Part shown: piece after piece, positions 1 to 64,000 of the stretch | Layout: the number at the start of each line of letters is the position of its first letter | Position numbering within the stretch: the stretch's first letter is position 1 | Assembly (NCBI GenBank): GCA_945952065.1 | Contig: CAMFGY010000020.1 | Location: forward strand, 1 to 64,000 | DNA: 64,000 nucleotides | Direction of reading: 5' to 3' | Source: an uncultured Burkholderiales bacterium | Lineage (GTDB): Bacteria; Pseudomonadota; Gammaproteobacteria; Burkholderiales; Burkholderiaceae_C | The notes under the pieces: model-generated | The model's database searches: none | What the model was told of the DNA's origin: nothing | The model's input: the letters and a program-made list of their open reading frames with translations, nothing else | Translations under genes and position numbers: made by a program

Positions 1-357
1 CCGAGGGCAGTCGGCTCGCCAGAGCCGACCCGGGCACCATGAGCCCGGCGGCGGGTCGAGCCCAAGTGCGCGCAAGACCTACCCAGCAACGTCCGCTCCG
101 GGCACTTTGCCGCCACGCAGGCCTGAAGCCGCTCCTACAGCCAGATCGCCTGAGCGAGTGCCCGAGCCAGGTGGTCACCCGGTCTGACTTGAGTGCACGC
201 GCTTTGACTTTGGCAGCCCTGTCGCTTCCTCGGCATTCTTCGCCAACTTCGGCAGAGATTGCCAGTCGGCCGCATCGCAATCGGCTCAGAGCCGCTACCA
301 TAAAGCCGTGCCGCAAGCGCTGTGAGCAACACCGGCATCCCTCCGATCTCGCCTTCC
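1..357. other. Gene-free left edge with two hairpins and a REP-like stretch
   Basis: I see no convincing gene here. Two perfect short hairpins lie at the very edge: 10-29 (8-bp arms, GCCA loop) and 30-48 (6-bp arms, 7-nt loop). Neither has a T-tract, so neither is a clear terminator. At 117-140 the minus strand reads TGTAGGAGCGGCTTC followed by an AGGCC, which resembles the REP-type repeats of gammaproteobacteria. Only one copy is visible. The rest should carry the promoter of the receiver gene that follows. Confidence 0.4.
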
Positions 358-990
358 ATGAGTGCCGAACTTCGTTTTTTAGTCGTCGATGGCCTGACCG
401 GCGTCCAAACCTTTGCCCGGCAAATGCTGGAAGGCTTTGGCCTTCCTCCCGATTCGGTGCGCTGTGCCAGCGACCCGGTCGCCGCGCTGAATGTGGGCCT
501 GGAATTCAAGCCCGATTTTTTGATCACCGACTGGTTCCCCAAGGCGGAACTCAGCGGCATTGCCCTGCACCAAAAAATCAAGGAAGTCAGCCCGGGCTGC
601 CGCCTGGCCCTGCTGAGCTTCGAAGTCGGCCCCGAGCAAGAAGCGCAGGCCCAGGCCGCCGGTTCGCGTTTCCTGTTGCGCAAGCCTTTCACCGCCGCGG
701 AACTGAAGAGCACCATGAGCCGCTCTCTCGAAGCCTTGGCCAAGGAACGCCCAGAACTGCACCAGCGCCTGAGCGCCGTCATGAAAGCCGCAAACCCGCC
801 CGGCAGCAAGCCGCCGCGCATCGTCCTGCCGGCGATCCCGGTGCCGCCAGCGCTCAAGCCCGGTGACAAAGTCCGATTTGGCGACAAAACCGAAACGGTG
901 CAAGTGGTCGTGGTCAGCCACGGTGAGTTGATCGTGCAGCTGAAGGGGTCCAGCGCCTTGGTCCCCGCCTCCAAGCTGCAACGCATATGA
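358..990 (+). CDS. Receiver-domain (CheY-like) protein with short C-terminal extension
   Basis: 210 aa from ATG 358; a GTG at 322 would add 12 residues, and neither start has a clear ribosome site. Residues ~5-125 form a response-regulator receiver: Asp11 in the first acidic pocket (VVDG, so only one of the usual two acids), phospho-acceptor Asp58 (LITDWF), Ser87 as switch residue, Lys109 followed by Pro (RKPFT). After a Pro-rich linker, residues ~168-210 look like a small beta-rich domain (KPGDKVRFGDK...) of unknown role. No DNA-binding output domain is visible. The next gene overlaps it by four bases, so the two are probably co-translated, though no functional link is obvious. Confidence 0.8.
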   Translation: MSAELRFLVVDGLTGVQTFARQMLEGFGLPPDSVRCASDPVAALNVGLEFKPDFLITDWFPKAELSGIALHQKIKEVSPGCRLALLSFEVGPEQEAQAQAAGSRFLLRKPFTAAELKSTMSRSLEALAKERPELHQRLSAVMKAANPPGSKPPRIVLPAIPVPPALKPGDKVRFGDKTETVQVVVVSHGELIVQLKGSSALVPASKLQRI

Positions 991-1814
991 CGCCCCAGAA
1001 CGGCCGCTCGGCAAACCCAGCGGCACCTTCTTCCATGGGCGGCTTGATCGATCAGCTCGCCCGCGCTTGGCAAGGCGGCCCGGCATTGCCAAGTGCGGAC
1101 TGGCAAGACCTGCTGCGAAGCCCGCAAGACGCGTATGCGGTGCAGGCCGGCTTGGCCGAGCGGCTAGGCTGGCAGCCCTCGGGCCAGCCCCAATTCTGGA
1201 AAAGCGGAGGCCCAGATCGGCACAGCCCCTTGAGCCATGCGCCACTGGCCCCTTCTGGCGTGCGCCAAGCTGCGCCAAACCAGCCCGTTCATTTTGGCGA
1301 CCTGAAGTGGCGCCACCCCGGCGCCGAAGCCGAAATCGCCTTGCGCTTGGCGCGCGACCTCAGGCGCGAGGATTTGACAGGCTTGCGTCGTGAAGCGGCG
1401 GCGGCTTGGATTGACGCCATGGCCGTGGCGATCGAGCTGGTGGATTCGCGCTGGCAAGAAGCTGGCGCCGCGCCTGCGCTGCTACGGCAGGCCGATTGCC
1501 TCTCGCATGGCGGCTTGGCCCTGGGCGCGTGGCATCCTTATCGGCCGCTGGACTGGTCAACCCAAAAGTGCGAGCTACAAATCCATGAAGCTGCGCCGCT
1601 GCGTGCCTGCGGCAGCCATTCACTGGGCGACCCGGCCTGGGGCCTGCTGGACTGGCTGCAACATGCCTGCCACCAGGCTTGCCCAGAGGGGCAGGTCTTG
1701 CCTGCGGGCTCGGTGGTAACCACTGGTGCTTGGCTGGTGCAGGCCGGTCTGCAGGCCGGCGACCGGGTGAGCGCCCGCTTTGAAGGCCTGGGCCAGATCG
1801 AGCTGCGGCTGTAA
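987..1814 (+). CDS. 2-keto-4-pentenoate hydratase / FAH-superfamily protein (MhpD-like)
   Basis: 275 aa; the start overlaps the preceding stop as ATGA. The sequence has the layout of the 2-hydroxypenta-2,4-dienoate hydratase / 4-oxalocrotonate decarboxylase branch of the fumarylacetoacetate hydrolase superfamily: an N-terminal helical part ending in QAGLAERLGW, then the beta core with EAEIALRLARDL (metal-binding Glu region), IDAMAVAIELVDSRW, and near the C-terminus GSVVTTGAWLVQAGLQAGDRVSARFEGLG. These enzymes hydrate or decarboxylate small keto acids from meta-cleavage of aromatics. No other aromatic-degradation gene lies beside it, so the substrate is unknown. Confidence 0.8.
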   Translation: MTPQNGRSANPAAPSSMGGLIDQLARAWQGGPALPSADWQDLLRSPQDAYAVQAGLAERLGWQPSGQPQFWKSGGPDRHSPLSHAPLAPSGVRQAAPNQPVHFGDLKWRHPGAEAEIALRLARDLRREDLTGLRREAAAAWIDAMAVAIELVDSRWQEAGAAPALLRQADCLSHGGLALGAWHPYRPLDWSTQKCELQIHEAAPLRACGSHSLGDPAWGLLDWLQHACHQACPEGQVLPAGSVVTTGAWLVQAGLQAGDRVSARFEGLGQIELRL

Positions 1815-1821
1815 AGCCGAC

Positions 1822-2307
1822 TCAAGCCAAGCAATAGCTCAGCAAGAGCAAGAGCGGGTAAGGCAGGGCCACCGTCGGGCGGCAGGCACTGGCGGCGTAT
1901 TCTTTCAGCAAGCCCAAGCCACGCGGGCGCTGCGCCAGCCATTCGCTGTGCAACTGCATAGCCAGCACCGCAGGCGCAGGTGGCGATGTCGGTGAAGTCG
2001 ACGCGATGGGCGACATGGCCGCCCGCAAGCCCTGCTCGATGCGCAGCAATCGATCCGCCAAACGCGCTTGAAAGGTCTTGAGCACCGCCTCTTGCACCCA
2101 CAAGAGCAAGATCAGGGACCACGCCAAAGGCGCTGCCAAGCCCCAGGCGCAGACGCCCAGCGCGCTGAGTTTGAGCCCCAGCGCGGCCCACTCGTAATGC
2201 TCGTGCTGGGCCTGCAGGGCCAGCCATTCCGACCTCAAGCCCTCGGTCTGACCGGCGTTCACACCCGCCGCCATCTCGCAGGACTCGTCGAGCCCCGGCG
2301 GACTCAT
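1822..2307 (-). CDS. Small hypothetical membrane protein
   Basis: 161 aa. I do not recognise a family. A hydrophobic segment spans roughly residues 42-72 (one long or two closely spaced membrane helices), followed by a charged helix (ARLADRLLRIEQ) and a Ser/Pro-rich stretch. The C-terminus is again hydrophobic (PYPLLLLLSYCLA). The start codon overlaps the stop of uup by four bases (ATGA), so it is translationally coupled to the ABC-F gene upstream. It is convergent with the hydratase gene, with only 7 bases between the stops. Confidence 0.6.
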   Translation of the reverse strand: MSPPGLDESCEMAAGVNAGQTEGLRSEWLALQAQHEHYEWAALGLKLSALGVCAWGLAAPLAWSLILLLWVQEAVLKTFQARLADRLLRIEQGLRAAMSPIASTSPTSPPAPAVLAMQLHSEWLAQRPRGLGLLKEYAASACRPTVALPYPLLLLLSYCLA

Positions 2308-4187
2308 TTGGACTCCAGCACTTCCCAGCGCTCCATCAAGGCCAGGAGTTCGTTGTCGATGTCACCGGCCCGGGCTGTCACTTCTGCGATGCGTGCCGCG
2401 CCCTGGGTGTAGAGCTCGCTGCCATTGAGCAAAGCATTGAGTTGCAGCTGCTCGGCCTCCAAGGCCGCCACCTTGGCGGGCAACTCATCCAGCTCGCGCT
2501 GCTCTTTGTAGCTGAGCTTTTTCTTGCTGGCCACCACGGGTGCCGGGGCCGGGGCTGGGGCCGCAGCGGGCGCGGCTGCGGGAGCCTGCTTGGCCTTGTT
2601 GGCTTCGTTGATGGCGGTGGCGCGTTTGGACTGGGTCAACCAATCTTGCACGCCGCCCTCGTACTCGCGCCAACGGCCGTCGCCCTCGTTGACGATGGTG
2701 GAGGTGACCACATTGTCCAGAAAGCGCCGGTCGTGGCTGACCAGAAACACGGTGCCGTCGTACTCGCTCAACAGTTCTTCGAGCAGCTCCAGGGTTTCGA
2801 TGTCCAAGTCATTGGTGGGCTCATCCAGCACCAAGACATTGGCCGGCCGCGCGAACAAGCGCGCCAACAGCAAGCGGTTGCGCTCGCCCCCTGACAAACT
2901 GCGCACCGGCGAATTGGCCCGCGCGGGCGAGAACAAAAAGTCGCCCAGATAGCTCTTCACATGCTTGCGCTGATTGCCGATTTCGATCCATTCGGAGCCG
3001 GGGCTGATGGTGTCGGCCAAGGTGGCATCCAGATTCAACACATCGCGCATCTGATCAAAGTAGGCGATATTGATCTTGGAGCCCATCCGGGCTTCGCCGC
3101 TGTCGGGCGCGAGCTGCCCCAGAATCATCTTCAAAAGCGTGGTCTTGCCCGCGCCATTGGGGCCCACCAAACCCACCTTGTCGCCGCGCAGAATCGTGCA
3201 AGTGAAGTCGCGCACGATGACCCGGTCGCCAAAGCTCTTGTTGACGTTTTCCAGCTCGGCCACGATCTTGCCGCTGGCACCGCCGGTGTCGATGTCTAAC
3301 TTGACTTTGCCCTGCACATCGCGCCGCGCCGCATGCGCCAAACGCATCTGTTCCAAGCGCTGGATGCGCGCCACGCTGCGGGTACGCCGCGCTTCAACGC
3401 CCTTGCGAATCCAGATTTCTTCCTGGGCCAAGAGCTTGTCGAAACGCGCGTTGTAAAGCGCCTCGTTCTCCAGCTCAAAGGCCTTGGCTGCGGTAAAGGC
3501 CGCGAAGTTGCCCGGGTAGCCGCGCAGCTGACCCCGGTCGAGCTCGACGATGCGGTTGGCCACATTGTCCAAAAAGCTCCGATCGTGGGTGATCAGCAGC
3601 AAGGAACCTTTGAAATTGTTGAGCAGCTCTTCCAGCCACGTGATGGCATCCAGGTCCAGATGATTGGTTGGCTCATCGAGCAACAAGACATCGGGCTGGG
3701 CCACCAAGGCGCGGCCCAGGGCCACACGCTTTTTCAAGCCACCCGACAGCGAGCCCACCACCCGAGAACCATCCAGACCCAGGCGCTGCAGGGTCTCTTC
3801 GACACGCTGCTCCCAGTTCCAAGCACCAATATGCTCAATGCGCTCGGCCACCCATTCGAGATCGTCCTCCGGATCATGGATCTCGTAGCGTTCACGCAAG
3901 GCCTTGGCCTCGGCCACGCCCTCGCTGACCGTCTCAAAAATGCTGGACTCCGGGTTCATCACAGGTTCTTGCGGCACATAAACGCTGGTCAGCCCTTGCT
4001 GCAATTGCAGCAAGCCATCATCGAGTTTCTCGATTTGAGCCAGCACTTTCAGCAGCGACGATTTGCCAGTGCCATTGCGACCAATCAGGCCGACACGCTC
4101 ACCCATTTCGAGCGAGAACGAAGCGCCATCGAGCAGGGCCACATGGCCGTAAGCGAGATGGGCATTGGAGATTGAGAGAACTGCCAT
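2304..4187 (-). CDS. uup: ABC-F family ATPase, Uup type
   Basis: 627 aa from ATG 4187 (MAVLSISNAHLAYG). A longer reading frame to 4301 exists, but homologues begin at this methionine. Two ABC ATPase domains sit in tandem without membrane segments: Walker A IGRNGTGKSS, signature LSGGLKKR and LLLDEPTNHLD in the first; VGPNGAGKTT, SLSGGERNRL and LVLDEPTNDLD in the second. An interdomain linker follows the first domain. After an Ala/Pro-rich spacer (~540-560) a charged coiled coil (YKEQRELDELPAKVAALEAE) closes the protein, as is typical of Uup rather than EttA. ABC-F proteins act on the ribosome; Uup also influences transposon excision and tandem-repeat stability in E. coli. No resistance function is implied. 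Confidence 0.92.
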   Translation of the reverse strand: MAVLSISNAHLAYGHVALLDGASFSLEMGERVGLIGRNGTGKSSLLKVLAQIEKLDDGLLQLQQGLTSVYVPQEPVMNPESSIFETVSEGVAEAKALRERYEIHDPEDDLEWVAERIEHIGAWNWEQRVEETLQRLGLDGSRVVGSLSGGLKKRVALGRALVAQPDVLLLDEPTNHLDLDAITWLEELLNNFKGSLLLITHDRSFLDNVANRIVELDRGQLRGYPGNFAAFTAAKAFELENEALYNARFDKLLAQEEIWIRKGVEARRTRSVARIQRLEQMRLAHAARRDVQGKVKLDIDTGGASGKIVAELENVNKSFGDRVIVRDFTCTILRGDKVGLVGPNGAGKTTLLKMILGQLAPDSGEARMGSKINIAYFDQMRDVLNLDATLADTISPGSEWIEIGNQRKHVKSYLGDFLFSPARANSPVRSLSGGERNRLLLARLFARPANVLVLDEPTNDLDIETLELLEELLSEYDGTVFLVSHDRRFLDNVVTSTIVNEGDGRWREYEGGVQDWLTQSKRATAINEANKAKQAPAAAPAAAPAPAPAPVVASKKKLSYKEQRELDELPAKVAALEAEQLQLNALLNGSELYTQGAARIAEVTARAGDIDNELLALMERWEVLESK

Positions 4188-4496
4188 AGCCCGCGATTGT
4201 CGTTGACTGGCACGCACTTTCTCAAAGCGGCGGAATCCGGCCGCGCATTTGAGCGCCAACAAGCGCAAACCCCTAAGCGTTTCCCTGCAAACCTCGCGCA
4301 CCTACGGGAATTCCCGATGCCACTTGGATCAGGGGGTCATCGGGATTTCATGGATTCGTCAAATTTTTCACACATGTACAAACACAGCACGCGGCCAGAA
4401 GCCATGGCATCCACCGGTTTTGTGTCCGCCCAAGCGATGGCGAAAGCCTGACTGACTCACTGACTCTTATGTCGAACGCTCCTCAGGAGGAATGCA
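4188..4496. other. Divergent intergenic region with inverted repeat
   Basis: The 309 bases between uup (minus) and the PEP-CTERM gene (plus) should hold both promoters. An inverted repeat with 8-bp arms (TCCCGATG at 4312-4319, CATCGGGA at 4338-4345, 18-base spacer) is the only structure I find. It could be a regulator site. A strong Shine-Dalgarno sequence, AGGAGG, lies at 4485-4490. Confidence 0.4.
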
Positions 4497-5219
4497 ATGA
4501 CTTCAGCTTTTCAGTTCACCAAAGTCGGCGTGCCCGCTCTGGTTTCCGCGCTGGCCCTGGCTTTTGCAGGCAGCGCCTCGGCCGTCACGGTGACCGAAGG
4601 TTTTGAAACCGTGACCCCCAGCGGCTGGACCACCAAGAACAACAGCCAGCCCCTGGGCAACACCGGCTGGTTCCAGGGCAACACCGCTGTGTTTGATGCA
4701 CAAGCCGGCTCGGCCAACTCGTATGCCGGCGCCAACTTCAACAACACCACCGGCAGTGGCGACATCAGCAACTGGTTGATCACCCCAACCTGGAGCTTCA
4801 ACAACGGCGATGTGGTGTCCTTCTACACCCGCACGACCCCGGAAGGTGCCGCGGTCTACCCCGACCGCCTGGAATTGCGCTTCAGCGCCACCGGCGGCAC
4901 CGATGTTGGCACCACCGCCACCAGCGTGGGTTCGTTCACCACCCTGCTGCTGTCGGTCAACCCCAGTCTGGGCAATGAATACCCCCATGATTGGGCAAAG
5001 TACAGCGTGACGCTGTCTGGCCTGAGTGGCCCGACCAATGGCGCCCTGGCTTTCCGCTACTTCGTGGTGAACGGGGGCCCCGCAGGCGACAACTCTGACT
5101 ACATCGGCGTGGACACCTTCTCGGTGACCGCTGCTGTCCCGGAACCTTCGACCTACGGTCTGATGGCCTTGGGCCTGGGCGTGCTGGTGCTGCGTCGCCG
5201 CCAGCAAAAGCAGGACTGA
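4497..5219 (+). CDS. PEP-CTERM exported protein, choice-of-anchor J-like
   Basis: 240 aa. A signal peptide (~1-29, ending ...GSASA) is followed by a beta-rich secreted domain opening VTVTEGFETVTPSGWTTKN and containing GDISNWLITPTWSFNNGD and DYIGVDTFSV, the pattern of choice-of-anchor J domains. The C-terminus is a classic PEP-CTERM sorting signal: VPEPSTYGLMALG, a hydrophobic stretch, then RRRQQK. Such proteins are cut and processed by an exosortase (EpsH-type), which is not in this window, and are linked to exopolysaccharide or biofilm. AGGAGG seven bases before the ATG fixes the start. A strong terminator follows at 5301. Confidence 0.9.
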   Translation: MTSAFQFTKVGVPALVSALALAFAGSASAVTVTEGFETVTPSGWTTKNNSQPLGNTGWFQGNTAVFDAQAGSANSYAGANFNNTTGSGDISNWLITPTWSFNNGDVVSFYTRTTPEGAAVYPDRLELRFSATGGTDVGTTATSVGSFTTLLLSVNPSLGNEYPHDWAKYSVTLSGLSGPTNGALAFRYFVVNGGPAGDNSDYIGVDTFSVTAAVPEPSTYGLMALGLGVLVLRRRQQKQD

Positions 5220-5300
5220 GCTCCGCCTGCTTGACTCGTTTTCTTTGACCGAGCTCGCGGCACCACAGCGCGAGCCGCTCCTCACAGAGCGACACTCACA

Positions 5301-5325
5301 AGCCCGGTTCAGCCGGGCTTTTTTT
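5301..5325 (+). terminator. Rho-independent terminator of the PEP-CTERM gene
   Basis: Perfect 7-bp stem AGCCCGG / CCGGGCT with a 5-base loop, directly followed by seven Ts. It lies 82 bases after the stop of the PEP-CTERM gene. Confidence 0.9.
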
Positions 5326-5426
5326 CGTCGCGGCCAGCCGTGATTCTTGGCTTCAAGGGTGGCGCAGCAGCGGCGTCAAAAAAGTCGCCCCAAAATCACC
5401 AGAAGGCCAGCGCCAGGGTCCAGTCG

Positions 5427-5455
5427 AAAAAAAGGCGATGCCATGCATCGCCTTT
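5427..5455 (-). terminator. Rho-independent terminator of the Ala-rich protein gene
   Basis: Read on the minus strand, a 10-bp perfect stem (AAAGGCGATG / CATCGCCTTT, 5-base loop) runs into a T-tract, seen as As at 5427-5433 on the plus strand. It begins 18 bases after the stop of the minus-strand gene at 5473. Confidence 0.85.
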
Positions 5456-5472
5456 GTGAGCTGGGCCCGGGC

Positions 5473-5895
5473 TTACTTCTTGACGCTCTCGCCCACCGGC
5501 GCAGCTGCCGTCTTGGCCACGTCCGCAGGCTTGGTGACAGCCGGGGCCGCCGGGGCGGCTGGCGAAGTCGGGCTGGCGGGGCTCACGGGCTTGGCCGTTT
5601 TCTCGGCATGAGCGACGGTGCTTTTGGCTTTCGCCTCAGCTTTGGCGGCCGCTGCAGGCACCGTGGCGGCTACTGGCGCGCTGGCTGCGGCGGTGGCCGC
5701 AGGCGTTGCGGTCTTGGCCGCCGGGGTGGCGTTGGACGTTGCCGTTAGGGCCGGAGCGGTCGCAGTTGCAGGGGCCACCGCCGGGGCAGTTGCAGGAGGG
5801 GCTGCGGGCTTGTCCTGGGCCAGGCTTGCCTGAGCAGCGAAGGCGGCGATCAAAGCACCAACAACAGACGAAGCAGCCACAGAAATCTTTGCCAT
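5473..5895 (-). CDS. Ala/Pro-rich exported protein of unknown function
   Basis: 140 aa from ATG 5895 (MAKISVAASSVVGA); upstream in-frame codons are unlikely because they lack a signal peptide context. Residues 1-27 look like a cleavable signal (…AAFAAQASLAQ). The mature part is low-complexity: repeats of AP, AT and AVA with scattered Lys and a few Asp/Glu, ending VGESVKK. No domain is recognisable. Composition resembles periplasmic spacers or histone H1-like/TonB-like linkers. It is a single-gene unit with its own terminator. A perfect palindrome lies 129 bases upstream at 6024-6047. Confidence 0.65.
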   Translation of the reverse strand: MAKISVAASSVVGALIAAFAAQASLAQDKPAAPPATAPAVAPATATAPALTATSNATPAAKTATPAATAAASAPVAATVPAAAAKAEAKAKSTVAHAEKTAKPVSPASPTSPAAPAAPAVTKPADVAKTAAAPVGESVKK

Positions 5896-6023
5896 CTCAA
5901 AACTCCATTCAAGGTATCGCCATCTGACGCCGATGCAGCCGGTCTTTCGATTCAGACCTCGGGGTCTGTGCTGCATCAGTCGCCTGGCCCTTGCACAACG
6001 GAGTCAGGCTTGGCCTTGTTGAC

Positions 6024-6047
6024 CTTGCAATTGTTAGCAATTGCAAG
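6024..6047. promoter_or_regulatory. Perfect 10-bp palindrome (4-base spacer)
   Basis: CTTGCAATTG, TTAG, CAATTGCAAG: a perfect AT-rich inverted repeat in high-GC surroundings. It lies just downstream of the AraC-family gene stop and upstream of the Ala-rich protein gene, both on the minus strand. There is no T-tract, so an operator for the Ala-rich gene is more likely than a terminator. Confidence 0.5.
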
Positions 6048-6052
6048 CGAGC

Positions 6053-6919
6053 TCAAACCCAGATGCGGTAGGGCCAAAAGGCTTCGTCGCTGTCGATGCG
6101 CTGGCGCAACTCTTCGGGGCTGAAGCCGGTGACCCGACGGGTTTCACGGCAGAGATGGGCTTGGTCGGCGTAACCCAGGTCTTGGGCCAAAGCGCTCCAG
6201 ATCAGCTCACCCGCCTCCAACTCGCGGCGCACCTGAATGAAAGCCGCTTCCGAGCGGCTGATGCGCCGCAAGGCGCGCAGGCTTTGCCCACTCCATTGCT
6301 TGATGCGCCGCTCCACCTGGCGCAAACTGGCGCCATGGCCGGAAGCCACGGCACGCGTCGCCAGTTGCTGCATCCAATCACGGTAGCGATGCGGCGAGGG
6401 GCCTTCTTGTCGGCAGTGCGCACGCCAGCGCGGCAATAAAAAAGCCTCCAGGAGTTGTTGGCATTCCAACTCATCCTGCGCGGCCAAGATTTGCGAACTC
6501 AGGGCCTGCCACTCCGGACCTAACATCGAATCCAAACTCACACAGCGATCCGTCAGGCGACTGATGTCCAAACCGGTCAGGGCATGAAAAGCCTCGGGCA
6601 GAAACGCCACCATGAAGATGCGCCCCGTGCCCTCCGAGCGGAACTGCGCCGGTCCGCTGCGAGGGCCGATGAGCAAGCTCCGGCTTGGCAAGGGCAGCAA
6701 ACTCCCGTCCGGCAACACCTGTGCACCAAGCCCTTGCAAGGCCCAGGTGAGCCCACACAAAGGGGTCGCCGGGAACCAACCGCTGCGCTGGCTCTCGGTC
6801 AAAAAACTTGCCGGTGTGGTGTCGCGCCACATGGAGGAATGCACACAGCCGCTCAAGCCCAAGCTGGGGGCCAGCAGGCGTGCCACGGTGTCGGGGTGCA
6901 AAGCGGCGGTGTCCATCAT
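6053..6919 (-). CDS. AraC-family transcriptional regulator
   Basis: 288 aa; two consecutive ATG codons at 6919 and 6916. The N-terminal ~170 residues form a sensor domain I cannot assign (hydrophobic core with ...SSMWRDTTPASFLTESQR). Residues ~195-285 carry the double helix-turn-helix of AraC/XylS proteins: SLRQVERRIKQWSGQSLRALRRISR in the first half, then WSALAQDLGYADQAHLCRETRRVTGFSPEELRQ, the well-conserved second HTH (A..LGY.DQAHL.RE.RR.TG.SP). The gene stands alone; its target is not evident. Confidence 0.88.
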   Translation of the reverse strand: MMDTAALHPDTVARLLAPSLGLSGCVHSSMWRDTTPASFLTESQRSGWFPATPLCGLTWALQGLGAQVLPDGSLLPLPSRSLLIGPRSGPAQFRSEGTGRIFMVAFLPEAFHALTGLDISRLTDRCVSLDSMLGPEWQALSSQILAAQDELECQQLLEAFLLPRWRAHCRQEGPSPHRYRDWMQQLATRAVASGHGASLRQVERRIKQWSGQSLRALRRISRSEAAFIQVRRELEAGELIWSALAQDLGYADQAHLCRETRRVTGFSPEELRQRIDSDEAFWPYRIWV

Positions 6920-7002
6920 GTCGGCAGTTTAGGGCTTGCGGCCACGGGCCCTGCCGCCCCGTCTGGGCGCCAGGGCCTCGCGTGAGCTTGCTGTGCCGTG
7001 GA

Positions 7003-7965
7003 TCAGGTTTGCGGCCCTGAATGCAAGGCGGCTTCCAAAGCGTCCACAAACATTTGGGCCACGTCAAAGCCGGTTTGGTCGGTGATTTCCTGGAAGCAGG
7101 TTGGGCTGGTGACGTTGACCTCGGTGAGGTTCTCGCCGATCACATCCAGGCCCACCAAGAGCAGGCCGCGCGCGGCCAGAATGGGGCCGACGCTCTCGGC
7201 AATATGCCGGTCTCGCTCGCTGAGCGCGCGGGCCACGCCCTTGCCGCCGGCCGCCAAATTGCCACGCACCTCACCATCCTGCGGAATACGCGCCAAGCAA
7301 AAAGGCACGGGCTTGCCGCCGATCACCAAAACCCGCTTGTCCCCATCTTTGATGGCGGGCAAGTAACGCTGAACCATGACGGTCTCGGCGCCGCCTTTGT
7401 TCAGGGTTTCGATGATGGCGCCCAAGTTCAAGCCATCAGCGCCCACACGGAAAATGCCCGCGCCGCCCATGCCGTCCAGCGGTTTGAGAATGATGTCGCC
7501 ATGCTCGGCATGGAAGGCGCGGATGGCGGCTTCTTGCCGGGTCACGAGGGTCGGGGGACAGAACTGCGGGAACTGCATCAAGGCCAGTTTTTCCGGATGA
7601 TCCCGCAGCGCTTGGGGCTTGTTGAAGACACGCGCCCCTTCGCGCTCGGCCTGTTCCAGCATATGCGTGGCGTAGAAAAACTCGCTGTCAAATGGCGGGT
7701 CTTTGCGCATCAGCACCGCATCAACCTCGGCCACCACCAGGTCGACACGTTCGCCTTCGGCGAACCAGTTGAGCGCGTCACCGGTCAAGGTGATGGCCCG
7801 CGACTGGCGGGCCTCGACCCGACCGCCGGAACGCCAGATCAGGTCTTGCGGCTCACAGGCCCAGAGCTGGTGGCCGCGCTTGGCGGCCTCGCGCATCATG
7901 GCAAAGGTGGAGTCTTTGTAGGTCTTGAAGGTCTCCAGGGGATCGGCAACAAACAACAGCTTCAT
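7003..7965 (-). CDS. gshB: Glutathione synthetase
   Basis: 320 aa, the usual length of proteobacterial GshB. It joins gamma-glutamylcysteine to glycine using ATP in the cytoplasm. Visible family motifs are the N-terminal MKLLFVADPLETFKTYKDST, the Lys/Gly-rich ATP-grasp loop ILKPLDGMGGAGIF, MVQRYLPAIKDGDKRVLV, GNLAAGGKGVA and the C-terminal LTEVNVTSPTCFQEI. gshA, the first enzyme of the pathway, lies in the same window at 18088 on the same strand but is separated by about 10 kb of other genes. benE ends 39 bases upstream. Confidence 0.97.
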   Translation of the reverse strand: MKLLFVADPLETFKTYKDSTFAMMREAAKRGHQLWACEPQDLIWRSGGRVEARQSRAITLTGDALNWFAEGERVDLVVAEVDAVLMRKDPPFDSEFFYATHMLEQAEREGARVFNKPQALRDHPEKLALMQFPQFCPPTLVTRQEAAIRAFHAEHGDIILKPLDGMGGAGIFRVGADGLNLGAIIETLNKGGAETVMVQRYLPAIKDGDKRVLVIGGKPVPFCLARIPQDGEVRGNLAAGGKGVARALSERDRHIAESVGPILAARGLLLVGLDVIGENLTEVNVTSPTCFQEITDQTGFDVAQMFVDALEAALHSGPQT

Positions 7966-8004
7966 GGTGGGTCTTCCTCTTAAAACGGTGAATCTGGATG
8001 GGGT

Positions 8005-9171
8005 TCAAGCGCGGCGCCATTGCTGCGCCAAGAGCGCCACACTGCCGGCCACCACACCCCAAAATGCGGAGCCAATGCCGGCGACGCTGAAGCCAGACAG
8101 GGTGACCAAAAAGGTCAGGCAGGCGGCGTCCCGGTGCTGCTCTTCTTTCATGGCGGTGGCCAGGCCTCCGGCAATGGTGCCGACCAGCGCCAGCCCCGCC
8201 ACCGCCGCCACCAACTCACGCGGAAAGGCGGCCAGCAAACCCACGACCGCGCCGCCGGCCAAGCCCACGGCCAAGTACACCAGGCCCGCCGTCATGGCGG
8301 CGATATAGCGTCGGCGCGGGTCTTCATGCGCTTCACGGCCATTGCAAATGGCCGCCGTGATGGCCGCCAAATTGAAGGCATAGCCGCCAAAGGGCGCCAA
8401 GACCAAACCCACCACCCCGGTGGCCGCAATGCTTTTCGATACCGGAATGGCATAGCCCGCCGCGCGTTGCGCCGCCACCCCGGGCAGGTTTTGCGAGGCC
8501 ATGGTGACCAAGAACAAAGGCAGGGCCACCCCCACCACCGCCGCCAAACTCCAGCGCGGCGTAGTCCAAACCGGCTGGGCCCAAGCCCATTGCACCGCCT
8601 CCCAATGCAAACGCCCCTGCCCGAGTGCGACCAGCACGCCGACCAGCAAGACCCCCGGCACTGCATAGCGCGGCCAAAAGCGCCGGCCCACAAGATAGGC
8701 CGCGGCCATCAGGGCCACGAGCAGCCCCGCGGTCTTCAAAGACAGCACCGCATCCAAACCAAAGCGGGTCAACACACCGGCCAAAAGCGCCGCGGCCACG
8801 GACAGCGGGATGCGGCCCATCAAACGCTCAAACCAGCCGGTGAGCCCGAACAACACGATCAAGGCCGAACTGATCAAAAAAGCACCGATGGCCTCGGGCA
8901 TGGACAGCCCCGCCGTGGCCGCAATCAAGGCGGCACCCGGCGTGGACCAAGCGGTCAGAATCGGTTGGCGGCTCCAAGCCGAGAGGCCAAAACTGGTAAG
9001 GCCCATGCCCAGGCCCAAGGCCCAGATCCAAGAGCTGGTCTGGGCTGGCGTGGCGCCCAAGGCCTGCGCAGCCTGAAAGACGATGGCCACCGAACTGGTA
9101 AAGCCCACCAGCACCGCGACAAAACCCGCCACAAAGGCCGAGAGTGAGAGATCATTGAGCCACTGCTTCAT
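8005..9171 (-). CDS. benE: Benzoate/H+ symporter, BenE family
   Basis: 388 aa from ATG 9171 (MKQWLNDLSLSAFVAGFVAVLVGF); the frame stays open to 9279, but that part is not like the family. About 11-12 hydrophobic segments fill the protein. Motifs of the BenE family seen are LVGFTSSVAIVFQAAQALGA, LTAWSTPGAALIA and VLAPFGGYAFNLAAITAAIC with the downstream CNGREAHEDPRRRY. It is an inner-membrane transporter; benzoate is the reference substrate, but no benzoate catabolic gene is nearby. It reads toward gshB. Confidence 0.9.
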   Translation of the reverse strand: MKQWLNDLSLSAFVAGFVAVLVGFTSSVAIVFQAAQALGATPAQTSSWIWALGLGMGLTSFGLSAWSRQPILTAWSTPGAALIAATAGLSMPEAIGAFLISSALIVLFGLTGWFERLMGRIPLSVAAALLAGVLTRFGLDAVLSLKTAGLLVALMAAAYLVGRRFWPRYAVPGVLLVGVLVALGQGRLHWEAVQWAWAQPVWTTPRWSLAAVVGVALPLFLVTMASQNLPGVAAQRAAGYAIPVSKSIAATGVVGLVLAPFGGYAFNLAAITAAICNGREAHEDPRRRYIAAMTAGLVYLAVGLAGGAVVGLLAAFPRELVAAVAGLALVGTIAGGLATAMKEEQHRDAACLTFLVTLSGFSVAGIGSAFWGVVAGSVALLAQQWRRA

Positions 9172-9277
9172 GCCCGCAGCATAGCGGGCTGGCGTGAGCG
9201 GCGCTGTACCGAGGGCTTGCCCCGTCGGCCCCGCTCGAAGGTCGTTGATTTCATGGATGGAAAGCGAGCCACCGCGC

Positions 9278-10051
9278 ATGTGCCGATTTCTTGCCTACCT
9301 GGGCCCTTCGATTTTTCTGGATGAACTGGTGTGCAAGCCGCAACACTCCTTGGTGCGGCAGTCGCTGCGAGCGGACCAAGCCAAGGTGGTCACCAATGGC
9401 GATGGCTTTGGCATCGGCTGGTATGGCGAGCTGAGCTCCCCGGGGGTCTACCGCGAGGTGATGCCGGCTTGGTCGGATGAAAACCTGCTGGCCCTGTGTG
9501 CCAATGTGCGCTCTCATCTGTTTTTTGCCCATGTGCGCGCGGCCACCGGCACCGGGATCGCACGACAGAACTGCCACCCGTTTCGCTACGGGCCTTACCT
9601 TTTCATGCACAACGGGCAGATCGGCGGCTATGGCCAGATCCGCCGCGCCATGGAGGCCCGCCTGCCCGACCATCTTTACGCCGAGCGGCGCGGTGCCACC
9701 GATTCGGAGTTGTTGTTTCTCTTGATCGTGGCCCGCATCGAAGCCGGACAAACGATTCCCGACGCGGTCAGCCAAATCCTCAACGAGACCCTGGCCATGA
9801 TGCATGTGCTGCACATCCAAGAGCCGCTGCGTTTTGCGGGGGCCTTGGCCGATGGTCGGGAGCTGCATGCGTTTCGCTTCTCCAGCGACAAGCGCGCCCC
9901 CACGCTCTACTTTCGCCAAAACCCAGACCAGGGCCTGGTGGTGGCCTCAGAGCCGCTGGAAGACAGCCAAAGCGGCTGGACCCTGATCCCGCCCAGCACC
10001 GTGGTGCATTTGAGTGAGCAGGGGCAATGCCAGATGCTCACTTTGAACTGA
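9278..10051 (+). CDS. Class II glutamine amidotransferase (YafJ/EgtC-like)
   Basis: 257 aa from ATG 9278, chosen because the second residue is then Cys (MCRFLAYLG), the N-terminal nucleophile that is exposed after Met removal in Ntn-type glutaminases. Further conserved parts are GFGIGWYG, HVRAATG, NCHPFRYGPYLFMHNGQIGGY and TDSELLFLLI. It is a stand-alone glutaminase domain with no synthetase domain; family members include EgtC of ergothioneine synthesis, but no egt genes are present here, so the substrate is open. Confidence 0.9.
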   Translation: MCRFLAYLGPSIFLDELVCKPQHSLVRQSLRADQAKVVTNGDGFGIGWYGELSSPGVYREVMPAWSDENLLALCANVRSHLFFAHVRAATGTGIARQNCHPFRYGPYLFMHNGQIGGYGQIRRAMEARLPDHLYAERRGATDSELLFLLIVARIEAGQTIPDAVSQILNETLAMMHVLHIQEPLRFAGALADGRELHAFRFSSDKRAPTLYFRQNPDQGLVVASEPLEDSQSGWTLIPPSTVVHLSEQGQCQMLTLN

Positions 10052-10069
10052 GGCCCCTGCTCGCCCCTC

Positions 10070-11956
10070 TCAGATCTCCACCTTGGAGCCCAACTCGACG
10101 ATGCGGTTGGTGGGCAAATGCAAGAAGTCGGCCGCCGCAGCGGCATTGCGGTGCATGCTGGCAAAGAGTTTTTCTCGCCACAGCGCCATGCCGCCATTGC
10201 CGCTGGTAGGAATGACGATGTCGCGCGACAGGAAATAGCTGGTCTCCATATCGTCCAAATGCACGCCGTGTGTCTCCAGCAGCTTCAAGGCATAGGGCAC
10301 ATCCGGCTCGTTCTTGAAGCCGAAATGCAGGGCCACGGCCCAGCAATCATTGCCCAACGCCTGCACCTCAAGCCGCTTGTCAAAGCCGATCCAAGGCACC
10401 TCGTGGTGCTTGACCGTCACAAACAGGTTTTGCTCATGCAGCACCTTGTTGTGCTTGAGGTTGTGTAGCAGCGCGTTCGGCGTCACGCCGGCTTCGGCCG
10501 ACAAGAACACGGCCGTGCCCTCGACCCGCAGCGGCGGGTTGACAAACACCGCCTCCAAGAAGCTGGGCAGCTCGATGGCGTCCTCTCGCAGCTTGTCGCT
10601 GAGCTGACGCCGCCCCTGCTTCCAGGTCAGCATCAGCGTGAACATGCCAATGCCGATCATCAAGGGGAACCAGCCGCCCGCCACCAGCTTGAGCAGGTTG
10701 GAGCTCAAGAACACCACATCGATGACAAAGAAGAAGCCCGTGGCCATCAAGCACAGCGCCAGCGGGTACTTCCAGCCGTAGCGGATCACAAAAAAGGTCA
10801 TCACCGTGGTGATGGTCATGTCAATCGTCACCGCAATGCCGTAGGCCCCGGCCAGCTTGCTGCTGGAGCCAAACAAGACCACCGCCAGCACGATGAACAC
10901 AAACAGGCCCCAGTTGACGAAGGGGACATAGATCTGGCCGATATCGCGCACCGAGGTGTGCAAGATGCGCATGCGCGGCAAGATGCCCAGCTGCACCGCC
11001 TGCTTGGTGACCGAGAAGGCCGCTGTGATCAAGGCCTGCGAGGCCACCACCGCCGCCAGCGTGGCCAGCACAAACAAGGGGATCTCGGCCCAGTCCGGTG
11101 CCAGCAGGAAGAAGGGGTTCTTGATGGCCGAAGGCTCGTTCAGCAGCATCGCCCCTTGTCCAAAGTAATTGATCACCAGCGAGGGCATGACGATGCCGTA
11201 CCAAGCAATCCGAATCGGCTTTTTGCCAAAGTGCCCCAGGTCGGCATACAGCGCTTCGCCGCCGGTCACCACCAGCACCACCGCCCCCAGCGCCACAAAA
11301 GCCACCCATTTGTGCGACATGCAAAAGTCCCAGGCGTAGCCAGGGTTGACGGCCACCAGCACATGCGGGTTCTCAAAAATATGAGGCAAGCCCAGCAAGG
11401 CCAAGCTGCCGAACCAAGCCAGCATCACCGGGCCGAAGGCCTTGCCAATGCCGCCGGTGCCAAAGCGCTGCACCGCGAACAAGCCCGCCAGCACCACCAA
11501 GGTCAGCGGCAGGATCAGCTCATGCAGCTGCGGCGCGTAGACATCAATGCCCTCCACCGCGCCCAGCACCGTCATGGCTGGAGTGATGACCGCGTCGCCA
11601 TAAAAAATGGCGGTGCCGAACAGGCCCACCAGCAGCAGCACGCGGCGCAGCGTCGGCTTGTCGTTGACGGCATTGGTGGCCAGCGCCAGCATGGCGATCA
11701 GCCCGCCCTCGCCATTGTTGTCGGCCCGCAGAATCAGCATCACGTACTTGATCGAGACGATGATGGTCATGGTCCAGAACAAGAGCGACAGCACGCCCAA
11801 GATGTTGTCTGCCGTGGGCGCCACATGGCCGCCATGGAAGACTTCTTTGAGGGCGTACAGCGGGCTGGTGCCGATGTCGCCATAGACGACCCCCAAAGCC
11901 CCGAGGGTTAAGCCGGCCAGAGCCGAAGGCGAATGCGCCGTTTGAGATGAACTCAC
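10070..11956 (-). CDS. kup: Low-affinity potassium uptake protein Kup
   Basis: 628 aa if translation begins at GTG 11956 ([16 protein letters not shown]); a TTG at 11986 gives ten more residues. The first choice matches family length (~620-630). About 12 membrane segments fill residues 1-450, opening with the Kup signature [23 protein letters not shown]. The C-terminal ~180 residues are the cytoplasmic domain ([36 protein letters not shown]). It is a K+/H+ symporter of the inner membrane. It faces the amidotransferase gene tail to tail with 18 bases between stops. Confidence 0.96.
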
Positions 11957-12025
11957 GTGATGTTGCTGCGAGCAAAGCAGCGTCAAACCAAAAGCGCTAT
12001 TTTGCGCCTGCTTTGCTGCACCGCG

Positions 12026-14137
12026 TCAATCCGCACTTGCCGCAGCCGAAGCTGCGGGATCCGAGGCCGGCGTCGCCGCGCTTGCCGCAGGCGAAGCACG
12101 CAGAACCCGGCGCACAAAGGCGAGCGTGGCCTGCATCAGATAGTCGCGGTTGTCGGCCTTGCTGAAACTGTGCCCTTCGTCTTCGGCGGTCAAAAACCAC
12201 ACCGGCGTGCCTTGCGCCCGCACCGCTTGCACCATTTGCTGGGCCTCGGCATAGGGCACCCGGGGGTCATTGCGGCCATGCACCACAAACAAAGGCTTCT
12301 TCACTTGGGCGGCCCGGCTCAGCGGCGAGATCTGCCGCAAAAAGGCCCGCATCTCGGGGTCGCGCTCATCGCCATACTCGGCGCGCCGGTTGTCCCGACG
12401 GTAGCTTTCGGTGTTTTCCAGAAAGCTCACAAAGTTGGCAATGCCCACGCGGCAAATGCTGCCGGCAATGCGCGCGGATTCAAGCGTGGCCACGGCCAGC
12501 GCCATATAGCCCCCATAGCTGCCGCCGGCCACCACCACTTTTTGGGCGTCCATATCGCTGTGGGTCGCAATCAGGTCCAGCAAGGCGCTGATGTCTTTGA
12601 CCGAGTCTTCACGGCGGCGGCCGTTGTCCAGATGCAGGAACTTTTTACCGAAGCCATCCGAGCCCCGCACATTGGGCAAGATCACATGCATGCCCATGTC
12701 CTCGACCAAATGCCGCAGCGTTGCGCTCAGATAGCCCGGTCGCGACTGCGAGGCCGGGCCACCATGGATGCTGATGTAAACCGGCCGAGGCCCTTTGAAA
12801 CGGGCCGGCGGCGCAATGTGCAGGCCCGAGATGTTCAGGCCATCGAAACTGCGCCAGCGCAAGCGGGTGTATTCGCTGGCCGAAGCCTGGGCCGAGCCTT
12901 CATCGGCGCCATTCCAGGCTTGCAGGGACTCGCCGCTCAAATCAAACACCTGCACCCGGCCCGGGTGCTGGGCCGTCAGATGATCAAAAGCCAACAAGGG
13001 CAGTCGCGCATGCCAGCGCGGGTTTTGAATCAAGCCGGCCGGCAATTGCTCGGCGATGCGGCGGGGCGCGGCGGCGCTGCCCGGCGTGTACAGACGCAGC
13101 ACCGACAGCCCGTCTTCGTTGTGCACCAAGGCGAAGGGCCGACCGCTGCCCTGCGGTGGAGCGGCCAGCGCTTCAAGATCAGCCTGGAACTCGCTCAAGA
13201 ACGCCCAGCGCTGGCCGCTTTCCAAGCCCTGGGCGCTGAGTTGGCGGAAGTCCCCTTCATGCACCCGCCGGCTCCAAAGCAGCTCTTCCTCGGCCTCGCC
13301 CGGGGCCACCCGGTCGCCCTGATCCGCCTCGCTGGCCAGGGTGGACGCGCCCAAGGCCAGAATCCGGCCGCTTTCTGCATCGATGCGCAAACCCTGGGTG
13401 CGGCCCTGGCGGGTGCGGTTCAACACCACCCAGCCACTGGCGGAGACTCGCAAATCGGTGAAGCGCCCCCCCTCGACCCGGCCCAGCACCCGCCCCTCCT
13501 CGGGCTTGAGCGGGTCCACCCAACGCAGCTCACTGACGGACTTGCGCGCACCGCCTTGCAGGGCGGGGTCGGCATGCCGGTCCAGGCTGTCCAAGACATA
13601 CACCAGCCCGCGCCCGGCCGGCAAAAACGCGTATTCGCTGACGCGCGAGCCGGCGGGCGTCAGGGCCACGGCCTGCGGCAGCTCGCCCAAGGAGCCGGGC
13701 TCCTCGCTCACAGGCAAGCGATACAGGCGATAGGCCTCGTCGCCCCCTTGGTCGCGACTGAAGACCACATAGGCGCCAGCAGAGGGCTCCCAGCGGGCCG
13801 ACTCGACCTTGTCGCGCCCGCCCGTCAGACGCTGCGGCCTGCCCCCCGGTTCGCTCAGGCGGTGCAATTGCAAGCTGCCGCCGGCCGGGCTCAACACCAG
13901 CATTTCGGCCCGCAAGGGGTGCCAATCCATAAACCGGACGGCGCTGGGCTCTTTGCGCTCAGCGCTGCTAACGCGCTCAAACGCCGGGATGCCGTCCAGC
14001 AGCAAACCGGCGCTGGGCTGCACCACGCGCGCTTGCAAAGGCGCGGCCGGCAGCGCCAAACAAACCATCAAGGCCAGCAGCAGACAGCGCTTGGGGCCCG
14101 CGGCGCTGGGCCGACGAGGGCGAAGAAAAATGCTCAT
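12026..14137 (-). CDS. S9-family (prolyl oligopeptidase) serine peptidase, exported
   Basis: 703 aa from ATG 14137; a signal peptide (~1-36, ...LLLALMVCLALPAAPLQA) directs it to the periplasm. The N-terminal ~430 residues form the WD40-like beta-propeller. The C-terminal alpha/beta hydrolase domain has the nucleophile motif GGSYGGY, an Asp in VHGRNDPRVPYAEAQ and the catalytic His in EDEGHSF. Such enzymes cut short peptides. The gene follows a TonB-dependent receptor by 100 bases on the same strand, suggesting an oligopeptide uptake and digestion unit, probably controlled by the divergent LysR protein. It lies 69 bases upstream of kup. Confidence 0.92.
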   Translation of the reverse strand: MSIFLRPRRPSAAGPKRCLLLALMVCLALPAAPLQARVVQPSAGLLLDGIPAFERVSSAERKEPSAVRFMDWHPLRAEMLVLSPAGGSLQLHRLSEPGGRPQRLTGGRDKVESARWEPSAGAYVVFSRDQGGDEAYRLYRLPVSEEPGSLGELPQAVALTPAGSRVSEYAFLPAGRGLVYVLDSLDRHADPALQGGARKSVSELRWVDPLKPEEGRVLGRVEGGRFTDLRVSASGWVVLNRTRQGRTQGLRIDAESGRILALGASTLASEADQGDRVAPGEAEEELLWSRRVHEGDFRQLSAQGLESGQRWAFLSEFQADLEALAAPPQGSGRPFALVHNEDGLSVLRLYTPGSAAAPRRIAEQLPAGLIQNPRWHARLPLLAFDHLTAQHPGRVQVFDLSGESLQAWNGADEGSAQASASEYTRLRWRSFDGLNISGLHIAPPARFKGPRPVYISIHGGPASQSRPGYLSATLRHLVEDMGMHVILPNVRGSDGFGKKFLHLDNGRRREDSVKDISALLDLIATHSDMDAQKVVVAGGSYGGYMALAVATLESARIAGSICRVGIANFVSFLENTESYRRDNRRAEYGDERDPEMRAFLRQISPLSRAAQVKKPLFVVHGRNDPRVPYAEAQQMVQAVRAQGTPVWFLTAEDEGHSFSKADNRDYLMQATLAFVRRVLRASPAASAATPASDPAASAAASAD

Positions 14138-14237
14138 GGTGCTCAAGACAAAAAAACGGGCGCAAGACGAAAAAGGAGCGCGCGCCGAGCTTTGGCGCAA
14201 GGCCGGCCCGGCGCGCAAGGATAAGTTCTCAGCGAAC

Positions 14238-16976
14238 TCAGAACTGATAGCTGGCCGTCATTGACAGATAGCGCCCATAGGGATTGGCGTAGGTGCTGTC
14301 AAAGCCGGTGTCGCTTTCGGTCGGGTCAAAGGGCGGCTTCACGCCGGTGAAGTTGCGCAGGCTTGCACCCAGCTTGAAACCTTTGAAGCCGCGATACACC
14401 AGCGACACATCCCCGGTCACCCAGGCCGCCATGGTGCACAAATCCTCGCGCTTGGCCTCCACCAATTCGGCTTGGCAGCTGCTGCTGGCGCCATGGCTGC
14501 GGAAGCTGCCGGCGTAGTTGCTGCTGATCGTCAGGGACCAAGGGCCCCGGTCCCAATCCAGGCTGAGCCGGCTCTTGATGCGGGGCACGCCGTAAAAGCC
14601 CAGGGTCTCCAGGACGGGCTGACCTTCCTCCACCTGCCGCTTGCGCGTGAGCATGCGGGAGCCGCTGAACTTGAGCTTGAAGTCATGGCCCTCGCCGGCA
14701 CTCCAGCGCAGGCTGCTTTCAAAATCAATCCCGCCGGTCTTGGACTGCGCCAAATTGCGGAACTTTCTCAGCACTTGGCTGATGGGGCCCGGCTTGCCCG
14801 GCACGTCGCTGGGCAAGCGGATCACCGAATCCGGGAATTCGGCTTCCCGGTCTATCACCTGCTGGGCGCTCAGGCGATCCACTTCACCCTTGCGATCAAA
14901 GTACCACGCGTCCAGCACCAGTTCCGCCCCCTTGGCGGGCTCCAAGAGCAAGCCCAAGGTGTAAGACTTGGATTTTTCCGGCTGCAGATTCGGATTGCTC
15001 TGATTGACGCTGGAGATGCGGCGCTCGCAATCGTCGTTGCCGGTGCTCTTCACCGGGCAGAGCTTTTTGTCTTGCACGGTGGAGAAGGCAAACACCGCAG
15101 ACTTGGCAATCTGCGACAAAGACGGCGCCCGAAAGCCGGTGGCATGGGTGCCGCGCAGCGCCAGGCCTTCCATGAGCTTGTACTTGGCGCCCAGCTTGCC
15201 GGTCAGCGAGCTGCCGAAGTCGCTGTAATGCTCGCCGCGCAAAGCCACTTGCGTTTCCAGGTTTTTGAGCCAAGGTAGTTGCAGCTCAGCATAGGCCGCC
15301 GCCACATGGCGACGCCCTTCGGCCTCACCGATGCCGCGGCCGATGAGATCCCCCTTGGCCATCACTGCGTCGGCCTCGACGGAAAAGGTCTCGCGCCGCA
15401 GCTCGCCGCCCAAGCCCAGCATCAAAGGGCCGCCGGCCAACTCGGCCAGCTCTCGGCTGCCGCGTGCATCCAGCGAACTCGTCACGCTGCGGCCTTCGTC
15501 CACCGTGTTGCGGGCGATGCCGGCGATGGCCTCGGCCGTGTTGCTGCCGCCAAAACGGTAGCTGCCGCTGGCCACGGCTTGATTCAGGCCCGACAAACTC
15601 AGCCGGCCTTCGCCCAGGCGCTGGTTCTTTTGAATGTGGTGCAAGAACCCGGCGTCAAGCTCCCAGCCCGCCCATTGGCTGTTGACACTGAGCACGGTGC
15701 GCAAGTTGTCTGCAATGCTGCGGCTGGCGGCCGGAATGTCGACAAAGCGGTAGCGCAGGCCCAGCAACGTGGGCTTGGTGAAGGTGTAACTGCTGCTGCC
15801 CACCTTCATCACCACCGGCTTGGCCACTGTCGCCAGGCGGGTCGGGTTGTCCGGATGTGTGCCCGGCAGCGCCAGCCCGTTGAACACCACCGCATTGCCC
15901 TGCGCATCGCCCCATTGGCTGAGGGACTCGGTGCGCGAGGCCGGTGCATCGGTGTAGGCGCTTTCAACCCGGGAGGCCAGCAGCTCCAGCGACAGCAGCG
16001 TGGACGCACCCAAGGCCAAATTGCCGCGCAAAAAGCCGGCCTTGCGGGTCTGGTCGCCGGTGTACTGGATGCCGGCGGCGTCAGCGTTGTACTTGCACAC
16101 GGTCACCGGATTGGTGGCCGAGGTGGGTGCTTGGTTTTCTGCCGCGCAGCCCGGCAGCATGGCCCGGAAGCTGCCGGATTTGCCGGCGTTGTAGGTGTAG
16201 AGGTTGCCGGGGTAGGCGCTGGTGCTGTCGGAGACCAAGCGGCTGAACAAGGGCCCGAACAGGTCTTGGCGCACGCGATCCGGGGCCTCGGCAATCATCA
16301 CGCCGTCACGCTTGTAGACGTCAATACCGCCGAACACATTGAAGCCTTCCGTGGCCAAATTGCCAAAGCCCAACATGGCACTGCCGGTGGCCGTTTTGAA
16401 CAAGCCGTCTTGCAGGCTTTGCTGCGCGTTCAGCGCAATCAGCTGGCCTTGGTAGTCCTTGCGCAAGATGATGTTGACCACCCCGGCCATGGCGTCCGAG
16501 CCGTACAAGGACGAGGCCCCGTCCTTCAGAATTTCGATCCGCTCGATCGCTGAAACCGGGATGGCATTGATATTGAACACGGTGGATTGCCCCGTGTTCG
16601 GATCGACCACGGCAGCCGGTGCCAGACGCCGCCCGTTGATCAGCGTCAGGGTGGCGGCCGAGCCCATGCCGCGCAAGGCCACCGATGCGGTGCCGGTGGC
16701 AAAGCCATTGCCGGTGTCCATGTCATTGAGGCTGCCGGTGCCGGTGCTGCTGTCCATGCGCAGCAGCTCATCCAAAGAGGTGGCGCCGCTGCGCTCAATC
16801 ATTTGGCGGCTGATGACGCTGACGGGCGCCGGGGTCTCCGAGTCCAGACGCTTGATCATGGAACCGGTGATTTCAACGCGCTCGAGCTTGGACGCGGGCT
16901 CGCTTTGCTGCTGCGCCTGGGCCCAGCCACAACTGCCCAGCACGGCCAAAGCGATCAAATGGAAACGCTGCTGCAC
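14238..16976 (-). CDS. TonB-dependent outer-membrane receptor
   Basis: 912 aa from GTG 16976. An in-frame upstream start is possible, but CAGGAG lies just before this GTG and the resulting N-terminus (VQQRFHLIALAVLGSCGWAQAQ) is a proper signal peptide. The plug domain opens ERVEITGSMIKRLDSETPAPVSVISR and has the SLYGSDAMAGVVNIILRKDY box. The ~700-residue barrel ends with aromatic GRYLSMTASYQF, as outer-membrane beta-barrels do. The ITGS-IKR opening is typical of the large receptors found with peptidases in Xanthomonas- and Caulobacter-like bacteria. Several Cys pairs sit in extracellular loops. The ligand is likely a peptide, judged only from the S9 peptidase downstream. Confidence 0.93.
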   Translation of the reverse strand: MQQRFHLIALAVLGSCGWAQAQQQSEPASKLERVEITGSMIKRLDSETPAPVSVISRQMIERSGATSLDELLRMDSSTGTGSLNDMDTGNGFATGTASVALRGMGSAATLTLINGRRLAPAAVVDPNTGQSTVFNINAIPVSAIERIEILKDGASSLYGSDAMAGVVNIILRKDYQGQLIALNAQQSLQDGLFKTATGSAMLGFGNLATEGFNVFGGIDVYKRDGVMIAEAPDRVRQDLFGPLFSRLVSDSTSAYPGNLYTYNAGKSGSFRAMLPGCAAENQAPTSATNPVTVCKYNADAAGIQYTGDQTRKAGFLRGNLALGASTLLSLELLASRVESAYTDAPASRTESLSQWGDAQGNAVVFNGLALPGTHPDNPTRLATVAKPVVMKVGSSSYTFTKPTLLGLRYRFVDIPAASRSIADNLRTVLSVNSQWAGWELDAGFLHHIQKNQRLGEGRLSLSGLNQAVASGSYRFGGSNTAEAIAGIARNTVDEGRSVTSSLDARGSRELAELAGGPLMLGLGGELRRETFSVEADAVMAKGDLIGRGIGEAEGRRHVAAAYAELQLPWLKNLETQVALRGEHYSDFGSSLTGKLGAKYKLMEGLALRGTHATGFRAPSLSQIAKSAVFAFSTVQDKKLCPVKSTGNDDCERRISSVNQSNPNLQPEKSKSYTLGLLLEPAKGAELVLDAWYFDRKGEVDRLSAQQVIDREAEFPDSVIRLPSDVPGKPGPISQVLRKFRNLAQSKTGGIDFESSLRWSAGEGHDFKLKFSGSRMLTRKRQVEEGQPVLETLGFYGVPRIKSRLSLDWDRGPWSLTISSNYAGSFRSHGASSSCQAELVEAKREDLCTMAAWVTGDVSLVYRGFKGFKLGASLRNFTGVKPPFDPTESDTGFDSTYANPYGRYLSMTASYQF

Positions 16977-17102
16977 AAAGATCTCCTGGTAGTTTTTTGA
17001 GAGAGGCAGTGCAGCCCCTGATACAGCCAAGGCGCACTCGCGGCGCGACCTTAAGGGAATGTGACAAGCGGACTATGAGGATTGGTTTGCTAAAGTTTTC
17101 CT

Positions 17103-18077
17103 ATGGTTATTTCCAGCGCGGCAGCCGCCCAGCCCCCGTCCCCCGAAGCTGCCGAGAGCTTCATCAGCCGCCGCCTCAGCCTGCGCCATTTGCGCGTTTT
17201 GCAAGCGCTCTCAGAGGCCGGCAGCCTGAGTGAAGCCGCGGAATCCCTGTGTGTGACCCAACCGGCCGTCAGCAAGGCCTTGGCCGAGATCGAGGCCGGC
17301 CTGGGACAAACCCTGTTTCACCGGCGCGGGCGCAGTCTGCGTGCAACACCGCTGGGGCAAAGGCTGGTGGTCTTGGCGCAAAAGCTGGAAGCCGATCTGC
17401 AGCGCGGCAGTGGCGACGTGGCCTCCATGGTGCGCGGCGCCTCCGGCGAACTGCTGATTGGCGCCACCAATGCTGCGCTGGCCCAGGTGCTGCCCGACGC
17501 CATGGCCGCCATGAAGCGCGACTACCCCAACATCACCCTGAGCGTGCGCACCCATGCGCTGACCGCGCTGGTGGACGAGCTGCGCCAGGGGCGCTTGGAT
17601 CTGGTGATTGCCCGCATTCCGCCGCAGCACATGCCCACCGATCTGCAGGCCTGTTGCCTCTTGGCCCAACGCGAGGTGCTGGCCATCAGCACGCTGCACC
17701 CCTTGGCCCATGGCCATCAAAAACTGGGCTGGGACACCCTCAACAGCCAGGGCTGGATCTGGCCCTTGCCGGGCACCCGCTCACGCCTGCTGCAAGACCG
17801 CTTGTGGCAAAGCATGAAGCTGCCGCTGCCGACCAATCTGATCGAAACCGGCGACATCATGCTGGCGCTCAGCATGATGAAGCGCATGCCCTTGCTGACG
17901 CTGCTGCCCTTGCATGTGGCGCGGGTTGCGGCGCAAAACGAGTTGGTGAAGATCTTGCCGCTGGATGCCGACTTGGGTCTCGCCGATCTGACGCTATGGC
18001 ATTTGCCCGAAGCGCAAAGCGAGGTGGTGGAGCACTTCAAGCTGCTGCTGAAGAACGCCGCCGAGCAAAGAGCTTGA
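17103..18077 (+). CDS. LysR-family transcriptional regulator
   Basis: 324 aa. After a ~25-residue Ala/Pro tail, residues ~28-87 hold the LysR winged HTH (LRHLRVLQALSEAGSLSEAAESLCVTQPAVSKALAEIEAGLGQTLFHRRGRSLRATPLG). Residues ~105-310 form the type 2 periplasmic-binding-like effector domain. It is divergent from the TonB receptor gene (126 bases between starts), the standard arrangement for a LysR protein regulating its neighbour. It ends 10 bases before gshA on the other strand. Confidence 0.92.
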   Translation: MVISSAAAAQPPSPEAAESFISRRLSLRHLRVLQALSEAGSLSEAAESLCVTQPAVSKALAEIEAGLGQTLFHRRGRSLRATPLGQRLVVLAQKLEADLQRGSGDVASMVRGASGELLIGATNAALAQVLPDAMAAMKRDYPNITLSVRTHALTALVDELRQGRLDLVIARIPPQHMPTDLQACCLLAQREVLAISTLHPLAHGHQKLGWDTLNSQGWIWPLPGTRSRLLQDRLWQSMKLPLPTNLIETGDIMLALSMMKRMPLLTLLPLHVARVAAQNELVKILPLDADLGLADLTLWHLPEAQSEVVEHFKLLLKNAAEQRA

Positions 18078-18087
18078 GCAAGGCTCC

Positions 18088-19383
18088 TCAGGCGTAGACC
18101 TCGGCCTCAGGGTCAGTGGCTTCCAACTCATAGCTGGCTGCCAACATGGCCAGTCGGGCAATCACGCCATACATGTAAAAGCGGTTCGGGCCGCTGGCGC
18201 CGGGCTTCTCCCCCGGACGCGGCAGCTGCGAGGCTTGCGAGAAGGCCAGCGGCACAAAGCTGGAGCCGGGTGAGTTGAGATTCTCATCGGCACCGCGATC
18301 GGCATGCACCCGGTAAAAGCCGCCCACCACATAGCGATCCATCATGTAGACCACTGGCTCGGCCACGGCCTCGTTGACGCGCTCATGCGTGACCACGCCC
18401 TCTTGCACGATCAGCTGATGCACGGCTTGGCCGTCTTTGATGACGCTCATCTTGTTGCGCAGGCGTCGGCTGGGGTCGGCCAGCTCCTTGGCATCGCGCA
18501 CCGTGCAAATGCCCATGCCGTAGGTGCCGGCGTCTGGCTTGACGACGACAAAAGGCTTTTCCTGAATGCCGTATTCCTTGTACTTTTTGCGCGTCTTGCT
18601 CAAGACCAGATCGACCTGCGCTTGCAAGGCCTCCAGACCCTGCCCCTCATGGAAGTCCACGCCACTGACCGGCACGGTCAAGGGGTGGATCAGCCAGGGG
18701 TCCATGCCCAGCAGCTTGGAGAACTTCTTGGCCACGTCTTCATAGGCCTTGAAGTGCTGGCTCTTGCGCCGCACCGTCCAGCCCGCGTGCAAGGGCGGCA
18801 AGAGGTATTGCTCATGCAAATGTTCCAGCACCCGTGGCACGCCGGCCGAGAGGTCGTTGTTCAGCAAGATGGTGCAGGGATCAAAGTCCTTCAATCCCAG
18901 GCGCCCCCGGTTGCGCAGCAGCGGCTCCACCGTCAGCGTGCTGCCATCGGCCAGCGTCAGCTCGGTCGCCTCGGTGAGCTCGGGGTCCAGCGAACCCAGG
19001 CGCACATTCAGACCCGCCTGGGTGAAGATCCGCTTGAGCGTGGCCACATTGCCCAGATAAAACGTGTTGCGCGTATGGTTCTCGGGGATCAGCAGCAGGT
19101 TTTTGGCCTCGGGGCAGATTTTTTCAATGGCGGCCATGGCAGCCTGCACCGACAGCGGCAGCATCTCCTGCGTCAGATTGTTGAAACCACCCGGGAATAG
19201 ATTGGTGTCCACGGGCGCCAGCTTGAAGCCGGCATTGCGCAGATCGACGGAGCTGTAAAAAGGCGGCGTGTGCTCCATCCACTCCAAGCGGAACCAACGC
19301 TCGATGGCCGGCATGGATTCCAGCACCCGCTGCTCGAGTTCATTGATCGGGCCCGTCAGGGCAGTGATGAGGTGGGGGACCAT
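18088..19383 (-). CDS. gshA: Glutamate-cysteine ligase (proteobacterial GshA, ~430 aa type)
   Basis: 431 aa. It makes gamma-glutamylcysteine, the first step to glutathione. The sequence is the short form of gshA used by Betaproteobacteria and Leptospirillum, not the E. coli form: NLFPGGFNNL, IPENHTRNTFYLGN, LLRNRGRLGL, ILLNNDLSAGVP, VKPDAGTYGMGI and the C-terminal MDRYVVGGFYRVH with RFYMYGVIARLAMLAASYELE. In many Burkholderiales gshA sits beside glnK-amtB, as here (amtB is 671 bases away with one small gene between), and close to gshB, from which it is here separated by ~10 kb. Confidence 0.95.
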   Translation of the reverse strand: MVPHLITALTGPINELEQRVLESMPAIERWFRLEWMEHTPPFYSSVDLRNAGFKLAPVDTNLFPGGFNNLTQEMLPLSVQAAMAAIEKICPEAKNLLLIPENHTRNTFYLGNVATLKRIFTQAGLNVRLGSLDPELTEATELTLADGSTLTVEPLLRNRGRLGLKDFDPCTILLNNDLSAGVPRVLEHLHEQYLLPPLHAGWTVRRKSQHFKAYEDVAKKFSKLLGMDPWLIHPLTVPVSGVDFHEGQGLEALQAQVDLVLSKTRKKYKEYGIQEKPFVVVKPDAGTYGMGICTVRDAKELADPSRRLRNKMSVIKDGQAVHQLIVQEGVVTHERVNEAVAEPVVYMMDRYVVGGFYRVHADRGADENLNSPGSSFVPLAFSQASQLPRPGEKPGASGPNRFYMYGVIARLAMLAASYELEATDPEAEVYA

Positions 19384-19528
19384 GGTGGAGCGCTCGAAGC
19401 TGGGTTGAGATCATTCTAGAGACCTGCGCATATGGGGCCCGATCTTCAAATCCCAAGACAAATTGCCGAAAAGGCCTGAACAAACAAAGCTATGCTGAAG
19501 CACAGTGCCGCGCACGCACGGGGACGCT

Positions 19529-19930
19529 ATGAAAGCCAAGATTCTGGTGGTGGAAGATCACGCCGACATCCGGCGCCTGATTCGCTGGGCGCTGGAGGAC
19601 ACCGGCCACAGCCTGTTTGAGGCGCCGAACGGGACATTGGGCCTGGAGTTGGCGCGCACCGTGCAGCCGGATTTGGTCTATCTCGACCTGATGATGCCTG
19701 GCGGCATCGACGGCATTGAGGTCTGCGCCCAAATCCGCAAAGACCCCAGCTTGGCCCACACCCTGGTGGTGATGCTGACCGCCGACGCGGCCCAGCAAAC
19801 CAAGGCCAAATCCCTGGCCGCAGGCGCCAATTTCTTTCTGCCCAAGCCCTTCAGCCCGGCCAAGTTGCTGGAATTGACCGAGGTGCTGCTGAAGGCGCGC
19901 GAAAGCAAGGCCAAGCCCACCAGCTCTTGA
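19529..19930 (+). CDS. Single-domain response regulator (CheY-like)
   Basis: 133 aa from ATG 19529; a GTG at 19505 would add eight residues. The whole protein is a receiver domain: acidic pair ED (VVEDHAD), phospho-acceptor Asp in LVYLDLMMPGG, Thr in VVMLTAD, Lys in FLPKPFSP. No output domain is present, so it acts by protein contact. It lies between gshA and amtB, pointing toward amtB's 3' end. No histidine kinase is in the window. Confidence 0.88.
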   Translation: MKAKILVVEDHADIRRLIRWALEDTGHSLFEAPNGTLGLELARTVQPDLVYLDLMMPGGIDGIEVCAQIRKDPSLAHTLVVMLTADAAQQTKAKSLAAGANFFLPKPFSPAKLLELTEVLLKARESKAKPTSS

Positions 19931-19969
19931 GCGCGCCGCGCAGCGGGCTGACGCCGGGCTCAGGCCATC

Positions 19970-19999
19970 AAAACGAAAAGGGCTGCTCTGGAGCAGCCC
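19970..19999 (-). terminator. Terminator of the amtB operon
   Basis: On the minus strand an 8-bp perfect stem (GGGCTGCT / AGCAGCCC, 4-base loop) is followed by TTTTCGTTTT. It lies 54 bases after the amtB stop. The plus-strand side lacks a T-tract. Confidence 0.75.
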
Positions 20000-20053
20000 G
20001 GGGTGTTTGCAAAGCAGAGGCCTGGCGCGGCCTCTGCTGGCTATTGCACCGAC

Positions 20054-21592
20054 TTATTTGTGATAGGCCGTCTCGCCGTGCGAGCTGATGTCCAGGCCTT
20101 CGCGCTCCTCTTCTTCGCTGACGCGCAGGCCGATCACCAAGTCCACCACCTTGTAGGCAATCACCGAAACCACGGTCGACCAGATCACGGTCACACCGAC
20201 GGCCTTGGCCTGGGTCCAGACCTGCGCGGCGATGGAGTAGGCATCGGGCGTGATCATCGAGGCCGTGACCCAGTCACCCACGGCGCTGGGGCCACCCAGG
20301 GCGGGTGAGTTGAACACGCCGGTCAGCAAGGCACCGACAATGCCGCCCACGCCGTGCACACCGAAGACATCCAGCGAGTCATCCACGCCCAGCAACTTCT
20401 TCAAGCCGGTCACGCCCCACAGGCAAGCAAAGCCCGCGATCAAACCAATCACCAGAGCCCCACCGACGCCGACATTGCCGGCCGCCGGGGTGATGGCCAC
20501 CAGACCCGCCACAGCACCCGAGGCCGCACCCAGCATCGAGGCCTTGCCTTTGTGCAAGGCTTCACCCATGGACCACGCCAAGACCGCAGCGGCCGCCGCG
20601 ACAAAGGTGTTGATGAAGGCCAGTGCAGCAAAACCATTGGCTTCCAAAGCAGAGCCGGCGTTGAAACCAAACCAACCCACCCACAGCAGCGAGGCGCCCA
20701 CCATGGTCAGAGTCAGGCTGTGCGGGGTGAAGGCTTCCTTGCCGTAACCGACGCGCTTGCCCACCATATAGGCACCGACCAAACCGGCCACAGCGGCATT
20801 GATGTGCACCACGGTGCCGCCGGCGAAGTCCAGCGCGCCCCATTGCCAGATCAGACCGGCCTTGCTGTTCATCTCATCCACCACCCCAGCGGCGCTGTAA
20901 GCATCGGGGCCCATCCAGAACCAGACCATGTGCGCGATGGGCAAATAGCTGAACGTGAACCACAGCGCCAGGAACAAGAGCACAGCCGAGAACTTGATGC
21001 GCTCGGCAAAGGCGCCGACGATCAGGCAAGCGGTGATGCCCGCAAACGTGGCCTGGAAGGCGGCGAACACGATCTCCGGAATCACCACACCCTTGCTGAA
21101 GGTGGCCGCATTGGCGAAGGTGCCGGCGACGTTGTCCCAGATGCCCTTCATCATCAAGCGATCGGTGCCGCCGATATAGGCATTGCCCTCGGTGAAGGCG
21201 AAGCTGTAGCCGTACAGCACCCACAGCACCACAATCATCGAGAAGGCCACCATCACCTGCATCAGCACCGACAGCATGTTCTTGCTGCGCACCAAGCCGC
21301 CGTAGAACAAGGCAAGACCTGGCACCGTCATCATGATGACCAACAGCGTGGACAGCATCATCCAGGTGGTGTCGCCCTTGTTGGGCACCGGGGCGGGCGC
21401 GGCAGCGGCCGAGGCCGCTTCAGCCGCAGGCGCGGCCACGGCTGCAGAGGCGGCGGCCTCAGGGGCAGGGGTGGCGGCGGCGATCACGGCCGAGGCCGCG
21501 GCCAGCGGCGCGGAGGCGGCCTCCGATTGCGCCCAAACGCTCGGCGCGAGCACCGCAGCGGCCAAGGCCAGACAAGCAAACAGTTTTTTCAT
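20054..21592 (-). CDS. amtB: Ammonium transporter AmtB
   Basis: 512 aa. A signal peptide (1-21, ...LAPSVWAQ) is followed by an unusual ~50-residue Ala/Pro-rich stretch (~22-72). The Amt core of 11 helices then starts at DTTWMMLSTLLVIMMTVPGLALFYGGLVRSKN. Core motifs include DFAGGTVVHINAAVAGLVGAY with the pore His and GVHGVGGIVGALLTG near the end with the second pore His. It carries ammonium across the inner membrane and is blocked by GlnK. glnK lies 35 bases upstream in the same transcript. Confidence 0.96.
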   Translation of the reverse strand: MKKLFACLALAAAVLAPSVWAQSEAASAPLAAASAVIAAATPAPEAAASAAVAAPAAEAASAAAAPAPVPNKGDTTWMMLSTLLVIMMTVPGLALFYGGLVRSKNMLSVLMQVMVAFSMIVVLWVLYGYSFAFTEGNAYIGGTDRLMMKGIWDNVAGTFANAATFSKGVVIPEIVFAAFQATFAGITACLIVGAFAERIKFSAVLLFLALWFTFSYLPIAHMVWFWMGPDAYSAAGVVDEMNSKAGLIWQWGALDFAGGTVVHINAAVAGLVGAYMVGKRVGYGKEAFTPHSLTLTMVGASLLWVGWFGFNAGSALEANGFAALAFINTFVAAAAAVLAWSMGEALHKGKASMLGAASGAVAGLVAITPAAGNVGVGGALVIGLIAGFACLWGVTGLKKLLGVDDSLDVFGVHGVGGIVGALLTGVFNSPALGGPSAVGDWVTASMITPDAYSIAAQVWTQAKAVGVTVIWSTVVSVIAYKVVDLVIGLRVSEEEEREGLDISSHGETAYHK

Positions 21593-21627
21593 TCTGCAAT
21601 CTCCAAAAATCTGCGGAGCAGCCGGGC

Positions 21628-21996
<369 letters not shown>

Positions 21997-22758
21997 TTAG
22001 AAGGTCTTTTTGACTGACACCACGATGCCGTCTTTGCCCAGGTTCTTCATGCTTGGGCCACCCATATAGGCCTTGGTGTCGGTGCCGACGAGGGCTGCGC
22101 CAAAGGTGAAACCGGCGAAGTCTTTGTTCAGCGTCACCGAGTAATCGGTATAGCTGCCGTCGTTGTAGTTCTTGACCTTTTGGTAGCCCACATGCGGCAC
22201 CAGGGTGAAGCCGCCACCGACGTCGAAGCTCGCGGACACGTCCAGATAGCCGCTGCCCTTGCTGTCGGCGGTGCCGAACAGATTGGTCACGCTGTGCGAG
22301 TACTTCACGGTCATGGGCCCAAAGCTCAGGGCGCCATAGATTTCGGTGGTGTTGGCGCTGGGGTTCAGGTCATTGCTGGGGTAGATGTAGGTCAGCGCCC
22401 CCACATCCAGCGTCAGGCCAGAGGCGATTTCGGTCTTGTAGCCGCCATAGACATCGATTTCCACCGAAGCGCCGCCGTTGTAGGGCGCGTCCTTGATCCA
22501 TTTGATGGTCGAGGCCCAGGTGCCGAGGTAGAAGCCGCTCTCAAAAGCATAGTCGGCGCCGCCTTGCAGGGCCGGGTCCAGCCGCGACTGCGAGATGCCG
22601 CGATAGCGGTACTCGTTGACCAAGCCAATGTTGAAGGACAGCGGGCTGGCGGCGGGCGCAGCAGCGGCGGCTTCTTCGGCATGGGCCGTTTGCACGGGCA
22701 GGGCCATCAGGGCGAGCAGGGCCAAAGGGGCAACACTGGCAACAAGAGTCGACTTCAT
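21997..22758 (-). CDS. TorF-family putative porin
   Basis: 253 aa from ATG 22758 (MKSTLVASVAPLALLALMALPVQTAHA), preceded by AGGAAA. The signal peptide is ~27 residues. The mature part opens LSFNIGLVNEYRYRGISQSRLDPALQGGADY, the hallmark of the TorF-type outer-membrane proteins, and ends with Phe (VSVKKTF), as barrels do. This gene commonly precedes glnK-amtB in Burkholderiales, probably to let ammonium or small nitrogen compounds cross the outer membrane; that role is inferred from linkage. The sigma-54-like promoter lies ~65-85 bases upstream of its start. Confidence 0.9.
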   Translation of the reverse strand: MKSTLVASVAPLALLALMALPVQTAHAEEAAAAAPAASPLSFNIGLVNEYRYRGISQSRLDPALQGGADYAFESGFYLGTWASTIKWIKDAPYNGGASVEIDVYGGYKTEIASGLTLDVGALTYIYPSNDLNPSANTTEIYGALSFGPMTVKYSHSVTNLFGTADSKGSGYLDVSASFDVGGGFTLVPHVGYQKVKNYNDGSYTDYSVTLNKDFAGFTFGAALVGTDTKAYMGGPSMKNLGKDGIVVSVKKTF

Positions 22759-22824
22759 CACGCGTTTCCTATCAAAGGGGTAGAGAGGAGGAAAAGGAAA
22801 ACCCAAGAGACTTGGCTGAACCTT

Positions 22825-22841
22825 CGCAGCTTTCGTGCCAA
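22825..22841 (-). promoter_or_regulatory. Sigma-54 (-24/-12) promoter of porin-glnK-amtB
   Basis: The minus strand reads TTGGCACGAAAGCTGCG: the -24 element TTGGCACG and the -12 element CTGC with exactly ten bases between the invariant GG and GC. Transcription would start near 22814, giving a ~55-base leader. RpoN/NtrC control is the known rule for glnK-amtB, so this is nitrogen-starvation control of the three-gene unit. Confidence 0.82.
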
Positions 22842-22912
22842 GTCGAAAAGCCACGCTTTGGGGCCAAGACCGCCAGCCCTGACCCGGTTTGGGGGGCCTG
22901 CGGCGCAAAAGC

Positions 22913-22927
22913 GCACCAAACTGGGCC
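22913..22927. promoter_or_regulatory. Possible NtrC enhancer site
   Basis: GCACC-N5-GGGCC, two mismatches from the GCACC-N5-GGTGC core of NtrC sites. It lies about 75 bases upstream of the -24 element. Two more GCACC half-sites follow within 65 bases. The match is imperfect. Confidence 0.35.
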
Positions 22928-23067
22928 GGTTCGGACCCGCCCCAGTCGACAAGAACGCACCGTTTTCGGGCGCGCACCGCAAGTGGCTGCACAAGCGCAC
23001 AATTCGGGGCATGGAGCGGGCGCTATGCTGCGGCGCCCCGGGAGCGATTCAAAAGAGCCACAACACC

Positions 23068-24576
23068 ATGTCACTGGCCATTGTTCACAGCCGCGCCCTG
23101 GACGGGCTGGCCGCCGCGCCGGTCAGCGTTGAGGTCCATCTGGCCAACGGCCTGCCCTCTTTCACCCTGGTGGGCCTGGCCGACACCGAGGTCAAAGAGT
23201 CGCGCGAGCGGGTGCGGGCGGCGCTGCAAAACAGCGGCCTGAGCTTTCCGCACAACAAGCGCATCACCGTCAACCTCGCCCCAGCCGAACTGCCCAAGGA
23301 AGGCGGGCGTTTTGATTTGCCGATTGCGCTGGGCCTTCTGGCCGCCAGCGGTCAGATCGATGTCAGCCGCCTGGACGCGTTTGAATGCGCGGGCGAGTTA
23401 TCGCTGGGCGGCGAGCTGCGCCCCATCCGCGCCGCCTTGGCCATGAGCTTGGCGCTGCGACGCGAGCAATCAGCGCGCGAACTGATCTTGCCGCAGGCCA
23501 GCGCGGCCGAAGCGGCCTTGGTGGAAGGGGTGAAGGTGCTGAGCGCGGCGCATCTGCTCGATCTGGTGGCAACGCTGGCGCCCGGCAGCGAGCAGGCTTT
23601 GAGCCCGGCCCAAGCTCTGCCCCGCGCCGAAACGCCCTACCCGGTCGATTTACGCGATGTGAAGGGTCAAGCCGGCGCCAAACGCGTGCTGGAGATCGCC
23701 GCGGTGGGCGCCCACAGCCTGATGCTGGTGGGGCCGCCGGGCACCGGCAAGTCCATGTTGGCGCAACGCCTGGGCAGCTTGCTGCCACCCTTGACCGAAG
23801 AAGAAGCCTTGGAGTCCGCCGCCCTGCTGAGCCTGGCCGGGCAGTTTGAGCCCAGCCGCTGGGCGCAGCGCGTCACCCGCAGCCCACACCACAGCGCCTC
23901 CGCCGTGGCCCTGGTCGGCGGCGGCTCACCACCCCGGCCGGGCGAAATCTCCCTGGCCTTGCATGGGGTCTTGTTTTTGGACGAATTGCCCGAGTTCAAT
24001 CGCAGCGCGCTGGAAGCCTTGCGCGAGCCGATGGAAACCGGCCGCATCTTGATTTCGCGGGCGGCGCGGCAAGCGGAGTTTCCGGCCGACTTTCAACTGG
24101 TCACGGCCATGAACCCTTGCCCCTGCGGCCATCTGGGCAATCCGCTCAAGGCCTGCATCTGTGCCCCGGGTCAGATTGCTCGCTATCAAAGCCGGCTCAG
24201 CGGCCCGTTTCTGGACCGGCTGGACCTGATGGTCGAAGTGCCGATGCTGGCCCCCAAAGAGCTGGCCAGCCTGCCGGATGGCGAAAGCAGCGCCGTGGTG
24301 GCCCAACGCGTGGCGCGAGCGCGGCAGATTGCGCTGGAACGCCAGGGCTGCTGCAATGCACGGCTGAATGCGCGCCAGCTGGAGCAGCACGCCCAGGCCG
24401 ACAAGGCCGCCAGCGAGTTTTTGCAAAAAGCCGCGGCGCAACTGGGCCTGTCAGCGCGCGGCTACCACCGGCTGCTGCGCGTGGCGCGCAGCATTGCCGA
24501 CTTGGCCTCGGCGGGCCCGATTCAACTGCCGCACATGGCCGAAGCGATTCAGCTGCGGCGCGGCCTGATGCACTGA
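23068..24576 (+). CDS. comM: Mg-chelatase-like AAA ATPase ComM (YifB)
   Basis: 502 aa from ATG 23068 (MSLAIVHSRALDGLAAAPVSVEVHLANGLPSF). The N-terminal ChlI domain (~20-140) is followed by the ATPase core: Walker A GPPGTGKSM, Walker B FLDELPEF, then AMNPCPCG and the CICAPGQIARYQSRLSGPFLDRLD box, and a C-terminal domain (YHRLLRVARSIADL). ComM is a hexameric helicase that promotes branch migration during natural transformation; homologues occur also in strains not known to be competent. It is divergent from the porin operon (309-base gap holding the sigma-54 promoter). Confidence 0.95.
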   Translation: MSLAIVHSRALDGLAAAPVSVEVHLANGLPSFTLVGLADTEVKESRERVRAALQNSGLSFPHNKRITVNLAPAELPKEGGRFDLPIALGLLAASGQIDVSRLDAFECAGELSLGGELRPIRAALAMSLALRREQSARELILPQASAAEAALVEGVKVLSAAHLLDLVATLAPGSEQALSPAQALPRAETPYPVDLRDVKGQAGAKRVLEIAAVGAHSLMLVGPPGTGKSMLAQRLGSLLPPLTEEEALESAALLSLAGQFEPSRWAQRVTRSPHHSASAVALVGGGSPPRPGEISLALHGVLFLDELPEFNRSALEALREPMETGRILISRAARQAEFPADFQLVTAMNPCPCGHLGNPLKACICAPGQIARYQSRLSGPFLDRLDLMVEVPMLAPKELASLPDGESSAVVAQRVARARQIALERQGCCNARLNARQLEQHAQADKAASEFLQKAAAQLGLSARGYHRLLRVARSIADLASAGPIQLPHMAEAIQLRRGLMH

Positions 24577-24595
24577 GGCCGCGCGCAGCGCCGCC

Positions 24596-25351
24596 TCAGT
24601 AGCGTTCCAACACGCCGTCGCGCTCGCGCACCACCATATCGACCCGCAAATCGGGCTGATGCTCATACTCGAAGCTGCGGGTGCGGCCATCGGGATAGCT
24701 GATGCGCACCACCCAGACCTGCCGGGTGTTGCGATTCTTCTCAATCGCATTGCCCGCGAAGCCGCCTGCGGCTGCGCCGGCCACCGTGGCCAGGGTCTTG
24801 CCGTTGCCGCCGCCGATCTGGTTGCCCAAGAGGCCGCCCAGCACCGCGCCGCCCACCGCGCCAAGGCCGCTGCCCTTGCCTTCACGCTGCTCGCTGCGCA
24901 CCTGCACCACCGTCGCACATTCGGCGCAGAGCTTGGGCGTCGCTGGCTCGGCAGGCTTTGAATGCGGCGCCTCGGTGACATCCGGGTCCGCCTTGGCCAC
25001 CGTGCTGTGGGGGTCCTGGGGCAGTTGCGCAGGCGAGGAGCTGCTGGGCTTGGGCGCTGTGGCGCTCGGCTTGGGCGCCGGCTTGCTCGGCGCCTTGGCC
25101 GTCTGTTGTTGCTGTTGCTGCTGCGGCGTGGCGACGCTGGCCGCCTGAGGCGGGACGGCGGCCGATGCCGGCGCGTCCACGACCGCAGGCGTCGCAGCGA
25201 CCATGGCGGCCGAGGCTGCGGGTGCCGAGGCCGGCAGGGCCGCGCCTTGCGCGGCGAGGGCCGGCGCTTGGCTGCTGCGACCGGCCTGATAGGCCAAGCC
25301 GGCAAGCGCAATCGCGGCGACTGCGCCGATGGCGATTTGTGCGGGCTTCAT
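24596..25351 (-). CDS. Glycine-zipper 2TM domain lipoprotein-like/envelope protein
   Basis: 251 aa from ATG 25351 (MKPAQIAIGAVAAIALAGLAYQAGRSSQ), which gives an N-terminal signal anchor. Residues ~35-120 are Ala/Pro/Gln-rich with a run of glutamines. The core at ~165-215 is a glycine zipper (GLGAVGGAVLGGLLGNQIGGG... AAAGGFAGNAIEK), followed by a beta-rich tail (VWVVRISYPDGRTRSFEYEHQPDLRVDMVVRERDGVLERY) of the SlyB/YMGG-like family. Such proteins sit in the envelope and respond to stress. It is convergent with comM (19-base gap). Confidence 0.82.
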   Translation of the reverse strand: MKPAQIAIGAVAAIALAGLAYQAGRSSQAPALAAQGAALPASAPAASAAMVAATPAVVDAPASAAVPPQAASVATPQQQQQQQTAKAPSKPAPKPSATAPKPSSSSPAQLPQDPHSTVAKADPDVTEAPHSKPAEPATPKLCAECATVVQVRSEQREGKGSGLGAVGGAVLGGLLGNQIGGGNGKTLATVAGAAAGGFAGNAIEKNRNTRQVWVVRISYPDGRTRSFEYEHQPDLRVDMVVRERDGVLERY

Positions 25352-25448
25352 CTGTAGTACTCCTTTGACATGATCGATGCTCGACCAACGCCCAACCCTA
25401 GCACGCCGTGCACCGTCGGGCCGCACCAAGCCCGACTCTTACTTCGGC

Positions 25449-28196
25449 TTACAAAAGCGGCGCCAGCGCGCGCTCGGCGGCCTCTTTGTTCAAACGCATG
25501 CGCTCGGCCCAATCGGCCACTTGGTCTTCGCCGATGCGGCCGACGTTGAAATAGGCCGCCTCGGGATGCGCAAAATAGAAACCCGAGACGCTGGCGGCCG
25601 GGGTCATGGCCATGCTGTCGGTCAGGCCCATGCCCACCTCCTCGGGGTTCAGGGCCTTGAAGAGTTCGCGTTTGACAAGGTGGTCCGGGCAGGCGGGGTA
25701 GCCGGGGGCCGGGCGGATGCCGCGGTACTTTTCGGCAATCAAGTCCTCGCTGCTCAAGGCTTCATCGGGGGCATAACCCCAGAATTCCGTGCGCACGCGC
25801 TGATGCAGGCGCTCGGCAAAGGCCTCGGCCAAACGATCGGCCAGGGCCTTGAACATGATGGCGGAGTAGTCGTCCAAGTCGGCCAGGAACTGGGCTTCCT
25901 TCTTTTCGACACCCAGACCCGCCGTGACGGCAAACAGGCCGATGTAGTCGGGCACCGCGCCCTTGGGCGCAATGAAGTCCGAGAGGCAGCGGTTGGGTCG
26001 CTTGACGCCGTCCACAACCGGACGCTCGGACTGCATGCGCAGGCCATGCCAAGTCATCAAGACCTCGCTGCGGCTCTCGTCGGTGTAGATCTCGATATCG
26101 TCTTCATTCACCTGCGCGGCCGGGTAGAGACCAAACACCCCGCTGGCCGTCAACCAACGGCCCGCGATGAGCCGCTGCAACATGCGCTTGCCATCGCTGT
26201 ACACGCGCTGCGCCTCGCTGCCCACCACCTCGTCTTTCAAAATCGCCGGGAAGGGGCCCGCCAGATCCCAGGTCTGGAAGAACGGACCCCAGTCGATGCT
26301 CTCGGCCAACTCGGACAGGTCGTAATTGCGGATCACGCGTCGGCCGATGAACTGCGGCACCGGCGGCTGATAGGCCGCCCAGTCGATGCGGTGCTTGTTG
26401 GCGCGGGCCGCCGCCAAGCTGACCATGGGCGTTTGCTTTTTGTTGGCATGCAAATGGCGAACCTGCTCGTAATCGCTGCGCAGTTCGGCAATGAATTTGG
26501 CGGCGCGGTCGTCCGAGAGCAAATCGCTGCAGACCCCGACACTGCGCGAGGCATCCGGCACATAGACCACCGGACCTTCGTAGTGCGGCGAAATTTTGAC
26601 CGCGGTGTGCACCCGGCTGCAAGTGGCGCCGCCGATCAAGAGCGGCGTGCCGCGCGAGCGGAAATGCTCGTCGCGCTGCATCTCGGCCGCCACATGCTGC
26701 ATTTCTTCCAGGCTGGGGGTGATCAGGCCCGAGAGGCCAATGATGTCGGCGCCCTCTTCTTTGGCCTTGGCCAAGATGTCTTGGCAGGGCACCATCACGC
26801 CCATATTCACCACTTCGAAGTTGTTGCACTGCAAGACCACGGTGACGATGTTCTTGCCGATGTCGTGCACATCGCCTTTGACGGTGGCGATGACGATCTT
26901 GCCCTTGGGCTTGGCCTCGCCTCCCGCGTCGATCAGGGCCTGCTTCTCGGCCTCGATATAGGGCAGCAAATGCGCCACGGCCGACTTCATCACCCGCGCC
27001 GACTTCACCACCTGCGGCAAAAACATCTTGCCCGCGCCAAACAAATCGCCGACCACATTCATGCCCGCCATCAGCGGGCCTTCGATCACATGCAAGGGGC
27101 GGCCGCCCTTGGCCTTGATGGCTTGCCAGGCTTCTTCGGTATCGGCGGTGATGAACTCGGTGATGCCGTGCACCAGCGAATGGCTGAGGCGCTCGTTCAC
27201 ATCGCCGGCGCGCCAGGCCAGGCGGGCCGTGTCGTCAATGGCCATGCCCTTGGCGCGCTCGGCCACCTCGATCAGGCGTTCGCCGGAATCGGGCCGACGG
27301 TTCAGCACAACGTCTTCGACGCGCTCCCGCAGTTCCGCGTCCAAATCGTCGTACACGCCCACCATGCCGGCGTTGACGATGCCCATGTCCATGCCCGCCT
27401 GAATCGCGTGGTACAGAAAGACCGTGTGAATGGCCTCGCGCACCGGGTCATTGCCCCGGAAGCTGAACGACACATTCGACACGCCGCCGCTGACCTTGGC
27501 GCCCGGCAGGTTTTGCTTGATCCAGCGCGTGGCTTCGATGAAGTCCACCGCATAGTTGTTGTGCTCTTCGATGCCGGTGGCAATGGCGAAGATGTTCGGG
27601 TCGAAGATGATGTCCTCGGCCGGGAAGCCCACTTCGTTCACCAGGATCTTGTAGGCGCGCTCGCAGATTTCGATCTTGCGGGCAAAGGTGTCAGCCTGGC
27701 CCTGCTCATCAAAAGCCATCACCACGGCCGCCGCGCCATAGCGGCGCACCAGCTTGGCCTGGCGGCGGAACTCGGCCTCGCCTTCTTTCAAAGAGATGGA
27801 ATTGACGATGCCCTTGCCTTGGATGCACTTGAGGCCCGCTTCGATGACCGACCACTTGGAACTGTCGATCATGATAGGCACGCGGGCGATCTCGGGCTCG
27901 CCAGCGATCAGGTTCAAAAAGCGCACCATCGCGGCCTGGCTGTCCAGCATGGCCTCGTCCATATTGATGTCGATAACCTGGGCGCCGTTTTCCACCTGCT
28001 GGCGTGCCACCGCCAGCGCGTCCTCGAACTGCCCGTTCAGAATCAAGCGGGCAAAGGCTTTGGAGCCGGTGACGTTGGTGCGCTCGCCGATATTGACGAA
28101 GAGCGTGCCGGCGCCGATCTGCACAGGCTCCAGGCCCGAGAGCTTCATGGCGTCAACCGGGACGTGAGGGATCAGGGCAGGAGATGGAGTGGACAT
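25449..28196 (-). CDS. metH: Methionine synthase, C-terminal part (folate, cobalamin and activation domains)
   Basis: 915 aa. This is the larger half of a split cobalamin-dependent MetH. Order: methyltetrahydrofolate-binding domain (~20-310: [36 protein letters not shown]), helical cap, cobalamin-binding domain with the B12-ligating His in [10 protein letters not shown] (~435), then the SAM-dependent reactivation domain (~575-910, with [19 protein letters not shown]). The homocysteine domain is in the gene at 29674. Upstream lie an SAH riboswitch and a good -10 box, so this half has its own regulated transcript. Confidence 0.97.
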
Positions 28197-28249
28197 GGCG
28201 GCCTCGGGGAGTCTTGGGCCGCGAACTCACCGCGGCCACGAAATCATGG

Positions 28250-28362
28250 GTCGGTGAGCGTCGTTGTCAACAGCCGCAAAAACCTTGGGGCTGCCCGTTC
28301 AAGCCTGGCGAGCCGCCGCCGATCTCACGATCAATGCGGGTGGGCTGGTCGCAACGCTCCTT
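28250..28362 (-). promoter_or_regulatory. S-adenosylhomocysteine (SAH) riboswitch
   Basis: On the minus strand the leader reads GGAGCGTTGCGAC (28348-28360), then after a variable hairpin GCCAGGCTTGAACGG (about 28281-28298), and finally CAACGACGCTCACC (28253-28267). GAGCG...TTG pairs with CAA...CGCTC to form P1, and the AGGCT-type segment supplies the core seen in SAH riboswitches of Beta- and Gammaproteobacteria, where they control metH, metF and ahcY. SAH binding turns expression on. A 7-bp hairpin at 28217-28237 lies between the aptamer and the metH start and may be part of the expression platform. Confidence 0.82.
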
Positions 28363-28374
28363 GAACCGTGCGTG

Positions 28375-28380
28375 ATTTTA
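28375..28380 (-). promoter_or_regulatory. Probable -10 box of metH (C-terminal half)
   Basis: TAAAAT on the minus strand, placing the transcript start near 28367, a few bases before the SAH aptamer. I see no good -35 box at normal spacing. Confidence 0.5.
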
Positions 28381-28454
28381 CGCGCAGCTGGCGCTTGGGC
28401 CTCAAGCATCGCAGCGATAGGCCGACAATCCACCCAAAACATGTGCGAGATACC

Positions 28455-29648
28455 GTGGATCTGATACAGCTCCCTCCCCACAGCCTGCGCGCCGGTCAGG
28501 TCCTCACGTTTTCGCTGCGCGATGCCGAAGGCAAGCTGCTGGTCGCCAGCGGCCAGACCCTGCCCAACACGCCGCAGATCCAAGCCTTGCTGGCGCGCCC
28601 GATCTGGGTGCTGGCTCACGAAACCAAGGAATACCAGCGCGCCCTCGCCCACAAGATGGACACCATGATGCACCAGGGCGCCAATCTGGGGGACATCGTC
28701 AAGGTGCAAGCGGACTACAAACCCGACCGCGCGCAACGCCTTGATCTGGGCGAGCAAGCCGCCTGGGCCGATCTGCAAATGCATGCCCACAGCCTGCTGC
28801 GCGACCCGCACACGGAAGACTTTCGCGGCCGCTTTCAGCAGTTGCACAACGATGCCGTCGCAAGGCTGGCGCATCGGCCCGATGCGATTCTGATGTTTTT
28901 GATTTTTGATGCCAGCCAGGGCTTTGAGCGCTACAGCGCACGCCACGCCCTGCTGTGTTTGGCCCTGGCCGAGCAATGCGCCCTCAAGCTGGGCTGGTCG
29001 GATGACTGGCGGCTGGCCCTCACCCAAGCAGCCCTGAGCATGAACATCAGCATCAGCGCCCAACAAGACCGGCTCGCCGCCCAGTCCGAAGGGCCGAGCC
29101 ACAGCCAACAGCAAGCGCTGATCTCCCACGGCGACCGCTCGGCCCAATTGCTGGCCGACTTGGGCGCAAAGTCAGAGCTGTGGCTGAAGACCGTGTGCCT
29201 GCACCATGACGCCGGGCCCGGCTCTTTGAGTGGCCGCGCGCCGGCCGAACAACTGGCCCGCTTGCTGCGCCGCATCGACATCTTCGCCTCGCGTATCAGC
29301 CCGCGCGGCTCGCGCAAAGCCCAGCCCGGCGCCATGGCGGCTCGGGCGGTGTTCTTGGATGAGTTGAAACAAGCCGACGAGGCGGGCGCCGCCATCGTCA
29401 AAACCGTGGGCCTTTACCCGCTGGGCAGTCTGGTGCGTTTGGTCAACGGGGAGGTCGGCATCGTCTTCAAACGCGGCCACAGCGCCACCGAACCCATGGT
29501 GGCCAGCCTGCTGGGCAAAAGCGGCAACCCTTTGAGCGAACCGGTGGCACGCGACACCCGCCTGGCCACACAAGCCATCGCCGCCAGCTTGGCGCCGCAT
29601 GAGCTGAAGCTGCGGGTGTCGATGGAAAAGCTGTTGAAAATGAGCTGA
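28455..29648 (+). CDS. HD-GYP-like protein with degenerate catalytic motifs
   Basis: 397 aa from GTG 28455 (VDLIQLPPHSLRAGQVL); another in-frame GTG at 28368 exists but lies at the likely start of the divergent metH transcript. The N-terminal ~100 residues are a PilZ/DUF3391-like lead (LRAGQVLTFSLRDAEGKLLVASGQTL). The rest looks like an HD-GYP domain with key residues lost: where the HD pair should be stands LTQAALSMNIS, while HHDAGPGSLSG and HGDRSAQLLADLG are recognisable. The C-terminal YPLGSLVRLVNGEVGIVFKRG matches the closing segment of HD-GYP proteins. It may bind c-di-GMP or partners without cutting. It lies between the metH halves on the opposite strand. Confidence 0.75.
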   Translation: MDLIQLPPHSLRAGQVLTFSLRDAEGKLLVASGQTLPNTPQIQALLARPIWVLAHETKEYQRALAHKMDTMMHQGANLGDIVKVQADYKPDRAQRLDLGEQAAWADLQMHAHSLLRDPHTEDFRGRFQQLHNDAVARLAHRPDAILMFLIFDASQGFERYSARHALLCLALAEQCALKLGWSDDWRLALTQAALSMNISISAQQDRLAAQSEGPSHSQQQALISHGDRSAQLLADLGAKSELWLKTVCLHHDAGPGSLSGRAPAEQLARLLRRIDIFASRISPRGSRKAQPGAMAARAVFLDELKQADEAGAAIVKTVGLYPLGSLVRLVNGEVGIVFKRGHSATEPMVASLLGKSGNPLSEPVARDTRLATQAIAASLAPHELKLRVSMEKLLKMS

Positions 29649-29673
29649 GTGGGCGCCTCGGGGCGCCATGGGT

Positions 29674-30729
29674 TCAAGCCTCGAGCAAGCCGCTGAAGAA
29701 CTTTTCGCCGCTGACACGCGGCCGATACGCCGACACGCCCTTGGCAATCGCCGCAATGTGCTCCGGCGTGGTGCCGCAGCAGCCGCCGGCGATGTTCAAG
29801 AAGCCGCTGCGCGCAAACTCTTCCATCAAGCGGCCGGTCACATCGGGCGTTTCATCAAAGCCGGTGTCGCTCATCGGGTTGGGCAGGCCGGCATTGGGGT
29901 AGCAGCTGATGGCCGTGGCCCCTGCGGCTTTGGCCAATTCCTCGATATAGGGGCGCATCAAGGTCGCGCCCAGGGCACAGTTCAGGCCGATGGCCAAGGG
30001 CTGCGCATGGCGAACCGAGTGCCAAAAAGCCGTCACCGTTTGGCCCGAGAGAATGCGGCCCGACGCGTCCGTGACGGTGCCGCTGATGATGACGGGCAGG
30101 CGCTCGCCCGTGTCTTCCATCAACTCATCCAGGGCAAAGATGGCCGCCTTGGCATTCAAGGTGTCGAAAATGGTTTCAACCAAGAACAGGTCCACGCCGC
30201 CGTCCAGCAAGCCCTTGGCCTGCTCGTAGTAAGCGGCGCGCAGCGTGTCGAAGTCGACATTGCGGGCGCCCGGGTCGTTCACATCGGGGCTGATGCTGGC
30301 GGTGCGCGGCGTGGGGCCCAGGGCGCCGGCGGCAAAGCGCGGTTTGTCCGGCGTGCTGTAGCGCTCGCAGGCCTCGCGGGCGATGCGGGCGGCCGCCACA
30401 TTCATCTCATAAGCCAGCGCTTCCAGGCCGTAGTCTTCTTGCGCCACCGTGGTGGTGCCGAAGGTGTTGGTCTCGATGATGTCGGCACCGGCGGCCAGGT
30501 ATTTTTCGTGGATCTCGCGGATCACATCGGGCCGGGTCAGCACCAGCAGGTCGTTATTGCCCTTCAAGTCCTTGGGATGATCGGCAAAACGCTGGCCACG
30601 GAAATCCGCCTCCCCCAGTTTGTAGCGCTGGATCATCGTGCCCATGGCACCGTCCAAAATCACGATGCGCTGTTGCAAGATGGCGGGCAGTTGAGCACCG
30701 CGGGTGTAGGGGGTGGCGTTTGCGTTCAT
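29674..30729 (-). CDS. metH: Methionine synthase, N-terminal homocysteine methyltransferase part
   Basis: 351 aa, one homocysteine-binding domain. It opens with [22 protein letters not shown]. Zinc ligands are the Cys in IGLNCALG and the Cys pair in [19 protein letters not shown] and the [12 protein letters not shown] box are also typical. With the 915-aa protein at 25449 it forms a full methionine synthase split into two chains. No SAH riboswitch is visible in front of this half. In related genomes the two halves are usually adjacent; here a 1.2-kb gene on the other strand lies between them. Confidence 0.95.
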
Positions 30730-30808
30730 GCCGCCATTGTAGAAAGGCGCAGCGACTCAGTACGGGCCAAGGGCAAAGGCGAGCCCCCAGCACCTGGGGC
30801 GCAGCGCC

Positions 30809-30835
30809 AAAAAAAACGCCCACCGGCGGTGGGCG
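30809..30835 (-). terminator. Rho-independent terminator of the PEP-CTERM gene at 30858
   Basis: On the minus strand CGCCCAC, 5-base loop, GTGGGCG, then eight Ts. It starts 23 bases after the stop of the gene. Confidence 0.9.
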
Positions 30836-30857
30836 CTCTCAACTCACAGGCGGTTTT

Positions 30858-31562
30858 TTAGCCTTGTTGACGGCGGCGGCGTGCGATCGCCCCCACCACA
30901 AGGCCACCGGCCAACATCAGCGCATAGCTGCTGGGTTCAGGCACGGCAGCAGTGATGCCGTTGATGACAAAAGGCAGTTCCACCGTTTGGCCGTTGCCCG
31001 CGTCAACCAAGCCTGCAAATGCGGCCCCAGCGCTCGACTGCATGGCATTGCCGGTGCGAGCATCGGAGGTGGGCGGCTGCCACGGGCCCGATGCCAAAGT
31101 ACCCGACAGGCTCCAAACCAGCCAGTACTGACCATCGCTCAGCGAGAAGTCAGTGACATCGGCATGGGCCTTGTAGATGCCTCGCGTGGTACCCGTCGAA
31201 CCTGCCAACACACGGTAGCCCATCAAGCCGCCATTGCTGACATCGGTTGTGCCCGATGCCACCACGGTGCCATTGATGCCACCCGACAAAATACTCCAGC
31301 TGGCCTGCTGAAAGGTGAAGCCCGTGGCCCCGGTTTGGTAGGCAAAGAAGTCCAGACTTTGGACATTCCAGCCGCCACCGGTCACCGTGAAGTCATCGGC
31401 AACGCGATTGTTTGCCGTTGTTTGAGCACCAAAGCCATAAGTCGTTCCAGCAACGACTGAAAAACCATCGGCACCCACCACCGGGCCATTGTTGTACAGC
31501 TCGGCCGCTTGGGCCATGCCGCAAGCAGCGGCGACGCTCAGAACCAGCAGACGTTTTTTCAT
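30858..31562 (-). CDS. PEP-CTERM exported protein (AELYNNGPVV family, copy 1)
   Basis: 234 aa from ATG 31562, which has GAGGAG five bases upstream; a GTG two codons earlier is less likely. Signal peptide ~1-19 (MKKRLLVLSVAAACGMAQA). The mature part starts AELYNNGPVV, contains VADDFTV, SIDFFA-like SLDFFAYQTG, SWSILSGG, GYRVLAG and SGPWQPPTSDARTGNAMQS, and ends with the sorting signal VPEPSSYALML, a hydrophobic stretch and RRRRQQG. It is clearly paralogous to the gene at 60876 (same motifs in the same order). Function unknown; exported to the surface via exosortase. Confidence 0.88.
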   Translation of the reverse strand: MKKRLLVLSVAAACGMAQAAELYNNGPVVGADGFSVVAGTTYGFGAQTTANNRVADDFTVTGGGWNVQSLDFFAYQTGATGFTFQQASWSILSGGINGTVVASGTTDVSNGGLMGYRVLAGSTGTTRGIYKAHADVTDFSLSDGQYWLVWSLSGTLASGPWQPPTSDARTGNAMQSSAGAAFAGLVDAGNGQTVELPFVINGITAAVPEPSSYALMLAGGLVVGAIARRRRQQG

Positions 31563-31703
31563 ACGCACTCCTCACTGAAGAACTGTTGAACTCGGAGTGA
31601 AGCGTCGAGGCGCGAACGCAGCCTCTTCGCTTCAACGAGCCCACAAGTTAACAGTGAGGCCCCGTGCGGGCTCTCCCGTCTTCTACCCAATGGCAATCCG
31701 CAG

Positions 31704-31723
31704 CTTGACAAAAATATGTCAAG
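31704..31723. promoter_or_regulatory. Palindrome CTTGACA-N6-TGTCAAG
   Basis: Perfect 7-bp arms. Each arm contains TTGACA, the consensus -35 box, on its own strand. It lies in the 199-base gap upstream of the PEP-CTERM gene (start 31562) and 38 bases after the stop of the ProQ-domain gene, both on the minus strand. It may be a -35 region with an overlapping operator. Confidence 0.45.
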
Positions 31724-31761
31724 CCCCTTAGACCGGGGGAACCAGCAAAACTGTGCAGGAA

Positions 31762-32583
31762 TTAACGGCGCGAGCCGGTTTTTTGTTCACCGCGCGGGCC
31801 AGAGCGTTTGGCGCCCGGCTTGCCGTCTTTGGGGCCACGGCCCCGGCGCTCATCCGGTCGGCCACGCTCTCCCCGCGGGCCTGGGCCCGGGCGAGCCTCG
31901 CCGCGCGGCGCTTGGAACTGCGGGCGCTGCGCGGCGCGCTCAGCCGCCTCGCGGCGGGCCAGATCCAACAAACCCGGCAACTCTTCAGGGCTGACGCCTT
32001 TGAGCGCGCAGAAGTTGGCCAGTGTCAGAGTGGTACGTTCGAAATCGTGCAAAAGACCGGCACGGTTGCGCGCCTGGGTCTGCTCCAGGGCTTGGCGCTG
32101 CTGTTCCAGTTCGAGACGTTCTTGCTGAAGACCCCGCCGGCGGTTCAGCTCCTCCACGGCAGCGGCACGATGTTCATCGCTCAAATCGCCGGCCGGCTGG
32201 CCGTCCAGATCAAAACGGTGCTTGGCCTTGCTCAAGGCGATCAAATAGCCGGTGCCGCCGGTGTGACGGCGCAAAAAGGCCGACAGCTGCGCCTTGGTGA
32301 AGACGCCCGGCGCACGCGCTTGAATATCGGCCTGCACACGCAGCTTCAAAGGCTTGATGCCGCCGCCGACAAACAGGGCGGGGAACAGCTCTTTGAGCTT
32401 GGCCGCCACGGCCGCGGGCGACATGTCTTTGACCGCCGCCGTGGCGGGCGCAGCGGCCTCATCGGCAGAGGCAGGTGCAGGGCTGTCGATGGCGGCTTCG
32501 GCCACAGCGGCAGGCTCGACCGCGTCCAGTTCAGCCGGCATGTGCGACGCCTCAGTTGGCGCCGTATTAGGGGTTTCGTTCAT
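31762..32583 (-). CDS. ProQ/FinO-domain RNA-binding protein
   Basis: 273 aa from ATG 32583. Residues ~1-55 are an acidic Ala-rich tail. Residues ~55-165 form the ProQ/FinO fold: AAKLKELFPALFVGGGIKPLKLRVQADIQAR, LSAFLRRHTGGTGYLIALSKAKHRFDLDG. A helix (QQERLELEQQRQALEQ) follows, then FCALKGVSPEELPGLLDLARRE and a strongly basic Arg/Gly tail (PRGERGRPDERRGRGPKDG). ProQ proteins bind structured small RNAs and mRNA 3' ends. It is a monocistronic minus-strand gene. Confidence 0.88.
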   Translation of the reverse strand: MNETPNTAPTEASHMPAELDAVEPAAVAEAAIDSPAPASADEAAAPATAAVKDMSPAAVAAKLKELFPALFVGGGIKPLKLRVQADIQARAPGVFTKAQLSAFLRRHTGGTGYLIALSKAKHRFDLDGQPAGDLSDEHRAAAVEELNRRRGLQQERLELEQQRQALEQTQARNRAGLLHDFERTTLTLANFCALKGVSPEELPGLLDLARREAAERAAQRPQFQAPRGEARPGPGPRGERGRPDERRGRGPKDGKPGAKRSGPRGEQKTGSRR

Positions 32584-32660
32584 GGGCAAGCGCCTCGGCG
32601 CAACTTCAAAGACAAAGGAAAAACAAGGGCGCTATTGTCCACTGCGGCGCCCCTTCTGCG

Positions 32661-32683
32661 ATTGGGCCCGAATTTGGCCCAAT
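32661..32683. repeat. Inverted repeat ATTGGGCC-N7-GGCCCAAT
   Basis: Perfect 8-bp arms, upstream of the ProQ-domain gene and after the DUF4197 stop. A second AATTTGGCC follows directly. No T-tract; either an operator or a leader hairpin. Confidence 0.35.
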
Positions 32684-32736
32684 TTGGCCGGCGATTGAGC
32701 CCTTGAAAGGGCCAGCGCCTGACGCTAAGGCCTCCC

Positions 32737-33426
32737 TCAAGACCCGCCGCCAAAGACCTTTTTGAGAATGGCGCTGCCGCTGCCCAGCGGGTCTTTGCGA
32801 ATCTTGCGCTCCTCTTCGGCAATCATCAGGTAGAGGCCGTCCAAGGTCTTGGCGGTGACGTACTGCTGAATGTTGGCGTCCTGGCTTTTGACCAGCCCCA
32901 GGCCGACCGCCTTGCCCGCAACCGCGTTGTACTTCTGCGCCAGTTCGACCTTTGGGGTCGCTTGAGTGACGATGGGCAAGAGCTGCTGGGTCAAGGGCTG
33001 ACGGGTTTTGCCCGCAAAGAACTGGGTCACCGCATCATCACCGCCCTTCAGGATTTGCAGGCCGTCTTCCACGCTCATGCCTTTGATGGCGGACAGCAAC
33101 AAAGGCTTGGCAGCAGGCACCGCCGCCTCGGCGGCGCGGTTCATGGCCAGCAACAGCTCATCGACGCGCTGACCCTGCCCCGTCATTTGCAAGAGCTTGG
33201 CCCCGTCTTTCAAATGGCCCGGCAGCTCAATCTTCACCGCCGGGTTGTTCATGAAGCCATCCGTCCTGCCCAAACCCGAGATCGCCGCCTGGGCGCCCCG
33301 CTCCAGGGCAGCGCGGATGCCCGTCACCGCATCCCCTTCACTCAAGCTGGCCAGCACCGCATGACTGGCACTGCTCAATCCAGCCAACAGGGCAAGCGCC
33401 CGCGCAACAACAGTTCTTCTCAACAT
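32737..33426 (-). CDS. DUF4197 exported protein
   Basis: 229 aa. A signal peptide (~1-26) precedes the DUF4197 domain: LSEGDAVTGIRAALERGAQAAISGLGRTDGFMNNPAVKIELPGHL, GMSVEDGLQILKGGDDAVTQFFAGKT and DANIQQYVTAKTLDGLYLMIAEEERKIRKDP, the family's conserved ending. Function is unknown; members are periplasmic or lipoproteins. The gene ends 153 bases before the ProQ-domain gene. Confidence 0.88.
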   Translation of the reverse strand: MLRRTVVARALALLAGLSSASHAVLASLSEGDAVTGIRAALERGAQAAISGLGRTDGFMNNPAVKIELPGHLKDGAKLLQMTGQGQRVDELLLAMNRAAEAAVPAAKPLLLSAIKGMSVEDGLQILKGGDDAVTQFFAGKTRQPLTQQLLPIVTQATPKVELAQKYNAVAGKAVGLGLVKSQDANIQQYVTAKTLDGLYLMIAEEERKIRKDPLGSGSAILKKVFGGGS

Positions 33427-33470
33427 GGCTAGCCTCCCTTTTGCGGGCCCATCCCGCGCGACAACACAAC

Positions 33471-34466
33471 TCAGGCGGGCACCGCCGCGTCCTCAGACGC
33501 CTCGTTCAAGGCCAGCACGTCCTGATCGATGGCCCCAAACACGCTCAGGCCGTCGGCCCCCTTCATCTCGATGCGCACACTGTCGCCAAAGGCCATGAAG
33601 GCGGTTTTGGCTTGGCCGGACTCCAGCTGTTCCAGCGCTCGCTTCTCGGCAATGCAGCTGTAACCCCGACGGCTGTCTTGATTGGACACCGGGCCGGTGC
33701 TGATCAAGCTGCCCGCACGCAGGCCTCGGGTTTTGGCCGCTTGGGCGATCAGCTGGCCACAATGGAAACTCATCTCCGCGCCGGTCTCGCAATGCCCAAC
33801 TTTGCGCCCATTCCACATGGTCTGCAAAGCCCCATCGATGCGCCCACCTCGCCAGGACGCCCCCAGCTCATCGGGCGTCACCGCCACCGGGCTGAAGCTC
33901 GTGAGGGGGCGGCTGTGAAAGCGGTCTTGCGCCCCCAACAGACGCAGGGTCCAGCCATTGGCCAGCATCAGGAGCCGCACGCCTTCCAAAGCCTGCGCGG
34001 CGTTCACGCCTTGGGCCACATCGCCGGTGACGGCCACCCACTGCGCCTCGAAATCAATGCCCATGGCCTCGGACGCCAAGCGCACCGGGCTGCAAGCGCC
34101 CAAGAACGCATCGCCGGGCCCCTGGCGCAGCCCCGGCTCGGTGGGCGGCTCCCAGGCACTGTCAGCTTGCCCGGCTTTGTGCAGCACTTCGGCGTGATTC
34201 AGATACGCCGCGCCTTCAATCCACTGGAAGGCGCGCGGCAAAGGCGCCATGCACTGCTTGGGATCGAAGTTGAAGGCGTGGCGCAAGCGGCCGTGGTTGA
34301 GCCCCACATACAACTCCTCCAGTTGCGGCGCCAGAAAGCCCCAATCGTCCAGCACTTGTTGCAAACGCCCGGCAATGCCGCTGGCGTAATGGGCTTGGCT
34401 GAGATCGCGCGAAACCACGATCAATTGGCCATCACGCGATCCATCGTTCAAGGTGGCAAGTTTCAT
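33471..34466 (-). CDS. Fumarylacetoacetate hydrolase (FAH) family protein
   Basis: 331 aa from ATG 34466 (MKLATLNDGSRDGQLIVVSRDL); twelve in-frame codons upstream do not fit the family. The catalytic core shows DFEAQWVAVTGDVAQGVNAAQAL, LTSFSPVAVTPDELG, and the closing LISTGPVSNQDSRRGYSCIAEKRALEQLESG with FGDSVRIEMKGADGLSVFG. This subfamily (with N-terminal KLATL..GSRDG) is common in Burkholderiales, sometimes beside tyrosine or homogentisate genes; none are here. It is divergent from the DUF3108 gene. Confidence 0.88.
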   Translation of the reverse strand: MKLATLNDGSRDGQLIVVSRDLSQAHYASGIAGRLQQVLDDWGFLAPQLEELYVGLNHGRLRHAFNFDPKQCMAPLPRAFQWIEGAAYLNHAEVLHKAGQADSAWEPPTEPGLRQGPGDAFLGACSPVRLASEAMGIDFEAQWVAVTGDVAQGVNAAQALEGVRLLMLANGWTLRLLGAQDRFHSRPLTSFSPVAVTPDELGASWRGGRIDGALQTMWNGRKVGHCETGAEMSFHCGQLIAQAAKTRGLRAGSLISTGPVSNQDSRRGYSCIAEKRALEQLESGQAKTAFMAFGDSVRIEMKGADGLSVFGAIDQDVLALNEASEDAAVPA

Positions 34467-34508
34467 CGGCAGGTGAGAAAAGCAGCAAAGCAATGGCAGC
34501 ATTGTCCA

Positions 34509-35561
34509 ATGCGCCGCATGACTTCGCTTTTTTCACCGCCGCCCTCGCCTCGCCCGGCCTCACCGCGCCACGCCCTTGCTCATCGTCAAGCAGCGGCTAC
34601 CGCTTTGCTCCTCAGTGTGGCGGTGCATGGCCTGCTGCTGGCCCCCAGCCCAGTGAAAACAAGCAGCCGCAGCGGCGCGGCGGCGCCAATGCTGCGTCAA
34701 GGCTTGCAAACCCGAACCCTGGCCGCGCCGCCCCCGGCGCCGCCTGAAGGCGCGGCCCGCTCGCTGGCCTCAAACGCTCCAACAAGCCGGGCGCGCCCCG
34801 CTCCACGCCAGGATCAGACCCGCGCCGCTGCCGATGCCGCTTCGCCGGCCAGCGACATGGCTGCACCCGCAACGCCCGCAACGTCCACAGCGCCCGCAGC
34901 AGCACCGCCCCCCGCCACCCAAATCGCCAGCGCGGTGGAATGGCGTTTTCTTCTCTTGCAAGACGGTCGCCAAGGCTTGGCTCGCTTGAGCTGGCTGCCG
35001 CAACAAGACAGCAGCTATCAACTGCGCTTGGATCGGCAACTCGACGGCCGCCCCTTGCCCGGCTGGCGCAGCGAGGGCAAGGTCGGGCCTCAAGGCCTTT
35101 TGCCCGAGCGTTTTGCCCAGATGCGCCGGGGCCGCGATGCCCAGGCCACCAACTTTCGGCGGCCCGAAGGCCTGATCAGCTTCTCGGCCAATGCCGATGT
35201 GTTCGAGCTGCCCGAGGGCGTGCAAGACCGGCTCAGCTGGTGGTTTCAGCTGGCCGCCCTCCTGGATGCAGCCCCCGAGCGCTACCCGCCCGGCAACACC
35301 TTGCACATGACGGTGGTCGGACTGCGCGGCGAAGCGCGCGAATGGGCTTTTGAAGTCGTGGGGCCCGAGCTCTTGAACCTGCCCGACCGGGGGGCGCTGC
35401 CAGCCCTGCATCTGCATCGCCCGCAAATCTTCACCCACAGCGGAGAAATCGACGTCTGGCTGGACCCGAATCGGCGCCACTTGCCGGTGCGGCTGGTTTA
35501 CCGCCTGCCGGATGAACGCAGCTGGGAGTTGCTGCTGATGGACGATGGACTCCCTCCCTGA
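34509..35561 (+). CDS. DUF3108 domain protein, membrane-anchored
   Basis: 350 aa from ATG 34509; a second ATG at 34518. The N-terminus carries a signal or anchor (~27-42, ATALLLSVAVHGLLLAP), then a ~90-residue Ala/Pro-rich linker, then the DUF3108 domain (~150-350: EWRFLLLQDGRQGLARLSWLPQQDSSYQLRL, LLPERFAQMRRGRDAQATNFRR, DVFELPEGVQDRLSWWFQLAALL, EIDVWLDPNRRHLPVRLVYRLPDERSWELLL). It is a periplasmic protein of unknown function. The start-to-start gap to the divergent FAH gene is only 42 bases, so both promoters overlap. Confidence 0.85.
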   Translation: MRRMTSLFSPPPSPRPASPRHALAHRQAAATALLLSVAVHGLLLAPSPVKTSSRSGAAAPMLRQGLQTRTLAAPPPAPPEGAARSLASNAPTSRARPAPRQDQTRAAADAASPASDMAAPATPATSTAPAAAPPPATQIASAVEWRFLLLQDGRQGLARLSWLPQQDSSYQLRLDRQLDGRPLPGWRSEGKVGPQGLLPERFAQMRRGRDAQATNFRRPEGLISFSANADVFELPEGVQDRLSWWFQLAALLDAAPERYPPGNTLHMTVVGLRGEAREWAFEVVGPELLNLPDRGALPALHLHRPQIFTHSGEIDVWLDPNRRHLPVRLVYRLPDERSWELLLMDDGLPP

Positions 35562-35734
35562 ATGAGGGGGCGCAAAAGTCGTGACTCTTTGGCGCTTTCA
35601 CCACAAATGAGGGGATTGCGATCTCGCGATGTCTGGCGAGTTCTGCCACTATTTATCCACGGCCGAGCGTCGAAGTTGCCGATAACTCTTGAAACAGACG
35701 CTGCTGGCCGCAATTGATGCTGAAAGGAGCCGCT

Positions 35735-36028
35735 ATGCACATGCTTTACAACTCCGCCAGCTTCAGTGTCGTCAAATTTGACGTCCAGGTGACTGAGCCC
35801 GTGCCGGGGGAATTTTTACAAGCCAATCCCGAGTTGCAATTGCATCGCGGAGGCTATGAGATCGTCGACAAATACAGTCGCAAAGAGATCTTCATCGAAG
35901 GCGCGCTGGCCCAACAATTCCAAGATGGCGTTGAGGCCCTGATCGAACAAGACCCCAGCGAAGAAGATCTGGACGACTTCATCGAGGCCTACGCCCGCAT
36001 GGGCAATCAACCGGTGGTGATGCACTAA
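35735..36028 (+). CDS. DUF3567 protein
   Basis: 97 aa from ATG 35735, preceded by AAAGGAG; an upstream ATG at 35714 lacks such a site. The sequence (MHMLYNSASFSVVKFDV..., GGYEIVDKYSRKEIFIEGALAQQFQDGVEALIEQDPSEEDLDDFIEAY) fits DUF3567, a small betaproteobacterial family. The protein is acidic and probably cytoplasmic; function unknown. The tandem-AAA gene begins 110 bases downstream behind a structured leader. Confidence 0.85.
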   Translation: MHMLYNSASFSVVKFDVQVTEPVPGEFLQANPELQLHRGGYEIVDKYSRKEIFIEGALAQQFQDGVEALIEQDPSEEDLDDFIEAYARMGNQPVVMH

Positions 36029-36056
36029 GGCCACGCTCAATTCCCCCATCAAGGCT

Positions 36057-36129
36057 CTTGTCCTCGGCGCTTGGCTGGGACAAGATCGGGCAGCGTCACG
36101 CAGTCTGTGACGCATGAGACTGCGAGGAG
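36057..36129 (+). promoter_or_regulatory. Structured leader with mutually exclusive hairpins before the tandem-AAA gene
   Basis: Three perfect stems are visible. Stem A: CTTGTCC (36057-36063) with GGACAAG (36078-36084). Stem B: CGTCAC (36094-36099) with GTGACG (36107-36112). Stem C: CGCAGTCT (36099-36106) with AGACTGCG (36117-36124). B and C share a base and interleave, so they are either alternatives or an H-type pseudoknot. Stem C ends one base before the AGGAG Shine-Dalgarno site (36125-36129) of the gene at 36139. Confidence 0.55.
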
Positions 36130-36138
36130 CTGCCCACC

Positions 36139-38439
36139 ATGGTCAAGCGTTTGGCTGACGCGCGCGTCCTGCCCTCACCGGGCCTCAAAGAAGCGCCGGT
36201 GCTGGATCGGATGTGCACCCAGTTCGTGCTCACGCTGACGGTCAAGCATGCCGGGCGCTTCAATCTGCGGCGCGACTTCAACGGCTTGCTGTCCTTCACC
36301 GGCCGCCACTTGGTCTGGCCGCTGCGTGTGCTGAGTCGGCTGCGCGAATACCTGGAGCAACGCTGCCAGGGCAATGAACTCTGGAACGGCCAGGCCGAGC
36401 TCAGCGACGAAGCCTTTTTGCAGCGCTATGGGGTTTGGAGCGGCCCCTACTCCGAAGCCACGCTGTTCTTCTACCTCGACGAATACGTCAAAGACGCGCC
36501 CAAGGACATGATGTCCTTGCTGGCCACCACCAGCGAATGGCTGGACCGGCAGCTCAAGCGCGAATCCACCCTGGTGGAAACCAATATCGCCGCCCTGGGC
36601 ACGCTCTTGCAGCTGAACCCGGCGGAGCGCGCCCTGCTGCTGTACGGCACCCTGGCTCGCTACCAGCGTGAGTTGCGCGGGGCGTTGGTGGAGTTCAAGG
36701 TCAACACCGCGCAAGAGGCTTTTGCGGCGATTGCCGCGGTGGCCGGTGTCAATGCGCAAGAGGTGGCCGAGGCCTTGCGCGCCGGCTCGCGCCTGGAACG
36801 CATCGGCATGGTGGAGAACCTGATCTCCGAGCACAACATCACCGATCTGGCCGATCTGATGAAGGTCAGCGACCAACTGCCGCCGGTGCTGATGCGCGAG
36901 TACAAAGGCCCGCACGACTTGATGGCGGTGTTCACCCGGCCTGCCACCAAGAGCAGCTTGACGTCTGAAGACTTTCAATTCGTGGCCGAAGACTTGGGCC
37001 TGCTGCAAAACCTGCTGAGCCGGGCAGTCAAGCGCCATGAGGCCGGCGTCAATGTGCTGCTCTACGGCCCGCCCGGCACCGGCAAAACCGAGCTGGCCAA
37101 GGTGGCAGCGGCAGCCGCCCAACTCGATTTGTACGAGGTGGAATATGCCGACCGCGAGGGCAACTCTCTGTCTGGCCGCGACCGCTACCGCTCCTTGCAA
37201 ATCAGCCAGGTGTTTTTGAAGGCCAGTGAAAACGTGGCCCTGCTGTTTGACGAGGTGGAAGACGTGTTCCCGCCCCTGTCCAGCGATACCGCGCAGTTGA
37301 TCGCGCGCATGGATTCGGCCCTTGAGGCGCCCACCTCCGGCTCGGTCAGCGGCAAGGCCTGGGTCAATCAAATCCTGGAAACCAATCCGGTGCCGGTGAT
37401 CTGGATCACCAACCGCATCGAACAGATCGACCCCGCCTTCCGGCGCCGCTTCCAATACCACCTGGAGTTGAAGTCACCGCCGCCGGGTGCACGACTCGGC
37501 CTGGTCAGCAAGGCCTTGGCCGATGTCAGCGTCAGCGCCGAGTTCACCGCCCGCCTGGCGGAGCGCCGTGGGCTCACCCCGGCTCAGATCCGCACCGCGG
37601 TTCGCTTCGCGCAGTTGGCCGCCGATGCCGGCGACTGCGAGCGCATGATCGAACGCCAACTCGAAAACGCCGACAAAGCCCTGGGCCACCAAGCCCGTGA
37701 ACGCGGCGCCCGGCCGGTGGTGACGCACTATGCGCTGGACTTGCTCAACTGCGAATCGCGCTTTGAGATCCCGCGCATCGTCAGCGCTTTGCAGCGGCGC
37801 GGTTGCGGCAATTTGTGCTTTTACGGGCCACCGGGCAGCGGCAAGACCGCGCTGGCCGAACATATCGCGCAAGCCCTGGGCCGCCCCTTGATGATTCGCC
37901 TGGCCAGTGATCTGGCCAGCAAATTTGTCGGCGAGACCGAGCAAAACATGGCCCGTATGTTCGAGGCCGCCAGCAATGAAAACGCGGTGCTGCTGCTGGA
38001 CGAAGCCGACAGCTTTTTACGCAGCCGCCGCATGGCGGAGCGCAATTACGAAGTCAGCGAGGTCAACGAGATGCTGGCCGGCATGGAGCGCTTCGCCGGC
38101 GTCTTCATCTGCACCACCAATTTGTTTGAAGAACTGGACGAGGCCGCGCTGCGCCGCTTCGCCTTCAAGATTGCCTTCAAGCCCTTGCGGCCCGAACAGC
38201 GCGAGCGCATGTTTGTGCAAGAAGCGCTGGGCGGGCATGCCGAAGCGCTGGACGCCGACCAAAGCGCCCGCTTGGCGGCTTTAGAAGCCCTCACGCCCGG
38301 CGACTTTGCGGCCGTGCGCCAGCAGATCGAGATCTTGGGCGAAGCCTTGAGCGCCGATGAGTTCTTGTCTCAGCTTGAAGCCGAACACAAACTCAAGCCC
38401 GAGGTGCGCAGCCGCCGTTCGATCGGCTTCAAGCACTGA
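36139..38439 (+). CDS. Tandem AAA+ ATPase
   Basis: 766 aa, with AGGAG ten bases before the ATG. The N-terminal ~280 residues are a helical domain I cannot assign. AAA module 1 (~300-460): Walker A YGPPGTGKTELA (~310), Walker B LLFDEVEDVF, arginine-finger region DPAFRRRFQ. AAA module 2 (~555-720): Walker A YGPPGSGKTALA, Walker B LLLDEADSFL, then ICTTNLFEELDEAALRRFAF. Both modules look active and resemble Cdc48/FtsH-type classic AAA domains. No protease or zinc motif is attached. It is probably a protein remodelling enzyme; I cannot name its substrate. Confidence 0.85.
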   Translation: MVKRLADARVLPSPGLKEAPVLDRMCTQFVLTLTVKHAGRFNLRRDFNGLLSFTGRHLVWPLRVLSRLREYLEQRCQGNELWNGQAELSDEAFLQRYGVWSGPYSEATLFFYLDEYVKDAPKDMMSLLATTSEWLDRQLKRESTLVETNIAALGTLLQLNPAERALLLYGTLARYQRELRGALVEFKVNTAQEAFAAIAAVAGVNAQEVAEALRAGSRLERIGMVENLISEHNITDLADLMKVSDQLPPVLMREYKGPHDLMAVFTRPATKSSLTSEDFQFVAEDLGLLQNLLSRAVKRHEAGVNVLLYGPPGTGKTELAKVAAAAAQLDLYEVEYADREGNSLSGRDRYRSLQISQVFLKASENVALLFDEVEDVFPPLSSDTAQLIARMDSALEAPTSGSVSGKAWVNQILETNPVPVIWITNRIEQIDPAFRRRFQYHLELKSPPPGARLGLVSKALADVSVSAEFTARLAERRGLTPAQIRTAVRFAQLAADAGDCERMIERQLENADKALGHQARERGARPVVTHYALDLLNCESRFEIPRIVSALQRRGCGNLCFYGPPGSGKTALAEHIAQALGRPLMIRLASDLASKFVGETEQNMARMFEAASNENAVLLLDEADSFLRSRRMAERNYEVSEVNEMLAGMERFAGVFICTTNLFEELDEAALRRFAFKIAFKPLRPEQRERMFVQEALGGHAEALDADQSARLAALEALTPGDFAAVRQQIEILGEALSADEFLSQLEAEHKLKPEVRSRRSIGFKH

Positions 38440-38500
38440 GCGCCAACAGGCTGCATGAGCCGCGCCCGCAGGCGGGCCTGTTTCGTGGCATGGTAGCGGC

Positions 38501-38989
38501 ATGAGTCCACACAAAGAATTGCCCAGCAGCTTCAAACTGCTGACCCTCTGGGCCTTGATCTTCCTGCTGGTGTTTCTCGGGTTTCAAGCCTGGGAGCGAC
38601 ATCGCCAGCAAAGCCGCTTTGCCCTCAACGCTGGAGAGATTGTTTTGAAGCGCGCACCCGATGGCCACTTCCACTGGCCGGGCGAAGTGAATGGATTGGC
38701 GGTGGACTTTTTGGTCGACACCGGCGCCACCGCCACCGCGCTGCCCCAGGCCCTGGCCGAACGCGTGGGCTTGCGGGCTGAGGCGCAGGTCAGCTCCAGC
38801 ACCGCCGCCGGCCTCGCCCAGGGCTACCGGGCGCGTGCCAGCATTCGCTTGCATGGCGGCGTGGCGGCCGAGCAGTTGCCGGTGACGGTCTTGCCCGCCC
38901 TGAGCGCACCTCTGCTGGGCATGGACATCTTGTCCAAGCTGGAGTTCAGCCAACAAGGCGGCGAGCTGCGCATTGCGGCGGCGCGATGA
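38501..38989 (+). CDS. Membrane-anchored retropepsin-like aspartic protease (clan AA)
   Basis: 162 aa. One N-terminal membrane segment (~11-28, FKLLTLWALIFLLVFLGF) followed by a retropepsin-like fold with the catalytic motif FLVDTGATATALP (DTGAT, ~72) and the flap region ASIRLHGGVAAEQLPVTVLPALSAPLLGMDILSKLEF (GMDIL). It fits the TIGR02281 type found in many proteobacteria. One active-site motif per chain means it acts as a dimer. The stop overlaps the next start (ATGA), so it is co-translated with the TraB/GumN protein. Confidence 0.87.
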   Translation: MSPHKELPSSFKLLTLWALIFLLVFLGFQAWERHRQQSRFALNAGEIVLKRAPDGHFHWPGEVNGLAVDFLVDTGATATALPQALAERVGLRAEAQVSSSTAAGLAQGYRARASIRLHGGVAAEQLPVTVLPALSAPLLGMDILSKLEFSQQGGELRIAAAR

Positions 38990-39933
38990 AGCGGCTGCGC
39001 ATCTTCGCGGCCGCCCTGCTGCTGTGGAGCTCGGCTCAAGCCCAAAGCGCAGACACGCTTTGCCCTCCACCGGTTTTGCCGCTGGCGGACGCAGCCTCCG
39101 AGGCGGCGCCCGATGTGGGCATGCTCTGGCGCATGCAGCGCGATGGGCGAACGTCCTACCTCTACGGCAGCATGCACATCGGGCGCCCGGCCTGGGCAAG
39201 ACCTGGCCCCGCACTGCAAGCGGCGCTGCAAGCCGTGGATGTATTGGCGCTTGAACTCGACGGCAGCGAGATTCATCAGGAGGCCGCGCCCCTGGCGCAG
39301 GGGCCGGACTCAGACGACTTTGGCTTGCCTAGGGCGTTGCAAGAACGCATGGCCGCTCAGGTCCGCGCCGCCTGCCTGCCCGAGCAGGCCCTGGCCCATT
39401 TGCACCCCATCTTGCAACTCAGCAGCCTGAGTGCGCTAGCCGCCCGCTGGGACGGCTTGGATATCGCCTACGGTCAAGAGCTGGTGTTGATCCAGCACGC
39501 GCAGGCGCGTGGCCTGCCCATGGTTGGCCTGGAGCGCATGCAAGATCAGATGCAAGCCCTCATCCCCAAAGACAGAAAAACCCTGCTGCTTCACCTGGAA
39601 GAAGGGCTGGAACAACTCGAACAAGACCGGGTACGCCCCGCCATGCGGCATCTGGCCCGCGCCTGGGAAACGGGCGATCTGGCCGAATTGCAAGCCTATG
39701 AACAATGGTGTGACTGCGTGCACAGCGAGGCGGACCGTGCCTGGTTGCGACGCCTCAACGATGAGCGCAACCCAGGGCTGGCCGAGGGCATCGAAGCCCT
39801 GCATGCCAAAGGTCAGCGCGTTTTGGCGGCGGTGGGGGCCTTGCACATGGGCGGGCCCCGGGCCCTGCCCAAGCTGCTGAAGGAACGCGGCTTTGTACTC
39901 GAACCGATACTGCCCTCGCCCAAAGAGCCCTGA
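38986..39933 (+). CDS. TraB/GumN family protein, exported
   Basis: 315 aa. Signal peptide ~1-20 (MKRLRIFAAALLLWSSAQAQ). The TraB/GumN fold is shown by YLYGSMHIGRPAWA (GSMHIG), VDVLALELDG, a helical middle and the closing GQRVLAAVGALHMGGPRALPKLLKERGFVLEPI (GALHMGG). The paired GS.HIG and GALH.GG motifs resemble the metal-binding sites of TIKI-type proteases. Four-base overlap with the retropepsin gene suggests a joint envelope role. Confidence 0.9.
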   Translation: MKRLRIFAAALLLWSSAQAQSADTLCPPPVLPLADAASEAAPDVGMLWRMQRDGRTSYLYGSMHIGRPAWARPGPALQAALQAVDVLALELDGSEIHQEAAPLAQGPDSDDFGLPRALQERMAAQVRAACLPEQALAHLHPILQLSSLSALAARWDGLDIAYGQELVLIQHAQARGLPMVGLERMQDQMQALIPKDRKTLLLHLEEGLEQLEQDRVRPAMRHLARAWETGDLAELQAYEQWCDCVHSEADRAWLRRLNDERNPGLAEGIEALHAKGQRVLAAVGALHMGGPRALPKLLKERGFVLEPILPSPKEP

Positions 39934-40027
39934 GACTGAAGACCGCGCCTTGGGCATCGCGGCGAGGGCGTACCATGCCAGGCACCGCTTTTGTTTAGAT
40001 TCAGCATCGACCCCATCAGGAGACCCT

Positions 40028-40822
40028 ATGGCAGACAACGCTTTCAGCAAATTCGTTCCAGGCTTTGATTTTCTGCAAGGGCTGGTCAAGAACGCCGGGG
40101 CGGCCATGCCGGGCATTGGTCAATGGGTAGCGCCCACCCTCAACCCAGAAGAACTGGGCAAGCGCATTGAAGAACTGCGCACGGTGCAGTTCTGGCTGGA
40201 GCAAAACGGCCGCATGCTGGGCGCCACCATCCAAGCCTTGGAGGTGCAGCGCATGACCCTGTCCACGCTGCAATCGATGAATGTGCCTTTGGCCCAACTC
40301 AGCGATGCGCTGAAGTTGCCTGGCAGCGATGCTGCGCCCATGGCCGCTTGGCCTGGCGTGCCGCCTGAAATCATGGCGGCAGCGGCCAAGTCTATGAACT
40401 TGCCCAGCGCCGCCGCGCCCACGCCTGCCCGCAAATCCGCCGCAGCCAGCAGCCCGAGCCCGGCGCCCCGAACCAAGGCCAAGAAGAGCGACGCGCCGGC
40501 CGCTGCCGCCGCACCAACCCTGGCGGTCGACCCCATGCAATGGTGGGGCGCATTGAGCCAACAATTCACCCAGCTGGCCGCCAATGCGATGAAAGACACC
40601 GCCACCGATGCCGCCAAGAACCTGGCCGGCAGCATCGTCAAGCAGTCGTTTGACGCCGCCGGGGAGACCTTGCGCAAGGCCGCCACGGTGCCCGGCGCTG
40701 TCGCCGGCTCCATGGTGGACACCGTGAGCAAGAGCCTGTCACCCAAGAGCGCCAGCGCAAGCAAAGCGGCAGGCAAGATCGCGCCACGCAAGCCGGCCGT
40801 CGCCCCCAAGCGCAAGACCTGA
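40028..40822 (+). CDS. phaM: PhaM-type polyhydroxyalkanoate granule protein
   Basis: 264 aa from ATG 40028, preceded by AGGAG. The N-terminal ~90 residues carry the PhaM signature FSKFVPGFDFLQGLVKNAG...WVAPTLNPEELGKRIEELRTVQFWLEQNGRMLGATIQALEVQRMTL. The rest is Ala/Pro/Lys-rich with a basic end (KSASASKAAGKIAPRKPAVAPKRKT), as in PhaM of Cupriavidus, which links polyhydroxybutyrate granules to DNA and activates PhaC synthase. No phaC/A/B gene is in the window. Confidence 0.88.
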   Translation: MADNAFSKFVPGFDFLQGLVKNAGAAMPGIGQWVAPTLNPEELGKRIEELRTVQFWLEQNGRMLGATIQALEVQRMTLSTLQSMNVPLAQLSDALKLPGSDAAPMAAWPGVPPEIMAAAAKSMNLPSAAAPTPARKSAAASSPSPAPRTKAKKSDAPAAAAAPTLAVDPMQWWGALSQQFTQLAANAMKDTATDAAKNLAGSIVKQSFDAAGETLRKAATVPGAVAGSMVDTVSKSLSPKSASASKAAGKIAPRKPAVAPKRKT

Positions 40823-40842
40823 CCCTGTCAGGGGACAGGGTC
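40821..40842. terminator. Hairpin overlapping the phaM stop
   Basis: Perfect 9-bp stem GACCCTGTC / GACAGGGTC with AGGG loop, beginning at the phaM stop codon. No T-tract follows, so Rho-independent termination is doubtful. Confidence 0.4.
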
Positions 40843-40844
40843 GG

Positions 40845-40880
40845 CAGATGGCGTCGCAGATGGGGTCGCAGATGGGGTCG
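40845..40880 (+). repeat. Three tandem 12-base repeats (CAGATGGSGTCG)
   Basis: CAGATGGCGTCG, then CAGATGGGGTCG twice. It lies between phaM and glcD and does not extend a visible reading frame. It looks like a small minisatellite. Confidence 0.7.
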
Positions 40881-40988
40881 CACGAGGCGAAGTGACTTCC
40901 GTGCCAAAAAGTCAGGTCTGCTTGAACCCCGAGATTCAGCCAGCCGCAAGCCTGGGCAGGCTACAGTGTGCGCAGGAGATCACGCCGA

Positions 40989-42524
40989 TTGAAAGAAGCT
41001 GCCGCCGCCCGTTCTTCGTCCGCCTCGCCCCCTCAAAGCGCGGCCATCCATGACCCCGCCCAGCGCAGCCATGCGCAGGCTCGGGTGGTGCAGGCGCTGG
41101 CTCAGGCATTGCCCGCCCATGCGCTGCTCTGGCACGCAGAAGACACCACGCCTTATGAGTGCGATGGGCTGACGGCGTACCGCCAGCGCCCTTTGGTGGT
41201 GGCGCTGCCGGAGACCGGGGCGCAGGTGGCGGCGGTCTTGCGCATCTGCCATCAGTTGCAGGTGCCGGTGGTGGTGCGGGGCGCGGGCACCGGCTTGTCG
41301 GGCGGGGCCATGCCGCATCCGGCGGGCGTGACGCTGGCCTTGGCCAAGTTCAAGAAGATTTTGCAAATCAACCCGGTCGCACGCACGGCCACGGTGCAAT
41401 GCGGGGTGCGCAATCTGGCCATCTCTGAGGCCGCGGCGCCGCATGGCCTGTACTACGCGCCCGACCCCAGCAGCCAGATCGCCTGCACCATTGGCGGCAA
41501 TGTGGCCGAGAACTCGGGCGGTGTGCATTGCCTCAAATACGGGCTGACCCTGCATAACGTGCTGCGTGTGCGGGGCTTCACCATGGAGGGTGAAGCGCTG
41601 GAATTCGGCTCCGAAGCGCTGGACTGCGCCGGCCTGGACCTGCTGCCGCTGATCGTGGGCAGCGAGGGCATGTTGGCCGTCATCACCGAGGTGACCGTCA
41701 AGCTGGTGCCCAAGCCGACACTGGCGCGTTGCATCATGGCCAGCTTCAGCGACATCCGCCAAGCCGGCGCGGCGGTGGCTCAGATCATCGCCGCCGGCAT
41801 CATCCCGGCCGGCCTGGAAATGATGGACAAGCCCATGACCGCGGCGGTGGAGGACTTTGTGCACGCCGGCTACGACCTGCAGGCCGAGGCGATTTTGCTG
41901 TGCGAGAGCGATGGCACGCCGGAAGAAGTGGCCGAAGAGATCGAGCGCATGCTGGCCGTGCTGCGCGACAGCGGCGCCACCCGCTGCGAGGTCTCGGCCG
42001 ATGAAGCGCAGCGCCTGCGGTTTTGGAGCGGCCGCAAGAACGCCTTCCCGGCGTCGGGGCGCATCAGCCCGGATTACATGTGCATGGACTCCACCATCCC
42101 GCGCAAGCAACTCGCCGCCCTGCTGCTGGCGATTGCCGAGATGGAAAAGAAATACCAGCTGCGTTGCGCCAATGTCTTCCACGCGGGCGACGGCAATCTG
42201 CATCCGCTGATTCTGTTTGATGCCCGCGACCCCGATCAGCTGCGTCGCTGCGAGGCCTTTGGCGCCGAGATTCTGGAAACCAGCGTGGCGCTCGGCGGCA
42301 CCGTCACCGGCGAGCATGGCGTGGGCGTGGAGAAGCTCAACTCCATGTGCGTGCAGTTCTCACCGGCGGAGCTGACGCAGATGCATGGCGTGAAAGCCGC
42401 GTTTGACCCGGCCCAGTTGCTCAACCCCGGCAAGGCCGTGCCCACCCTGCACCGCTGCGCCGAGTATGGGCGCATGCATGTCAGCCGTGGGCTGCTGGCC
42501 CACCCCGAATTGCCGAGGTTTTGA
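40989..42524 (+). CDS. glcD: Glycolate oxidase subunit GlcD (FAD-linked oxidase)
   Basis: 511 aa from TTG 40989, chosen because CAGGAG lies ten bases upstream; a GTG at 40968 is the alternative. The PCMH-type FAD-binding domain shows VVVRGAGTGLSGGAMPHPAGVTLAL, YYAPDPSSQIACTIGGNVAENSGGVHCLKYG and LIVGSEGMLAVITEVTVKL. The C-terminal part has NVFHAGDGNLHPLILFD and GGTVTGEHGVGVEKL. GlcD with GlcE and GlcF oxidises glycolate to glyoxylate at the inner membrane, passing electrons to quinone. glcE starts two bases after its stop. Confidence 0.95.
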   Translation: MKEAAAARSSSASPPQSAAIHDPAQRSHAQARVVQALAQALPAHALLWHAEDTTPYECDGLTAYRQRPLVVALPETGAQVAAVLRICHQLQVPVVVRGAGTGLSGGAMPHPAGVTLALAKFKKILQINPVARTATVQCGVRNLAISEAAAPHGLYYAPDPSSQIACTIGGNVAENSGGVHCLKYGLTLHNVLRVRGFTMEGEALEFGSEALDCAGLDLLPLIVGSEGMLAVITEVTVKLVPKPTLARCIMASFSDIRQAGAAVAQIIAAGIIPAGLEMMDKPMTAAVEDFVHAGYDLQAEAILLCESDGTPEEVAEEIERMLAVLRDSGATRCEVSADEAQRLRFWSGRKNAFPASGRISPDYMCMDSTIPRKQLAALLLAIAEMEKKYQLRCANVFHAGDGNLHPLILFDARDPDQLRRCEAFGAEILETSVALGGTVTGEHGVGVEKLNSMCVQFSPAELTQMHGVKAAFDPAQLLNPGKAVPTLHRCAEYGRMHVSRGLLAHPELPRF

Positions 42525-42526
42525 AC

Positions 42527-43609
42527 ATGCACGCCCTGGCTCCAATTCAAGAACAGATTCGCGAGGCTGCCGCTCGAGGCACGCCGCTGCAAATCCGAGG
42601 CCATGGCAGCAAGGCCTTTTATGGCCAGACGCCCGTCGGTGAGCTGCTGGAGATGAGCGGCCTCTCCGGCATCAGCAGCTATGAGCCCAGCGAGCTGGTG
42701 GTGACGGTGAAGGCCGGCACCCCCATCGTGGACCTGGAGGCCGCGCTGGCGGAGCAAGGCCAGTACCTGGCCTTCGAGCCGCCGCGCTTTGGCGGCCACG
42801 GCACCGTGGGCGGCATGGTGGCCTGCGGCCTGAGTGGCCCGGCCCGCGCCAGCGCCGGCTCGCTGCGCGACCATTTGCTGGGCTTGAGCCTGCTGAATGG
42901 CCAGGCCGAAGTGCTGAACTTTGGCGGCACCGTCATCAAAAACGTGGCGGGCTATGACGTGGCCCGGCTGATGGCCGGCGCCATGGGCATTTTGGGCCCC
43001 ATCGTGGAGGTCTCGCTGAAGGTGCTGCCCCGGCCCATGGCCCAAGCCACTTTGCGTTTCGAGCTGAGCCAGGCCCATGCCTTGAACCAACTCAATCGCT
43101 GGGGCGGCATGCCTTTGCCCATCCAGGCCAGCGCCTGCTGGGATGGCGCTTTGGTCTTGCGTCTGGCGGGTGCCGAGGCGGCCGTGCGTGCTGCCATCCA
43201 GACCTTGGGCGGAGATCTCATCCCCGAGGACTTGGCCCAGCCTTTTTGGCGTGGGCTGCGTGATCACAGCGACGAGTTCTTTCTTGGCGCCGAGCGCGCC
43301 GTGCAAGGCGGTGCGCAGCTTTGGCGGCTGTCGCTGCCGCAGACGGCGCCGGTGCTGAACCTGCATGGCGAGCAATTGGTGGAATGGGGCGGCGCCCAAC
43401 GCTGGGTCACCACCGCCATGCCGGCGGCCCAGGTGCGTGAAGCGGCCGCCAGTCTGGGCGGCCATGCCACTTTGTTCCGCAGCCGCGACAAACACGCGGG
43501 CGTTTTTGCCCCTTTGTCTGCGCCGCTGATGCGCATCCACCAGCGCCTCAAAGCCTCATTCGATCCGCAATCCCTGTTCAACCCGGGCCGACTTTATGAG
43601 CAGCTCTGA
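42527..43609 (+). CDS. glcE: Glycolate oxidase subunit GlcE
   Basis: 360 aa from ATG 42527 (MHALAPIQEQIREAA). A shortened FAD-binding domain: LQIRGHGSKAFYG, LVVTVKAGTPIVDLEAALAEQGQYLAFEPPRFG, GTVGGMVACGLSGPARASAGSLRDHLLG, and GTVIKNVAGYDVARLMAGAMGILG, all GlcE marks. It is the second FAD subunit of the glycolate dehydrogenase complex. The next gene begins 14 bases before its stop. Confidence 0.95.
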   Translation: MHALAPIQEQIREAAARGTPLQIRGHGSKAFYGQTPVGELLEMSGLSGISSYEPSELVVTVKAGTPIVDLEAALAEQGQYLAFEPPRFGGHGTVGGMVACGLSGPARASAGSLRDHLLGLSLLNGQAEVLNFGGTVIKNVAGYDVARLMAGAMGILGPIVEVSLKVLPRPMAQATLRFELSQAHALNQLNRWGGMPLPIQASACWDGALVLRLAGAEAAVRAAIQTLGGDLIPEDLAQPFWRGLRDHSDEFFLGAERAVQGGAQLWRLSLPQTAPVLNLHGEQLVEWGGAQRWVTTAMPAAQVREAAASLGGHATLFRSRDKHAGVFAPLSAPLMRIHQRLKASFDPQSLFNPGRLYEQL

Positions 43610-44288
43610 CCCTATCGCGCAAGCCTCCACCGAGCAACACATGCCGCGCTACTACGCCCAGCGCGCCAGCGAGTACGAGCGGGTGTTTGAGCGCCCGCAT
43701 CGCCAGCCCAATATCGCCACGCTGCAAGCTTGGCTGCGCCAGCAGTTCGCCGGACGCCGGGTGCTGGAGGTGGCCACCGGCACCGGCTTTTGGCTGCCCG
43801 CCGCCACCGCCGAGGCCCTGAGTTGGCAGTGCACCGACATCAATCCCGAGGTGCTGGCCGAGGCCCGCGCCAAGCCCTTGGACTTTGAGCGGGTGAAGTT
43901 CCAACTGGCCGACGCCTACGCCCTGAATCTGGTGCCCGCCTCGACCCCCTCACCTTTTGACGCCGGCTTTGCCGGCCTGTGGTTCTCGCATGTGCCGGTG
44001 TCGCGGCAGGCCGCTTGGCTGCAGCAATTCCATGGCCAGCTGCAAGCGGGCTCCTGCGTGGTGCTGATGGACAACCGCTATGTGGAAGGCGACAGCACAC
44101 CGATTGGCCGCGTCGACAGCGAAGGCAATGGCTACCAGCTGCGCCAACTCGCCGACGGCAGCCAGCATGAAGTGATGAAGAACTTCCCCAGCGAAGCGCG
44201 GATGCGCGAATTGCTGGGCGCGCAGGTGAGCGAGTTCGAGTGGACCGAGCTCGACTATTTTTGGACCCTCCGCTACCGGCTGCGCTGA
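43596..44288 (+). CDS. Class I SAM-dependent methyltransferase inside the glc operon
   Basis: 230 aa. Rossmann-like methyltransferase: motif I VLEVATGTGFW (~55), motif II CTDINPEVLAEAR, motif IV region GFAGLWFSHVP. The end ELDYFWTLRYRL and the DGSQHEVMKNFPSEARMRELLG segment are shared by many small-molecule methyltransferases. It overlaps glcE by 14 bases and glcF by one base (TGATG), so it is translated as part of the glc unit. Substrate unknown; glycolate oxidation has no known methyl step. Confidence 0.85.
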   Translation: MSSSDPIAQASTEQHMPRYYAQRASEYERVFERPHRQPNIATLQAWLRQQFAGRRVLEVATGTGFWLPAATAEALSWQCTDINPEVLAEARAKPLDFERVKFQLADAYALNLVPASTPSPFDAGFAGLWFSHVPVSRQAAWLQQFHGQLQAGSCVVLMDNRYVEGDSTPIGRVDSEGNGYQLRQLADGSQHEVMKNFPSEARMRELLGAQVSEFEWTELDYFWTLRYRLR

Positions 44289-45538
44289 TGCAAACCGAGC
44301 TCGCTCCAGAATTCCAAGGCACGACCGATGGGGCGCAGGCCGAGGCCATCCTCAGCCGCTGCGTGCACTGCGGTTTTTGCACCGCCACCTGCCCCACCTA
44401 CCAACTGCTGGGCGATGAGCTGGATGGGCCGCGTGGCCGCATCTATCTGATCAAACAGGTGTTGGAAGGCGCCGCACCCAGCCGCAGCACCCAGCTGCAC
44501 CTGGACCGCTGCCTCAGCTGCCGCAACTGCGAAAGCACCTGCCCCTCGGGCGTGCAGTATGGGCAGTTGCTGGACATCGGCCGGGGCATTGTGGAAGCCA
44601 AGGTCGAGCGCCCGCTGGCCGAGCGCAGCCTGCGCTGGCTGCTCAAAGAGGGCCTGACCTCCCCCGCCTTCAAGCCCGCCATGAAGCTGGGGCAGGCGCT
44701 GCGCCCGCTGCTGCCCACCAAGCTCAAAGACAAGGTGCCCGCCGCCACGCCCGCGCACGCCCACGACTGGCCCACCCGCAGCCACCCACGCAAAGTGGGC
44801 CTGCTCTTGGGTTGTGTGCAACCCAGCATGGCGCCCAATATCAACAGCGCCACCGCCCGGGTGCTGGATGCCGCCGGCATTCAAACCCTGGTGGCCGATG
44901 GTGCGGGCTGCTGCGGCGCCATCCGCAGCCATATGAATGACCACGCCGGCGGGCTGGCCGATATGCGCCGCAATATCGACGCTTGGTGGCCGCTGGTCGA
45001 GGGCTTGACCGCAGCCGGCAAGATCGAAGCCTTGGTGATGAACGCCTCAGGTTGCGGCGTGACCGTGAAGGACTATGGCCGTCTGCTGGCGGGCGACCCC
45101 GATTACGCCGCCAAAGCCGAGCGCATCAGCGCCCTCACCCGCGACCTGAGCGAGTTGCTGCCCGACTTGGTGGCGCCACTCCAAGCCAAGCTGCAGGGCA
45201 AGCCGCGCGCCAAATTGGCCTACCACCCGCCCTGCACCTTGCAGCATGGGCAACAATTGCGCGGCGGCGTGGAGGCCGGCCTGCGCGAACTGGGCTTTGA
45301 GATTCATCTGGCCAGTTGCGACAGCCATTTGTGCTGCGGCTCGGCGGGCACTTACTCGGTTTTGCAGCCGCAGCTCTCGCAGCAATTGCGTGATCGCAAG
45401 CTGGCCGCCCTGGCGCCGGTGCATGCCGAGGCCATTGTCTCGGCCAATATCGGCTGCATCCAGCATCTGCAAAGTGGCACTGCCACCCCGGTGCGCCATT
45501 GGATTGAGCTGCTGGATGAGGCCTTGCGCCCCGCCTGA
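44288..45538 (+). CDS. glcF: Glycolate oxidase iron-sulfur subunit GlcF
   Basis: 416 aa from ATG 44288. Two ferredoxin-type 4Fe-4S motifs lie near the N-terminus: CVHCGFCTATCP (~25-36) and CLSCRNCESTCP (~77-88). Two Cys-rich CCG repeats follow: GCVQPSMAP...GAGCCGAIRSH and LASCDSHLCCGSAGTYS. It takes electrons from GlcD/GlcE toward the quinone pool. It is the last gene of the unit; a candidate sRNA and terminator follow. Confidence 0.95.
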   Translation: MQTELAPEFQGTTDGAQAEAILSRCVHCGFCTATCPTYQLLGDELDGPRGRIYLIKQVLEGAAPSRSTQLHLDRCLSCRNCESTCPSGVQYGQLLDIGRGIVEAKVERPLAERSLRWLLKEGLTSPAFKPAMKLGQALRPLLPTKLKDKVPAATPAHAHDWPTRSHPRKVGLLLGCVQPSMAPNINSATARVLDAAGIQTLVADGAGCCGAIRSHMNDHAGGLADMRRNIDAWWPLVEGLTAAGKIEALVMNASGCGVTVKDYGRLLAGDPDYAAKAERISALTRDLSELLPDLVAPLQAKLQGKPRAKLAYHPPCTLQHGQQLRGGVEAGLRELGFEIHLASCDSHLCCGSAGTYSVLQPQLSQQLRDRKLAALAPVHAEAIVSANIGCIQHLQSGTATPVRHWIELLDEALRPA

Positions 45539-45659
45539 GGCGGCAGCGCCGAGGCGCGGCGGCTGAATGAGCAGCTGAAGACCAGATCCGTTCGCATAGC
45601 GCGCAAACAAGGGCAAACACCAAGACCACTTGGACTCCGCCTTCTGACAATAGCCCGCA

Positions 45660-45773
45660 TAAACGATGGAGGGGAGGGTCGAGGTGACCCTCAAGCCAGC
45701 CAACTCGGCCCCGCCGAGTCAGCCAGCCAAGCAAAAGGCCGGATCGCTCTCACGAGCCATCCGGCCTTTTTTT
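45660..45773 (+). ncRNA. Candidate small RNA between glcF and pssA
   Basis: A TGACAATA box (45645-45652) could be a -10 promoter, giving a start near 45660. Three perfect stems follow: 45674-45692 (GAGGGTC/GACCCTC), 45703-45719 (ACTCGGC/GCCGAGT) and the 12-bp terminator stem 45733-45770 with seven Ts. The same 10-mer AGCCAGCCAA stands on both sides of the central hairpin (45694-45703 and 45721-45730), presumably single-stranded. I do not recognise an RNA family. It could also be only the structured end of the glcF message. Confidence 0.5.
45733..45773 (+). terminator. Strong, probably bidirectional terminator
   Basis: AAAAGGCCGGAT, 14-base loop, ATCCGGCCTTTT and three more Ts. On the other strand the stem is followed by TTTTGC, so it may also end pssA, whose stop is 28 bases away. 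Confidence 0.9.
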
Positions 45774-45800
45774 ATCGAGGCGATGGGAACGCGACCAAGC

Positions 45801-46418
45801 TCAAGGCTTGGGAATGCGAATCCGGCTGATCATCAAGGAGCCCGAGACGGCGAACAAAAGCACCAAGGGGTGCAGATAAAAGCCCGCCAGCTCGATCTTG
45901 CCGAACCACAGTTGATCGCCCAGCGCCCCTTGCGCGGCGGCGACCCACAGGGCCAGCACCAGCACCAGCGAGGTCGGGATCGGTGTGCCTTCGAAGTACT
46001 TGACCTTGTCGCCGCCTTCGCTGAGCGCTTCGGCAGTGACATTGAAACGCGCCAAGCGCGACACCCCACAGGCGACAAAAAACACCAGAATCACCCGGTC
46101 ATACAAGCCCTGCATGCCACAGCCATAGGCGATGGCCGCGGGCGCCACACCGAAAGAGATGACGTCGGCCAGCGAGTCCAGCTCGCGCCCCATGATGGAC
46201 GACTGCTGGCGCCAGCGCGCCACACTGCCGTCCAGCACGTCAAATACAAAGGCCAGCGGGATCAAGGCGCAGGCGTAGTAGATGTGCTTCACATCGCCGC
46301 TCTGCAAAAAGCTCATCACCGCGAACAAGGCCCCCATGCCGGCAAAGGCATTGGCCAGGGTGAACCAATCCGCGAGATGGAACTCGCGAATCATTGAAAA
46401 AGGTTTGGGTCGGGTCAT
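45801..46418 (-). CDS. pssA: CDP-diacylglycerol-serine O-phosphatidyltransferase
   Basis: 205 aa from ATG 46418 (MTRPKPFSMIREFHLADWFTLANAFAG). It carries the CDP-alcohol phosphatidyltransferase motif DGSVARWRQQSSIMGRELDSLAD (DG-x2-AR-x8-G-x3-D-x3-D). About six membrane helices. It makes phosphatidylserine, the precursor of phosphatidylethanolamine, in the inner membrane. This is the membrane-integral type, not the soluble E. coli type. The nucleotidyltransferase operon ends 44 bases upstream on the same strand. Confidence 0.92.
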   Translation of the reverse strand: MTRPKPFSMIREFHLADWFTLANAFAGMGALFAVMSFLQSGDVKHIYYACALIPLAFVFDVLDGSVARWRQQSSIMGRELDSLADVISFGVAPAAIAYGCGMQGLYDRVILVFFVACGVSRLARFNVTAEALSEGGDKVKYFEGTPIPTSLVLVLALWVAAAQGALGDQLWFGKIELAGFYLHPLVLLFAVSGSLMISRIRIPKP

Positions 46419-46462
46419 GGGCAGAAGAATACCCGAGGGCGCACGAAGTCTCCCCCTCAAGC

Positions 46463-47599
46463 TCAGGCCTGAGGTTTTGCGCGCTCCGGGGCCATGCGCT
46501 TGAAAGCCTTGATGCTCAAGTGCTTGATCAGCATCAGCGGCGGCATCCGCAAGCCATGCGCACGCAAATACAACAGGGCCTGCGCCAAGCCGGTCCCCGG
46601 CAGCGCCGCGCTCGGATGCGGGGTGCGCAGACCCCGCCGCCACAGGCACTGCATCAAGGTCGAGAGCGGCTCCCGCGGCGCAAACTTCCGCCGCCACTCG
46701 GGCAAGGCCGCATCCAGGCCCACAGGGACAGGCGTTGCAAAAAATTCTTGGCAGGCCCACAAACCGTAATGCAGCGGGCGCTCGAGGTGCAAAAGTTCAG
46801 CGCGCCGCAACAGGGCCGGGCCGAAATCCGCTTGTGCGCCGAAGTGCCGCAACAACAGGTCCAGATCCGACAGGTCCCGCAAACCATGGCTCAGGTCATC
46901 GTTGTAGAACAGATGCGTCATGCTGTGCAGCACCATATCGGCCGGCGCCAGCACATGCAGCCGATCATGGCCCGCAACCGGGCGCGCATCGGCCAGCAGC
47001 AGCGCTGCATCAGGCGGCCGCCTCGTCGTCATCGGCAAGATGTTGTGGTGCACGTCAAGCACGGTCTGGCGCTGCACATGCTCCATGGGCGGCAGCTCGT
47101 GCATCCATTCCCGGTAGTAACGCTGGTCATAGGCATCATGGTGGCCGCCCATCCAGCCATGCAGCATCAACTGCCCCTCCACCACGGGCAAGGGCCCTCG
47201 CGGCACCAGGATGTCGGTGTCTGAAAACAAGCGCCCGCGCGCCGCCGGCAAACCGGCCATCACATAGGCTGCGCCTTTGAGCAAGACCACCGGAATGTTC
47301 AGCTCCCGCAAAGCCTGTTCGATCAATCCTGCCTCCCGCCGCACCTCACGGTGCTGCGCCTCGGACAAGGTCAACGCGGCTTGCAGATGCCGGCGCGGTG
47401 CCGGCGCCACGGCGTCCAATTCCCCCCGCGCTGAAAGCAAGTACGCCAGGCGTGCGAGCACATCGGCGCGCTGGGCTTGGCGGATCAGCAAATCCCAGCG
47501 CTCAAGCGACAGAGGCAGCAATTGCTCCGGATGGCGCAGCGCCCAACAGGCCAGATCATCGCCCTGGGACCAGGTTTCAGCGACGGGTTGCGGGTTCAT
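46463..47599 (-). CDS. Nucleotidyltransferase-family protein of the HprK-rel-A cassette
   Basis: 378 aa. It fits the uncharacterised nucleotidyltransferase family (NTP_transf_5-like): IPVVLLKGAAYVMAGLPAARGRLFSDTDILVPRGPLPVVEGQL has the R..SDTDILV core with the Asp pair expected to bind metal, and a downstream YRxWMHELPPM...VLDVHHNILP and DMVLHSMTHLFYNDDL segment. Its start overlaps the HprK-related gene by four bases. In other proteobacteria such a gene accompanies an HprK-related kinase and a PqqD-like protein; the reaction is not known. It may transfer a nucleotide to a protein or small molecule. Confidence 0.82.
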   Translation of the reverse strand: MNPQPVAETWSQGDDLACWALRHPEQLLPLSLERWDLLIRQAQRADVLARLAYLLSARGELDAVAPAPRRHLQAALTLSEAQHREVRREAGLIEQALRELNIPVVLLKGAAYVMAGLPAARGRLFSDTDILVPRGPLPVVEGQLMLHGWMGGHHDAYDQRYYREWMHELPPMEHVQRQTVLDVHHNILPMTTRRPPDAALLLADARPVAGHDRLHVLAPADMVLHSMTHLFYNDDLSHGLRDLSDLDLLLRHFGAQADFGPALLRRAELLHLERPLHYGLWACQEFFATPVPVGLDAALPEWRRKFAPREPLSTLMQCLWRRGLRTPHPSAALPGTGLAQALLYLRAHGLRMPPLMLIKHLSIKAFKRMAPERAKPQA

Positions 47600-48537
47600 G
47601 CAGGCTCCTGCTGACGCAGCCCCGGATGCAAGGCCAACTGCTCAAAGCAAGTTACCGCTTCATCCAAATTGCTGTAACTGAATTCAAAACAAGCGCTGTC
47701 CGACACCAGGGCCGAGAGGCGCTCAAAGCCAGCACGCTGTTGGACGTTGTAATTGAAGGCGTTGTCGATCAAACGCATCAAACAACGGCTTTTGGGCAGC
47801 GCTTGCAACTGGGTAGCGGCCCCAGCCTGGTAGCGAGGAAACACCACCCAACCGGGCCATGCCAGCTCGTCCGCACGCGCCAGCGCATCGGATGGCGCGG
47901 GGAAATGCCCCACCACGCCCTTGGCCGTGTCTTTCACGATCGACCCAAACTGAACCGCCTCACCGGCAAAACCACGGATCACCTCAATCGAAGCGTTCTT
48001 CAGGCTCACCGGCCGAGGCAAGGGCTGAATCGCACCGCTTTGCATATCGATCAGGGTCAGCTCGTCCGACAGCAAGCGCCAGCCTCGGAACACAAGCGCC
48101 GCGCACAACGTGCTCTTGCCGGACCCCGAAGGCGCGGGCAAGACCAAGGCCCGCCCATGCCGCTCAAGCACGGCCGCATGCAGAATCAAATACTGGTGAC
48201 AAGCCCCCGAGACACACCAATTCATGCCCCATTCCAGCATGGGCAAGCCTTGATCACCGGGCAAGGGTGCAAAAGTGTCCTGCCCATCGATCAAGAAGGA
48301 AATCTGCGGTTTGAGCAGGGCGCGCAAACCGCCCACGGGCCTCACCTCGACGTGGAAGTCCGCGAAGGCGGCCTCTTCTTGCAAAGGGTACTGGGCATAC
48401 AAATGGCGCAGACCCCGTGCCACCGCAGGCAAGCGCGAGCGGATACAAAAAACCAGCGGCCCCGTGCGCAAACGCAAGCCTGCACCACAGAGCTGCTCGC
48501 GCAATTGCGCATCACTCAAATCCGCCAGTCTCAGCAT
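47596..48537 (-). CDS. HprK-related kinase A
   Basis: 313 aa. A P-loop LVLPAPSGSGKSTLCAALVFRGW (~135) is followed by LLSDELTLIDMQSG, the arrangement of HPr kinase/phosphorylase. The protein lacks the N-terminal HprK domain of true HprK and has instead ~120 residues of its own. No HPr (ptsH) gene is in the window. It corresponds in my reading to the HprK-related kinase A family that occurs with PqqD-like proteins. HprK homologues in lasso-peptide clusters phosphorylate a Ser of the peptide, so a peptide or protein kinase role is plausible here. It overlaps both neighbours (7 and 4 bases). Confidence 0.85.
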   Translation of the reverse strand: MLRLADLSDAQLREQLCGAGLRLRTGPLVFCIRSRLPAVARGLRHLYAQYPLQEEAAFADFHVEVRPVGGLRALLKPQISFLIDGQDTFAPLPGDQGLPMLEWGMNWCVSGACHQYLILHAAVLERHGRALVLPAPSGSGKSTLCAALVFRGWRLLSDELTLIDMQSGAIQPLPRPVSLKNASIEVIRGFAGEAVQFGSIVKDTAKGVVGHFPAPSDALARADELAWPGWVVFPRYQAGAATQLQALPKSRCLMRLIDNAFNYNVQQRAGFERLSALVSDSACFEFSYSNLDEAVTCFEQLALHPGLRQQEPA

Positions 48538-48851
48538 GCGTGTTCGGCGATCACGCCCAAAGACAGCAATTGATGAATCAAGGACTGCGCCTGAGCTTCG
48601 CGGATTTGCTGTTCTTGCTGCACCGCTTGCGGGCTGCTCGCTTCAACTTCCGGTAAGCCCTGGACAAGCGCCTGAATCAGAGCCTGCGCTTCCAAAGCCT
48701 GTCCAGCCTCAGCCAGGGACTCCAGCACCAACACACCGGCTTCGCTCAGAAGATGGGTTTCGAAGCGGCTCAAGACATAGACGACGCCTTCGTCTTCCTC
48801 GCCCCAATGCCGCCACTGCACGCCGGGCGCCAAGCCATAGCGCTTGCTCAT
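48531..48851 (-). CDS. PqqD-like peptide chaperone of the HprK-rel-A cassette
   Basis: 106 aa from ATG 48851 (MSKRYGLAPGVQWRHWGEEDEGVVYVLSRFETHLLSEAGVLVLESLAEAG). The beta-hairpin plus winged-helix layout fits PqqD-type proteins, which present peptides to modifying enzymes in RiPP pathways. The central VYVLSRFETHLLSEAGVLVLESL and the C-terminal helix QSLIHQLLSLGVIAEHAC correspond to the two ends of the domain. It starts 46 bases after the stop of the exported-protein gene and overlaps the kinase gene by seven bases. Confidence 0.8.
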   Translation of the reverse strand: MSKRYGLAPGVQWRHWGEEDEGVVYVLSRFETHLLSEAGVLVLESLAEAGQALEAQALIQALVQGLPEVEASSPQAVQQEQQIREAQAQSLIHQLLSLGVIAEHAC

Positions 48852-48897
48852 CAAGCAAAAAGTCGCTCGAAACGGCGTGTCCCGAATGGGTTCAATC

Positions 48898-49518
48898 TCA
48901 GGCAGACATCAGGGTTTGCAGCCACACCAGCGTCTTGTCCTCATTCCAGTTGAGGGACGCCGCCGGGTACACGACCGCATTGGCAGGCTTGGTGCCGCCA
49001 CGAATGGTGGACCAAATCGACTGCGCTTGGATGGCTGTCACCGGCCAACCGGCCACACCCTTGACGGAATTGGCATAGGCCGCCGCGCAGTAGCGCGAGA
49101 ACTGGCTGGAGGCCCCAGAGTTCAAGACATTGCGCATCGTGGCCGAGGTGGACATGCCTGTCGCCGCGCTGCCAAACACCGAGATAAAAGTGGCGTCGCC
49201 CAGAGAGTTGGTGGTACCGGGCACCTTGGGCCAACTGGCGGAACCCAAACCAGCCCAATAGCTCGGGCCATTGCTGCTGCACGCCAAAGCCCCCGGGTGG
49301 CGGCTGTTGAACGTGGACACCGAAATGAAACCCGAGGGATTCACACACACATTGGCTGCATGCACCGGACGACTTGCCACCGACAGCACCACCGGCGCAG
49401 CCGCCAAGCCGCCCTTGAGCAAGCGACGGCGCGCCGCCTGACGCAGGGACGCGTCCGAACCAGCGGGGACAGCTGCCGCCTCGTTGGAGTTCAGATCTTG
49501 TTGATTCTGGCTAGTCAT
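48898..49518 (-). CDS. Exported protein with Tat-like signal, first gene of the HprK-rel-A operon
   Basis: 206 aa from ATG 49518; the longer open frame to 49695 has no ribosome site and hides the signal. Residues ~1-55: a polar N-region, RRRLLKGGLAAAPVVLSVASRPVHA, which is a Tat-type signal (RR then hydrophobic, AxA cleavage). The mature ~150 residues are Ser/Ala/Asn/Trp-rich (VNPSGFISVSTFNSRHPGALACSSN, SATMRNVLNSGASSQFSRYCAAAYAN, SIWSTIRGG) with three Cys, and end LVWLQTLMSA. No family is recognised. Being first in the operon, it is the natural candidate for the cassette's substrate; the Ser second from the C-terminus recalls HprK-type peptide kinases. Confidence 0.7.
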   Translation of the reverse strand: MTSQNQQDLNSNEAAAVPAGSDASLRQAARRRLLKGGLAAAPVVLSVASRPVHAANVCVNPSGFISVSTFNSRHPGALACSSNGPSYWAGLGSASWPKVPGTTNSLGDATFISVFGSAATGMSTSATMRNVLNSGASSQFSRYCAAAYANSVKGVAGWPVTAIQAQSIWSTIRGGTKPANAVVYPAASLNWNEDKTLVWLQTLMSA

Positions 49519-49839
49519 GACATCCGCCCTTACAGCATTATTGATGAGCCGCAACTCAGGAACATTCCAGGGACGGCACAGCGTGAGTTGGCCGGAGTAT
49601 TCCACAGTTACCCTTCGGCCCGCATGCGCCAGCCCCCCCTTGAACAGGTGGAAACCGCCGCAAATCGGGATTTTTCCCGCGGCAGCGCCCGGCAATGGCA
49701 GCGACTCATGCCCCAGAACCCAGCGCGCTCACAGATTGTCGCCAGGATCAATGTCAGTTCAGGCCATGCTCGCTTGGGCTGAATGAGCCATAACAGGCCA
49801 CAATCCAGGGGTCCAGGCCTTTTCCTCTGCTCCTTGCTC
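49519..49839. other. Divergent intergenic region
   Basis: The 321 bases between the cassette (minus) and the binding-protein gene (plus) must hold both promoters. An AT-rich patch with ATTATTGATGA lies at 49538-49549 and CACAATCC, a likely -10 region for the plus-strand gene, at 49798-49805. A small hairpin CGGGA-TTTT-TCCCG sits near 49665-49680. Nothing else stands out. Confidence 0.35.
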
Positions 49840-50613
49840 ATGATCCAGCGCCGCCAACTGCTGATTGCCTCTGCGCTCCCGTTCGCCGGTGGCTTGGCGC
49901 CCGCTCCCCTGCGCGCTGCTGAGCCCGTCTCGGTCTTGTTGGAGCCAGTTCCGCCCTTTTCTTATGCAGACGCCGAAGGGCGCACGCGCGGCTATGCCGT
50001 TGAGTTGATGGAAGAACTGCTGCGCCGCAGCGGCCTGGACTATCAGATCGAGTTCAATTCCTGGGCCCGCATCTACCAAAGAGCGCTGACTCAACCACGC
50101 ACATTGGTGGTCAGCATCGCGCGCTTGCCCGAACGTGAGGCCTTGTTCCACTGGTTCGGCCCCACTGCGGCAAGGCGGGTGTATCTGTACCGGCTCAAAT
50201 CACGCCCCGAGATCACGGTGCCCAAGCTCGAAGCCGCCAAGGCCTACACCACCGCCGTGGTGCGCGAAGACGCTGCTGAACGCGAGTTGCTGGCGCGCGG
50301 CTTTGTCTTGGGTCAACACCTGGATCGCAGCCCCGACCATGCCGCCATGTTGCGCAAGCTGTTCATGCAGCGCAATGAGTTGATCGCCGCGAACAGCACC
50401 GTCGCTGCCGCCATGATGGAGCGATTTGGCTACGACTTCCAGCAAATCGAGCCGGTCTACAAGCTGTCGGAAGTCAGCCTCTATATGGGGCTGCGTCGAC
50501 TGGACGGCAATCAAGCCCTGGCCGCTCAGTTGCAGCGCCACTGGGAGGCGATGCGCCGCGACGGCACAGTCAACACCATCGCCTCCCGCTACCCGCAGGT
50601 GCAGGTGGACTGA
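49840..50613 (+). CDS. Periplasmic substrate-binding protein, SBP_bac_3-like (copy 1)
   Basis: 257 aa from ATG 49840 (MIQRRQLLIASALPFAGGLAPAPLRA), a signal peptide of ~26 residues with RR. The mature protein has the amino-acid-binding-protein type fold: LLEPVPPFSYADAEGRTRGYAVELMEELLRRSG, YQIEFNSWARIYQRAL, VVSIARLPEREALFHWFGP. No transporter permease is nearby. It is paralogous to the gene at 53308 (shared VLLE.LPP.S..D, GYA.EL, SWARI.QRA, RLPERE, LYRLKSRPEI, SERELL-like and DHA..LR.LF). Such orphan proteins may serve sensing rather than import. Confidence 0.85.
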   Translation: MIQRRQLLIASALPFAGGLAPAPLRAAEPVSVLLEPVPPFSYADAEGRTRGYAVELMEELLRRSGLDYQIEFNSWARIYQRALTQPRTLVVSIARLPEREALFHWFGPTAARRVYLYRLKSRPEITVPKLEAAKAYTTAVVREDAAERELLARGFVLGQHLDRSPDHAAMLRKLFMQRNELIAANSTVAAAMMERFGYDFQQIEPVYKLSEVSLYMGLRRLDGNQALAAQLQRHWEAMRRDGTVNTIASRYPQVQVD

Positions 50614-50668
50614 GCGAGCCCGTAAAGCACGAGCGCGCCCACAAAGGCCCGCGCCCTCAGTCCCTCAA

Positions 50669-51562
50669 TCAAACCGCCCCGCCCTTGAAGGTGTCGCAAG
50701 CCTTCAGGTCGCCTGCCTCCAGGCCGCGTTTGAACCATCTCACCCGCTGCTCGCTGCTGCCGTGGGTGAAGCTCTCGGGCACCACCGTGCCGCGTGAACG
50801 GCGCTGCAAGGTGTCGTCCCCAATTTGCGCGGCGGCGTTCAAGCCTTCTTCGATATCGCCTTTGTCCAGCCAGCCCTTGCTCTGCTGTGAGCGATTCGCC
50901 CACACGCCAGCGTAGCAATCGGCCTGCAATTCCAGGCGCACGCTCAGCGCGTTGTACTCCCGCTCAGAAACACGCTGACGGGCCGCGTCCATTTTGGCCG
51001 TGGTGCCTTGCAGATTTTGCAAATGGTGGCCCACCTCATGGGCAATCACATAGGCCTGGGCGAAGTCGCCGGGCGCGCCGAGTTGCTTGCGCAAGGTTTC
51101 AAAGAACACCAAATCGATATACACCTTGCGGTCGGCCGGGCAGTAAAACGGCCCCATGGCCGACTCCCCCAGGCCGCATCCGGTGCTGCTGCGCCCCCCA
51201 AACAAAACCAAGGTCGGCGCCGGATAGCGCTGTTGGCTGGCCGCGAAATAGCTGCTCCAGACGTCTTCGGTGTCCGCCAGCACCACGCTGGCAAACTTCC
51301 CTTCCGCGTCTTGCGGCTTGGCATGGGGCTGCGCATGCTGCGCCGCAGGAGCGGGCACCCCGGCGCCACCGCCGCCACTCAAGAGCCCCAACACCGTGAT
51401 GGGATTGATGCCCAAGGCCCAGGACGCCAACAAGGCAATCACAATACCGCCCAGGCTCAGCCCGCGCCCGCCGCCGATTCGCAGGCCACCACCGCCGCCA
51501 CCGCCGGGCTCACCGCGTCGATCTTCAACGTTATCGCTCTGCCTTTGGTCTTCCCATTTCAT
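50669..51562 (-). CDS. Neutral zinc metallopeptidase (YpfJ family)
   Basis: 297 aa, with AGGGGAG before the ATG. A polar N-terminus (MKWEDQRQSDNVEDRRGEPGGGGGG) with a Gly run, a membrane segment (~34-52) and a zincin domain: IAHEVGHHLQ (HExxH, ~170), SVRLELQADCYAGVWAN with the third zinc ligand Glu, and RSRGTVVPESFTHGSSEQRVRWF. The order MKWEDQRQSDNVEDRRG... matches the KPN_02809-type family. The physiological substrate is unknown. Confidence 0.93.
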   Translation of the reverse strand: MKWEDQRQSDNVEDRRGEPGGGGGGGLRIGGGRGLSLGGIVIALLASWALGINPITVLGLLSGGGGAGVPAPAAQHAQPHAKPQDAEGKFASVVLADTEDVWSSYFAASQQRYPAPTLVLFGGRSSTGCGLGESAMGPFYCPADRKVYIDLVFFETLRKQLGAPGDFAQAYVIAHEVGHHLQNLQGTTAKMDAARQRVSEREYNALSVRLELQADCYAGVWANRSQQSKGWLDKGDIEEGLNAAAQIGDDTLQRRSRGTVVPESFTHGSSEQRVRWFKRGLEAGDLKACDTFKGGAV

Positions 51563-51672
51563 GATCAGCTCCCCTGCTGGATGTCATCCACGCATGGTAT
51601 CGGCTTCACCAACAGGCTTCCCCTCAAGCCAGCGAATCCAGCAAAATCGCAGCATGCCCTGGAGTCCTTCTT

Positions 51673-52593
51673 ATGCCTGAAGCCGAATTACCGCTCACGC
51701 AGGGCATGGCCGAGATCATGCTGCGCCTGCATGAAGACAGCCCCCTGCTGGTGGCGCTGTTTGACGCGCAAGACCGCCTGCGCCACGCCAACCCGGCCTG
51801 GCGCCAAGCCTATTTCATCGCCCCAGGTGCGCAGCCAAGCTGGGCCGACATCATGCGCGACAACCATGCCCAGCGGCATGGGGCTGTGATTGAAACCGAC
51901 GATATCGAGGCCTGGATCGCCAGCATCAGCGCGCGCCGAGGCAAGCAAGCGTTTCGCGCCTTCGAGGCCGACCTCTGCGACGGCCGCTGGATTTGGATGA
52001 CCGAGACCGCGCAAGCGCAAGGCTGGATGCTGTGCATTGGCAGTGAAATCACCGGCCTGCGCCAAGACAGCCGTGCCCTGCGCATGGCCCACACCAAGGC
52101 CTTGGCCGCCGCGCAGACCGACGCCCTCACCGGCCTGAGCAATCGCGCCCATGGCCTGCAATTGCTGCAAGCCGCGCTGGAACAAAGCGAGCTTTGGCCG
52201 ATCTGCATTGCCGCCCTGGACCTTGATCATTTCAAGCAAATCAATGACCAACTCGGCCATGCTGCGGGCGACCGGGTGATCCGCGACTTTGCCAGCCACA
52301 TGCAAGCGGGCAGCCGACGCGAAGATGGCTGCGCCCGCATCGGCGGCGAAGAGTTTTTGCTGATCTTGCCGGCGGCCGCGCTGCCGCAGGCGCAAGCCAT
52401 CGTCGAGCGCCTGCTGAACCGCGTGCGCCAATCACGCCCTTTGCCAGATCACCCCGAGCGCGGCTACACCTGCTCCATTGGCGTGGCCCAGGCAATTTGG
52501 AATGAGGGCGCCGAGGCGCTGCTGGCGCGAGCGGACCGGGCGCTTTACCAAGCCAAGGCCGAGGGCCGCAACCGCATCACAAGCGCCGCTTAG
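51673..52593 (+). CDS. Diguanylate cyclase (PAS-GGDEF)
   Basis: 306 aa; GGAG lies nine bases before the ATG. Residues ~18-130 form a PAS sensor (LVALFDAQDRLRHANPAWRQAYF). The GGDEF domain (~145-304) shows DALTGLSNRAHGLQLL, ALDLDHFKQINDQLGHAAGDRVI, RIGGEEFLLILP (active GGEEF) and RADRALYQAKAEGRNRI. RxxD (RRED) sits five residues before GGEEF, so the product-inhibition site is present. It should make c-di-GMP in the cytoplasm; no membrane segment is seen. The last four bases overlap the hemolysin III gene tail to tail. Confidence 0.95.
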   Translation: MPEAELPLTQGMAEIMLRLHEDSPLLVALFDAQDRLRHANPAWRQAYFIAPGAQPSWADIMRDNHAQRHGAVIETDDIEAWIASISARRGKQAFRAFEADLCDGRWIWMTETAQAQGWMLCIGSEITGLRQDSRALRMAHTKALAAAQTDALTGLSNRAHGLQLLQAALEQSELWPICIAALDLDHFKQINDQLGHAAGDRVIRDFASHMQAGSRREDGCARIGGEEFLLILPAAALPQAQAIVERLLNRVRQSRPLPDHPERGYTCSIGVAQAIWNEGAEALLARADRALYQAKAEGRNRITSAA

Positions 52594-53237
52594 AAAGCGT
52601 AGCCCAAGACCGCCACAAAGTGGCAGGCGCTGCCGGCCAGCACAAAGAGGTGCCACACGAAATGGGCATAACGCACCCGGTGGTCCAGCAAGAACACCAC
52701 CGCGCCCAAGGTGTAAGCCAAGCCCCCAGCCAGCAGCCAGGCCAAACCGGCCGTGGCCATGCGCGCGAGCAAAGGACCCAGCGCCAGGATGACCATCCAC
52801 CCCATGGCCACATAAAGCCCAGTCGACCACAAAGGGTGGCGCAGACGGTTCAAGAGCTTGGCCGTCACGCCGATGATGGCGCTGCTCCAGACCAAGCCGA
52901 ACAAGAGCCAGCCCCAGCCCCCATGCAAAACACCCAAGGCGAAGGGGGTGTAGCTGCCTGCAATGAACAGATAGATGGCCGCATGGTCGAGGCGATTCAA
53001 AAAGACCTTGGCCCGCCCCTCGGGCAGGGCGTGATACAGGGTCGACACCAAATAGAGCACGATCATGGTGGCCGAAAACACCGAGGCCGCCACGACATTG
53101 CGCACCTGCCCCTGCTGAGCCGCCGCATAGGTCAAAATCGGCAAGGAAGCCACCGCCAACAAAAACCCCAGCCCATGGCTGATGGCATTGGCGATTTCTT
53201 CTCCAAGCGTTTGATCCCTTGCACTCATGCGGCGCAT
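52590..53237 (-). CDS. Hemolysin III-family (PAQR) membrane protein
   Basis: 215 aa from ATG 53237; ATG 53228 (MSARDQTLGEEIANAISHGLGF) is equally likely. Seven membrane helices. Family motifs are EEIANAISHGLG, LYHALPEGRAKVFLNRLDHAAIYLFIAGSYTPF, and the C-terminal HFVWHLFVLAGSACHFVAV with the His residues that bind metal in PAQR proteins. The name derives from a Bacillus protein; its cellular role is unclear. Confidence 0.92.
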   Translation of the reverse strand: MRRMSARDQTLGEEIANAISHGLGFLLAVASLPILTYAAAQQGQVRNVVAASVFSATMIVLYLVSTLYHALPEGRAKVFLNRLDHAAIYLFIAGSYTPFALGVLHGGWGWLLFGLVWSSAIIGVTAKLLNRLRHPLWSTGLYVAMGWMVILALGPLLARMATAGLAWLLAGGLAYTLGAVVFLLDHRVRYAHFVWHLFVLAGSACHFVAVLGYAF

Positions 53238-53307
53238 TGTGCCCTGCGCACATGACGAGACGTCGGCATCCCGTGGTGCTCTTGTCAGCCCTTGCAGCCC
53301 TTTTTCG

Positions 53308-54159
53308 ATGAAACATCCTCATCTGATCGAGCCCTTTCGCCCACCTCAGCCCATTCAGCCGGGCCTGAACCGGCGTCAACTGCTGTGCGCGCTGGCGGCG
53401 ACAAGCTGGGCCGCCAGCCCAAGCTGCGGCGCCGCCCTGCCCCAGGAGGAGAGCAGCAAGCCTGAAGCCCTCAAGCTCACCGTGCTCTTGGAGGAACTGC
53501 CGCCCTATTCCTTTCGCGACCCCGAAGACCGGCCGCGCGGCTATGCCTTCGAGCTCGCACAAAGCCTGCTGGCCCATGCCCGCATCGAGGCAGCGTATGA
53601 GTTTGCCTCTTGGCCCCGCATCATGCAGCGGGCCCGCAAAGAGCCATTGATCCTGGTGCCGGCCATGGTCCGATTGCCGGAACGCGAGTTCCAGTTTTTT
53701 TGGCCGGCGCAGATTGCGGTGCGGCGCGGCGCGCTGTACCGGCTCAAGTCCCGCCCCGAGATCCAAGTGCGCAAGCTCGACGATGTGCGCGCTTACCGCA
53801 TCGGCGTGGTCAAGGACGATGTTTCTGAGCGGGAGTTGTTGAGTCTGGCCCCGCAACTGGCCCCGAACCTGGACCGCAGCGCCGACCATGCCAGCCAGCT
53901 GCGGCGGTTTTTTGCGGAGCGCACCGAACTCTTGGCCCTGAACCAAACGCTGGCGACGAGCTCACTCAGCCAGCAGGGCTATGACCCCGGCCTGATCGAG
54001 CCGGTGCTGCGCTTCTCGGACTCGCGCCCCTTCATGGCCCTGAGCTTGGCCAGCGGCGAAGCCTTGCATCTGCGCTTGCAGAAAGCCTGGGCCGAAATGC
54101 GCCAAGACGGCAGCCTGGCCCTGATTCTGAAGCGCTACCCCATGATCAGCCTGGACTGA
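53308..54159 (+). CDS. Periplasmic substrate-binding protein, SBP_bac_3-like (copy 2)
   Basis: 283 aa from ATG 53308. A long Pro-rich N-terminal tail precedes NRRQLLCALAATSWAASPSCGA, a Tat-like or Sec signal. The mature domain has VLLEELPPYSFRDPEDRPRGYAFELAQSLL, SWPRIMQRARKEPLILVPAMVRLPEREFQFFWPAQ, LYRLKSRPEIQVRKLDDVRAYRIGVVKDD and ends ILKRYPMISLD. It matches copy 1 at 49840 motif by motif, so the two arose by duplication. No transporter partner is close. Confidence 0.85.
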   Translation: MKHPHLIEPFRPPQPIQPGLNRRQLLCALAATSWAASPSCGAALPQEESSKPEALKLTVLLEELPPYSFRDPEDRPRGYAFELAQSLLAHARIEAAYEFASWPRIMQRARKEPLILVPAMVRLPEREFQFFWPAQIAVRRGALYRLKSRPEIQVRKLDDVRAYRIGVVKDDVSERELLSLAPQLAPNLDRSADHASQLRRFFAERTELLALNQTLATSSLSQQGYDPGLIEPVLRFSDSRPFMALSLASGEALHLRLQKAWAEMRQDGSLALILKRYPMISLD

Positions 54160-54200
54160 GGCGCCGCAGCGGAGCCGCAGCGCAATGGCGCCGCGCAGGC

Positions 54201-55904
54201 TCAGGGCTTGGGCGCGGCGGCCAGCGGCCAAGGCAGCGGCTTGCCCTGGGCTTGCGCCGGCGCCTTCACATGCAGGAGCTGCGCCAGCGAAGGCGCAATG
54301 TCCACCACCTCCACCGGCTGCGTCACCTCGCCACGGCCCACCCATTGCGGGCCCCAGGCCAAGATGGGCACGTGGGTGTCGTAGGCATGCGGCGTGCCAT
54401 GCGAGCTGCCGCCCGGGCGTGAGCTGAACAACCAGTTCGGCTTGATGACGAACTGCACCGGCGCCGACACCTCCGGATGCCAGGCCTGACGCATGGCCTT
54501 CAAGTAGGGCGTGCGCTCGTCCTGGCTGAGCAATTGATCCGGCGTGAAGACGGCCAGCACCCCGTTCACCTGCAGCATCAAACGCTTGGCTTCGGCGTAC
54601 AGCTCGGCCGGCTGCACCGCGCGGGCCGCCATCAGCTTGTGGTCAAACAAGACACCGGCCGCCGAAAAGCCCACCACCCAGCGGCCTTCGCCGAACTTTT
54701 TCACCAAGCCTTCGTTGACCGTGGCCTGCAGCAGCGCGGGGTTCAGCAGCTCAGCATCGCGCCCCTGGGTCTTGGCCCAGGCCGGGGTGTCGGCGAAGCC
54801 GTGGTCAGCGGTCAGCACGGCCACATAGTTGCCCGCACCGACCTTCTCATCCAGGTATTTGAAGAAGCCCTGCAAATAACGGTCCAGATGCAGGAAATGG
54901 TCGTGCGAGAGGCGCGACTCCGGGCCAAACGCATGGTTGACGTAATCGTGGCTGGACAGGCTGACCGAGAGGATGTCGGTCTTGGCATCAGCGCCCAGCT
55001 GCTCGCCTTCGATGGCGGCGCGGGCAAAGGCCAGGGTCAGCTCATCCCCAAAAGGCGAGGGCAAGATATTGCCGTAAAAGCGCGGGCCGGGGCCGTCCAT
55101 CTTGTCGCCCAAGACCGCCGGCAGCTTGTTGCCATTGCCCGCATTGCTCTGCCAAGGCTGGCCGTCCGGCACCGAGCGCGCATAGGCGGCCTCCGGCAGC
55201 AGCGACGCCCAGGTCTTGCCAAAGAAAGCATCGGCGGGCTTGGCCGCATTGAAGGCCTTCACCCATTGCGGATGGCTGGCCATGTAGTAAGTGCTGGAGG
55301 CAAACTGGCCGTCCTCGCTCATGAACATATAAGCCGTGCCCTTGTGGCCGGCCGGCAGAATCGCGCCGCGGTCCTTGCCCGAGATGCCAATCACCTTGGA
55401 CTCGGGCTGCACCGTGCGCAAAACATCGCCCACGGTTTCCGCTCGCAAATTGCGCGGGCTGGTGCCGGCCAGCGGGTCGGTCTTGTGCTCGAGGTATTGG
55501 TAGGCGGTGTCGCCGGTGTTGTAGACCTGCTCGAAGCTCTTGGCGTCGCGCCACTCATTGCTGATGATGCCGCTGCGGTTCGGATAGGCGCCGGTCAGCA
55601 TGGTGGCGTGGCCGGCGGCGGTCACCGTGTGGCCATGGCCGTAATGGGCATTGGCAAACCAGGCGCCGCGCTCCAAAAAGCGCTTGAAGCCATCCGGCTG
55701 CAGCTGGTCGCGGTAGCTCAAGACCTGGCGCATCGGCAGGCCGTCCACCACCAGGAAGACGATCAATTTGGGCGCCGCCGCAGGGCTGCTTGCAGCAGGT
55801 GCCGCCACGCTGCGCTCCGAGCCGGCCTGGGGCGCGGTTCCGCAGGCGGTCAAGACCGCCAGGCTCAGGGTCAGGAGTGCAAATTGAGGCAGGAGCTTCT
55901 TCAT
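54201..55904 (-). CDS. Alkaline phosphatase superfamily lipoprotein (PafA-like)
   Basis: 567 aa. A lipoprotein signal (MKKLLPQFALLTLSLAVLTAC, lipid-bearing Cys21) is followed by an Ala/Ser-rich spacer. The catalytic domain has IVFLVVDGLPM (metal Asp), the nucleophile region GHGHTVTAAGHATMLTGAYPNRSGI (the Thr in HTVTAAGH aligns with the PafA nucleophile), LSSHDYVNHAFGPES, LTADHGFADTP and SSHGTPHAYDTHVPILAWG. It should hydrolyse phosphomonoesters in the periplasm. The neighbour at 62320 is another, unrelated alkaline phosphatase (PhoD type). Confidence 0.92.
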   Translation of the reverse strand: MKKLLPQFALLTLSLAVLTACGTAPQAGSERSVAAPAASSPAAAPKLIVFLVVDGLPMRQVLSYRDQLQPDGFKRFLERGAWFANAHYGHGHTVTAAGHATMLTGAYPNRSGIISNEWRDAKSFEQVYNTGDTAYQYLEHKTDPLAGTSPRNLRAETVGDVLRTVQPESKVIGISGKDRGAILPAGHKGTAYMFMSEDGQFASSTYYMASHPQWVKAFNAAKPADAFFGKTWASLLPEAAYARSVPDGQPWQSNAGNGNKLPAVLGDKMDGPGPRFYGNILPSPFGDELTLAFARAAIEGEQLGADAKTDILSVSLSSHDYVNHAFGPESRLSHDHFLHLDRYLQGFFKYLDEKVGAGNYVAVLTADHGFADTPAWAKTQGRDAELLNPALLQATVNEGLVKKFGEGRWVVGFSAAGVLFDHKLMAARAVQPAELYAEAKRLMLQVNGVLAVFTPDQLLSQDERTPYLKAMRQAWHPEVSAPVQFVIKPNWLFSSRPGGSSHGTPHAYDTHVPILAWGPQWVGRGEVTQPVEVVDIAPSLAQLLHVKAPAQAQGKPLPWPLAAAPKP

Positions 55905-55998
55905 GATGGGCTTCGAGTCAAACGAGCCCCAGAGCTTAGTCGATTCCCACCCGAGGCCAGCCGAGGCGGCGCCCCGAGCTCCTCTCCTCCGCTTGAAT

Positions 55999-56715
55999 TC
56001 AAGAAGCGGAGATGCCGCGCGGCGCCAGGCTGCTCAGGTTCAGGGGCCCCGTCAACGTCCCTGTCGCGGGCATGCGCAGCTCCAGGCTGCGCCGGCTGTC
56101 CACCTGCGGCCAGCGCGCGGCCACCCCGTGCGCCTTGAGCGCGGCTTCAGCGGCCTCGCACATTTCAGCCGCGGTCATGCGCGGGCTTTCGCATTTGGCC
56201 GAGCCCATGCTGAGCACCGCGTGCAGGCTGAGCGTTTCCAGCTCATAGTGACCGGAAAGCGCTTTGTTCAAACGGGTTTGGATCGCGGCCACATTGGCGC
56301 GCTCCACGTTTTGCAAGACCACGGCCAAGCCCTGCTTGCCCACGCGCAAAGCCACGTCGGCGGCCCGCACCCGGCTGCGCAAGCGCCCACCCATGATCTC
56401 CACCACCCGCTCGGTCAGGCCCTGCATCCGAGCCTGCGTCTGTTCGTCATGCAGCTGCTGCAAGCTTTGGGGGGCGCGCACCGCCACCTCGATCAGCATG
56501 AGCGCGGGCCGCGTGCCCACCCGACGCGCAGCGCTCAACTCGCGGCTCAAGACCTGGCTCAGCCCCGCCATATCGGCCACCCGCCCCAGCTGCGCCAAGG
56601 CAGCGCGCGGCCCCGGCCCATAGATGCTGGGCGCCGCGGCCTTGGCCGCAAGCGGCGTGGCTGCAGCAAACTGTGGGACAGCAGAAGAGGGCTTGATGCT
56701 GTTGTCGTTCGACAT
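55999..56715 (-). CDS. Degenerate GGDEF-domain protein with intact I-site
   Basis: 238 aa. It looks like one GGDEF fold (~45-200): PALMLIEVAVRAPQSLQQLHDEQTQARMQGLTERVVEIMGGRLRSRVRAADVALRVGKQGLAVVLQNVE. The active GG[DE]EF is replaced by GKQGL, so it cannot make c-di-GMP. RxxD (RAAD), the product-binding site, stands exactly five residues before it. The Asp for metal in the first motif is changed too. Likely a c-di-GMP receptor. N-terminal ~40 residues are Ala/Pro-rich; no membrane segment. It stands alone, 94 bases upstream of the alkaline phosphatase gene. Confidence 0.75.
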   Translation of the reverse strand: MSNDNSIKPSSAVPQFAAATPLAAKAAAPSIYGPGPRAALAQLGRVADMAGLSQVLSRELSAARRVGTRPALMLIEVAVRAPQSLQQLHDEQTQARMQGLTERVVEIMGGRLRSRVRAADVALRVGKQGLAVVLQNVERANVAAIQTRLNKALSGHYELETLSLHAVLSMGSAKCESPRMTAAEMCEAAEAALKAHGVAARWPQVDSRRSLELRMPATGTLTGPLNLSSLAPRGISAS

Positions 56716-56926
56716 GGCTGGTGACGCTACACACGAAAAGGGGTCAGGCTTGGCCTGGCCCTGATGAATAAGTTGAGGTCACAACGTCTCGACAATCGCC
56801 CCGGACCGCTGGTCCAGGCCTCCCCGCTCTTGACGCACCGTCATGCCCTCATTGGGTAAAACGTAAACGCCGCGACAAACCCGACATCGATTTCAAAAAA
56901 ATTTTCAGCTTCGTCATGAGACGCCC

Positions 56927-56955
56927 GCAGACCTGCCGCTAGAGTGCAGGTCTGC
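56927..56955. promoter_or_regulatory. Perfect 10-bp palindrome upstream of the ECF sigma gene
   Basis: GCAGACCTGC, nine bases, GCAGGTCTGC. It is 36 bases upstream of the chosen start of the sigma factor gene and spans a possible GTG start at 56944. A short T-run follows at 56971-56975. It may be an operator or a leader hairpin. Confidence 0.6.
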
Positions 56956-56978
56956 GCCAGATTTCCGGACTTTTTCTG

Positions 56979-56988
56979 CCCCCCCCCC
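56979..56988 (+). repeat. Run of ten C residues
   Basis: A C10 homopolymer directly before the chosen TTG start of the sigma gene. If translation began at GTG 56944, the run would lie in the coding sequence and slippage would shift the frame. Confidence 0.9.
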
Positions 56989-56991
56989 GCC

Positions 56992-57570
56992 TTGTCGAAC
57001 CGCCCCCAAAATCCCAACCGCGACATCACCCAGCTGCTGCGCGCCGCCGGCGCCGGCGATGGCTTGGCCGCCGAAAAAGTCGCCTCCCTGCTGTATGAAG
57101 ACCTGCAGCGTCTGGCCCGCAGCCGCATGCGCCAAAGCGGCCACCTGACCCTGCTCGACCCCACCGGCCTGGTGCACGAGTCCTGGCTGCAGCTGCTGAA
57201 AGCCGGCGACCTGAGCTTTTCAGACCGCGGCCAGTTCCTGGCCTACGCCGCCCGGGTGATGCACAACATCGTCATCGACCTGGTGCGCGCCCGCGCCGCC
57301 CAGCGCCGTGGCGGCGAGTTCGAGCACCTGACCCTGAACACCGCCGTGGCCGAGCTGGCGCCGCAGGGCGACGACGAAATCCTTCGCGTGCACGAGGCGC
57401 TGGAAGAGCTCGCTGCCCTGGAGCCGCGCCTGGCCCAGGTGGTGGAGATGCGCTACTTCGCCGGCCTGCTGGAGTCCGAAATTGCCGAAACCTTGGGTGT
57501 GACCGAGCGCACCGTGCAGCGCGACTGGCAAAAAGCCCGCCTCTTTCTGTCCATGGCCTTGAAGACATGA
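56992..57570 (+). CDS. ECF-type RNA polymerase sigma factor (TIGR02999-like)
   Basis: 192 aa from TTG 56992 (LSNRPQNPNRDITQLLRAAGAGDG); GTG 56944 is the longer choice. Neither has a clear ribosome site. The order ITQLLRAAGAGDGLAAEKVASLLYEDLQRLARSRMRQ, LDPTGLVHESWLQLLKAGDLSFSDRGQFLAYAARVMHNIVIDLVRARAAQRRGG (region 2) and LEELAALEPRLAQVVEMRYFAGLLESEIAETLGVTERTVQRDWQKARLFL (region 4) is the TIGR02999 ECF subfamily, which often sits next to Ser/Thr kinases instead of an anti-sigma factor. The kinase gene starts 11 bases after its stop. Confidence 0.88.
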   Translation: MSNRPQNPNRDITQLLRAAGAGDGLAAEKVASLLYEDLQRLARSRMRQSGHLTLLDPTGLVHESWLQLLKAGDLSFSDRGQFLAYAARVMHNIVIDLVRARAAQRRGGEFEHLTLNTAVAELAPQGDDEILRVHEALEELAALEPRLAQVVEMRYFAGLLESEIAETLGVTERTVQRDWQKARLFLSMALKT

Positions 57571-57580
57571 GCCTCCACCC

Positions 57581-60370
57581 ATGAACGGCGAGCGCCGCGA
57601 CATCGACAAAGCCCGCTGGCCCCTGCTCAGCCCCCTGCTGGACGAACTGCTGGACCTGCCCGCCGAGCAGCGCGGCGCCCGCCTGCGCGAGCTGCAGGCG
57701 CAAAGCCCCGAGGGCCCGGCCCTGGCGGCCGATCTGCAAGAACTGCTGCGCCGCCAAGACGCACTGGAAGCCGCCGACTACCTCGCCACCCCGGCCTTGC
57801 AACAAATGGAGCCGCACGCCGCGGCTGCAGCTCCCAGCAACAGCCCCGGTCAGCAAGTCGGCAACTACACACTGGAGCGCGAAATCGGCCAGGGCGGCAT
57901 GGGCACCGTCTGGCTGGCGCGCCGCACCGACGGGCGCTTTGAGGGCCAGGTCGCCATCAAGTTTCTCAACGCCGGCCTCTTGGGCCATGGCGACGCCGGC
58001 CGCTTCACCCGCGAAGGCCAGATCCTGGGCAAGCTGGCCCATCCGCATATCGCACGCCTGCTTGACGCCGGCGTCAACACCGCGCAGGGCCCGGCCCAGC
58101 CCTACCTGGTGCTGGAATATGTGGACGGCCAACCGCTGGACCGCTATTGCGAAGCGCAAGGGCTGGACGTGCGCGCCCGCGTGACGCTTTTCCTTGACGT
58201 GCTGGCCGCCGTGGCCCATGCGCACACCCGGCTGATCCTGCACCGTGACCTCAAGCCCTCCAACATCCTGGTCACCGCCGCTGGCGAAGTGAAGTTGCTG
58301 GACTTTGGCATTGCCAAGCTGCTGCGCGAAGACAGCGACACGGCAGGCACCGGCGCCAGCGCCTCCACCGAACTGACCCGCCAGGCCGGCCGTGCCTTCA
58401 CGCCACGCTATGCCGCACCGGAGCAGGTCGAAGGCAGCGAAGTCAGCACCGCCACCGATGTCTACGCCCTTGGCGTGCTGCTGTACCTGCTGCTCAGCGG
58501 TGGCCAGCACCCGACCCAGCGCAAAGACGAGGAACGCACCACCCCGCTGGAGCGCCTGCGCACGGTCGTCGAGGTGGCGCCGCCCAAGCTGTCCGACTGC
58601 GCCCGCAGCACCGCCAAGGGCAAAGAAGCCCGCGCCCGCGCCAAAGAGCTGCGCGGTGACCTCGACACCATCCTCGCCAAAACCCTCAAAAAAGCCCCCG
58701 CCGAGCGCTACGCCAACGCCGCCGAACTGGCCGAAGACCTGCGCCACTGGCTGAACCATGAGCCGATCAGCGCACGGCCCGACAGCGCCGCCTACATCCT
58801 GGCCAAGTTTGTGCGGCGGCACCGTCTCGCCGTGGTGGCCGGCAGCCTGGGTCTGCTGACTTTGAGCGTCAGCATCGGCGTGGCACTGCGCCAGGGCCAG
58901 GAGGCGCAAGCGCAACGCGCCCAGGCCGAGGGCCTGATCGAGTTCATGCTCGGCGATCTGCGCAAAAAGCTGGAGCCGGTGGGCCGGCTGGATGTGCTGG
59001 ATGCCGTGGGCGAAAAGGCGCTGAGCTATTACGCCGCCCAGCAAACCGGCCGCCTGGACGCTACCGCGCTGGGCCAGCGCGCCCGAGCGTTGCACCTGAT
59101 GGGCCAGATTGCCCAGCAGCGCGGCCGGCTCGATGAAGCCAGCCGCATGTATGACGCAGCCGCCGGCAGCACCGCCGAACTGCTGCAGCGCGCGCCCAAA
59201 GACGGCCAGCGCATATATGACCATGCGCAAAGCGTGTTCTGGGTCGGCGATGCCGCCAGGCGGCAGGGCCAGGCGGACGAGGCAGAAAAACAATTCAAGC
59301 GCTACCTCGAATTGGCCGAGCAGCTGGGGCCGCTGGCGGCGGGCAAGCCTGATTGGCAGGCCGAGCGGGCGCATGCGAGGGTCAACCTGGGTGTCTTGCA
59401 GTTGCAAGCCGGTCAGGCTCAGGCGGCATTGCAGAGCTTCCAAGAGGCTTTACTTGTCTATGAGGACCTGGCCCAGACGCAAACCGATTTGCGGGGGAAT
59501 CAGATTTCGACACTGGGCTGGATCTCCCGGGCGCATCAATACCTGGGAAGCTACGCCGAAGCCCTTGCGGCCGACCAGAACAAGCTGGCGGTGCTGAGCG
59601 GCATTCCCAACCTCGATCAGGACCTCTCATTGCTGGATCTCGAGGCCAACGCTCATCATGACGTCAGCCGCTCGCTGTTCTTCATGGGGAACAACGAAGC
59701 TGCCCAGCAGGAATCCGAGAAGGCGGTCGCGCAACTCGAACTGCTGACTGCGGCGGACACGAGCAATCTTGACGCCTTGGAACGACTCTGTTCCTTGCGC
59801 CTAGGCTTGGCCGAGATCCGCCTGGCCCGTGGTGGGCAAGACCTGGCCCCCTTGCTGAACCAGCTCAAGACCGATATTGCGCTCTTGCTGGCCACCGACG
59901 CCAAGCAGATGAAGTGGCAGGGCAGTTTGCGAGGTCGCCTGCTGTGGCTGCGAGCACAGATCGAACGCAGCGAAGCACAAGTCCGCGCGCTGAGCGCCGA
60001 GATGACCAGCTACTTGGCCGATATGCAAGCACGCATCCAAGCCGGCACGCGCGTCAACAAAGACCAGCGCCTGATACTGGCCCGAGTCGAGCTGAGCTTG
60101 GGCGAGCTTTTGGCCAGCAGCGAATTCACCCAAGCCCAGCTGCATTGGCAAGCGGCCGTCGAACGCTTGCGTGCAGATGTCACAAAATCAGATGCGCCGG
60201 CGCTGGCCGTGACCGCATTGGCCCATTTCCGCTTGAATGAGATTGAAGAAGCGCGCCGCTTGGCCGAAAAGCTGGAGGCCTCCAGCTATCGGCATCCGGA
60301 CTACCGCAAGCTCCGAGCGCTGCTGCAGAAGGCGCCAATTTCTTCAACTCAGCCAACAGGGAAGCCATGA
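57581..60370 (+). CDS. Membrane Ser/Thr protein kinase with TPR-rich C-terminal part
   Basis: 929 aa. A ~90-residue lead is followed by the kinase domain (~95-400): IGQGGMGTVWLARR (P-loop), VAIKFL (Lys), ILHRDLKPSNILV (catalytic loop, ~221), LLDFGIAKLL (DFG) and APEQVEGSEVSTATDVYALGVLLYLLLSG. One membrane helix (~417-435) lies before a ~490-residue extracytoplasmic helical region with TPR-like repeats (LDEASRMYDAAAGSTAELLQ, ADEAEKQFKRYLELAEQL). All catalytic residues are present. It is co-transcribed with the ECF sigma factor, which it may phosphorylate. The next gene overlaps by four bases. Confidence 0.93.
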   Translation: MNGERRDIDKARWPLLSPLLDELLDLPAEQRGARLRELQAQSPEGPALAADLQELLRRQDALEAADYLATPALQQMEPHAAAAAPSNSPGQQVGNYTLEREIGQGGMGTVWLARRTDGRFEGQVAIKFLNAGLLGHGDAGRFTREGQILGKLAHPHIARLLDAGVNTAQGPAQPYLVLEYVDGQPLDRYCEAQGLDVRARVTLFLDVLAAVAHAHTRLILHRDLKPSNILVTAAGEVKLLDFGIAKLLREDSDTAGTGASASTELTRQAGRAFTPRYAAPEQVEGSEVSTATDVYALGVLLYLLLSGGQHPTQRKDEERTTPLERLRTVVEVAPPKLSDCARSTAKGKEARARAKELRGDLDTILAKTLKKAPAERYANAAELAEDLRHWLNHEPISARPDSAAYILAKFVRRHRLAVVAGSLGLLTLSVSIGVALRQGQEAQAQRAQAEGLIEFMLGDLRKKLEPVGRLDVLDAVGEKALSYYAAQQTGRLDATALGQRARALHLMGQIAQQRGRLDEASRMYDAAAGSTAELLQRAPKDGQRIYDHAQSVFWVGDAARRQGQADEAEKQFKRYLELAEQLGPLAAGKPDWQAERAHARVNLGVLQLQAGQAQAALQSFQEALLVYEDLAQTQTDLRGNQISTLGWISRAHQYLGSYAEALAADQNKLAVLSGIPNLDQDLSLLDLEANAHHDVSRSLFFMGNNEAAQQESEKAVAQLELLTAADTSNLDALERLCSLRLGLAEIRLARGGQDLAPLLNQLKTDIALLLATDAKQMKWQGSLRGRLLWLRAQIERSEAQVRALSAEMTSYLADMQARIQAGTRVNKDQRLILARVELSLGELLASSEFTQAQLHWQAAVERLRADVTKSDAPALAVTALAHFRLNEIEEARRLAEKLEASSYRHPDYRKLRALLQKAPISSTQPTGKP

Positions 60371-60717
60371 CAACACCGATCGACAAACCGGTTTTTACTT
60401 TCACCGTCAACGTCAGCGACGCCACCGACCCGCCCACGGTCACCACCGTCCCCGCCGCAATCACCGTTGGCACCAGCAACGGCCTGATCGAGTTTGATCT
60501 GGCCACACCGGGCTACAGCTTCGACCCCGCGACCCCCATCGTCTTCAACGAGCCCACAACCGACTTCCCCGACCTGTGGGCCGTCAGCGCGACCCAGGTC
60601 TTTATGCGCGACCGCTGCACCAAGGCGGCCACGCTGAACTTCAATATCAATGTCGTAGAAGACAGCAGTGGCCGTTGCCTGAGCCACGACCCGCAAATCA
60701 AAAACGATCCGGAGTGA
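60367..60717 (+). CDS. DP-EP family protein
   Basis: 116 aa; the start overlaps the kinase stop as ATGA. The sequence fits the small DP-EP family: an N-terminal beta-rich TFTVNVSDATDPPTVTTVPAAITVGTSNGLIEFDL, PATPIVFNEPTTDFPDLW, TLNFNINVVED and the C-terminal DPQIKNDPE. No signal peptide is visible. Function is unknown. Its translational coupling to the kinase suggests a kinase partner or substrate. Confidence 0.8.
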   Translation: MTTPIDKPVFTFTVNVSDATDPPTVTTVPAAITVGTSNGLIEFDLATPGYSFDPATPIVFNEPTTDFPDLWAVSATQVFMRDRCTKAATLNFNINVVEDSSGRCLSHDPQIKNDPE

Positions 60718-60875
60718 TTTCGGTCCGCTGAGCTGCCTTGCCGGGCTGCGATACTGCGCGCGCCGAACATGCGCAAGCCGTGTGATTTTCTTTTGCTTCG
60801 CGTTATGAGTTCGGTCATCAAAAGCAAGCAAACAAATAAGCAAAACCACAAGCTCACAGACTGGCAGCAGACCGC

Positions 60876-61628
60876 ATGAAACACCGAGCCCTCCTCCGCC
60901 CAGCCGCGCTGGCCCTCAGCACTGTTTTGTTGAGCGCCGCGCCCGGCTGGGCCAGCGCCGCCGAGCTGTACAACAACGGCCCGGTGGTGGACGCCAACGG
61001 CTTGTCGATCAAGCCGAACAACGCCTTCACCCTGAGCTTTGGGGTGCAAACCAGCTCCAAGAATGCCGTGGCCGATGACTTCACGGTCAGCGACGCCGGC
61101 TGGCTGATCCGCAGCATTGACTTCTTTGCGCTACAAAACAATGCAACAGCCTTCACGCTGAAGGAAGTCAGCTGGAGCATCCTGGCCAATGACGCCAACA
61201 ATGGCCCGGTCGTGGCCAGCGGCATCACCCCGCTGAGCGACGGCGGCCTGCTCGGCTACCGCGTGACGCCGACCACGTTGACCAGCAAGGCGCGCCCGAT
61301 CTACCGCGCCAGCGCCGACATTCCCGACCTCAGCCTGAGCGCCGGCCACTACTGGCTGCGCTGGAGCATGAGCGGCTCGCTCAGCTCCGGCCCCTGGCAA
61401 CCGCCCACCGCCGATGCCCGCGAAGGCAATGCCCAGCAATCCATCGCCGGCAGCGCCTTCGGCACCATTCAAGACCAAAGCAGCCTGCTCAGCGTGGAGT
61501 TCCCCTTCGCGCTGCAAGGCACGGTGGTCGAAACGGCGGCCATCCCCGAGCCCAGCAGCGCCGCACTCGCCCTGCTCGGCGGCCTAGGCTTGGCCTGGCG
61601 CCTGCGCCGCAAGGCTCAAGCGGCTTGA
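60876..61628 (+). CDS. PEP-CTERM exported protein (AELYNNGPVV family, copy 2)
   Basis: 250 aa. Signal peptide ~1-28 (…LSAAPGWASA). The mature part begins AELYNNGPVVDANGLSIKP and shares VADDFTV, RSIDFFALQN, SWSIL, GGLLGYRV, HYWLRWSMSGSLSSGPWQPPTADAREGNAQQS with the gene at 30858. The sorting signal is IPEPSSAALALLGGLG with LRRKAQAA at the end. It is convergent with a third PEP-CTERM gene (61674). It follows the sigma/kinase/DP-EP genes by 158 bases on the same strand, perhaps as a regulated target. Confidence 0.87.
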   Translation: MKHRALLRPAALALSTVLLSAAPGWASAAELYNNGPVVDANGLSIKPNNAFTLSFGVQTSSKNAVADDFTVSDAGWLIRSIDFFALQNNATAFTLKEVSWSILANDANNGPVVASGITPLSDGGLLGYRVTPTTLTSKARPIYRASADIPDLSLSAGHYWLRWSMSGSLSSGPWQPPTADAREGNAQQSIAGSAFGTIQDQSSLLSVEFPFALQGTVVETAAIPEPSSAALALLGGLGLAWRLRRKAQAA

Positions 61629-61639
61629 GCCTTTGGGCT

Positions 61640-61665
61640 AAGAAAGCGCGCTGTCTTGGCGCGCT
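61640..61665. terminator. Hairpin between convergent PEP-CTERM genes
   Basis: AGCGCGC (61645-61651), seven bases, GCGCGCT (61659-61665). On the minus strand it is followed by TTTCTTAG, a weak T-tract, so it could end the gene at 61674. It has little T-tract on the plus strand. Confidence 0.5.
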
Positions 61666-61673
61666 GAATTAAC

Positions 61674-62276
61674 TTAACGCGCCGACTTGGCGCGCCGACG
61701 TGCCAGCCCCATCAAGGCTGCGCCGCCCAGGCTCAACAAAGCCCAGCTGCTCGGCTCCGGCACGGCGCTGCTGATGCTCAGCGTCACCGTGTCGCCCGCC
61801 TTCAGGCCCAGGCTGCCGATTTGCCAGTCGCTCTGCCCGGCGTGGGCAAAGGGGGCGCCCAGATCAATGCCAAAGCCTTCGGCCGGGCTCAGCTGATAAC
61901 GCTGAACCACAGCGTCACCGCTTTGCGCCGCCACGCTGGCAAAAGCCGGCGACAGGCTGCCCACCCAGGCGAACTCGGCGCCGCCGCTGAGGCGCACTTC
62001 CAGGTTCTGCAGCTCATAGCCTTGCAGCGCGCTGATCACCGCGTTGAAGCCAAAGGCCTGGCCTTCGTCGGCGGCGTCCAGCTTCAGGTCAAAGCGCACT
62101 GTGGCGCCGCGCACAAAGCCGATGTCGGCGCTGAGCAGGCTGCCGCCCAAGCTGTCGGTGGTGATTTGGGCCGAGGCGCTTTGGCCTTCGGTCTCGATGT
62201 GGCTGACGGTCAGGGCCTGGGCCGAGCCGGCCGCCAGCAGGGCCAGGGCGGCCCCTGTGAGTGAAGTGAAGTTCAT
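61674..62276 (-). CDS. PEP-CTERM exported protein, unrelated to the paralog pair
   Basis: 200 aa from ATG 62276 (MNFTSLTGAALALLAAGSAQA); an earlier ATG at 62297 is less likely since the signal peptide starts here. The mature part (LTVSHIETEGQSASAQITTDSLGGSLLSADIGFVRGATVRFDLKLDAADEGQAFGFNAVISALQGYELQNLEVRL) is beta-rich. The sorting signal is VPEPSSWALLSLGGAALMGLARRRAKSAR. It lies 43 bases after the stop of the PhoD-type phosphatase on the same strand and may share its transcript. Confidence 0.85.
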   Translation of the reverse strand: MNFTSLTGAALALLAAGSAQALTVSHIETEGQSASAQITTDSLGGSLLSADIGFVRGATVRFDLKLDAADEGQAFGFNAVISALQGYELQNLEVRLSGGAEFAWVGSLSPAFASVAAQSGDAVVQRYQLSPAEGFGIDLGAPFAHAGQSDWQIGSLGLKAGDTVTLSISSAVPEPSSWALLSLGGAALMGLARRRAKSAR

Positions 62277-62319
62277 GGAAACTTGTCCTTGATGCAAATG
62301 CTGCGGGTGGCCGGGCTTC

Positions 62320-63942
62320 TTAGACCGGGCTCAAGGTCTTGCTGTAGACCTCGTTGCCGTCGATGTCCTTGAAGGCCACGCGGAACTGGCGGCTGCTGGC
62401 GTCGATGTTCACTTCGCCAAAGAATTGCAAACCGGCATAGGGCGAGAGATTGGCCTGGCCGGCGGGCGGGGCCTTGAAGAAGTCCACGCGCGGGCCGAAG
62501 GTGGCGTCCAGGCTGTTGGGGCCAAAGCTGCCGGCATTGAGCGGGCCGGCGACGAATTCCCAGAAGCTGTCGAAGTCTTGGAACTGGGCCTTGGCGGGCT
62601 CGTACTGATGGGCGGCGCAGTAGTGCACATCGGCGGTCAGCCAGACCACGTTCTTGATGCCGGCTTGCTTGATGCCGCGCAGCAGGCCCGCGATTTCCAG
62701 CTCGCGGCCCTTGGCCGGGCCGTTGTCGCCGTTGGCGATGGCTTCCCATTTGTTCTTGCCATTCGCATCCTTGCCGTCACCGACGTTCAGGCCGATGGGC
62801 ATGTCGGCGGCGATCACCTTCCAGGTGGCGCGCGAGCGGCGCAGCGCGGCCTTCAGCCATTCGACCTGTTCGCTGCCCATGAAAGCGGTCAGATTGCTCT
62901 CGGTCAGTTGCAAGTTGTCGCTGTTGGGGCCGCGGTAGCTGCGCATATCGACGACGAACACGTCCAGCAGCGGGCCGTAGGGGATGTGGCGGTAGACGCG
63001 CTCGCTTTCTTCGGCGGTGAAGGGGCGGAAGGGCGCGTATTCCTGGAAGGCGCGCGAGCCGCGAGCGATCAGCAGCGGCACGTCCTTGACGGTGTAGCGC
63101 GCGTCGTTCATCAGGTCTTTGGAGGCCGACCAGTTGTTCACCACCTCGTGGTCGTCCCACTGCCAGATTTGCGGCACTTCCGCATTGAAGCGGCGCACGT
63201 TTTCGTCCAGCAGGTTGTACTTGAAGCGGCCGCGGTACTCGGCCAGGGTTTCGGCGACCTTGGACACTTCGGGCGTGACGATATTGGTCCAGGTGCGGCC
63301 GCCCTCGGCGGTGACGGTTTCGCTGATCGGGCCGTCGGCGTAGATGGTGTCGCCGGAGTGGATGAAAAAGTCCGGCTGCACACGGCGCATGGACTCATAA
63401 ATCTTCATGCCGCCGAAGCTGGTGTTGATGCCCCAGCCCTGGCCGGCGGTGTCGCCGCCCCAGACAAAACGCACATCGCGCTTGAGCGCGGGCGTGCGGA
63501 ACTGGCCCAGCACCGGCTCGCTGGTGGCGCGGCTGTTGCTGAGGCTTTCGAACCAGGTGCGCACATAGACGGTGCGGTCCGCGGGCAGGCCGGTGAGATC
63601 CAGGCGGGCGGTGAAGTCGGTGTTGTCCAGCGCATGCGGGCCGACACGCTTGATGGAGTTGCTGAACTGGGGGTTCAGCGCGTATTCCACATGCAGGCGG
63701 GCCGGGCGGTCGGCGCGGCTCCAGAGCATGGTGCTGCCCAGGGTCATGTCGCCGAACTGGATGCCTTGCTCCATCAGCGGGCGCTCGTTGTCAGAGGCCA
63801 CGATGGCCGGCGCTTGGCCAGCCGCCCAAGCACGGCCCAGGCCCACGGTGGCGGGCAGCGCCAGGCCACTGCCGAGGGCCAGGCCTGACTTCAACAGCAG
63901 GCGGCGGCTGTCGGGGGAAGATTTCTTGTTGCTGTCGCTCAT
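62320..63942 (-). CDS. phoD: PhoD-type alkaline phosphatase
   Basis: 540 aa from ATG 63942; AGGAG lies nine bases upstream, and seven codons before it are not needed. A Tat signal (~1-40, SRRLLLKSGLALGSGLALPATVGLGRAWAA) exports it folded. The PhoD N-terminal domain (GIQFGDMTLGSTMLWSRADRPARLHVEYAL) is followed by the metallophosphatase core: VRFVWGGDTAGQGWG (here GGD replaces the common xxD), PDFFIHSGDTIYADGPI, IWQWDDHEVVNNW, VFVVDMRSYRG and NVVWLTADVHYCAAHQYEP. It binds Fe/Ca and cleaves phosphodi- and monoesters in the periplasm. Confidence 0.93.
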   Translation of the reverse strand: MSDSNKKSSPDSRRLLLKSGLALGSGLALPATVGLGRAWAAGQAPAIVASDNERPLMEQGIQFGDMTLGSTMLWSRADRPARLHVEYALNPQFSNSIKRVGPHALDNTDFTARLDLTGLPADRTVYVRTWFESLSNSRATSEPVLGQFRTPALKRDVRFVWGGDTAGQGWGINTSFGGMKIYESMRRVQPDFFIHSGDTIYADGPISETVTAEGGRTWTNIVTPEVSKVAETLAEYRGRFKYNLLDENVRRFNAEVPQIWQWDDHEVVNNWSASKDLMNDARYTVKDVPLLIARGSRAFQEYAPFRPFTAEESERVYRHIPYGPLLDVFVVDMRSYRGPNSDNLQLTESNLTAFMGSEQVEWLKAALRRSRATWKVIAADMPIGLNVGDGKDANGKNKWEAIANGDNGPAKGRELEIAGLLRGIKQAGIKNVVWLTADVHYCAAHQYEPAKAQFQDFDSFWEFVAGPLNAGSFGPNSLDATFGPRVDFFKAPPAGQANLSPYAGLQFFGEVNIDASSRQFRVAFKDIDGNEVYSKTLSPV

Positions 63943-64000
63943 GGGATAAGGCTCCTGGCTCAAATGGCGGGGGGTGAACAGATGGAGCGGGAGCTTAGGC

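Follow-up and report, generated by a model that had tools for sequence, protein, structure and literature searches.

Four adjacent minus-strand genes in a 64,000-nucleotide stretch of DNA from an uncultured Burkholderiales bacterium (hereafter the window) raise the question of whether a kinase, a PqqD-like protein and a nucleotidyltransferase-fold protein act together on the exported protein encoded beside them and, if they do, at which residue. The original prediction had described four minus-strand genes with small overlaps, one of them encoding a Tat-leader protein of no recognised family, and both statements held: the kinase gene overlaps the PqqD-like gene by 7 bases and the nucleotidyltransferase gene by 4 bases, a gap of 43 bases separates the end of the exported gene from the TTG of the PqqD-like gene (Table 1), and the exported protein returned zero matches in Pfam and NCBIfam.

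Table 1. Features of the cassette (positions are those of the window)
Feature	Position	Strand	Remarks
Exported partner (proposed substrate), 206 aa, ATG start	49518-48898	minus	twin-arginine leader; no Pfam/NCBIfam match
PqqD-like protein, proposed presenter of the partner	48854-48531 (TTG), or ATG at 48851 = 106 aa	minus	TIGR04353 20.3 bits, below cut-off
HprK-related kinase A, 313 aa	48537-47596	minus	TIGR04352 372.9 bits; H120, K141, D158, E159
Nucleotidyltransferase-fold protein, 378 aa	47599-46463	minus	PF14907 181.2 bits; D127, D129, D182
Long n-region and twin-arginine leader (R30-R32)	49357..49518	minus	predicted AxA cleavage after ~residue 54
Conserved serine segment, partner residues 58-80 (C58, S62, S66, S72, C80)	49279..49347	minus	proposed modification site

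The kinase scores well above the TIGR04352 cut-off of 200 bits, and its residues H120, K141 and D158-E159, invariant in 21/21 sequences, align with their counterparts in HPr kinase 1jb1 (H, P-loop K, D-D). The PF14907 protein (gathering cut-off 31.2 bits) has a fold of the nucleotidyltransferase kind, with D127, D129 and D182 invariant in 20/20 and 36/36 sequences, so that by alignment the active-site residues are intact in both enzymes. The cut-off of TIGR04353 is 35 bits; 5/5 tested positional orthologues of the window's PqqD-like protein score above it and the window protein, which scores below it, aligns with them. By its sequence we class it as PqqD-like, not as a TIGR04353 member.

The exported partner accompanies the kinase across genomes

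We searched a first set of 35 loci, comprising 34 kinase loci of related genomes and the window, with an iterated profile seeded with the window's exported protein and found a partner homologue upstream in 34/35, including two weak (L061, L062) and two partial (L045, L048) matches; one locus (L064) gave none. A second set was drawn by running the kinase alignment against a collection of named genomes, which returned at least 589 stretches and at least 335 relatives, from which the best 80 loci were kept and scanned with the first-set profile without retraining. The partner adjoins the cassette in 78 of these best 80 loci (76/78 after dropping two records that duplicate the first set). At L140 it is placed after the nucleotidyltransferase, this copy being the sole profile match among the remaining open reading frames of the best 80 loci, and at L082 the profile found no partner at the locus. 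The same scan found PqqD in 76/80, and the recurrence of the four-gene arrangement is far above chance expectation.

At the level of whole genomes, the kinase is over cut-off in 34 of 99 related genomes (the window's included) and the partner profile matches the identical 34; three of these matches (G063, G073 and G087, E 2e-5 to 4e-4) are weak and cover little beyond the leader, and the match in G028 is a 2208-aa repeat protein, not a cassette partner, so that a strict count without G028 gives 33/34 kinase genomes versus 0/65 others. In a phylum-wide sample of 398 genomes the profile of the window's partner family (family 1) matches 35, of which 30 have a kinase over cut-off. The five matches without a kinase consist of the C-terminal domain alone (G434, G377) or are weak and leader-only (G162, G341, G471; E 6.7e-4 to 8.6e-4). 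Of the 61 kinase genomes of this sample, 31 have no match to the same profile, most of them in clades with other partners (see below).

Because the exported protein is adjacent in both sets of loci and is matched in the same genomes as the kinase, its belonging to the cassette is supported. The original prediction had suggested looking for a Tat-leader partner beside the kinase elsewhere and hinged on the two families co-occurring in other genomes; the partner was found there, also in the independent loci of the second set, and the co-occurrence was observed. Kinase loci with no partner detected at the locus are L082, L170 and L184, and shared descent accounts for part of the gene linkage and of the clustering on the kinase tree described below. 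The partner family looks undescribed: a comparison of 46 members with Pfam and NCBIfam yielded no family common to more than one member, and a PDB sequence search with the partner gave nothing convincing.

A serine segment directly after the leader marks cassette partners

We analysed 107 partners (114 members minus 7 near-copies) and found the twin arginine of Tat substrates in the leader of 105/107, from which export is predicted; R30 and R31 are nearly invariant in an alignment of 70. We placed the cleavage site by eye, and the Pfam model TAT_signal matches 1/46 members, weakly. The C-termini in this family are not conserved: the serine second from the C-terminus, put forward by the original prediction as the acceptor, has a counterpart in only 12/107 members and a serine lies within the last three residues in 25/107, which argues against this residue in the window's family.

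Serines occupy the three mature columns of highest identity (105/106, 102/106 and 100/105); they correspond to S62, S66 and S72 of the window protein and lie directly after the leader. The first two are 4 residues apart in 102/105, and the distance from a preceding Cys to the first Ser is 3 or 4 in 99/105. When columns are ranked by relative entropy, a Cys column comes top, and two Trp columns, a His, a Leu and an Asn likewise rank above the serines. In the separate alignment of 70 of the 78 available sequences, S62 is the sole invariant residue (70/70), and C58, S66 and C80 are each more than 90% conserved. In an AlphaFold2 model, whose mean pLDDT is 75.4, the partner's residues 81-170 reach block means of 92-97 and residues 51-80 means of 52-62, so that the serine segment is modelled without confident structure and the domain behind it with confidence, a low pLDDT alone being no proof of disorder.

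The segment could instead be structural, for example a disulfide loop, with the genes linked by regulation alone. The nearly invariant C58 and C80 flank the segment, a low-confidence helix is drawn at residues 62-69 of the model, and loops rich in Ser are frequent among exported proteins; what speaks against this reading, which we consider quite improbable, is that homologues of the same domain encoded away from the cassette lack the segment. The C-terminal domain of the partner (CTPGYWK ... LLNA) also occurs in proteins without an adjoining cassette, namely those of G434 and G377, which we judged by eye to lack the serine segment. A search of 369 genomes with one such off-cassette domain matched 16 genomes. 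The kinase adjoins the gene at 11/16 matches, and 10 of these 11 proteins carry the segment as defined by a fixed pattern (in the exception, L222, one 5-residue spacing breaks the motif). It is present in 0/5 matches without a kinase, kinase absence being judged here from 1.5-kb flanks, not whole genomes. With G434 and G377 included, the segment is found in 0/7 off-cassette proteins versus 10/11 beside the cassette (Fisher p 2.5e-4); L218 in this comparison begins at a contig end, and the repeat protein of G028, a kinase genome, was left out. This difference is the strongest sign that the serine segment may exist for the enzymes.

Other partner families carry a serine near the C-terminus

A second clade of kinases has the cassette with a different exported protein that carries a similar leader. 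In 20/21 of these partners, picked by the leader profile alone, a near-C-terminal C-[WFY]-x-S-[FLI] is found, and 9/9 partners of a third group, L174 to L182, end in T-C-[FY]-A-S-L-Q; of the loci neighbouring this group, L183 has another partner and L184 none. Eight partners of other families, drawn from family 2 (four), family 3 (two) and more divergent proteins (two), gave no Pfam or NCBIfam match over cut-off. The idea of a C-terminal acceptor thus fails for the window's own family and finds some footing in the other two, where a serine near the C-terminus is kept. Taken together, the alignments show that a putative acceptor site need not sit at the same place across partner families, and the near-C-terminal serines would count against a single common one.

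In a kinase tree with 130 rows (90 with family 1 partners, 25 with family 2, 9 with family 3 and 6 with none), the partner type follows the branching, with 3 changes over the 124 labelled rows, the minimum possible being 2; with the six unlabelled rows treated as a group of their own, there are 9 changes versus a minimum of 3. For three of these six kinases (those of G167, G179 and G362), a partner is encoded at another place in the genome. In G362, G222 and G167 the partner and PqqD lie together at a locus separate from the kinase; in G179 the partner is likewise apart from the kinase, and no PqqD was detected beside it. That partner and PqqD stay together apart from the kinase in three genomes suggests that PqqD serves the partner.

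Kinase and nucleotidyltransferase go together

The nucleotidyltransferase adjoins the kinase in 76 of the best 80 loci, and the other 4 loci end at contig edges. In a set of 29 kinase loci it is adjacent in 17 (one incomplete) and was not found, with room for it, in 10, and 2 loci lie at contig ends. We searched 13 kinase genomes for PF14907, 11 of which had been picked as having no nucleotidyltransferase within 1.5 kb of the kinase, and found the family in 13/13 versus 2/14 control genomes. In six of the 13, the PF14907 gene shares the strand of the kinase at a distance of ~2 to 3 kb; in the rest it is farther away or on another contig. Therefore, kinase and nucleotidyltransferase go together even when they are not adjacent.

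This pairing bears on the reading in which there is a single modification, either phosphorylation only, with the nucleotidyltransferase acting on another target, or direct adenylylation by the nucleotidyltransferase, with the kinase as regulator. We regard it as rather unlikely, given the adjacency in the second set of loci, the presence of PF14907 in every kinase genome searched and the sequential action of PsmK and PsmN that PMC9266682 describes for pseudomycoidin, the closest precedent by analogy for a two-step modification.

The cassette often lies among exopolysaccharide genes

Among the proteins that recur near the cassette in the best 80 loci are an exopolysaccharide export protein of the exosortase-A kind (30 loci), a protein named chain-length-like by eye (28) and, in 26 loci each, a tyrosine kinase of the exosortase-A kind and an HtrA-like protease. 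One representative each of three neighbour clusters was compared with NCBIfam, the HtrA-like protease scoring below every cut-off. Exosortase A itself is present in 30/34 kinase genomes versus 6/65 other relatives (p 3e-15), in 16/18 versus 6/64 when one genome per genus is counted, and in 25/61 kinase genomes versus 10/337 others in the phylum sample. The window's genome has exosortase A on contig C6 and the cassette on C20, placing the cassette outside the exosortase A locus.

These associations are what would be expected if the enzymes acted on a small molecule or an exopolysaccharide and the Tat protein were a periplasmic helper or binding protein. Against this stand the phylum sample, in which exosortase A over cut-off is missing from 36 of the 61 kinase genomes, the different contig in the window's genome, and the serine segment, which accompanies the cassette; moreover, PqqD-type proteins are peptide binders. 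We consider an action on such other molecules unlikely. The family codes of those 36 genomes differ from the codes of genomes with the observed partner families 1 and 3, their partners having been inspected in part. The exosortase A link is thus lineage-bound and not needed for the reaction.

A proposed route for modification and export

We infer the whole chemistry that follows, including binding, phosphorylation, and the second step and its donor. The PqqD-like protein would bind the newly made partner, most likely via the leader region, and present it in the cytoplasm to the kinase, which would phosphorylate a serine just after the leader; S62 is the likeliest acceptor, ahead of S66 and S72. 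Next, the phosphate would be extended by the nucleotidyltransferase-fold enzyme with a hexose, another sugar-phosphate or a nucleotide group, and the folded, modified partner would leave through the Tat pathway, a mode of export that fits a cargo needing modification inside the cell. That the partner is the substrate of the cassette is probable, and we lean slightly towards a phosphoserine within the serine segment; the addition of a second group onto the phosphate is a tentative proposal. On the full reading, a dedicated protein-modification and export unit in which kinase and nucleotidyltransferase act in turn on the serine segment before Tat export, our judgement is evenly balanced.

Matching the enzymes to a family of exported partners, and to a defined serine segment within it, turns an open annotation into one that can be tested by mass spectrometry. 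If true, the proposal would describe a new way of modifying proteins before Tat export, possibly tied to the exopolysaccharide matrix in some lineages. A wider generalisation, conceivable and more doubtful than any single step above, is a widespread pathway in which the Tat leader doubles as the PqqD recognition leader, a folded protein receives a phosphate on its serine segment and then a sugar or nucleotide cap before export, and several substrate families share little but the leader.

Comparison with known systems

The cassette corresponds to the HPr-rel-A system of NCBIfam, with the same kinase family (TIGR04352) over cut-off and a PqqD gene in the same position; the NCBIfam description already ties the TIGR04353 PqqD to that system, whereas we found no NCBIfam model for the exported partner. 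The original prediction had supposed that the families were catalogued and their reaction was not, and no paper naming TIGR04352 or TIGR04353, nor one on the reaction or substrate of the cassette, was found among the open-licence papers listed. With HPr kinase/phosphorylase the cassette kinase shares the P-loop and the aligned H, K and D-[DE] residues, but the second Asp is a Glu, the companion genes differ and its score with the NCBIfam model hpr-ser is 14.8 against a cut-off of 240. The exosortase A/PEP-CTERM exopolysaccharide system is a frequent neighbour that co-occurs with the cassette, yet it is not adjacent in the window's genome and is missing from more than half of the phylum-sample kinase genomes.

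The nearest likeness is to lasso peptide tailoring, which combines an HprK-like kinase (PadeK/ThcoK), a PqqD-like element (B1) and a nucleotidyltransferase (PsmN). PMC7533575 and PMC10368454 report kinase, PqqD and nucleotidyltransferase genes recurring around lasso peptide clusters. In pseudomycoidin, the review PMC9266682 states, PsmK phosphorylates a C-terminal Ser, and the one or two hexoses on the phosphoserine require PsmN, which carries a nucleotidyltransferase annotation; the mechanism of PsmN is unsettled there, and the review also allows for a genuine nucleotidyltransferase whose action precedes that of a glycosyltransferase from the host. Inspection (not model search) of the 18 largest clusters of recurrent neighbours in the best 80 loci showed no recognisable lasso cyclase or leader peptidase. 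Unlike a lasso peptide, the partner here has ~200 aa, a Tat leader, a confidently modelled helical domain and conserved serines near the mature N-terminus, and the widespread pathway, if true, would be the protein-scale counterpart of lasso peptide phosphoglycosylation.

Cassette organisation and neighbouring genes

In Azohydromonas lata (L066), two tandem genes (4242-5545) for the partner, the exported Tat-leader protein proposed as substrate, precede a single cassette. At locus L064, a match resembling the leader (G063:C11:64428-64589) is located 3' of the nucleotidyltransferase gene, not 5' of the kinase gene, an order shared by locus L140. In genomes G206, G210, G218, G124, G230 and G135, the nucleotidyltransferase gene follows the kinase gene on the same strand at a distance of ~2 to 3 kb, leaving space for one or two additional genes. 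We also found the cassette with a partner of the window's own family (family 1) at L116 in Malonomonas rubra and, because this bacterium lies outside Pseudomonadota, its presence there hints at horizontal transfer. Genome G028 harbours, besides the cassette, a long frame with repeats of the partner's domain (Table), which is possibly a second substrate of the cassette.

Features within and outside the window
Feature	Location	Strand	Remark
CDP-alcohol phosphotransferase	45801-46418	-	TIGR00473 over cut-off
250-aa protein	60876-61628	+	tail IPEPSSAALALLGGLGLAWRLRRKAQAA
2208-aa frame	L204 (G028:C8), ORF 1264-7785	-	partner's C-terminal domain, twice

In the window, the CDP-alcohol phosphotransferase gene immediately succeeds the cassette, and the same genome encodes another copy, also over the cut-off, at G000:C31. 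Exosortase A of this genome is encoded on a different contig from the 250-aa protein, whose tail, judged by eye, looks like a PEP-CTERM sorting signal.
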